Virus record (IMG/VR): IMGVR_UViG_3300009162_000019
Location: 1 to 26,836 of that record
DNA length: 26,836 bases
Source: a virus
Strand: one strand, 5' to 3'
Positions within the stretch are counted from its first letter, which is position 1. The number at the start of each line of letters is the position of its first letter. Position numbers and translations under genes: made by a program. Of this stretch, positions 1-26,836 are shown one piece after another. The notes beneath the pieces were generated by a model. The model ran no database searches, was not told the DNA's origin, and was given only the letters and a program-made list of their open reading frames with translations.

Positions 1-808
1 CAGACGCCCATTTAGCGCTTCGGCGGATCCACTTCTGCCATTCGTCGGGCCAGGAGCGGCGGCGAGTGCCCTCGGCGCGGAAGTGCGAGATGAACTGCTC
101 GGTCTCGTGGTCGACGTCGATGGTCGGGAAGTGGGCGACGGCCCAGCGGCGCATCGCGTCGTTCAGCGCGAATCCGTCGTCATCGATGGGGGCGTTTTGC
201 GCAAGCCCGTGGGGTGGGTTAGCAGAACTACCCCCCCAGCCATCGATGGTTGCTGATGGTTCTAGTGGTGGTTGATTGGTGGTTACGGCGGCGCTGAGTG
301 CGTGACGTCCGGATTTGAAGTGCGTGACGTCACGCACTTCAAGTGCGTGACGTCCGGACGCAGAGTGCGTGACATCCGGATCGGTCACGTCGTTAAAGTG
401 TGTGACGGTCACGTCGCCTGACGGCGTGACGCGGCGGGCCCGGGACTTGCGCTTACGCTCGGCCGCGGCCTCGCGGGAGTCACGCTCGTCACGTTCCAGA
501 TCGGCCCAATCCGACTGATCGCGGACGAGGTGCATGGAAAGCCGGTACCGGTTGCGTTCCTGCATCATGCCGTCGAGAACGATCAGCTTGGCGTCCTCAA
601 GGCGACGCAAGACCCGCTGTACGGTGCGCCGGTCATAGCCGGTGCGGTACTGCAAACGAGTCACAGACGGATGGCAGTTACGACCCTTGGCGTCCGCGTG
701 CTCCGCCATCGCTTGGAGGACATGCCGGGATGTCGAGTCGGGCTTACCGGTTGCCGTGCGGAGCATGGGCGCGTCATCCATCGCCCACTTGACGGCTTCT
801 ACGCTCAC
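1..808 (-). CDS. Winged-helix replication initiator-like protein (3' end outside window)
   Basis: Probable phage replication initiator/organiser. I translated 269 codons with no stop before the left edge. The GTG start overlaps the stop of the upstream RHH gene (GTGA at 805-808), implying translational coupling. Residues about 28-80 form a winged helix-turn-helix (HPSVTRLQYRTGYDRRTVQR, then VLRRLEDAKLIVL), the usual N-terminal domain of phage replication proteins. A low-complexity linker follows (about residues 95-210), and then a Trp-rich helical C-terminal part (RRWAVAHFP, then SWPDEWQKWIRRSAKWAS) resembling DnaD-like or organiser C-termini. The linker codons contain iterons (297-410), as in lambda O-type initiators that carry their own origin. 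The domain is seen; the replication role is inferred from architecture and the embedded repeats. It could alternatively be a transcriptional regulator. Confidence 0.75.
   Translation of the reverse strand, partial: MSVEAVKWAMDDAPMLRTATGKPDSTSRHVLQAMAEHADAKGRNCHPSVTRLQYRTGYDRRTVQRVLRRLEDAKLIVLDGMMQERNRYRLSMHLVRDQSDWADLERDERDSREAAAERKRKSRARRVTPSGDVTVTHFNDVTDPDVTHSASGRHALEVRDVTHFKSGRHALSAAVTTNQPPLEPSATIDGWGGSSANPPHGLAQNAPIDDDGFALNDAMRRWAVAHFPTIDVDHETEQFISHFRAEGTRRRSWPDEWQKWIRRSAKWAS
297..410. repeat. Iteron array, candidate phage replication origin
   Basis: Direct repeats of AGTGCGTGACGTCCGGA occur at 297-313, 342-358 and 364-380 (the last has one change, GACAT). A further copy of the core is at 319-330 and a diverged copy (AGTGTGTGACGG) at 397-408. 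Unit starts lie at 297, 319, 342, 364 and 397, so the spacing is 22, 23, 22 and 33 bp, about two (then three) helical turns on one DNA face. The array lies inside the linker-coding part of the replication-like gene. The neighbouring 240-290 stretch is less G+C-rich than the rest of the window and could be an unwinding element. The repeats are seen; origin function is inferred. Confidence 0.65.
315..342. repeat. 28-bp perfect palindrome within the iteron array
   Basis: The arms at 315-328 (TTGAAGTGCGTGAC) and 329-342 (GTCACGCACTTCAA) are exact reverse complements with no spacer. It is formed by the second repeat unit facing an inverted copy of itself. It is a likely high-affinity dimer binding site for the initiator or the RHH protein encoded next to it. 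Confidence 0.8.
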
Positions 809-954
809 GCGTGCTGCTCGGCGAGGTACTGGCGGATGAGCTTGCGCACCAGCTCCGTGGCGGTGGTGTCCTGCTCGGCTGCCCGGATGTTCAGCTCCTT
901 CCGGTGCTCTTTGGGGATGCGGTACAGGACCTTGACGAGTTCGCTTTCGTTCAT
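805..954 (-). CDS. Ribbon-helix-helix (Arc/MetJ/CopG-type) DNA-binding protein
   Basis: A 49-aa protein. It has a short strand with basic and hydrophobic alternation (ELVKVLYRIPKEHRKELNIR), a turn (AAEQDTTATE) and a second helix (LVRKLIRQYLAEQ), the layout of RHH dimeric repressors. The ATG at 954 was chosen because a well-formed promoter ends 6 nt upstream, so the mRNA would be leaderless. An in-frame ATG at 978 would add 8 residues but lies inside the promoter and has no ribosome-binding site. The stop overlaps the GTG of the initiator gene (GTGA). It probably autoregulates the two-gene replication cassette or binds the iterons nearby; that is inference from position. Confidence 0.75.
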   Translation of the reverse strand: MNESELVKVLYRIPKEHRKELNIRAAEQDTTATELVRKLIRQYLAEQHA

Positions 955-960
955 GCCTTG

Positions 961-989
961 AGTGTATAGCTCCGCCATACGTTCGGCAA
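961..989 (-). promoter_or_regulatory. Promoter for the RHH/initiator cassette, leaderless
   Basis: On the minus strand the -35 TTGCCG (984-989) is followed by a 17-nt spacer and the -10 TACACT (961-966). The ATG begins 6 nt after the -10, so transcription would start at or within a base or two of the start codon. This geometry is typical of actinobacterial leaderless transcripts. Confidence 0.65.
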
Positions 990-1005
990 GCCTGGATACG
1001 CCGGA

Positions 1006-1040
1006 GGGCCGGCATCAGGACACACCCCTGATACCGGCCC
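1006..1040 (-). terminator. Terminator hairpin ending the leftward WhiB operon
   Basis: GGGCCGGCATCAGG (1006-1019) pairs with CCTGATACCGGCCC (1027-1040): 14 positions with one mismatch and a 7-nt loop. It lies just after the stop of the last operon gene (1053) and before the next promoter (961-989), so it separates two transcription units. There is no U-tract, which is common for high-G+C actinobacterial terminators. Confidence 0.7.
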
Positions 1041-1052
1041 CACCTGCCCGGA

Positions 1053-1283
1053 CTACCCCAGACGGCCACTCTCATACGCGGCGCCCGCACGCGCCGCCCG
1101 CGCCTCCACGTCTCGCTCCGCACACACCTTGTCCGCCGGCCGCTTCTGGTCGTCCCGCAGGAACGTCGGCGCCCCGCAGTACCGGCACGGCGCCTGCACC
1201 CGCGCCCAATGGCTGCTGTCAGTCCAGTCCAGCAGCCTGCCCGGAACGGCCGGTGCAGGCTTCCGCGGCCGGCGCCCGGTCAC
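1053..1283 (-). CDS. Small Cys-containing protein of unknown function
   Basis: A 76-aa protein that I do not recognise. The middle contains CRYCGAPTFLRDDQ followed by KVCAERDVEARAARAG; the CxxC plus a later Cys suggests a small metal-binding knuckle, although only three Cys are present. The N-terminus is basic and Pro-rich. The GTG start overlaps the stop of the upstream WhiB-like gene (GTGA at 1280-1283), so it is the last, coupled gene of the early leftward operon, followed by a hairpin at 1006-1040. Short proteins of this CxxC type are common next to regulators in actinophages. Function is unknown. Confidence 0.6.
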   Translation of the reverse strand: MTGRRPRKPAPAVPGRLLDWTDSSHWARVQAPCRYCGAPTFLRDDQKRPADKVCAERDVEARAARAGAAYESGRLG

Positions 1284-1711
1284 GCCCCGACCTGCTTCGC
1301 GCGGGTGCGGGCCTTCGTCTCCCGGTTCTTCTCGTTATGCGCCTCCCGGCAAGCGTCATCGATCTCCTCGCCGTCACGGCAATGCCGGTCGTAGGCCGCC
1401 GGGGTACCACACTCAGCAGGCTTGCGCCCACCAGCGCGCGGGTGCCGCGCCTTTTGCTGCGACGGGCGCCGGGACATCTGGATGTTGTACCGCTCCTGTC
1501 CCGTGCGCCCGCCGAACACCCCGAAACGGGAGTCCTTCGGCAATCCCTTCTCCGCGGCTAGGGCCGCTTCAAGGCACACGGTGAGCACTGGGCAACGCCA
1601 ACAGACGCGACGAGCCGCCTCAATGCCCGCCGTGTCCGTGCCCGCCGGGAACATGAAGTCGGGCACCACCTCCCTACACCCGGCGCGCCGCCTCCAATCC
1701 AGGTCAGTCAT
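1280..1711 (-). CDS. WhiB-family transcriptional regulator (Wbl) with extra C-terminal Cys domain
   Basis: A 143-aa protein. The WhiB domain covers about residues 5-75. The four cluster-binding cysteines are C12, C37, C40 and C46 (C-x24-C-x2-C-x5-C), in the sequence RRVCWRCPVLTVCLEAALAA. The turn normally GVWGG reads FGVFGGRTGQER, with Trp replaced by Phe. Wbl proteins bind a 4Fe-4S cluster and act with the principal sigma factor. The C-terminal part (from about residue 97: ECGTPAAYDRHCRDGEEIDD then ACREA) resembles a small Cys/His motif frequent in actinophage proteins, so this is a two-domain protein. The ATG at 1711 overlaps the upstream stop (ATGA) and has a clear GGAGGAAT site. In phage TM4 a Wbl protein inhibits host septation and excludes superinfection; a similar role here is possible but unproven. 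Confidence 0.9.
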   Translation of the reverse strand: MTDLDWRRRAGCREVVPDFMFPAGTDTAGIEAARRVCWRCPVLTVCLEAALAAEKGLPKDSRFGVFGGRTGQERYNIQMSRRPSQQKARHPRAGGRKPAECGTPAAYDRHCRDGEEIDDACREAHNEKNRETKARTRAKQVGA

Positions 1712-2157
1712 GATTCCTCCCGTGCGCGCCGGAGCACGCGGTAGACGGTTCGTTCGGTACAACCCACGTCGTCCGCGATGCTCGAGGCGTCCCAGCCGTC
1801 TTTCGACAGCCGGACGATGCGCGCGTTCCTCTCCGGACGCTCACCCCCGCCCGGGCGCGTACGCGTACCCGCACGCGCAACCGCCCGGGCGCGGCCGCCC
1901 CCGCTCCCGAACGTCCCGTAACGCGACCGGTCATGCTGGTCCACCTCGAGGTCGCTGATACGAGAGCCACAAGGCTCCTTCACCGGGCAGCGGGCGCACA
2001 GCTTCCTTGCCTCCGCTCTGCGCCCACCGTCCGCAAACCACAGGTCCGGCGCACCTTGCGCACAGAGCGCATCGTCCATCCATGCAAGCGGCCGACGCGG
2101 ATCCCGCCAGGCGGGACTGAACACCAGTCCCGCCTGCACGGTGCCGTTGGCGCCCAT
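1708..2157 (-). CDS. WhiB-like protein with C-terminal helix-turn-helix
   Basis: A 149-aa protein. The N-terminal Wbl domain has cysteines C32, C54, C57 and C63 (C-x21-C-x2-C-x5-C; KLCARCPVKEPC) after WMDDALC. YGTFGSGG stands where GVWGG is usual. A Gly/Arg-rich linker leads to a clear HTH at about residues 112-145 (NARIVRLSKDGWDASSIADD, then VGCTERTVYRVLRR), of the homeodomain-like or sigma region 4-like kind. Most WhiB proteins have no dedicated HTH, so this one may bind DNA directly as well as through RNA polymerase. The ATG at 2157 overlaps the previous stop (TGATG); its own ribosome-binding site is weak, so coupling is likely. It lies immediately upstream of the second WhiB-like gene. 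Confidence 0.85.
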   Translation of the reverse strand: MGANGTVQAGLVFSPAWRDPRRPLAWMDDALCAQGAPDLWFADGGRRAEARKLCARCPVKEPCGSRISDLEVDQHDRSRYGTFGSGGGRARAVARAGTRTRPGGGERPERNARIVRLSKDGWDASSIADDVGCTERTVYRVLRRAREES

Positions 2158-2717
2158 CAACCGTCGCCCTGCCCGGCCGCCGGCCATTCACCGGCCGCCG
2201 GCTCCAGCGGCCCGGCCGCCAACTGCGGCAACGCCGCCGCGGCAAGGAGCCCGTTCCGCCACGCGTCCATCACGTCGGACGGGCCCGTCTGCGTCATCCG
2301 GACCGAGTGTCCGCGCGCCCGCGCCGGGCGGATCGCGACGCCAGGCACCTCGTGGATCACACCCGTCTCAGGGTCGGCCCACTCGGCGCTGTTCGCGGCG
2401 GTCATCTGCGCGAGGAGCTTGGTGCGGAACGCTCCCCGCACTTCGGCGACGAACCGGCGCTCGATCTCCGAGTCATAGTGCTCCATGACCCACGCCTTGA
2501 ACGCGGTCTCGTCGACCACCTGCGCTTCCGCACTGCCCTTGACCAGGCTGACCATGGCGACCGTCGTCCCGTCCGGGAGAGCCGCGGCGACCCGCTGCGT
2601 ATTCGACTCCTCGAGGAGCGACTGCACCTGCTTCCGCTTCGTCTGGTAGGCCGCGTTCACGACGTCGAGGAGCGTCTTGAGGTAAGCCTCCTCGGCGGCC
2701 GCATCCTTCAGGCTCAC
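2157..2717 (-). CDS. Unknown protein adjacent to ERF recombinase
   Basis: A 186-aa protein. The GTG start at 2717 overlaps the ERF stop (GTGA at 2714-2717). The N-terminal third is helical (DAAAEEAYLKTLLDVVNAAY, then QTKRKQVQSLLEES). The middle is a mixed segment (VAAALPDGTTVAMVSLVKG). The C-terminal part has HEVPGVAIRPARARGHSVRM and then DVMDAWRNGLL, a pattern I associate with conserved actinophage proteins of unknown function next to recombination genes. The tail is Ala/Pro-rich. Immediate coupling to ERF suggests a recombination accessory role, for example modulating annealing or host nucleases. That is inference; no catalytic motif is visible. Confidence 0.65.
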   Translation of the reverse strand: MSLKDAAAEEAYLKTLLDVVNAAYQTKRKQVQSLLEESNTQRVAAALPDGTTVAMVSLVKGSAEAQVVDETAFKAWVMEHYDSEIERRFVAEVRGAFRTKLLAQMTAANSAEWADPETGVIHEVPGVAIRPARARGHSVRMTQTGPSDVMDAWRNGLLAAAALPQLAAGPLEPAAGEWPAAGQGDG

Positions 2718-3472
2718 GGCTTGCCGCCCATCATCCGGTACGCCTCCATGTACTGCGCCGTGGTGCCCTGCTCGATCGGGCACCCGTAGGCCGCCTGGAA
2801 CTGGTCCGCGAGTCCGCTCGTGAAGTTGGCGAGGGCCGCTTGTCCCTCCATCGCGGACCGGGCGGCGGCGCGCTGCACGGGGTCGTCCGCCGCCGGCCGG
2901 GCGGCCGGCCTCTGCTGTGCGGGCGCCGGCCGGGATGACTCCCACTCCGGCTCCTGTTCAGTCGGGCGTCCCTTCCGCGCGCGGCCCTGACCCGCGGGCG
3001 GGTTCTCGGGGTGGTGCCGGTCCCCGTCGTCGATGCTCTTCGCGTCCACCGGGATCATGAACACCTGGAGCAGGAAGTACTTGAGTGCCGCCGACATGGC
3101 CTTGTTCGTGGCCTTGTCGGCGAAGTCGGACGCCTCACCCGGGACGGTCGCCTCGACGTAGTCACCGTTCGGCCCGTACAGCCGGTAGCGCATGGTGAGG
3201 TAGACCGCCGTCATCTTCTCGCCGCGACGCTCGGCGCGGGAGTCGATGACGGTGGGGAGGAGGAACATGCCGTGCCTGCGCATCGGGCCGGCGACCGCGG
3301 ACATGAGGTCGTCGATGCCGCGGAACCGGTACTTCTGTGCTTCGTTCCGCTGGTCCTTGCCGACGGGGGCGATGTCGCCCATGACGCGGGTGAGGGCCTG
3401 GAACACGTTCGGTACGGCGGGGTCCGCCGCCCCTTCCGGGGCGGCGGCGGTCTGGTCGTCGGTCATGGTCAT
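2714..3472 (-). CDS. erf: ERF-family single-strand annealing protein
   Basis: A 252-aa recombination protein of the ERF family, which binds single-stranded DNA and anneals complementary strands, for example to circularise the genome or during replication. The ERF domain spans about residues 20-145: VFQALTRVMGDIAPVGKD, YRFRGIDDLMSAV at 48-60, GEASDFADKATNKAMSAALK at 112-131 and FLLQVFMIPVD. The last two blocks are the family signature. The C-terminus (about 155-252) is a Pro/Arg/Ala-rich linker plus a short helical tail, as usual. The ATG at 3472 overlaps the stop of the upstream gene (ATGA) and follows GGAAAG. An ATG two codons later is also possible. This is a confident family call. Confidence 0.93.
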   Translation of the reverse strand: MTMTDDQTAAAPEGAADPAVPNVFQALTRVMGDIAPVGKDQRNEAQKYRFRGIDDLMSAVAGPMRRHGMFLLPTVIDSRAERRGEKMTAVYLTMRYRLYGPNGDYVEATVPGEASDFADKATNKAMSAALKYFLLQVFMIPVDAKSIDDGDRHHPENPPAGQGRARKGRPTEQEPEWESSRPAPAQQRPAARPAADDPVQRAAARSAMEGQAALANFTSGLADQFQAAYGCPIEQGTTAQYMEAYRMMGGKP

Positions 3473-3831
3473 GCCTGCTTTCCGAAGCGGTCGACGGCGC
3501 GGGTGGTGTCGTAGAGTTCAACGCTCAGCCGGCGCATGGTGTGCAGTCCCAGGGTGATTTCGGCATCGTCCATAGCGGCGGCGTCCTCGACGTTCTGGAT
3601 GAGCGCGTCGAGTTCGCCGTCCGGTTCGCGGGGCGAGCAGACCGCTTCGGCGAGGGCATCCAGCTGGTCGATGATCTCCAAGCGGGCCTGCTCGACACCC
3701 CAGTGCTGGACGAGCTGCACGAGGGTGTCGTGGCGGATCTTGTCGGCGCGCAGCACGCCGTCGAGCAGGGTGGGGCCGGGCTGTACGGACAGGGCCGGGT
3801 TGGCCGCTGCGCTGCGCGGGGTGGCGTTCAT
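3469..3831 (-). CDS. First gene of the early leftward operon, unknown
   Basis: A 120-aa acidic, mostly helical protein. It includes LLDGVLRADKIRHDTLVQLV and ARLEIIDQLDALAEAVCSP, then DAAAMDDAEITLGLHTMRRL. There is no catalytic or DNA-binding motif. It starts at ATG 3831 behind a GGAG site (GGAGTAGCC). The promoter at 3872-3900 places the 5' end near 3865, giving a leader of about 34 nt. It is first in the operon with ERF, suggesting an early role in DNA metabolism, but the function cannot be read from the sequence. Confidence 0.7.
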   Translation of the reverse strand: MNATPRSAAANPALSVQPGPTLLDGVLRADKIRHDTLVQLVQHWGVEQARLEIIDQLDALAEAVCSPREPDGELDALIQNVEDAAAMDDAEITLGLHTMRRLSVELYDTTRAVDRFGKQA

Positions 3832-3845
3832 GGCTACTCCGTTCC

Positions 3846-3865
3846 ATCAGGCCGGACGGCCCGAT
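3846..3865. promoter_or_regulatory. Dyad at the transcription start of the early leftward operon (candidate operator)
   Basis: ATCAGGCCG-GA-CGGCCCGAT is an imperfect 20-bp inverted repeat (one mismatch per arm) overlapping the predicted +1 of the promoter at 3872-3900. It could be a repressor site or merely a leader hairpin. Confidence 0.35.
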
Positions 3866-3871
3866 GGGTTA

Positions 3872-3900
3872 ATTAAACAACCGCTGGGGCGGCTAGTCAA
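3872..3900 (-). promoter_or_regulatory. Strong early leftward promoter
   Basis: On the minus strand, -35 TTGACT (3895-3900), a 17-nt spacer and -10 TTTAAT (3872-3877). It is preceded by the extended element CAGGGG, which is also found in front of the promoters at 4173 and 5681. The A+T-rich TTAATTAA stretch stands out in this G+C-rich DNA. The -35 overlaps the stop codon of the HTH gene at 3893, so reading into that gene's end would cross this promoter. Confidence 0.75.
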
Positions 3901-4144
3901 CCCCTGTCGCGCGTCGCTGGTACGCCGCACGCCCCCACTCGTTCCACGCAGCCTCCGCCGCCATCACCTCATCCGGGTCATACGTCGTCGGCTCCGTACC
4001 CGCCGGCCCGTTGGCCCCGCGCTCGGCGCCGATCACGCCGGCCTGGGCCCATCGGTTGATCTGCCGAGGAGAGACATTCGCCATCCGGGCTGCTTCGGCC
4101 TTCGTTACGCGCTCGCGTGCGTTCACTGCTTCCGTGGTGTCCAT
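3893..4144 (-). CDS. Small MerR/excisionase-like HTH protein
   Basis: An 83-aa protein. Residues about 12-40 form a helix-turn-helix (VTKAEAARMANVSPRQINRW, then AQAGVIGAERG) followed by a Gly-rich wing and YDPDEVMAAEAAW, the typical MerR/Xis-type pattern (a HTH and a 'YDxxEV' second element). Such proteins act as phage repressors, Cro-like regulators or excisionases. The ATG at 4144 is 6 nt from a -10 TATGAT, so the mRNA is probably leaderless. It is divergent from the HTH gene at 4229, giving a compact two-regulator switch. Its stop codon lies inside the next promoter. Confidence 0.75.
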   Translation of the reverse strand: MDTTEAVNARERVTKAEAARMANVSPRQINRWAQAGVIGAERGANGPAGTEPTTYDPDEVMAAEAAWNEWGRAAYQRRATGVD

Positions 4145-4150
4145 GGGGCG

Positions 4151-4179
4151 ATCATACGCCGCGAGGCAGGGGTTGACAC
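4151..4179 (-). promoter_or_regulatory. Leaderless promoter of the MerR/Xis-like gene
   Basis: -10 TATGAT on the minus strand (4151-4156), 6 nt before the ATG at 4144. The -35 region (about 4173-4179) is a poor match and coincides with the -35 of the divergent plus-strand promoter, so the two promoters probably compete or share a regulator. Confidence 0.55.
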
Positions 4180-4201
4180 GCGGCATCGATGGCTGTTTCC
4201 T
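4173..4201 (+). promoter_or_regulatory. Rightward promoter for the 4229-5586 operon
   Basis: Perfect -35 TTGACA (4173-4178) preceded by CAGGGG, a 17-nt spacer and a weaker -10 TTTCCT (4196-4201). The start codon at 4229 has an AAAGGA ribosome-binding site. The -35 overlaps that of the opposing leaderless promoter. Confidence 0.55.
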
Positions 4202-4228
4202 TAAGGCATCGCCAACGAAAGGAACACA

Positions 4229-4582
4229 ATGGGCAGGGTCGCACGCAAAACAACCGGACCCCTCAGCACCACACAGAACCAGATCATGCACGCCACCATG
4301 CGCGGCGAACGGCAGGTGCAGATCGCCAAAGACCTCCAGTGCAGCCAGGCACACATCTCCCAGGAGCTGTACGTGGCCCGCGCCAAGCTTGGAGCCGAAA
4401 CGGTCGCACACGCCGCATCACGGATGCAGGAAGCCCTCACCTACCTCCGCACCGCCGAACTCCTCGAAGCGGCCAAGCTGCCCGAACCGCACGGCTCACT
4501 CGAAACGCACCTGAACCACGTCCTCGCCGGCATCGCGCAGGAGTACCGCACCCTCGCCGCGAAGATCCTCCCCGAGGAGTAG
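4229..4582 (+). CDS. HTH DNA-binding protein, first gene of rightward operon
   Basis: A 117-aa protein. Residues about 12-50 form a helix-turn-helix of the sigma region 4/LuxR kind: LSTTQNQIMHATMRGERQVQ and then IAKDLQCSQAHISQELYVAR. The rest is helical (RMQEALTYLRTAELLEAAKL, then HLNHVLAGIAQEYRTLAAKI), perhaps a dimerisation or partner-binding region. The ATG at 4229 follows GAAAGGAAC. The divergent arrangement with the Xis/MerR-like gene suggests a regulator acting on the shared promoter region. No residues reveal a ligand. Confidence 0.75.
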   Translation: MGRVARKTTGPLSTTQNQIMHATMRGERQVQIAKDLQCSQAHISQELYVARAKLGAETVAHAASRMQEALTYLRTAELLEAAKLPEPHGSLETHLNHVLAGIAQEYRTLAAKILPEE

Positions 4583-4584
4583 CC

Positions 4585-5064
4585 GTGCCCGACGTGGACA
4601 GGACCCCCAAGGACCTGCCGCCAGGAGTGGCCCACGCCACGCACAAGGCCTACAGCACCTACCGGTGCAGATGTGTCCCCTGCTTCGAGTTCCGGTCCGC
4701 ATACGACCGGGCACGGTACCGGGAACGCGAGGGCGCCGCCCGCCGCGATCCCGAGTACCGCATCCAACTCGCCGAAGCAGCCGCGCAGCGCAAGGAAGAG
4801 GCACAGGCCGCGCGCCGCGCCCCGTACATGACCACCGTGTGGAACCTGACGCTAGAGAGCGCCCCCGTTGGCGTCGACTGCATCGTGTACGCCACCCGTA
4901 CGACGCTATCGGAAGCCTCCTACGTGACGCTCAACACCCGCGTGGCGGCCGAACGAATGGCGGTCAAGGAGTTCGGCCGCCGATACGGCGGACGGCCCGT
5001 AGCAACCGCCACATGGAGCCAGGAGCACATCCATCTCGACACGCTAGAGGAGTGGAACCCATGA
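4585..5064 (+). CDS. Cys-motif protein of unknown function
   Basis: A 159-aa protein. The GTG start at 4585 is two bases after the previous stop, behind a GGAG site. Residues about 13-45 read GVAHATHKAYSTYRCRCVPC and then FEFRSAYDRARYRER, a Cys-rich, Arg/Tyr-rich motif common in actinophage and actinobacterial mobile-element proteins and possibly zinc-binding. A charged helix follows, and then a separate C-terminal region (TVWNLTLESAPVGVDCIVYA onward, with a predicted alpha/beta pattern: AAERMAVKEFGRRYG). The C-terminal part may be an independent small domain. I cannot assign a function. Confidence 0.65.
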   Translation: MPDVDRTPKDLPPGVAHATHKAYSTYRCRCVPCFEFRSAYDRARYREREGAARRDPEYRIQLAEAAAQRKEEAQAARRAPYMTTVWNLTLESAPVGVDCIVYATRTTLSEASYVTLNTRVAAERMAVKEFGRRYGGRPVATATWSQEHIHLDTLEEWNP

Positions 5065-5279
5065 TCCTGAACCTGTGGGTGTTCTTCATGCTCGGCGACT
5101 CGCTCGTCGACGGTGAACCCCCCGCGTACGAACAGCAGGTCACGTCGGCATACGCGCACCGCGTCTCGCCGGGAACGATCGAAGCGGCATGCCGACGCCG
5201 GTTCACGGAGCAGCACCCCCACCACGTCGTCTGTGACAGCGGCTGGTGCAAGCAGGAAGTGAAGGTGAATCCGACGTAA
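5061..5279 (+). CDS. Small unknown protein with hydrophobic N-terminus
   Basis: A 72-aa protein starting in an ATGA overlap with the previous gene (5061-5064). It begins with a hydrophobic run (MILNLWVFFMLGDSLVDG) too short and too acidic at its end to be a clear signal peptide. The second half has three Cys (EAACRRRF; VVCDSGWCKQEVKV) and could form a disulfide or metal site. No family is recognised. Confidence 0.55.
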   Translation: MILNLWVFFMLGDSLVDGEPPAYEQQVTSAYAHRVSPGTIEAACRRRFTEQHPHHVVCDSGWCKQEVKVNPT

Positions 5280-5422
5280 TGGACGCTGAGACACTGGCCA
5301 AGCAGGCCGCGGAGCTTGAGGCGCAGCGGCAGGCCGCCGAGGCAGCGTTGGAGGAAGCCAAGGCGGCGGCCGCCGCAATGGAGACGAGCCGGCCCCCGTT
5401 CTGGGCCACGGAAGGACAGTGA
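5279..5422 (+). CDS. Very small coiled-coil protein
   Basis: A 47-aa protein; start and stop share a base with both neighbours (TAATG at 5277-5281, TGATG at 5420-5424). Residues about 3-35 form a continuous Ala/Glu/Gln-rich amphipathic helix (ETLAKQAAELEAQRQAAEAA, then LEEAKAAAAAM), followed by an aromatic tail (RPPFWATEGQ). It is probably an oligomerising or partner-binding peptide. The support is the perfect coupling on both sides. Confidence 0.5.
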   Translation: MDAETLAKQAAELEAQRQAAEAALEEAKAAAAAMETSRPPFWATEGQ

Positions 5423-5586
5423 TGGCAGACACCGGAGCACCCCGCTACCCCGTGATCATGGTGACCGACACCGGGGCCCCGCCCGGATGCGTGAACGTCC
5501 ACGACCAGGCCACCGGTCAGACGGTACAGGCGCCCGCCACTCAGGAGGGATACCTCCAGGCGATTCGTGACCTGAACCGGCAGTAA
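5422..5586 (+). CDS. Small unknown protein, last gene of rightward operon
   Basis: A 54-aa protein starting in a TGATG overlap. Predicted strands (YPVIMVTDTG; GCVNVHDQATGQTVQA) are followed by a helix (GYLQAIRDLNRQ), suggesting a small alpha/beta fold. The strong terminator at 5593-5629 follows within 7 nt. No family is recognised. Confidence 0.55.
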   Translation: MADTGAPRYPVIMVTDTGAPPGCVNVHDQATGQTVQAPATQEGYLQAIRDLNRQ

Positions 5587-5592
5587 CGCCAC

Positions 5593-5629
5593 AGCGGCCC
5601 GTCCCCGGGTGAATCGGGGGCGGGCCGCT
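5593..5629 (+). terminator. Terminator of the rightward small-gene operon
   Basis: AGCGGCCCGTCCCC (5593-5606) pairs with GGGGGCGGGCCGCT (5616-5629): 14 bp including one G-U, with a 9-nt loop. It starts 6 nt after the stop codon at 5586. Confidence 0.85.
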
Positions 5630-5658
5630 ACCGTGTTCAGGATAGGGCACGGGTCTGA

Positions 5659-5673
5659 CACACCAGGAGTGTG
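5659..5673. repeat. Short inverted repeat upstream of the ncRNA promoter
   Basis: CACAC (5659-5663) and GTGTG (5669-5673) flank CAGGA, just upstream of the CAGGGGTTGACA element. It is a candidate regulator site, though short. Confidence 0.3.
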
Positions 5674-5680
5674 GCAGGGG

Positions 5681-5709
5681 TTGACAGAGGCTGAGCGGTC
5701 CGGAAGGAT
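5681..5709 (+). promoter_or_regulatory. Promoter driving the structured RNA region
   Basis: Perfect -35 TTGACA (5681-5686) with the CAGGGG extension, a 17-nt spacer and -10 AAGGAT (5704-5709, one change from the streptomycete TAGGAT). Predicted start near 5716. There is no credible protein gene downstream before the terminator at 6073. Confidence 0.65.
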
Positions 5710-5722
5710 AGGCATCGCAAGA

Positions 5723-5753
5723 CACCAGAGCGGGATGAGCCTAGGCTCTGGTG
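5723..5753 (+). ncRNA. 5' hairpin of the structured transcript
   Basis: CACCAGAGC (5723-5731) pairs perfectly with GCTCTGGTG (5745-5753), 9 bp with a 13-nt loop. It lies about 7 nt after the predicted start of transcription. A second, smaller hairpin follows at 5762-5783 (CCCG/CGGG plus a G-U). Together they could protect the 5' end of the RNA. Confidence 0.5.
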
Positions 5754-5784
5754 AGAGGCTGGCCCGGTCGCATTCCAACGGGTG

Positions 5785-5847
5785 GCGCGTGAAGAGCAGC
5801 CGAAAGACCGCTCGGTACCAAGACGGGTTCGAGGCCCGTCACGCGCA
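5785..5847 (+). ncRNA. tRNA-like element 1, lacking a normal anticodon arm
   Basis: A perfect 7-bp acceptor-like stem GCGCGTG (5785-5791) / CACGCGC (5840-5846) is followed by A5847. It directly abuts a canonical T-arm: ACGGG, loop TTCGAGG, CCCGT (5823-5839). Only 31 nt lie between, too few for both D and anticodon arms. They can form either GAGC/GCTC (5794-5797/5810-5813, 12-nt loop lacking the GG of a D-loop) or GCCGA/TCGGT (5799-5803/5812-5816, 8-nt loop lacking U33). At 63 nt it cannot be an ordinary tRNA. It may be a tRNA mimic, a processing signal for RNase P, or a decayed tRNA. Confidence 0.5.
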
Positions 5848-5926
5848 CAGGAGTCAAACGATGATCGGACGAGACCGTGTGCTCACACCTAGTGAGACGG
5901 GCCGTCGTTCGGACTAGAGACTCCTG
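5848..5926 (+). ncRNA. Multibranched stem enclosing a ribosome-binding site and an 18-codon ORF
   Basis: CAGGAGTC (5848-5855) pairs perfectly with GACTCCTG (5919-5926). Inside are GTGT/ACAC (5877-5880/5885-5888) and CTAGT/ACTAG (5889-5893/5913-5917), the latter enclosing GACG/CGTC (5896-5899/5903-5906). The outer stem contains AGGAG at an ideal 7 nt from ATG 5861. It therefore looks like a translational switch or simply a junction of the larger RNA. Confidence 0.45.
5861..5917 (+). CDS. Possible 18-aa peptide in the structured RNA
   Basis: ATG 5861 to TAG 5915-5917 encodes MIGRDRVLTPSETGRRSD, preceded by AGGAG with a 7-nt spacer. No homology can be claimed. The same bases form a multibranched structure that would hide the ribosome-binding site. 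The ORF may be a leader peptide, or chance. It does not end in the small hydrophobic residues of a tmRNA tag. Confidence 0.25.
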   Translation: MIGRDRVLTPSETGRRSD

Positions 5927-5946
5927 GCGACGGCCGTAAAACGTGG

Positions 5947-6071
5947 CGCGTGTTGGCAGAGAGGCCTAATGCAACCCCTACGGGCTGTGGGGGTGTGAGA
6001 GCAGACCGAGCGTCCCTAGGGGATTGACGCAAGGAAACTCAGAACCGTGGGTTCAAATCCCACACACGCAC
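5947..6071 (+). ncRNA. tRNA-like element 2, with an aberrant anticodon arm and an extra arm
   Basis: The 3' end is a textbook T-arm (GTGGG, TTCAAAT, CCCAC, 6047-6063) abutting ACACGCA (6064-6070). That strand pairs with CGCGTGT (5947-5953) in 6 of 7 positions (C-A at the end). T5954 and a D-arm follow (GCA 5956-5958 / TGC 5970-5972; loop GAGAGGCCTAA with the GG pair). Next, instead of a 17-nt anticodon arm, comes an 8-bp stem (5974-5981/5987-5994) with a 5-nt loop and no U33. An extra arm follows: TGAG/CTCA (5996-5999/6038-6041) around GCGTC/GACGC (6010-6014/6026-6030). TAGGGG (6017-6022) could alternatively pair with CCCCTA (5975-5980). At 125 nt this is a five-arm structure and not a standard tRNA. 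Confidence 0.55.
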
Positions 6072-6072
6072 T

Positions 6073-6105
6073 CCCGCCCGGCCGTCTACCTGTCGGCCGG
6101 GCGGG
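6073..6105 (+). terminator. Terminator of the structured RNA transcript
   Basis: CCCGCCCGGCCG (6073-6084) pairs perfectly with CGGCCGGGCGGG (6094-6105), 12 bp with a 9-nt loop. It begins one base after the end of tRNA-like element 2, so the RNA would end with that element. Confidence 0.8.
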
Positions 6106-6159
6106 CCCAGAACTCCCGCTGCCTTGCCGACCCCCCCCCGGTGGCGTAGCGGTCCGAGA

Positions 6160-6198
6160 AGAGACCCCCTTCCCGAGTGGCCCGGGAAGGGGGTCTCT
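6160..6198 (-). terminator. Terminator of the late structural operon
   Basis: AGAGACCCCCTTCCCG (6160-6175) and CGGGAAGGGGGTCTCT (6183-6198) are perfect complements, 16 bp with a 7-nt loop. It lies 9 nt after the holin stop codon and would end leftward late transcription. It is symmetrical, so it could also stop rightward read-through. Between it and 6105 (6106-6159) I see only a run of C (6131-6139) and nothing else. Confidence 0.85.
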
Positions 6199-6207
6199 GT
6201 CGTCTGC

Positions 6208-6423
6208 CTACTCCGAGATACGCGGCCGCTCCGGATCCCCCGTGAACCGGCCCGCAAGCCCCTCCAACAGCACCAGAACCGCCGCAGACGCGCTCACCGT
6301 CAACGCGGGCACCCACGCGAACGTCTGCACATCGAACGGCGTCGAGGCGGCAGCCTGCGCCGCCAAGGTCGCAACCCCGACGCCAGTCACCTTGAGGGCC
6401 AGTCTCTTCAGGAACACGGTCAT
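6208..6423 (-). CDS. Holin-like small membrane protein
   Basis: A 71-aa protein with a basic start (MTVFLKRLALK) and two hydrophobic segments, about residues 11-27 (KVTGVGVATLAAQAAAS) and 37-57 (WVPALTVSASAAVLVLLEGL). A charged C-terminal tail follows (GRFTGDPERPRISE). Size, two-segment topology and place at the end of the tail genes fit a phage holin, which forms membrane holes at lysis. The ATG at 6423 follows AGGAGAG. No endolysin gene is next to it in this window, which lowers certainty. Confidence 0.65.
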   Translation of the reverse strand: MTVFLKRLALKVTGVGVATLAAQAAASTPFDVQTFAWVPALTVSASAAVLVLLEGLAGRFTGDPERPRISE

Positions 6424-6432
6424 GGGTCTCTC

Positions 6433-7059
6433 CTAGCTTGTCGTCATCCGCATGATGAACAGCTCACGCTCGTTAATCACATACTCCGAGACGTCCGGCG
6501 TCGTGTCCGCAAAGAACTCCACCGAGAACGCGTCCGTCGTCCCGTTCATGAACACCCCCGAACCGGCATTGAACCGGCGCACGTTCCGGTCCGTCGACGT
6601 CACCGGAAAGTGATGCGTCGTACCCGCCACAAGCGTGCCAGACCCACCCGGCGCCGCAGTCGACACCTTCCGGATCTCCACCCGCAACTGCACAATCGAC
6701 GCCGCCAACGTCAGCACCGGCACGTCCACGTACGCCTGCACCGCGTAGAACCCAGGCACAGTCGGGTTGATCATCCGGAAGCCGACCTCCTGCGACTGCA
6801 TCGTCGCCGGAACCTCATTGAAGTCCGTGGTGTCGAACGGCACCCGCAGCGTCCCCACCGTCGCCCCCAAAGACGGCGTCAGAGACGCGAACGTCCCAGT
6901 CCCCCGGAACCTGGACACCGGCCGGCCTGTCACGCTCGCCGTGAGCGCACAGACATCCGCATCGATCGCCGTCGCCAGAGACTGCAACGCCCCCGGAATG
7001 TCCGTCGGATCCGTCGGCAGGCTGTACGGGTACGCCCGGTTAGCCGTGTTCGCAGGCAT
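6433..7059 (-). CDS. Minor tail protein / tail-tip appendage
   Basis: A 208-aa protein. The N-terminus (MPANTANRAYPYSLPTDPTD, then IPGALQSLATAIDADV) is the short helical segment with which many actinophage tail appendages dock, and it resembles that of the next upstream gene. The rest is beta-rich (TLRVPFDTTDFNEV; GFYAVQAYVDVP; LTLAASIVQLRVEIR), a C1q/TNF- or jelly-roll-like pattern. It starts in a TGATG overlap with the gene at 7059-7616. It is probably host-binding or tail-tip decoration. Confidence 0.6.
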   Translation of the reverse strand: MPANTANRAYPYSLPTDPTDIPGALQSLATAIDADVCALTASVTGRPVSRFRGTGTFASLTPSLGATVGTLRVPFDTTDFNEVPATMQSQEVGFRMINPTVPGFYAVQAYVDVPVLTLAASIVQLRVEIRKVSTAAPGGSGTLVAGTTHHFPVTSTDRNVRRFNAGSGVFMNGTTDAFSVEFFADTTPDVSEYVINERELFIMRMTTS

Positions 7060-7616
7060 CAGACCACCACCTTCGTCGCAGACAGGCTCCGGTTCGTGAT
7101 GTTCAGCGCCGCCGCGGACGAGTGCGTCACCTCAAGTCGGAAGAACGTCCCGATCACGGTCACGTTATGCAACCAGCACACCGTGATCTCCGTCGGGTTG
7201 TTCTGCGAACCAGCCTTCGAATCGATGGCCTGGTTCACGCCGCCAATCGCAATCGCCAACTGACGGCCGTTCACCGACGCGTTGCCATTCGAAGCGAACG
7301 TCACCGTGCCCTCAATCAGGTAGATCCCCGTGGACGTTGTCGTCAGCCGGTCGTTGTTGACACCCAGGTTCCCCATCGCCGCGTTGTCGTAGTCCTCCGT
7401 CGCGAACGTCACGAACGTCGGTGTGTTCGCCGCGATCGCCTGGTTCGCGGTCGCGGACACGCGCGCGGACGGAGCAGCCATCGCCGTGTTGATGCGGGTC
7501 ACCTGCGCCGCAACATCCAGGTCGACGTCCGTCGCGAAGTCCTGGATCTGCGCCGGGAAGTTGTTCACGTCCGGGTACAGCTCGTACGTGTACCCGCGCG
7601 GAGTGTTCTGCGGCAT
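7059..7616 (-). CDS. Minor tail protein, C1q/jelly-roll-like
   Basis: A 185-aa protein starting at ATG 7616 (MPQNTPRGYTYELYPDVNNF) in a TGATG overlap with the previous gene. The N-terminal segment (FPAQIQDFATDVDLDVAAQV) parallels that of the downstream neighbour, suggesting a common attachment mode. The body is beta-rich with repeated strand patterns (TPTFVTFATEDYDN; STGIYLIEGTVTFASNG; QLAIAIGGVNQ; FRLEVTHSSAAALNI), like trimeric C1q/TNF-like receptor-binding heads. Function inferred from fold pattern and position. Confidence 0.6.
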   Translation of the reverse strand: MPQNTPRGYTYELYPDVNNFPAQIQDFATDVDLDVAAQVTRINTAMAAPSARVSATANQAIAANTPTFVTFATEDYDNAAMGNLGVNNDRLTTTSTGIYLIEGTVTFASNGNASVNGRQLAIAIGGVNQAIDSKAGSQNNPTEITVCWLHNVTVIGTFFRLEVTHSSAAALNITNRSLSATKVVV

Positions 7617-8353
7617 CAGGCAAGCCTCGCTATCACGTCGTCCCACACAAGCGCCTGGCCGGCCGCCAACGTCGACCGTACAGCTACCCGCATGAACCCG
7701 GTCACCGGAGCCGTCACGTTCCCGAACAGCGACCGATACGGCGGGTACTGCGGCAGGTCCACCGACGTCGTCACCACAATGTCAGCGGAAGACGTCGTCG
7801 GGTACAGGTTCGTGGCGTTCGCGAACCACAGCGCCACGATCGCAGCGTCAGCTGTCGGAGTCCCGCCCCCGTAGTCCCCGCCGGCCACAGCCGACAGCGA
7901 CCACACCTGCCCGGACGTCACCGGGATCGGCGACGAGTACAGGTAGTGGACCGACGCCTGGCCGGAGTACACGCGCGCGACAAGGTCCCCGTCCGGCGCC
8001 CCAATCACGTCCGTCACCGTCGCCGATGACGCGCCGGAGATGTCCGCCGAGAACCAGTCCGTGGGGAACGATCCTGCCGGGGACTCCTCGAACGAGGGGT
8101 TGAGGACGGAGTTCGAGCCGGCCCCGATTACCCGGCCCTGCGCAATCCAGGAAGCATCCTGCCGCAGCACCTGCACCACAGTGCCCGGCGCCGGCGGCGT
8201 GATCGCGGTCGCTGTGAACGGGCCCAGGAACGCCACCGGCACGGTCGTCCCGCCGATGTCCACGAACATCGAGTTCGGGGTAGCAGCGACCACGGTCCCG
8301 ATCCGTGACTCGGTGAACCGGCCATCCTCGGGGACCGGTGTCGGGCTAGTCAT
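7616..8353 (-). CDS. Minor tail protein with N-terminal OB-like and C-terminal carbohydrate-binding-like domains
   Basis: A 245-aa protein. Residues about 15-78 (RIGTVVAATPNSMFVDIGGT; AITPPAPGTVVQVLRQDASW) look like the small beta-barrel found in phage baseplate/tail-hub proteins. After a linker, residues about 83-245 (LNPSFEESPAGSFPTDWFSA onward) match the start of carbohydrate-binding jelly-roll modules ('NPSFE...P..W'). This suggests binding to cell-wall glycans. It overlaps the upstream gene by 8 nt (8346-8353). Confidence 0.6.
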   Translation of the reverse strand: MTSPTPVPEDGRFTESRIGTVVAATPNSMFVDIGGTTVPVAFLGPFTATAITPPAPGTVVQVLRQDASWIAQGRVIGAGSNSVLNPSFEESPAGSFPTDWFSADISGASSATVTDVIGAPDGDLVARVYSGQASVHYLYSSPIPVTSGQVWSLSAVAGGDYGGGTPTADAAIVALWFANATNLYPTTSSADIVVTTSVDLPQYPPYRSLFGNVTAPVTGFMRVAVRSTLAAGQALVWDDVIARLA

Positions 8354-8912
8354 CGAAACGCACCCCCAGAGCCCACAGCGTCAGACCGTAGACGATCACA
8401 TCCGCCGCGTTCCCGGTGTGCCGAGTCCGGACCGTCAGAACGTCTCCGACCGACAAGAACGCGATGTCCCGCCACGTCACCTTGTCTCCGTTCACCGAAC
8501 CGTCGAACCCGTTGCCCTGGGTTGAGAGAGGGTCCCCGTTCACCAGGGTTTCGCAGCGCAGGCCGATGATCCCCGGCGCCGGCGGCTGTGCTAGGCAGGT
8601 TCCGCCGATCATGTACCAGCCGGCCCGGTTCACCCGGATCACATCCGACACCGTGTCCGCCATGCCGGCGTTGTCGAAGTTCGGTGTCCCGCTCAGGAAG
8701 TGATCGACCTGGTTGCCGGCCGTGTTGTCTGCCGACGGCACGGACACGGCCGGCGGGTTCGTCAGCTGGTTCGTGATCCGGTCGGCGAGTTCCTGCACCG
8801 CAGTGTCCGTAGCAATCGCCAGATCACGGAGCTGCGCGATGTCCGACGCATCCTTGACCAGCGGCGGGTTGCACTCGGGGTACGGGAGCCCGAGGCAGTC
8901 TGTTTGGTCCAT
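8346..8912 (-). CDS. Minor tail protein
   Basis: A 188-aa protein. The start is MDQTDCLGLPYPECNPPLVK, followed by a helix (DIAQLRDLAIATDTAVQELA) that may form a trimeric stalk. The C-terminal part is beta-rich (NRAGWYMIGGTCLAQP; GIIGLRCETLVNG; TVRTRHTGNAADVIVYGLTL), similar in character to the two appendage proteins at 6433 and 7059. The ATG at 8912 follows GAGGGGAC. It is a likely component of the distal tail. Confidence 0.55.
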   Translation of the reverse strand: MDQTDCLGLPYPECNPPLVKDASDIAQLRDLAIATDTAVQELADRITNQLTNPPAVSVPSADNTAGNQVDHFLSGTPNFDNAGMADTVSDVIRVNRAGWYMIGGTCLAQPPAPGIIGLRCETLVNGDPLSTQGNGFDGSVNGDKVTWRDIAFLSVGDVLTVRTRHTGNAADVIVYGLTLWALGVRFDD

Positions 8913-8921
8913 GCCGTCCCC

Positions 8922-10016
8922 TCAGCTCAGAGTCGCTTGCGAGCGCACGAACGCGCGCGTGTTCAGGTTCATCACTCCCGGCGCCAGCGGATACGTGATC
9001 GTGTCGATGACCTGCGTTGACGATACCCCGCGGGACTCAAGCCGTACGGTGTCCCCCGGCTCGAGGCTGTAGTCCGGGACCATGCCGACCGTCCACGAAG
9101 ACGACAGGGCCGTAGCGGCCTCGAGTTGCGCCCGCGCGTACGTCGTAGCCTGTCCCTGCGTCAGCGGCGTCTGGACCTTGATGATCTGCGACACGCGGCC
9201 GAACGGCCCCCCGAACATCGTCGGCGACGCAGGGTTGAGGTCCGTGGCCGTCACCCGGAACGGCACCCCGCCATCGAACCGCTCCACCACCACAGTCACA
9301 CTGTTCGCGGCCCCGTCCCGGGTGATGGCCGGTACCCCGGTCACAAGCAGTCCGCCCGGGCCGTCCGTGATCGTCTGCACGATCACACCAGTGTCGTACG
9401 GGTACGCGCGGACAACGAACGAGCCATCCCCGAGCGCGTACCAGCGGCCGCCGAGCGCCCCCGCAAGCGTGTCGATTGCCTGGCCCCGGTCCTCGTCCCA
9501 CGTCAGCTTAGGGGTCTGCGCATCCGCGACGTCGTTCGTCCCGAACACGGCAGACGGCAAAGCCTCGGAGATGAGCCGGCGGATCTGATTGAGCACGGTC
9601 ACGTTGTCGGAGTTCCGCGGGGACTGGAACCGGAACCCGATGACATCGGCCGCCAGATCATCGACGCGCGCGGTGACGTCCCCGTTCGCGTTCCTGGCGA
9701 GATCCCCCACCCGCCCGGCGATCAGCGGGAACATCTCCTTTGACCCGTCTCCGAACTCCATTCCCCCGCGGATCTTCACTACCGTCTGGTATGGGGTGAG
9801 GACGGACGTCGCAGACGTAGGCCAGAACTCCGGCCCCAGGTTGAACGTCCCGGACCGGGTCACGCGGTGTGTCAGGGCAGCCTGGACGGAGCCGCCGAAG
9901 ATGGGCACGTCGTTCTCCAGCAACGCCCCGCCCGGGCCCGCGTACAGGTCCGCCTCGAAGGCCAGTTTGTGCGGCGCGTGGATCGCTGCCTTGTACTGCG
10001 TGCTCGCCGTCAGCAT
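8922..10016 (-). CDS. Minor tail protein, DUF5047-like
   Basis: A 364-aa protein. The ATG at 10016 starts in a TGATG overlap (MLTASTQYKAAIHAPHKLAF). It contains a beta-rich N-terminus (FGGSVQAALTHRVTRSGTFN), LTPYQTVVKIRGGMEFGDGS, WDEDRGQAIDTLAGALGGRW and the C-terminal DYSLEPGDTVRLESRGVSST, then QVIDTITYPLAPGV. This order matches the actinophage tail-hub-like family labelled DUF5047, from my memory of the family. It is probably a structural part of the tail tip next to the distal tail protein. Confidence 0.7.
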   Translation of the reverse strand: MLTASTQYKAAIHAPHKLAFEADLYAGPGGALLENDVPIFGGSVQAALTHRVTRSGTFNLGPEFWPTSATSVLTPYQTVVKIRGGMEFGDGSKEMFPLIAGRVGDLARNANGDVTARVDDLAADVIGFRFQSPRNSDNVTVLNQIRRLISEALPSAVFGTNDVADAQTPKLTWDEDRGQAIDTLAGALGGRWYALGDGSFVVRAYPYDTGVIVQTITDGPGGLLVTGVPAITRDGAANSVTVVVERFDGGVPFRVTATDLNPASPTMFGGPFGRVSQIIKVQTPLTQGQATTYARAQLEAATALSSSWTVGMVPDYSLEPGDTVRLESRGVSSTQVIDTITYPLAPGVMNLNTRAFVRSQATLS

Positions 10017-11473
10017 CAGACCGTCGCCTGGAAGTTGTCGAAGAAAAAGTTGATGGGCAGCGGGTTCGTGAACCCGGCCGTGGTCGTCGAGCGAACCCCG
10101 ACGTTCGCCGGCAGGGTGAGATCCGGATCGGACGCCGTCACCATCCAGCCGGCCGGCTCCGCACCGGACGTCAGCCACACCTTCGCCATCAGGTTCGTCC
10201 CGTCCACCCGGAACCGCATCGTGTAGATCGCGTTCGCCACGTACACCAGACCGGTGGCGAGGAACGCAAGCTGTGTCTCCGCGTTCGCGATGCGCTTGCG
10301 CACCGCAAGCGTGATTGCGCCACCGACCGCTACCTGGCAGCGGGCCATGTAGAAATCAGCCGTCGAGAGCGCGCGCGCGACGACGAACGGGAAGAACTGG
10401 CCCCCGGTGAGCGGCACCGCGTCGATGGCCCAGTCGCACGTCACCGTGACGTCTGCGGTAGGCCACGGCGCCAACGACGTCATCGTGACACCAGCCGCGC
10501 CATGCGATTGCACGCCGCGGGTGCCGTTGACGGAGTAGTTCGCGCCGGCCCCGCCGGTCGTTGTCCACACCTGCCCGGTGTCCGCGGTCCCCCACCCGCC
10601 AGCGACCACACGCGTGAACGTGTCCCGGAACGGCACAACCGGCGACGTCGCCCCGCCCGGGCACGTCGCGGTGCCGGCCGCGATCTCTCCCCACGTCGCC
10701 CCAGAGGCGGTCATATCCGCGAACGTCGGCCACACCGATTGGACCGCGCACCAGTTCGCGCACACTGTGCCCTGTTGCGGGCCCGTGGGCCGGTCGACCG
10801 CCGTGAATGGCGCTTCCCACACCCGGTGCGGCTTGCGCTGGTCAACCGCCAGGTACTCCTCCACTAGATCGCCGGGCTGCACGATGACGTCCGGGAACCC
10901 GTAGACCGCAGGCAACTGGAGCTGGAGCGGGCCCCCGCCGGCGAACAGCGTCTCGACGGAATCCTTGGCGGCGAGGGACTTCGAGAAGAGCTTCATGCTG
11001 CCATCGAGCCGCTTGCGGACGCCATAGATGTCCGCGGGCACGCGCGCGTTGTAGACGTCGAACAGGTTCGCGTCGGCCCGGTACGTTTTGTTACCCAGGC
11101 CGGCCCACACCAGGAACGGGGCGCCAGGGTTGCACACCGCGTCGAGAGCCTGGCTAGCGTTCGGACAGAACTCGAATTCCAGGTTTGCCCACGGGCGCAG
11201 CGGGTCCTTGACGAGCACGGTGCCCGTCGAGGCTTCCGTGAACGGTCCCTGCACGATCTGCGTGCCGCCCGGTGACCCGGTCCACCGGTACCAGATAGCG
11301 ACGTCAAGCGGGGCCGTGGTGTCGTAGTACGAACCCATCTGGCTGAGCAGGTCAACGGTGTCCAGAAGTGTCCAGGGGCCCGTCGCGGACGCGCCCCGTT
11401 CGACCGTGGCCGTGGTCTGCGTGCCCGGCGCGGCAGTGAAGTCGACCGTCAGGTAGACGATTCCGTCCGCCAT
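10016..11473 (-). CDS. Large minor tail protein with lectin-like C-terminal domain
   Basis: A 485-aa protein. The N-terminal part (about 1-90, ADGIVYLTVDFTAAPGTQTT) is an FN3-like or structural beta domain. The middle (about 90-260) contains a tail-specific region with VPADIYGVRKRLDGSMKLFS. The C-terminal part (about 290-485: FRDTFTRVVAGGWGTADTGQ onward) has the pattern of concanavalin A/LamG-like glycan-binding domains. It directly follows the tape measure gene (TGATG overlap at 11473), the usual place of the distal tail protein. Confidence 0.65.
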   Translation of the reverse strand: MADGIVYLTVDFTAAPGTQTTATVERGASATGPWTLLDTVDLLSQMGSYYDTTAPLDVAIWYRWTGSPGGTQIVQGPFTEASTGTVLVKDPLRPWANLEFEFCPNASQALDAVCNPGAPFLVWAGLGNKTYRADANLFDVYNARVPADIYGVRKRLDGSMKLFSKSLAAKDSVETLFAGGGPLQLQLPAVYGFPDVIVQPGDLVEEYLAVDQRKPHRVWEAPFTAVDRPTGPQQGTVCANWCAVQSVWPTFADMTASGATWGEIAAGTATCPGGATSPVVPFRDTFTRVVAGGWGTADTGQVWTTTGGAGANYSVNGTRGVQSHGAAGVTMTSLAPWPTADVTVTCDWAIDAVPLTGGQFFPFVVARALSTADFYMARCQVAVGGAITLAVRKRIANAETQLAFLATGLVYVANAIYTMRFRVDGTNLMAKVWLTSGAEPAGWMVTASDPDLTLPANVGVRSTTTAGFTNPLPINFFFDNFQATV

Positions 11474-14217
11474 CAGCGGCGCACCCCCTGGATCATCAGC
11501 CGGTCACGTGCCTGGTTGGACTGCGCGATCCGGGAGTCGACGTGAGCGTTGATCAGCTCGTTACCGAGATACACCTGAACCACCGGCGCCCCGGGATTGA
11601 GCTGCGGAAGAGCCAGCGTCTGCCCGTTCGGCAGGGCGAACGAGGGAACCACCGAGGCGATCCCCTGGAGATCCGCGCGGAGGTCCGGAAGCTTCGCGGC
11701 CATACCGTCGAGGAACCCTTGCATGGTGTCCTCGCCCATCTCCATCATCACCCGGGACGGGGAGTGAATGTCGAGGGCGCCCGCGAGGCCGCCAGACACA
11801 ACGTTCGCGATCTCCGAGGCGATGGAGCGCAGCTCTCCCAGCTTGGAGGCGATACCGTCGATGAACCCCTGGACCAGTTGGCGGCCGCGGTCCAGGAGAG
11901 CGGTACCGACTCCGGCGAGCGCGCCCGCCACCCGGTCGGGCAGCGACTTCACATCGGCAATGGAGTCCTCGCCCATCTGCCGGATCTTCGCGACGAAATC
12001 GTCCTTGATCTCCAGCACCTTCTGCCCGATCCAGCGAGCCAGACGGATCAGCTGGTTCTGGACGCCGTCAACGAATCCGATGATGAACTCGGTGGCCTTC
12101 TCCGCCATGTCCTTGATGAGGTCCTTGGCATGCTGCCACGCCGCGGAGAAGTCGCCCTTGAGGAAGTCGGCGAGGATCGTCAGGGCCGGGACGACGATGC
12201 CGTTGATGAAGTTCACGACGATGCCCAGACCGCCCTCGATCAGCTTGAGCAGGAGATCGATAAGCGGCTGGATGACGGGCATCAGCTTCTCAAGGAAGGT
12301 CAGCTCCAGCTCGAGGAACGCGACGATGACCGGGGCCAGAGCAGACAGGAGGTTCCCGAACGTCTCACCCAGCTTGGCGAGCGCCGGCCCGAGCTCCACC
12401 AGGATCTGCGTGAGAATCGGGAAGATCTTCGTGGCGAGTTCGATGAACGGGGGGAGGATCTTCGGCAGGACGTCCGTGGCCAGCGTCGTGAAGATCGGCA
12501 GGAGCTGCGTGGCCAGGTTCTTCGCAAGCTGCTCGATGAACGGGGTGATCTCGAAGAACACCCGCGCGAGCGCGTTGAATAGCGGCGTCAACGCAGGGAG
12601 GATCGCGGCAACCAGCGTCCCGAACAGGTCGATGATCGGGGCCGCGGCCTCGACGAGCTTCCCGAACACGTTGGCCAGCGACACCAGAACCGGACCCAGC
12701 GCCGTCACGATCTTCGTCAGCGCGCCACCGAGAGTCTTCACCAGGGACTGCACCGGGCCCGCGAGTGCCTGGAAGATCGGGCCCAGAGCCTGGATGGCCT
12801 GAGAGATGATCGGCAGGACCGTCGTGGCGATCACGCTCATTGTCTGCGACAGAGCCTTCAACGCATCCTGGAACCCTTGCGTGGCCGTCACGTCCTCGAA
12901 CGCCTGAGTGATCTTCTCCAGCGTCCCGAACAGGCCATCACCCTGCGTCTGGAACCCGTCAATGATGTTGCCCAGACCACCGAAGATGTTCCCCGCGATC
13001 CGGCCAAGCTGCTTCAACGCCTCAACCGCGCGATCGATCGCCTTCTCCAGCGCCCCCGAATCGAACGCCTTCTCCAGCCTGTCAGAGATCTCCGTCGCCG
13101 CACCGCCGGCCGCCGCCGTGATCCGGCCGAACGCGGGGGTGGCGGCCGCCGCGATCTGCAACAGGCCGGTGACGATCTGCCCGGGCACCGCGTTCAGGTT
13201 CTGGAGAGCCTGCCGCGAACCGTCCAGCGCCACACCGAGGGTCCCGTTCTTCCCCATCCTGGTAGCTGCATCCACGGCACCCAGAGCCATCGCATTCAGC
13301 TCGCCGGACGCCTGGAACAAGGCCTCTTTGACATCAGGGAGCGTGGCCTCCGACAGCTGGTGCAGGGCGCCAGCGAAGCCCTGAAAAAAGTTCTCCTGCA
13401 CCCCCTGCTGGATCGCCTTGAACTCCGACTTCATCTTGCTCAGCTCGGTGACGAACGAGCGGGCCCGCGGCGACAGCTGCTCCATCGCCTTCGCGAGATC
13501 CTCAGGCTTCGCCTCGGGGTCGAACGCAGTAGTGATCGCCTCCCCAACCCCCTGCATCGCCAGCTTGAGCGTCCCCGACGCAAGCTGCACCGTCAGCAGA
13601 CCAGACACCGCCAGAGCGGCCGCCGGAGCAACCGACTCCAGCGACGTCACCAGACCGGCCAGGAGAGGCGCAGCCGAGCCCGCGGCCGCCCCGATCCCGC
13701 CGATGCCTGCCGCCGCCCGCCCGAGTCCCGGCAGCATCCCCGAGATGCCGCGCGCAATCCCCGCGATCGCGTTCCGGCCCCGCCCGTCCCGGTCCACATC
13801 GACATCGATTTCGATGTCGTCCGCTTCGGCCTCAAGCTCAGCCGTGATGGCGGCAAGCTCAGCGTCGAGGGCGGCGATGTTGGCGTCGAGTTCGGCGTCG
13901 AGCTGGATCGTCGCGGCCCGGTCCTCCGCAATGTCGATGACGTTGTCGAGTTCGCGGAGCAGATCCTCCAGCGTCTCCAGCGTGTCGAGTTCCGCCGTCA
14001 GCTCGACCCCGGGGAACGCGGCTTCCGTCTGGCGGACGATGGCGTCCAGGTCACCGAGGAGATCCGCGACCGCGTTACGCCGGTCCATCGTCGCCTCGAG
14101 CTCGACGTCCGGTGCGCCGGCTTCCGCGACCGCGATGATCCGCTCGAGCTCATCCTGGAGCTCCGGTAGCGCGCCAGCCGTCGAGATGACCAGATCAACT
14201 TCCGCTTCGGACGCCAT
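11473..14217 (-). CDS. Tape measure protein
   Basis: A 914-aa protein, the longest in the window, which sets tail length and is threaded in the tail tube. The N-terminal 160 residues are acidic coiled coil (ELQDELERIIAVAEAGAPDV; DLEEL-type repeats). Gly/Ala-rich hydrophobic stretches follow (about 165-260). A long central part is rich in amphipathic helices with recurring LGPAL/LPIF motifs, and the C-terminus carries the common signature ALDIHSPSRVMMEMGEDTMQ. At about 1.5 Angstrom per residue the tail would be about 135 nm long, a general rule and not a measurement. The ATG at 14217 follows GGGAGG. It sits directly after the assembly chaperones, as expected. Confidence 0.93.
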   Translation of the reverse strand: MASEAEVDLVISTAGALPELQDELERIIAVAEAGAPDVELEATMDRRNAVADLLGDLDAIVRQTEAAFPGVELTAELDTLETLEDLLRELDNVIDIAEDRAATIQLDAELDANIAALDAELAAITAELEAEADDIEIDVDVDRDGRGRNAIAGIARGISGMLPGLGRAAAGIGGIGAAAGSAAPLLAGLVTSLESVAPAAALAVSGLLTVQLASGTLKLAMQGVGEAITTAFDPEAKPEDLAKAMEQLSPRARSFVTELSKMKSEFKAIQQGVQENFFQGFAGALHQLSEATLPDVKEALFQASGELNAMALGAVDAATRMGKNGTLGVALDGSRQALQNLNAVPGQIVTGLLQIAAAATPAFGRITAAAGGAATEISDRLEKAFDSGALEKAIDRAVEALKQLGRIAGNIFGGLGNIIDGFQTQGDGLFGTLEKITQAFEDVTATQGFQDALKALSQTMSVIATTVLPIISQAIQALGPIFQALAGPVQSLVKTLGGALTKIVTALGPVLVSLANVFGKLVEAAAPIIDLFGTLVAAILPALTPLFNALARVFFEITPFIEQLAKNLATQLLPIFTTLATDVLPKILPPFIELATKIFPILTQILVELGPALAKLGETFGNLLSALAPVIVAFLELELTFLEKLMPVIQPLIDLLLKLIEGGLGIVVNFINGIVVPALTILADFLKGDFSAAWQHAKDLIKDMAEKATEFIIGFVDGVQNQLIRLARWIGQKVLEIKDDFVAKIRQMGEDSIADVKSLPDRVAGALAGVGTALLDRGRQLVQGFIDGIASKLGELRSIASEIANVVSGGLAGALDIHSPSRVMMEMGEDTMQGFLDGMAAKLPDLRADLQGIASVVPSFALPNGQTLALPQLNPGAPVVQVYLGNELINAHVDSRIAQSNQARDRLMIQGVRR

Positions 14218-14227
14218 CGAACCTCCC

Positions 14228-14752
14228 TCAGTTCCCCATCATCGCCGCAACCGCGTTCATCGTGGCGGCCGAATCCTCTCCGTCATCATCCCACTCGTCC
14301 TCGAAATCACGCGGCGGGATGGACAGGGAGAAATCGAACTTCAGACGCCCCTTCTCATCAGCGCCCTTGGTGCACACCGCGTACACCGCAGCACACCACT
14401 CGCCCAGCGAACGCTGCCACGGATCCACTCCGGCCAGAACCAGCCGGCCGAGAATGTCGGGGGACTCCGACGTCCGGATGAGACGCGCCACCTCCCACCA
14501 CTTGCGGCCGCCGGCAACCCCGAGGACCCGAAGCGATTCGTCCCTCAGGTCCTGGGCCGCACCAGGATGCTCGAGGATCGCGTCGGCAAGCCTGTCTCGC
14601 GTGCGCGCGTCCGCGAGCGCGCCCGCGAGGCTGGAGATCCGGTCGAGGCGTCCCGCCCAGACAGCTGCCGGAACGTAAGGCACCTCGAAGTGAGCGGCTG
14701 CCACAGTGAAGGGAATCGGATCCCGGGAGTACGGGGATCGGTCACTCGGCAT
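14228..14752 (-). CDS. Tail assembly chaperone, second frame
   Basis: A 174-aa protein: LDRISSLAGALADARTRDRL, LRVLGVAGGRKWWEVARLIR and WQRSLGEWCAAVYAVCTKGA, ending in an acidic tail. Position between the first chaperone and the tape measure identifies the gpGT-type role of helping the tape measure assemble. It overlaps the first chaperone by 11 nt in the +1 frame, with an ATG at 14752 but no ribosome-binding site. It may be made as a frameshift fusion or by coupled re-initiation. Confidence 0.75.
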   Translation of the reverse strand: MPSDRSPYSRDPIPFTVAAAHFEVPYVPAAVWAGRLDRISSLAGALADARTRDRLADAILEHPGAAQDLRDESLRVLGVAGGRKWWEVARLIRTSESPDILGRLVLAGVDPWQRSLGEWCAAVYAVCTKGADEKGRLKFDFSLSIPPRDFEDEWDDDGEDSAATMNAVAAMMGN

Positions 14753-15050
14753 CGTCGTCGGTCTGTTCGGGCTGCTTGTCCTTGGCTTGCCGCTTGATCA
14801 GTTTCTCGAACACGGTCGTGGTGAAGTCCTGCACCGGGATCTCCCCGTTCATGTACCGGTCCGTGATGGCGTCCCACTGTTCGGGGCCGGCGGACTCTGC
14901 CAGTACGCGCGTCAACGCCCGAACCACCTTGGAGTTGCTCACCCCAAGGTGCATGACCATCATCAGCCGCTCAATACCGTCCGGGGGGAGCGGCTTGAAC
15001 TGGTACGCCGTGCCCTTGATCTGGATCGTGTACTGCTTTTCGTCGCCCAT
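14742..15050 (-). CDS. Tail assembly chaperone, first frame
   Basis: A 102-aa protein (GDEKQYTIQIKGTAYQFKPL, then PPDGIERLMMVMHLG), ending in a charged tail (LIKRQAKDKQPEQTDDDAE). Small size, acidic Lys/Asp-rich end and place before the tape measure fit the gpG-type chaperone. The last 11 nt overlap the second chaperone frame. The weak site upstream of ATG 15050 suggests coupling to the gene at 15056. Confidence 0.75.
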   Translation of the reverse strand: MGDEKQYTIQIKGTAYQFKPLPPDGIERLMMVMHLGVSNSKVVRALTRVLAESAGPEQWDAITDRYMNGEIPVQDFTTTVFEKLIKRQAKDKQPEQTDDDAE

Positions 15051-15055
15051 GCAGC

Positions 15056-15463
15056 TCAGGTTACTCGGAAGCTGTAGCCGCGTGAGGCGGCGACCTCGCG
15101 GAGCGCGCGGTCCAGGAACGGGCGGGCCCGGGTGCCCGGATGGTTAACGACCTTGGCGTAGACGATGCGGCCACCGACCCGGAACCGGAGGGCCTTCGCG
15201 TTCCGCGGCCGGATCTGGTGCGGGCGCGTCCCGTCGTTGACCATGGCCGCATACTCGACGTCACTACCTACCGTGAACACGCTACGGAACGTGAATGTGC
15301 GGCGGGACTCCACCCGGATTGACGCACGCAGGCGCCCCGTGTCTACCGGCGCCAACACCTTGGCCCGGTTCACCACCTGCCTGGAAGCGATCTCCAGTTC
15401 ACGCCTCGACGCGTTCTGCATCGTCCGGTTCAGAGCCGCCCGGTCCAGTCGCACTCTCGCCAT
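15056..15463 (-). CDS. HK97 gp10-like head-tail joining protein
   Basis: A 135-aa protein. The core ASRQVVNRAKVLAPVDTGRL followed by RASI, and FTVGSDVEYAAMVNDGTRPH, is the hallmark of the HK97-gp10/tail-completion family ('AP.DTG.L..SI', 'Y...E.GT'). The protein joins the connector to the tail. It closes with ARPFLDRALREVAASR. The ATG at 15463 has a GGAG site. The N-terminus overlaps the preceding gene by 65 nt, unusually long for this genome; a later start (ATG at 15421) is possible. Confidence 0.85.
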   Translation of the reverse strand: MARVRLDRAALNRTMQNASRRELEIASRQVVNRAKVLAPVDTGRLRASIRVESRRTFTFRSVFTVGSDVEYAAMVNDGTRPHQIRPRNAKALRFRVGGRIVYAKVVNHPGTRARPFLDRALREVAASRGYSFRVT

Positions 15464-15593
15464 CGATCTCCGCCAATCCCGCGTTCACCCAGCCCTGCAC
15501 GCGCGCGGTGAGCGGCAGATCCGCTTCGTCGCCGGCGTACATGCCGTTGAAGCTCGTCAACACCCGCACCCGTACGGTCTTCTGCCTGGCCAT
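15399..15593 (-). CDS. Small connector-region protein
   Basis: A 64-aa protein: MARQKTVRVRVLTSFNGMYA and GDEADLPLTARVQGWVNAGL, then an acidic tail. This compact beta-rich pattern with 'GDE' and 'GWVNAGLA' is typical of small actinophage proteins between the head-tail connector genes. Its role is unknown, perhaps a stopper or adaptor of the neck. It overlaps the gp10-like gene by 65 nt. Confidence 0.65.
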   Translation of the reverse strand: MARQKTVRVRVLTSFNGMYAGDEADLPLTARVQGWVNAGLAEIDGESATGPGGSEPDDAERVEA

Positions 15594-15602
15594 GTCGTCT
15601 CC

Positions 15603-16115
15603 CTAACAGCAGCTAGTCATACGGACGGTCACCTGCATGGTCCCGCCGATGCAGTTCCCGTCGACTCCGAACGGCTCATAGTCCCCCACGGCCACCTCCT
15701 CCGCACCGAGGCGTTCGTCGATGTTCCCGAACGCGCAGCACACCGCGGACTCCATGGCCTGCATGTCCGAGTCGAGCTGGAGCGCGGACGCCGTCCACTG
15801 GTCCTCGGACGGGACGGACTGGACGGGAGCCTGCGGGGCGCAGCGGGCCACCCCCATCTCGAGGATGAGCGTGCGCTCCTGCGCGAAGCAGGACACGTTG
15901 TCGAGGTCGCCGAGTTGCTTCACCCCAGACACCCGGGCGATCCGTACCCAGCCCAGCCCGGTACAGCACTCGTCCGTCCCGGTCCCCAGAAGCGGGGTCA
16001 CCTCCGCACCCGCGCGAAGCATGATCTTGTCAGCGGGGGGCGGGTTCGGGCCCGCCAGGAGCGCCGCCTCCAGACAGGCCAGGAGGTCCTGCGCAATCAC
16101 CATCGCCGTACTCAT
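15603..16115 (-). CDS. Tail terminator-like connector protein
   Basis: A 170-aa protein starting in an ATGA overlap (16112-16115). It begins with a helix (IAQDLLACLEAALLAGPNPP), followed by strands and the motif RTLILEMGVARCAPQAPVQS and a C-terminal helix DSDMQAMESAVCCAFG. Helix-strand order and position match tail-terminator/neck proteins. Three CC pairs (ECC, VCC, SCC) plus single Cys are notable, so it may have disulfides or metal sites. Confidence 0.65.
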   Translation of the reverse strand: MSTAMVIAQDLLACLEAALLAGPNPPPADKIMLRAGAEVTPLLGTGTDECCTGLGWVRIARVSGVKQLGDLDNVSCFAQERTLILEMGVARCAPQAPVQSVPSEDQWTASALQLDSDMQAMESAVCCAFGNIDERLGAEEVAVGDYEPFGVDGNCIGGTMQVTVRMTSCC

Positions 16116-16957
16116 CCGGCATACCTCACCGCGGGCGCATCAGGCGCGTACAAGCGCGCCCGCGAGGCACGCCGGTACGGGTTCACGGCCTTGATGAACA
16201 GGTCAACTTCCGCGATACCCGTCAGACCGTTCTCGAACAAGCTCGTAGGGTCGGCCACCTGCACTTCCACGCCGTTCCGGGACAGTGACGCAAGCTGCTG
16301 TGGGAGCACGCAGTCCCGGCCGGAGCACGCCTTCGCGAACTCGTTCGCGAAGATCCCCGCCGCGATCTGTCCCGCGCGGGGTACGAGAACACCGCGCTGG
16401 TAGGTGACTGCGAACGCCCCCTCCTCGTCGATGTTCGCGTCCATGTCCTGACAGTCCGGCCAGCACAGGCCGTCCGTACGCACCAGCACCGGAATGCCCC
16501 GGTACTGGTCCATCCGATACGACGATGGATCCACAACCAGCCCGTCAACCCGCACCTCGTCGACCACAGCGACAGGGCCCGGCAGGGCGATCTCACACGT
16601 CGCCGCACACGAGCAGCCGCCCGCACAGCCACAGTTCCGCCACACCCCGCTGTCAATCCACGGGATCATCCAGGGCGCGCCCGCCGATGTGGTCGACCCC
16701 GAGTTCACGGGAAAGACGAGGTAGCCGTTCGGCCCAGCACACCGGGGCCCACACGGGCGGATGGTGAGCGAGCAGGGACCGTACTGGCGCCCCGTAAGCG
16801 CCCACAGGATGTACGTCGCCCACGACACAGCCGCGGACTGCACCCCGGGCGGATACGACGCCCAGTCCGGTGCACACGCAAGCTCGATGGGCCAGTTACA
16901 GGGCCCCTCCTCAGTCGGGAACGACGGGGCAGGGAACACCGGGTTGATCACGGGCAT
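16112..16957 (-). CDS. Head-tail adaptor-like protein, cysteine-rich
   Basis: A 281-aa protein. The N-terminal helical part includes WPIELACAPDWASYPPGVQS and AAVSWATYILWALTGRQYG, typical of adaptor (connector 1) proteins that begin with a helix binding the portal. The middle has an extraordinary Cys cluster (RNCGCAGGCSCAATCEIALP) plus CGPRCAGP. The C-terminal third (VLVPRAGQIAAGIFANEFAK, then NGVEVQVADPTSLFENGLTG) is typical of these connector proteins. The Cys cluster may bind metal or form disulfides. Confidence 0.7.
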   Translation of the reverse strand: MPVINPVFPAPSFPTEEGPCNWPIELACAPDWASYPPGVQSAAVSWATYILWALTGRQYGPCSLTIRPCGPRCAGPNGYLVFPVNSGSTTSAGAPWMIPWIDSGVWRNCGCAGGCSCAATCEIALPGPVAVVDEVRVDGLVVDPSSYRMDQYRGIPVLVRTDGLCWPDCQDMDANIDEEGAFAVTYQRGVLVPRAGQIAAGIFANEFAKACSGRDCVLPQQLASLSRNGVEVQVADPTSLFENGLTGIAEVDLFIKAVNPYRRASRARLYAPDAPAVRYAG

Positions 16958-16968
16958 GGGAACACCTC

Positions 16969-18147
16969 CTACGGGGTCGGGAACTTGCCGGCGCGAACGA
17001 ACACAGCCTGGGCCGGGTTAGACAAGTCCGTTGCCGTCCGGATCACGGCAATGTAGCCGATCAGCGCCCCATTCGCTGTGACCGGCGCCGGCGTGAACGT
17101 CTCCATTCCAATCGCTGCCGTCGCGGCGGACAGGCTGGAGTAGGTGGCCTGCCCGTACTGCACGGCGATCTGTGCCGTGCTGATACCCGTAGCGAACACC
17201 CACACCCGTTGGATCGTCGACGTGTTCGTGCCGCCACCAACGGGAGTGAGGATCCCTCCCACGTCGTAGTTGGCGGGGTCGATCGTTCCGACTGGCGGCG
17301 GCGTCGGGATGACCGATGTCCGCAGGATCCGCCGGATCGTTGCCGGGGTTTGCGCCGGGCTGCTGGAGATGTGCGGGTTGTCGGTGAGGACCCCCGACGC
17401 GAAATGGTTGGAAGCCCTGGAGAACAGCGTCCCGGCCGCCTTATTGAAGGACAGGTTCGCGCCGTTCGCTGTGACCGTGTTCCCCGAGAGACTGATCGGT
17501 CCAATCGCGTCCATCAGGTCGGCAAGCTGGTTCACAGGCTGCCCCAGAATCACCGGCAGCGTCTGCACCTCCACCAGCGTGGCCAGCCCCGTGTCGTACA
17601 GCGACACGCCAAGAGCGAGGTGCGTACGGCGTTGCTGCGGCGAAGGCTGCGCCGCCTGCTGGATCACCACCCCAGCCGAATCCATCAGCCAGTACGTGAT
17701 AGACCGGGCCAGCGATCCCGCATCCAGCGGCACCACCTGCAACGGCCGGTCCACCTTGACGATGGACGGGGATACCGACGTCAACGAATTCACGTCAACG
17801 ACGTACCCGACGAGCGCCGTGATCTCCACCGACTTGGCGGCGGCAATGTTCAACTCGCCGCCCGACGCGATGCCCGTCGTGAGGTCGGCATCCTCCTCCG
17901 ACATGCCTACGTCGATCAGGACAGCCTCAGAGTCGATGTGGACCCAGTATTTACCCTCCTCGGCATAGAAGGTCAGCATGCCGAACGCGTCCGTGTTTAG
18001 CGGGTTCGGGAGCGGGACCGTCCCCGCCTGATCAGCGAACAGAGGGATCAGCGTGTTCGCGTGCTGCTGGAACACGCGCGCAGGCGTGTTGGAGGCAATG
18101 GCCCCGTTCGGAAACCACCACAGGTCCGAGTACTGGACGAGGGCCAT
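16969..18147 (-). CDS. Fibre-like structural protein with shared N-terminal docking domain
   Basis: A 392-aa protein. The ATG at 18147 has a strong AAGGGGAGG site. Residues about 1-80 (LVQYSDLWWFPNGAIASNTP; LIPLFADQAGTVPLPNPLNT; FGMLTFYAEEGKYWVHI) closely parallel the 19176-19637 protein. This docking fold is followed by a long beta-rich shaft/tip with repeats of hydrophobic strands (ISLSGNTVTANGANLSFNKA and further). It is probably a fibre or decoration protein. Whether it is attached to the head or tail is not shown by sequence; its position within the head-tail gene block is unusual for tail fibres. Confidence 0.6.
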   Translation of the reverse strand: MALVQYSDLWWFPNGAIASNTPARVFQQHANTLIPLFADQAGTVPLPNPLNTDAFGMLTFYAEEGKYWVHIDSEAVLIDVGMSEEDADLTTGIASGGELNIAAAKSVEITALVGYVVDVNSLTSVSPSIVKVDRPLQVVPLDAGSLARSITYWLMDSAGVVIQQAAQPSPQQRRTHLALGVSLYDTGLATLVEVQTLPVILGQPVNQLADLMDAIGPISLSGNTVTANGANLSFNKAAGTLFSRASNHFASGVLTDNPHISSSPAQTPATIRRILRTSVIPTPPPVGTIDPANYDVGGILTPVGGGTNTSTIQRVWVFATGISTAQIAVQYGQATYSSLSAATAAIGMETFTPAPVTANGALIGYIAVIRTATDLSNPAQAVFVRAGKFPTP

Positions 18148-18160
18148 GGCCTCCCCTTTC

Positions 18161-18832
18161 CTAAGTGAGCTGTACGGAGACGGCCGGCGCGGTGTCGAGA
18201 CCCGCAGGCGCACCGAACGACGCCGGAAGGGCCCCGCTGACGCCGTCGATGTAGTAGCAGTTGAGGGCACCCGTGATCGTCGGCGAGGTCTCGGAGACGA
18301 TCGGGTCCCAGGTGATCCGGGTGGTGAGGCCCAGGTTCACGACACCTCCCTGCCGGCCGATCACGAGGTAATGCAGCACCGGCCTCACCGGAGTGGACAG
18401 GTTGGTGATTGAGCGGATCCCGGTGAGGCCGGCGGACACGGTGAGGTAGTCGGCGATCAGCGTTGTGGGGAGCGTGCCATCGGATGCGTACAGGCCCATG
18501 CGCAGGTTCCCCCCGGCCAGGGCGAGTGTCACGTTGGCTGCCATGGCCGTGAGCGTGCACGTGCGGCCCGGCCAGAACGGCAGGGCGAACATGCGGTTTA
18601 CGGGCACGTTGGCGGTGCCTGTGGCGCCGTACGCGGGCAGTCCGTGCCAGGCCGTTGACCGGACGACCGGCAGGTTCCCGACCGGGCCGAGACTCAGGGG
18701 GATGCCTGCGGCCCCGTCGGATGTGTGGACCTGGTCCAGATCGGTCCGGTACCAGATGTCCCCGGCGGCCGGGGCCGCGGGAGTCGACGTGGTACCGAAC
18801 AGTCTGGCCAGGTGGCGGAAGAGAACGGACAT
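18161..18832 (-). CDS. Fibre-associated beta-rich structural protein
   Basis: A 223-aa protein. The segment APAAGDIWYRTDLDQVHTSD is a pattern common near the start of actinophage fibre/appendage proteins. It is followed by a jelly-roll-like body (VNRMFALPFWPGRTCTLTAM; GGNLRMGLYASDGTLPT). It starts in a TGATG overlap (18832). It lies between two other fibre-like genes and probably forms part of the same appendage. Confidence 0.55.
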   Translation of the reverse strand: MSVLFRHLARLFGTTSTPAAPAAGDIWYRTDLDQVHTSDGAAGIPLSLGPVGNLPVVRSTAWHGLPAYGATGTANVPVNRMFALPFWPGRTCTLTAMAANVTLALAGGNLRMGLYASDGTLPTTLIADYLTVSAGLTGIRSITNLSTPVRPVLHYLVIGRQGGVVNLGLTTRITWDPIVSETSPTITGALNCYYIDGVSGALPASFGAPAGLDTAPAVSVQLT

Positions 18833-19173
18833 CAGGCCGGGACCGGGATGACAAGCACTCGGTACTGGTCCGTGGTCGGGGCGCTCCCGAACACGATGGT
18901 GACGTCGTCCTCCGCGGACCTGGTGACCTGGGCGTAGATCTCCGCCCCCGTGGCGTTCTCGAACACCTGCACGATCACGTCGAAGGTGGAGAAGCCGTGA
19001 CTCACCGTGAAGGTCGTCAGCACCCCGTTGCCGATGTTCGCGGCGAACCCCTGCGGCGCGATGGCGGTGAGCTGCGAGTAGATCGGGAAGTCCGTCGGCG
19101 CGGTCGCCGCGGCCCCTTCCGTGATCTTGTTTCCGTTCATGTCAATCTGCTGGCCGAACTGCACACCGGGCAT
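18832..19173 (-). CDS. Small fibre/appendage protein
   Basis: A 113-aa protein starting at ATG 19173 with an AGGAGGTAG site embedded in the previous stop. The N-terminal segment (FGQQIDMNGNKITEGAAATA, then PTDFPIYSQL) is a known hallmark of trimeric fibre proteins ('DMNGNKI...PT(D)...SQL'). The remainder is a small beta domain (FDVIVQVFENATGAEIYAQV). It is probably part of the fibre complex with its neighbours. Confidence 0.65.
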   Translation of the reverse strand: MPGVQFGQQIDMNGNKITEGAAATAPTDFPIYSQLTAIAPQGFAANIGNGVLTTFTVSHGFSTFDVIVQVFENATGAEIYAQVTRSAEDDVTIVFGSAPTTDQYRVLVIPVPA

Positions 19174-19175
19174 GA

Positions 19176-19637
19176 CTACCTCCTCAGGAGAGCAGTGCCC
19201 GCGGTCGGGGCACCGAACGTGATGGTCAACTGTCCGGCGTCCACATGCGCAACCTCCCCGTCGACCGGCTGGCCGGCGACGAGAACAGTCACAGCGGGCG
19301 GAATACCGATGTGATGATCGATGGTCCACACCGCAGCCGGGACCGGCTGCGCGTGCACAAACGTTCCGGGCCACGCATCGTCGGCCTCGGCCGGATCCAC
19401 CATCAGGTGGAACATCTCTCCGGCCAGTTCCGTGCAGAACGAGCCGGGAGCAGCGAAGAACGTCAGCAGCCCGTCAGCGTCGGTCGGCGCCGGGTTGGTC
19501 AGAGACACGGTCCCGGCCTTGTCGGAGAACAGGGGGACGAGAACGTTCCCGCCGGTGAGCAGCACGGGGACAGTGGTTTCTGACGCCGGGCTACCGTTCG
19601 GGTAGGTGATGTACTGCGAGTACTTGATCAGCGGCAT
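19176..19637 (-). CDS. Fibre-like protein sharing the N-terminal domain of the 16969 gene
   Basis: A 153-aa protein. The first about 75 residues (PLIKYSQYITYPNGSPASET; LVPLFSDKAGTVSLTNPAPT; DGLLTFFAAPGSF) align by eye with the start of the 392-aa protein at 16969. A distinct C-terminal domain follows (WTIDHHIGIPPAVTVLVAGQ, then VDAGQLTITFGAPT). The two genes look like duplicates that later gained different C-termini. The SD is a weak G-rich stretch just after the hairpin at 19651-19683. Confidence 0.6.
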   Translation of the reverse strand: MPLIKYSQYITYPNGSPASETTVPVLLTGGNVLVPLFSDKAGTVSLTNPAPTDADGLLTFFAAPGSFCTELAGEMFHLMVDPAEADDAWPGTFVHAQPVPAAVWTIDHHIGIPPAVTVLVAGQPVDGEVAHVDAGQLTITFGAPTAGTALLRR

Positions 19638-19650
19638 GAGGGCCCCCGTA

Positions 19651-19683
19651 AGGGCCCGTCCGGAGAGTGGTCGGACGGGCCCT
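19651..19683 (-). terminator. Hairpin after the probable major tail gene
   Basis: AGGGCCCGTCCG (19651-19662) pairs perfectly with CGGACGGGCCCT (19672-19683), 12 bp with a 9-nt loop. It lies 11 nt after the stop of the 19695 gene, in front of the fibre genes. It is probably a partial terminator, reducing transcription of the fibre genes relative to the tail-tube gene. Confidence 0.75.
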
Positions 19684-19694
19684 ACAACTCGATG

Positions 19695-20399
19695 TTACGG
19701 GGCCGGGGTGAGGGTCGTTGTGCCACACGCCGGCGTCGGCAGAGGAGCAGACGTCACCTCGTAGTGCATCGGCTGCGTCGCACCGATCGGGGTGAGTAGC
19801 TTCTCCAGTGTGGCCGGTACGGTCGCGTCGCGACGGACCAGGTACGGGCCGGTACCCCACTGGGAGTTGAACACCCCGCGCGCGGTGAACGTGAGCGTGA
19901 GCGCCCCGTTCTCGACGACGAACTCACCCCACTGAGCGTCCTTGACCCACGGGAACAGCCAGTAACCGTAGTTCGTGAACCCGCCGGCGGTGCACGCCTG
20001 CCCGGTGACTCCGGACCATAGCTCCAGGCCGAAGTTCGCCGACCCGGACACCGAGGCGTCGAGGCGGACACCGACCGTGTTCGGGGTCGGGGCAGCGTCG
20101 TCGACCACGAGGGGGTCACCGGTCACCAGGTTGATGAACCCGGGGTCGGTGGTGCAGATGTTCAGCGCGATATCGACCCAGCGCAGCGCGACCGGGGACC
20201 GGTCATCGATGCACAGGTCACCGTTCGCGTCGAGCTGGGTGATCTCCTCAGTGTCAGCGTAGTTCGGGGTGATCGTCCCCGAGATGAACGCCTTCATCGT
20301 GAGCGTGGCGCCGGCGCCGCTGACGATCGCGCCACAGGAGTCCAGCTTGGTCAGCCGGAGCATTTTGCCCCGGGCCAGGCTTGCGCAGATGGTTGCCAT
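19695..20399 (-). CDS. Probable major tail (tube) protein
   Basis: A 234-aa protein. It opens CASLARGKMLRLTKLDSCGA, with ITQLDANGDLCIDDRSPVAL, FINLVTGDPLVVDD and the C-terminal NYGYWLFPWVKDAQWGEFVV, then ENGALTLTFTA and WGTGPYLV. These blocks match my recollection of actinophage tail-tube proteins. It is followed by a hairpin typical of high-level genes and there is no other candidate near the chaperones. It lies next to the capsid genes, about 5 kb upstream of the tail chaperones. It starts in a TAATG overlap (20399). Confidence 0.65.
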   Translation of the reverse strand: MATICASLARGKMLRLTKLDSCGAIVSGAGATLTMKAFISGTITPNYADTEEITQLDANGDLCIDDRSPVALRWVDIALNICTTDPGFINLVTGDPLVVDDAAPTPNTVGVRLDASVSGSANFGLELWSGVTGQACTAGGFTNYGYWLFPWVKDAQWGEFVVENGALTLTFTARGVFNSQWGTGPYLVRRDATVPATLEKLLTPIGATQPMHYEVTSAPLPTPACGTTTLTPAP

Positions 20400-20617
20400 T
20401 ACTCGTCACCTTCCTTCTTCGTACGGCGCCTCGGCTTGGGTGCCTCGGGCGGGGTCATGTATGCGTCGGCGAGGTACTGGGGGACCAGGAACTCGGAGCC
20501 GTTGCCCTGCGACACGACGTGCGAGGGCACGTGCGCGAGCGCGAGGAGCGCGCGCGCGAGCGTGGGGATGTCGCCGCCCTGCTCGGGCGCGATGTTGATC
20601 CATCCCTCGGTGTTCAT
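20399..20617 (-). CDS. Small head-module protein of unknown function
   Basis: A 72-aa protein starting in a TGATG overlap (20617). It contains INIAPEQGGDIPTLARALLA, then LAHVPSHVVSQGNGSEFLVP, with a Lys/Arg/Glu-rich tail (KPRRRTKKEGDE). The first part could form a small alpha/beta unit. The position between the second capsid gene and the probable tail-tube gene suggests a virion or assembly role; no function is readable. Confidence 0.6.
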   Translation of the reverse strand: MNTEGWINIAPEQGGDIPTLARALLALAHVPSHVVSQGNGSEFLVPQYLADAYMTPPEAPKPRRRTKKEGDE

Positions 20618-21483
20618 CAGGGCACCGCCGGGGCGGTTGCTACCGCGGGCGCGGCGACGGGGACCTGTACGGCGAACACGTCGGGGCAGTCGAACGTGAG
20701 GCCGAACACCTCCTCGGCAACGACGTCCCACTGGTTCAGCGTCCGGTCCAGGGTCTGTGTCGGGTCGGGCTGGTCCAGGACACCGGACCGCCACATGTGG
20801 ACGGCGCCGGTCATGAACGCCCACACGAACCCGGCCGCGGGCGCTACCCCGGCCGGCCCCGTGATGCCGTACCCGGCGCCGAGACTGACGGACGAGTTCA
20901 GCGGGGTCTTCCACGTGCCGGCCTCACGGCGGTCGAGGACGCCCGTGTACGCCAGGGCGTACGTCGCACGCTGGTTCACGTGGATCGTGCCGGTGTACCC
21001 GTAGACGCTGTAGAACGCCTCCTCGAGGGCCGCGATGGCGGTCCCCGCGCCGGGCGCGGCCGGGGTAACCACGGTGGTGCCTACGTGCCCGATCAGGTTC
21101 GGCTCGACGGGGACGACGGTGCCGCCCCAGAACCCCTCCTCGACAAGTTCCTGTTCGGAGGTGAGGAGTTGCTCCCTGACTGCGCCGAGCATCTCCGCAC
21201 CCGTACGTCCGGCCGCACCGCAGCGCTTCCGCGCGACGACCCAGAACGGGTCGAACGGCATGACGTCCGACCCCTCCTCGAACGTCTTGGTGGGGTTCGC
21301 GATACAGGTCTGGTTGTAGAGCTGCGCGGTGCCGCAGTGGTCGACGATGAACTGCCCGCCGGCCGCAATGAGCGTCCGGTCCATGGTTTGGACGCTGGTC
21401 ACGGCCTGGAACAGCCCGTAGTGCGCCGGTGTCGTCGGCGGTGCGGCGATCAGCTGATTGTTGTTGGTGACGATCTTGCCCAT
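20617..21483 (-). CDS. Second HK97-fold capsid protein (possible pentamer/vertex protein)
   Basis: A 288-aa protein. It contains MDRTLIAAGGQFIVDHCG, EMLGAVREQLLTSEQELVEE and GFWGG, the P-domain-like TGTIHVNQRATYALAYTGVL, and late strands GFVWAFMTGAVHMWRS with NQWDVVAEEVFGLTFDCPDV. This order of helix then 'P-domain' strands resembles a shortened HK97-type capsid. Several actinophages encode separate hexamer and pentamer capsid proteins, and the position directly after the major capsid gene supports that here. It has a strong GGAGGG site and follows a hairpin. Confidence 0.65.
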   Translation of the reverse strand: MGKIVTNNNQLIAAPPTTPAHYGLFQAVTSVQTMDRTLIAAGGQFIVDHCGTAQLYNQTCIANPTKTFEEGSDVMPFDPFWVVARKRCGAAGRTGAEMLGAVREQLLTSEQELVEEGFWGGTVVPVEPNLIGHVGTTVVTPAAPGAGTAIAALEEAFYSVYGYTGTIHVNQRATYALAYTGVLDRREAGTWKTPLNSSVSLGAGYGITGPAGVAPAAGFVWAFMTGAVHMWRSGVLDQPDPTQTLDRTLNQWDVVAEEVFGLTFDCPDVFAVQVPVAAPAVATAPAVP

Positions 21484-21508
21484 GAGTCCCTCCTTCCTTC
21501 TCCTAGGA

Positions 21509-21546
21509 GCCGCCGCCCGCTACAGGGACGACGAGCGGGCGGCGGC
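21509..21546 (-). terminator. Hairpin after the major capsid gene
   Basis: GCCGCCGCCCGC (21509-21520) and GCGGGCGGCGGC (21535-21546) form a perfect 12-bp stem with a 14-nt loop, 15 nt after the capsid stop. It is probably a partial terminator or a 3'-end stabiliser, making the major capsid mRNA more abundant than that of the next gene. Confidence 0.75.
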
Positions 21547-21561
21547 GGTCTAGGGGTGGGA

Positions 21562-23316
21562 CTACGGGGCGTCGATGCAGTCGATGACGTGGGCACCCGT
21601 GGTGCCGCCGACGCAGCCGGTGAAGGTGTAGAGCCGCTGCCCGGGGCACGGGTAGATCGGCGCGAAGCCTTCCTCCGCGAACAGGCTGGTGTACTGGTTC
21701 GTGGCCAGCGATGCGGCGTCGTAGACGTTCGTCAGGGTGACGACGTCCTGGCGGGCCACCTGCACGGAGCCGGCCGGGTAGGCGAGGAACGACACGGTGG
21801 TGGGGAGCGCCAGCATGAACGGAGCCGCCGCGTCACCGCCGGGGAACGCCGCGTTGAGGGCGCCGCCCGTGATCAGACCGTCCTGCCATCCGCGGACGAA
21901 CTGCACGCGCACGTTCATCACGGAGAACAGGGACGCGATGTACGAGTCGGAGACGGACAGGAGCTGTCCGGTGTCGCCGGTCCGGCGGCGGAGGTCGGAG
22001 CGGACCTGCTCGAGGATCCAGTGCGGCAGGGCGACTTCCACGGTGGCATCCCACGCCATGTAGAAGCGGTAGCGGATGTCCTCCGCGGCCAGACCCACAG
22101 CGGACAGGAGTGCCGCGGTGAACGAGTCGGTGCCGTCCGGGTCGACGGGGGTGACCACGGTCGCGGCGCCCGCGCGGGCGATGATGTCCGCGATGATGAT
22201 GCGGTTCATCTCCGCCTCGTGGGCGGCGCGCAGGCCGCGGTCCCACGCGTCGACGACTTCGGGGTAGCCGGCCGCCTGGAGGAAGCTCACGCGGACACAG
22301 AGCGCCATCACGTCGAGGCGCCGGTTCTCGAACACCGGGCACGGGATCACGGAGCACGTCTTCGCGGTGTCCGCGATGACCTGCGCCTCGGTGAGGAAGT
22401 TCGAGCCGCCGCCGGCCGCCACGGCGTTCGCGTAGATCGTCGGGAAGTCCGGGTCGTCCGTGTAGTTGATGCCGCCGCGGGTGACGGTCACCGTGGGGGT
22501 GTCGAGGAATCCGACGGACCCGGTCCAGCTGTCACAGAGGTCGTAGTCGTTCTGCGACGGGGCACACCAGCCGGCGGCCGCGGTGAGGCTGGCGCCCTGG
22601 TCGATGGAATGCTGCCACGCCTTTGCGAGGCTGCCGCCGTGCAGGTGGCGTTCCCGGCGCAGGTCCCGCAGGATCCGCTGGGTCTCCTGCCCGTCGAGGG
22701 TGTCGACGATCTGATCGTCACGGCGGGTCCGCTTGAACTGTGCGATGGTCTGCCGCTGCCCGGGCGCGCCGCGCAGGCCGAAGCTCTCCGCGTTCTTGAT
22801 CAGCGCGAGGCCGACCGTGTTGTTGCCGTTGTACTCGTCGCCGGCGCGCATGCCGAGAAGGCCCGCGGCTGTGGCGGAGAGTTCCGCGCGGACGAGGTCG
22901 GTGGTGCGCTTCGCGTCGAGGGGGACCGCGACCGGCGGCTGAGCGGCCATCTGCGCCACGGACGGGACCGCGACAGGCTTGGCGGCCGCGGGTGCCTCGG
23001 CGGCCGGGGCCTCGACGGCCGGGGTCGGGACGACCGGGGCGGGGATCGTGGGGAGCGGCGGCAGGGTGGCGAACACGTCACGGGACGCCTGCACGGACGC
23101 GGCCGCGTCGGCGCGGCGCTGCTGCTCCTCGACGATGGCGGGAAGCTGCTTCGCGAGGTCGGACAGCTCGTCGCCCTCACCGGCCGCGAACTCTGCCTTG
23201 CCGGACAGCTCGGCTCCGCGGGAGGCGATCCGCTCGTACTCCGCGGCGAGGGCCGTGTCATCGAGGGCGGAGAAGTCGAGCGCGGGGGTCTCTTCGGGGG
23301 TGATGTCGTCTGCCAT
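21562..23316 (-). CDS. Major capsid protein with N-terminal scaffold-like domain
   Basis: A 584-aa protein, the hexamer-type capsid. The start ATG 23316 has AAGGAG at 8 nt. Residues about 1-80 are an acidic coiled-coil (ALAAEYERIASRGAELSGKA; SDLAKQLPAIVEEQQRRADA) followed by an Ala/Pro/Val-rich linker (about 85-130). This is the layout of a fused scaffolding (delta) domain to be cut off by the protease encoded just upstream. The HK97 fold follows, with E-loop/A-domain-like segments such as FLDTPTVTVTRGGINY, CPVFENRRLDVMALCVRVSF and EAEMNRIIIADIIARAG, and PHWILEQVRSDLRRRTG at the P domain. It ends AHVIDCIDAP. The position (after portal, MuF and protease) supports the call. Confidence 0.85.
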   Translation of the reverse strand: MADDITPEETPALDFSALDDTALAAEYERIASRGAELSGKAEFAAGEGDELSDLAKQLPAIVEEQQRRADAAASVQASRDVFATLPPLPTIPAPVVPTPAVEAPAAEAPAAAKPVAVPSVAQMAAQPPVAVPLDAKRTTDLVRAELSATAAGLLGMRAGDEYNGNNTVGLALIKNAESFGLRGAPGQRQTIAQFKRTRRDDQIVDTLDGQETQRILRDLRRERHLHGGSLAKAWQHSIDQGASLTAAAGWCAPSQNDYDLCDSWTGSVGFLDTPTVTVTRGGINYTDDPDFPTIYANAVAAGGGSNFLTEAQVIADTAKTCSVIPCPVFENRRLDVMALCVRVSFLQAAGYPEVVDAWDRGLRAAHEAEMNRIIIADIIARAGAATVVTPVDPDGTDSFTAALLSAVGLAAEDIRYRFYMAWDATVEVALPHWILEQVRSDLRRRTGDTGQLLSVSDSYIASLFSVMNVRVQFVRGWQDGLITGGALNAAFPGGDAAAPFMLALPTTVSFLAYPAGSVQVARQDVVTLTNVYDAASLATNQYTSLFAEEGFAPIYPCPGQRLYTFTGCVGGTTGAHVIDCIDAP

Positions 23317-23406
23317 GAGAGCTACTCCTTTGTGCGGCAGGGACGGAATGGACACGTCGCTGCGGCACGGCTCTCAGCTCAGCTACCACGGCTGTTGGCC
23401 ACGATA

Positions 23407-23418
23407 CGTCACGTGACG
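23407..23418. promoter_or_regulatory. 12-bp palindrome upstream of the major capsid gene
   Basis: CGTCACGTGACG is a perfect palindrome between the hairpin at 23429-23460 and the capsid start. A promoter for the capsid gene would be expected here, but I see no convincing -10/-35 pair; the palindrome is the only candidate regulatory site in 23317-23428. Confidence 0.3.
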
Positions 23419-23428
23419 GTGCGTGGCG

Positions 23429-23460
23429 AGGGCGGCCGGGCGCGGGGGCTCGGCCGCCCT
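23429..23460 (-). terminator. Terminator between the protease block and major capsid gene
   Basis: AGGGCGGCCG (23429-23438) pairs with CGGCCGCCCT (23451-23460), 10 bp with a 12-nt loop. It lies 5 nt after the stop of the 53-aa gene. It would separate the low-level portal/protease transcript from the capsid transcript. Confidence 0.7.
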
Positions 23461-23465
23461 CTGGG

Positions 23466-23627
23466 TTACTTCGCGCGCGGCACGGCCTCGATGGTGCCTC
23501 CCTGGGGGGACGCGGCGCGCTCCATGCGGGCTTCCTGGAGGGTGGACACCACCTTGGTGGATCCGTCGTGCTTGAACGTGATTTTGTAGTCGGTCTGGGC
23601 CTGCCTCGCCCCGCAGCAACTCGCCAT
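23466..23627 (-). CDS. Small protein between protease and capsid genes
   Basis: A 53-aa protein starting at ATG 23627 (MASCCGARQAQTDYKITFKH). The start was chosen for its GGAGAG site, and because small proteins with an early CC and 'YKITFKHDG...V' are common just upstream of actinophage capsid genes. It overlaps nothing and is followed by a hairpin. The function is unknown. Confidence 0.6.
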   Translation of the reverse strand: MASCCGARQAQTDYKITFKHDGSTKVVSTLQEARMERAASPQGGTIEAVPRAK

Positions 23628-23628
23628 G

Positions 23629-25215
23629 TCAGCTCTCCATCCCTGTCTGCGCCCACGCCCAGCGTGCGCGCGCCACGACGTCATGCGACTCGCATGACGC
23701 CTCATGCAACTCGCCTGAGACCGGTACTACACCCGTCGAGGCGATCAGCGTGCGCTGCACGCCCTTCTCATGCTGCCCGACTGTCGAGAACGCCACCCGC
23801 GCGCGCGGGACCGGGAACCCGGGCGAGTTGACGGAGCACACCGCGATCAGCTCCAGCGCCCCACCAACCCGCCGCCAGTCCCCCGACACCGGAGAGGAAC
23901 GGAACACCTGCACCGCTTCCTCCGCCGCGCCCGGAAGGATCCACCCGGCCACCCAGATGCCGTGCTCGTCCTCGCCCGCCTGCACGCGCGCTACCGCAGC
24001 CGCCGGATCGTCGTAGTGCGCGGCCGCCGCCTGGAACGCGAGCGCCGGATCAGCATGCCGCGGCCCGGCCACGAGAGTGCCTACAGGCAGCGTGTAACCC
24101 TCGGCGGTCGGCTGCTCAGACGTGTGGAAGTAGGCGTAGCCAGTCTGCGAGGCGGGCGCCGTCACACAGCCGGGGAGGCCGACGTGGCAGGTCTCCCATC
24201 CCGCAATGTGCCCGAACACCCGGCCGGTGTCACTGATCGTGAGCGGTGTGAGGCGGTCGAGGTCGGGTTGCCGGAACCAGTCCGTGGGGGGAAGCGCCGG
24301 CGCCGCGGACGCCGTGAGCGCGAACGGAGCCGGCCGGTCGAGCCGCTTGTAGATGCCGCGCAGCACCCGCTGCATGGCTGCGGCGTCCGCCGGCGTCTTG
24401 CCCGTGCGCGCGCCCTTGGTGGCGGCCGCGGCCGCGAACACGCCGGCGGGGATGATGGTGAGGGTGCCGTCGATGACGTCGGCGATGCCGAACCCGTACG
24501 CGCCACGCGACTCGGGGTTGGCGTTGTCGTCCTTGCGGAGGAACGCGCGCGCGTACTTGGCCCAGTCGGGATTGTCTGGTCCGCCGGCCCAGCTGAACAC
24601 CCGGTCGGCGGCCGCGGCCCCGTCCCACGCGCGGGAGCCGTCGGCGATCGGCATGTCGGCCCAGCCGGACGAGCGTACTGACGCGGTGAGGGCGTACGGG
24701 TGCGGGTCTTCGTCGGGGTCGTCGTCATCGGCCATGTCGATGCTGACGCCGGAGAACGCGGGAATCTGTACGAGGGTGGCTCCCGCGATGCGCGCCCGCG
24801 TGATGACGATCATGCCGTCATCGTCCATGGCGTACTCGAGGTCGTCCATGTCGTCGAGGAGGTTCGGGCCGACAACCCCAGCCTCGATGAGCGTCTGGAC
24901 CTCGCGCACGTCCACGTCGTCGAACAGGTCGACGGACGGCCCGGTCACCCCGAGGTCGGTCTGTGCCATTGCTTCGGCCGCGCCGCGGACGGGCAGGAAC
25001 CGGCCCGACGCAGTGACCATGCCGGAGTGGTTGTCGATGGTCAGCGTGTCGATGGAGCCGACGGTGACGCTGCCGGAGTGGCCGGAGTCGGACACACGCT
25101 GCCACATCAGCGGCAGTGGCAGGTCACGGTTCGTGAGCGCGCCGGGGGCGATGATGCGCTTGTCGCCGGTCGGGGTGCCGATGCGCGCAAGCACCGCGGT
25201 CCATGTGCGGGTCAT
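23629..25215 (-). CDS. Capsid maturation protease
   Basis: A 528-aa protein starting at ATG 25215 (MTRTWTAVLARIGTPTGDKR) in an ATGA overlap. The N-terminal part (about 1-170) has the prohead-protease type layout: LPLPLMWQRVSDSGHSGSVT, an acidic stretch, and ARIAGATLVQIPAFSGVSID, which looks like the strand region preceding the catalytic end in phage proteases. The exact catalytic residues are not certain by eye. The long C-terminal part carries GRVFGHIAGWETCHVGLPGC, AAAHYDDPAAAVARVQAGED, EHGIWVAGWILPGAAEEAV and SSPVSGDWRRVGGALELIAV, blocks I know from actinophage capsid maturation proteases. It processes the capsid scaffold domain. Confidence 0.85.
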   Translation of the reverse strand: MTRTWTAVLARIGTPTGDKRIIAPGALTNRDLPLPLMWQRVSDSGHSGSVTVGSIDTLTIDNHSGMVTASGRFLPVRGAAEAMAQTDLGVTGPSVDLFDDVDVREVQTLIEAGVVGPNLLDDMDDLEYAMDDDGMIVITRARIAGATLVQIPAFSGVSIDMADDDDPDEDPHPYALTASVRSSGWADMPIADGSRAWDGAAAADRVFSWAGGPDNPDWAKYARAFLRKDDNANPESRGAYGFGIADVIDGTLTIIPAGVFAAAAATKGARTGKTPADAAAMQRVLRGIYKRLDRPAPFALTASAAPALPPTDWFRQPDLDRLTPLTISDTGRVFGHIAGWETCHVGLPGCVTAPASQTGYAYFHTSEQPTAEGYTLPVGTLVAGPRHADPALAFQAAAAHYDDPAAAVARVQAGEDEHGIWVAGWILPGAAEEAVQVFRSSPVSGDWRRVGGALELIAVCSVNSPGFPVPRARVAFSTVGQHEKGVQRTLIASTGVVPVSGELHEASCESHDVVARARWAWAQTGMES

Positions 25216-25379
25216 CGAACTATCTCCCATTCGACCATGTAGGCGCCGTCATCGTCCCGTATGAACCCGACGAACTTTCCCAGTTCGCCGCCCTCGGCCC
25301 ATGCTGTCCGGTGCGCGTCGAGGAGCGCCGTTTCGATGGCTTCCTGTATGGGGGCCCGCCACTCATCCATCCAGCTCAC
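25212..25379 (-). CDS. Small protein between MuF-like and protease genes
   Basis: A 55-aa protein from the GTG at 25379, which overlaps the MuF-like stop (GTGA) and has an AAAGG site; an ATG three codons later (25370) would give 52 aa. The sequence is VSWMDEWRAPIQEAIETALL, then DAHRTAWAEGGELGKFVGFI and DDDGAYMVEWEIVR. The stop overlaps the protease ATG (ATGA at 25212-25215). The two exact couplings are the main support for a real gene. No family is recognised. Confidence 0.65.
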   Translation of the reverse strand: MSWMDEWRAPIQEAIETALLDAHRTAWAEGGELGKFVGFIRDDDGAYMVEWEIVR

Positions 25380-26170
25380 GGGTTCTGCCTTTCTGTCCAG
25401 TCGATAGTCTCACCCAGCACGGTCGGGAGGATCGTGCACCGGCAGTTGATGACCTCTTGCGCGGGCCCGCGCGGGTCCCCGGGGAACAGCAGCTTGGCCC
25501 CACCCACCACGAACGGCTCTGACATCAGCGTGCGCTGCTTGTCCGCGGCGTCGTGTGTGGGCCGGGTGCGCTTGTCGTCGGTGGCGATCCACTGCTTGAA
25601 CGGGGCGATGTCACCGCGCGCCTGCGCGTCGAGGACTGCAGCCCGGTACACGCCGGCGTTGACGGCGCCGATCGTCTCCGTACGGGCCACGGTGACCGCC
25701 CGGTTGGGCCAGTACTGGGAGCCGCTCGCCGTAAGCACACGCTGCACGTTTCGGGTGACCTCAGGGATCGGCGTGCCGTCCGTGATGCCCCGCTCGATCT
25801 CCCGGACGACGAGCGCGTACACCTCATCCGGGATGTTCTTCAACCGGTTCCCTGCCTCGTTCAGGTACGCAGACGTCCACGAGTCGGTGAGCGGCTCCCC
25901 GGCGCGGGTGACGCGCCGCCACGCGCCCGCCAGAACCCCGCCGATGACCGGGGTGATCTCCTGGTCTACCTGCTCCGTCCAAAACCCGGTGTGGTCTGAT
26001 ACGCGGCCCGGGTCGATGGGCCGGTCTTCGGGGGTCACGGCGGGGCGGACACGGTCGAGGTAGCGGGTGAGGCTGCCGAACCAGGCCCGGCCGATGCGGC
26101 GCTCACCGTCCTCCACGATCGCGCGGGCCCGCATCCGCGCGGGCAGGTGATCGTCCGGCGGGGTGGTCAC
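25376..26170 (-). CDS. MuF-like (SPP1 gp7 family) minor capsid/head morphogenesis protein
   Basis: A 264-aa protein. The GTG at 26170 overlaps the portal stop (GTGA). The family signature is clear: VARTETIGAVNAGVYRAA (about 161-178), KQWIATDDKRTRPTHDAADK (about 192-211) and FVVGGAKLLFPGDPRGPAQE, then VINCRC (about 240-245). These proteins accompany the portal and are injected or sit inside the head. The N-terminal half is helical (about 10-130). The position immediately after the portal gene is standard. Confident call. Confidence 0.92.
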   Translation of the reverse strand: MTTPPDDHLPARMRARAIVEDGERRIGRAWFGSLTRYLDRVRPAVTPEDRPIDPGRVSDHTGFWTEQVDQEITPVIGGVLAGAWRRVTRAGEPLTDSWTSAYLNEAGNRLKNIPDEVYALVVREIERGITDGTPIPEVTRNVQRVLTASGSQYWPNRAVTVARTETIGAVNAGVYRAAVLDAQARGDIAPFKQWIATDDKRTRPTHDAADKQRTLMSEPFVVGGAKLLFPGDPRGPAQEVINCRCTILPTVLGETIDWTERQNP

Positions 26171-26836
26171 CGCAGGTACCACGCAAGGTCATCGCGGCTG
26201 AACGCCTCACCGGTCATCAGCAGCTTGGTGACGTACAGCTGCACCCCGCCGTTCACGACAGCGTTGCGGACACCGAAAGCGCGGGCCACAGGCTCGTAGT
26301 AGCGGACATCCACAAGCGCGCTCGGGTTCTCGGGCCGGATGTGCATGTACAGCTCATGGCGTGGCACGTCCCGGTACTGTCCGCGATTCTGGTTAGTGAG
26401 GAGCCTCCCCCCGGCCCGGTCGAGTGCCTGCATGACGAGCACTTCGGCGGCCGCCACGAGCCCGTCCGGTACGGGGGCGGGTGCCGGTTCCTCGCCGCGC
26501 GTGGACGGGAGCGCGCGCGCGGGCGCAGGCTCGGGCGCGGGAGTCTCGAGCTCGCCACCCTGCGTCACGTTCGCGTCGACACCCGCGGCCGCCGGCGCGA
26601 CCTCCAACCCAAGGTCGAGGGCCTGCGCGATCGCGGGATCGGCGAGGAGCGTGGGCGCGATCCCAACCAGCTTCTCCAGCACGCGGCGGGTGCGCTCCTC
26701 GGGGGACGGCATCGCATCCTCGGGGACACCGTGCTCGGACAGCATGTATTCGTCCGAGATGAGTACCTTGTCGTACAGGGATTCGAGGGTCTCGGAGGCG
26801 TCGGGCCAGGCAACGATGGCTGTGGTGTCCAAGCCG
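26167..26836 (-). CDS. Portal protein, C-terminal part (5' end outside window)
   Basis: The last 222 residues are visible; the frame is open to the right edge. It contains IVAWPDASETLESLYDKVLI and SDEYMLSEHGVPEDAMPSPE, then ERTRRVLEKLVGIAPTLL, a C-terminal helical region typical of actinophage portals. A Pro/Ala-rich linker follows (about 75-120), and an extra C-terminal domain of about 90 residues (AAAEVLVMQALDRAGGRLLT, DVPRHELYMHIRP). Neighbourhood (MuF, protease, capsid in order) makes portal by far the best call; the catalytic and crown parts of the gene are not in view. Confidence 0.8.
   Translation of the reverse strand, partial: GLDTTAIVAWPDASETLESLYDKVLISDEYMLSEHGVPEDAMPSPEERTRRVLEKLVGIAPTLLADPAIAQALDLGLEVAPAAAGVDANVTQGGELETPAPEPAPARALPSTRGEEPAPAPVPDGLVAAAEVLVMQALDRAGGRLLTNQNRGQYRDVPRHELYMHIRPENPSALVDVRYYEPVARAFGVRNAVVNGGVQLYVTKLLMTGEAFSRDDLAWYLR

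Follow-up and report, generated by a model that had tools for sequence, protein, structure and literature searches.

The bacterial Y RNA YrlA contains a tRNA-like module and is an example of tRNA mimicry by a non-coding RNA, a property shared by the RNA described here. The bacterial seryl- and leucyl-tRNA synthetases (SerRS and LeuRS) can dispense with the anticodon. A pseudo-tRNA, tRNA-Other, has been described in Bacillus cereus (PMC3399842), and Lak megaphages have tRNAs with introns (PMC6784885). It was also reported that phage tRNAs counter tRNA-targeting defences (PMC10264068, PMC11555353). The locus presented here is a phage RNA unit that is predicted to make two non-decoding tRNA mimics, of which one is certain and the other probable, and it is characterized by conservation, tRNA-like anatomy, covarying helices, a missing decoding loop, and promoter-like and terminator-like flanks.

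The window, i.e., the whole stretch of DNA that was analysed, is an IMG/VR record of 26,836 bases. Its minus strand carries phage structural genes (tape measure at 11473-14217, major head protein, and portal) and, at 2714-3472, a gene overlapping a stretch of ~320 bases with 77% DNA identity to the ERF recombinase gene of the Streptomyces phages Tubberson and SoJo. Between the ERF-region block and the structural-gene block, on the plus strand, is the RNA gene, which we read as a small gene for non-coding RNA in an actinophage, probably one of Streptomyces. No candidate partner gene was recognized in the window.

The original prediction comprised a consensus promoter, a transcript of about 390 nt with continuous secondary structure and two non-canonical tRNA-like elements, and a terminator; when the sequence was re-read, the promoter, both acceptors, the T-arms, and the hairpin were all found at their reported positions. 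The putative promoter (5681-5709; this and all following features on the plus strand) has a perfect -35 box (TTGACA, 5681-5686; 0.035 expected by chance per 450 nt) and a 17-nt spacer, but the -10 box (AAGGAT, 5704-5709) is only moderate and a strict E. coli-type scan gives no score. In relatives, TTGACA (G003, L013, and L118) or TTGACG (G002) also lies upstream of the RNA. The transcript then contains a 5′ hairpin (5723-5753; fold z -3.05), element 1 (5785-5847), a structured spacer (5848-5946; fold z -2.5 for 5850-5940), and element 2 (5947-6071). The terminator is present as a GC-rich hairpin (6073-6105; recognized from sequence and fold) but lacks a T-run. The fold of the 390-nt transcript is 3.8 SD better than those of dinucleotide shuffles (0 of 100 as good). 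A second strong hairpin (GAGACCCCCTTCCCG..CGGGAAGGGGGTCTC) at 6163-6200 probably serves as terminator for the structural genes that converge with the unit.

Element 2 is a tRNA-like RNA of class II that lacks an anticodon loop. In tRNA numbering, it consists of CGCGTGT (1-7), T8 and G9, a D-arm (GCA-GAGAGGCCTAA-TGC, 5956-5972), A26, an 8-bp hairpin at the anticodon position (ACCCCTAC-GGGCT-GTGGGGGT, 5974-5994), a long variable arm (GAG/CTC, CC/GG, and GCGTC/GACGC, 5997-6040), a T-arm (GTGGG-TTCAAAT-CCCAC, 6047-6063), ACACGCA (66-72), and C73. The true tRNA D-arm, the anticodon-position hairpin, and the variable arm had escaped the original prediction. The acceptor strands (CGCGTGT, 5947-5953, and ACACGCA, 6064-6070) form six of seven pairs with a C1.A72 mismatch, and G(-1) stands opposite C73. 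The D-stem (3/3) and the T-stem (5/5) are fully paired, the D-loop contains GG, and the nucleotides of the tRNA elbow are in place. What is missing is the decoding part, i.e., a 5-bp anticodon stem, a 7-nt loop, T33, and purine 37; the hairpin found instead has a five-base loop, and relatives have loops of 4 nt at this position. Element 1 has no anticodon arm either, and the claim that neither element forms a normal one is supported. ARAGORN called neither a tRNA nor a tmRNA on the locus, Rfam yielded no credible match (weak chance matches only, under relaxed thresholds), and the YrlA model RF02553 found no match in it; Rfam thus has no description of this RNA. Judged from its sequence, element 2 is very probably a genuine non-decoding tRNA-like RNA.

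CCA is not encoded after the acceptor of element 2, where CTCC is found, and C1.A72 together with G-1:C73 may hinder normal maturation. C73 and the missing CCA also count against the RNA being an aminoacylated, non-translational tRNA (e.g., a seryl donor) that is charged by an anticodon-ignoring synthetase. Although the class II body does resemble tRNA-Ser(UGA), no tRNA-dependent transferase occurred among the genes tested, and we consider such a donor very unlikely.

Because element 2 recurs in diverged phage contigs, it is more than a chance structure. The relative contig G003, whose tape measure is 52% identical, has element 2 at 72% DNA identity, together with a TTGACA promoter and a second acceptor/T-arm element upstream of it. 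Three other relatives (L013, L015, and L016) were retrieved by a conserved 19-mer and one (L118) by a wider pattern; all contigs of this window family are metagenomic. A covariance model scores the family (G003, L013/L015/L016, and L118) at 108-126 bits (E 1e-26 to 1e-31), with a model built from four members. These values express family coherence rather than independent discovery, since the scored set contains the training sequences and L013 has near-copies in L015 and L016. Members of the wider class that were tested with the same model mostly received 24-47 bits. A blastn search of the region and 17 class representatives against isolates gave no matches, and the four matches inspected from a pattern scan of genome contigs were unrelated sequence. 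The relatives have a common neighbourhood, in the order exonuclease, RNA, and a small gene of the DNA-metabolism region: the exonuclease gene precedes the RNA in G003 and L118, and the small gene, which starts with a ...DPF... motif, lies 3′ of it in G003, G002, L118, and L013 (the L013 copy is phrog_870). A conserved stretch (AGATCT...AGAGATCTGGT...GGGAAGTCCATCCC) shared by G002 (L010:3465-3600) and L118 (L118:8028-8170) after the tRNA-like elements is perhaps a further RNA domain.

The acceptor, including its C1.A72 mismatch, is identical throughout the window family and therefore shows no covariation, and the D- and T-loops are conserved as well. On the other hand, the stems of the D-arm, T-arm, and anticodon-position hairpin and the helices of the variable arm vary between members with pairing preserved. 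The D-stem becomes GCG/CGC in L118 and the T-stem ACGGG/CCCGT in L013. With helices assigned by hand, the inner variable-arm helix reads GCGTC/GACGC in the window, CCGGG/CCCGG in L007 (G003), CGTCC/GGACG in L013, and GGTCC/GGGCC in L118, and the outer one GAG/CTC, GAT/ATC, GCC/GGC, and GTG/CAC, respectively. When strands of the anticodon-position and variable-arm helices are exchanged between members, pairing reaches only 25-67%. The anticodon-position stem is capped by GGGCT in the window and by GNRA-type caps in the relatives (GAAG in L007, GGAA in L013, and GAAA in L118). Such covariation already disfavours the view that the elements are decaying tRNA pseudogenes. A missing decoding loop and two unequally complete elements would be expected of pseudogenes, but the compensatory changes, the same acceptor in diverged phages, and the retained promoters make decay highly improbable.

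The distribution of conserved parts also bears on a role as processing punctuation, with the tRNA-like folds acting, like mascRNA in MALAT1, as signals at which RNase P/RNase Z would release the leader and spacer RNAs. The elbow and the acceptor are kept, the decoding loop is dispensable, and the spacers between elements are structured, all of which would suit this role. However, it is the tRNA-like parts that are conserved among relatives, while spacer and leader are not recognizably so, and we regard punctuation as quite unlikely.

Element 1 is a mini tRNA-like element, with an acceptor paired at seven of seven positions (GCGCGTG, 5785-5791, and CACGCGC, 5840-5846), a T-arm (5823-5839), and a middle of 31 nt that contains a hairpin and no D-loop GG. 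The element-2 covariance model matches it weakly (E 0.029) and also detects counterparts in G003 (E 0.0025) and, within its own locus, G002 (E 7.5e-4). The upstream element of G002 has the acceptor GGGCGCC/GGCGCTC, that of L118 is a fuller class I tRNA-like RNA (TCCGCAG/TTGCGGA), and in L013/L015/L016 element 2 is present with no detectable element 1. We think it likely that element 1 is real. The picture of a single promoter-to-terminator unit containing two non-canonical tRNA-like elements is supported.

It had further been proposed that GCGTG of element 1 could pair with CACGC of element 2 and close the whole RNA in the manner of a tmRNA. The complementarity exists in the window, but the upstream acceptors of L118 and G002 cannot close on the ACACGC strand and L013 offers no such closure, so there is no case for a conserved contact, and the proposal was abandoned; the two elements of the window simply have one acceptor sequence in common. 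As neither ARAGORN nor Rfam reported a tmRNA match, we virtually discount a tmRNA-like RNA closed in this way. The accompanying remark that the RNA is not a recognizable tmRNA agrees with these searches, and no tag was found.

Comparable RNAs are widespread in phage contigs. A first scan of IMG/VR with the pattern GGCAGAGNGGN{3,7}TGCN{60,90}GGTTCRANTCC, which leaves the acceptor unspecified, returned 50 loci, 24 of them distinct after those with a called tRNA or tmRNA were dropped; 18 of the 24 pair at six or more of seven acceptor positions, compared with a mean of 1.5 (maximum 7) when the 3′ strands were shuffled. A broader pattern gave at least 73 ARAGORN-negative sequences that form six or more pairs in the acceptor. 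Among the matches listed, 69 of 73, in at least 52 sequence groups, have no canonical anticodon arm, where groups are defined by a simple similarity cut-off and the search patterns fix the D- and T-loops. The window family (the window, L013, L004/G003, and L118) accounts for three of these groups, leaving at least about 50 others from two scans for one tRNA body type. In the open-access PMC literature, no description of a class of such RNAs was found. tRNA finders demand an anticodon arm, and RNAs of this kind are consequently missed by standard annotation. Several single loci were also noted. L062:1451-1676 contains two class II tRNA-like elements in tandem (covariance model R1); L160:541-653 is an ARAGORN-negative tRNA-Ser-like gene with a canonical arm, the anticodon TTA, and a long variable arm, possibly a UAA suppressor tRNA; and the 'tRNA-OTHER' gene of Microbacterium phage RunningBrook (L017:1443-1515) seems to have a 6-bp anticodon stem and a 6-nt loop. 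L282 was rejected as a chance match.

The idea that only Ser/Leu-type bodies are involved was discarded, as class I bodies likewise yield ARAGORN-negative tRNA-like RNAs. Among the matches listed for a class I pattern, 61 of 79 ARAGORN-negative ones have 7/7 acceptor pairs, about half of these being intron-type tRNAs, which are a different thing. In two isolated Streptomyces phages, Xkcd426 and phiSAJS1, a tRNA-like RNA of class I that lacks annotation (L339:2475-2577 and L341:2530-2652, respectively) lies downstream of a phrog_870-type gene; in both, the acceptor is paired at 7/7 positions and ARAGORN makes no call. In phages Abt2graduatex2 and YDN12 (L337:2490-2593 and L340:2566-2669), a tRNA-like element has a second T-arm-like hairpin within its middle.

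Phage tRNAs with introns exist (PMC6784885), and 31 of the 65 class I candidates listed become canonical when an insert of 36-57 nt is removed (0.9 expected), which raises the question of whether splicing restores a normal anticodon arm in element 2. However, neither the window RNA nor its relatives can be restored to a canonical anticodon arm by removing one insert, and the anticodon-position hairpins of L007 (14 nt) and of L013 and L118 (16 nt) do not reach the 17-nt length of the canonical arm; an intron-containing tRNA is scarcely conceivable here. In the insert-bearing class I phage tRNA genes themselves (L164-L280, e.g., L170, L221, L231, and L249), the insert mostly lies between positions 28/29 or 29/30, and a hairpin followed by ACAGCAA is common to many of the inserts. 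They may correspond to the 'enigmatic introns' of Lak phages (PMC6784885), which would then be much more widespread than described.

In Streptomyces chromosomes, the class II pattern matched 37 of 394 genomes, a reversed control pattern giving two matches. Most matches belong to one family (L285-L312) with a 5′ hairpin, a 13-bp extended acceptor helix, a D-arm, an anticodon-position arm of 8-10 bp, a variable arm, and a T-arm; it occupies unrelated chromosomal sites, sometimes in two copies per genome, with no recurrent neighbour gene. Across 21 sequences, pairing holds in 94.8% of cells, both sides have changed in 22 pairs (11.1 when shuffled), and the covariation score is 0.320 (0.161 when shuffled). 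One copy, L289, just passes the Rfam tRNA model at 33 bits. A proposed contact of the anticodon-position loop with the variable-arm loop is paired in 93.7% of cells in this family, with double changes at four of six pairs. Two phage members, L034 and L043, show similar loop complementarity by eye, and L023 shows it in the form of a pseudoknot, whereas none was seen in the window family; an automatic test on 42 phage groups among those listed was modestly positive (mean 5.29, against 4.52 when swapped and a maximum of 5.14 in 500 swaps). The window-family model found nothing above 36 bits in 247 Streptomyces genomes, and the window family therefore looks phage-specific. Its best host match is tRNA-Ser(UGA) at ~34-35 bits, with which it has the T-arm GTGGG/TTCAAAT/CCCAC in common. 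The six R1 model matches of about tRNA length that were checked in Streptomyces proved to be true tRNA-Ser.

The 13-bp acceptor helix of the Streptomyces relatives leaves no free 3′ end, which suggests that at least some class members are not processed like tRNA, and because of it part of the class may perhaps serve as a scaffold. The elements of the window might then be modules of a larger regulatory RNA, comparable to Y RNA-like YrlA or B. cereus tRNA-Other, that is never excised and uses the fold for docking. Their position within a 390-nt structured transcript, the extended closing helix and 5′ hairpin in Streptomyces, and the report of tRNA-Other as part of a larger RNA (PMC3399842) agree with this. 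However, a Ro60/TROVE gene is absent from 11 phage records, TROVE is not associated with the Streptomyces RNA (13/24 genomes with the RNA and 16/24 without it), and no YrlA match was obtained; overall, a docking module seems rather unlikely.

Since unannotated RNAs of the same kind are found both in Streptomyces chromosomes and in a variety of unrelated phages, their imitation of tRNA probably serves a purpose outside translation. Among the roles offered in the original prediction (mimic, decoy, or processed regulator), mimic or decoy fits best. The RNA keeps the acceptor stem, the D-loop/T-loop elbow, and the long variable arm of Ser/Leu type; in place of the decoding loop, which is lost, it has a rigid stem with a four- or five-base cap. 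A trans-acting mimic or decoy is the simplest reading, because the retained parts contact processing enzymes, EF-Tu, modification enzymes, and synthetases, the decoding loop is lost, SerRS and LeuRS act independently of the anticodon, and the best host match is tRNA-Ser(UGA). Briefly, the unit would be transcribed from its own promoter and trimmed by host tRNA-processing enzymes, and the trimmed mimic would act in trans by occupying a host protein that contacts the body of tRNA and leaves the anticodon unbound. Candidate targets are seryl-tRNA synthetase, a toxin or defence nuclease directed at the tRNA tail or the tRNA body, and a tRNA-modifying enzyme. We infer transcription, processing, the binding partner, and the benefit to the phage alike, and advance the function of element 2 as a decoy as a plausible but tentative proposal, one that is in line with the defensive use of phage tRNAs.

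More speculative, although possible, is the proposal that phages and Streptomyces have in common a large, as yet unnamed class of RNAs that retain the tRNA body and have a structured hairpin instead of the anticodon arm, the loop of this hairpin docking onto the variable-arm loop in several subfamilies, and that phages deploy such RNAs as trans mimics to disarm host factors, e.g., tRNA-directed immunity. If true, anticodon-less mimics would be a new layer of the phage-host conflict over tRNA immunity, parallel to phage tRNAs. Streptomyces phage isolates carry comparable unannotated RNAs, and Xkcd426 and phiSAJS1 offer a laboratory route by which this could be tested in phage-host pairs.

With regard to the known systems, the window RNA differs from YrlA in having no match to it and in that Ro60 is absent from phages (11 phage records), although a host Ro60 is possible. 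In description, it is, like tRNA-Other of B. cereus, a non-translational tRNA-like RNA beside foreign DNA in a longer transcript (PMC3399842), but tRNA-Other keeps a Trp anticodon. The Lak intron tRNAs (PMC6784885) are likewise phage tRNA-like genes enlarged at the anticodon; however, their anticodon is present once the insert is removed, whereas the window RNA has none. The tRNA-like domain of tmRNA combines, as here, a tRNA-like acceptor and T-arm without an anticodon, but in the window RNA the D-stem of element 2 is a true one, neither an mRNA-like domain nor a tag was found, and the RNA is not one closed molecule. In comparison with class II tRNAs, element 2 lacks an anticodon loop, is ~35-40 nt longer, has the C1.A72 mismatch and C73, and is invisible to ARAGORN; with the nearest of them, Streptomyces tRNA-Ser(UGA), it shares the D-arm with a 3-bp stem and GG, the long variable arm, the T-arm, and the acceptor stem.
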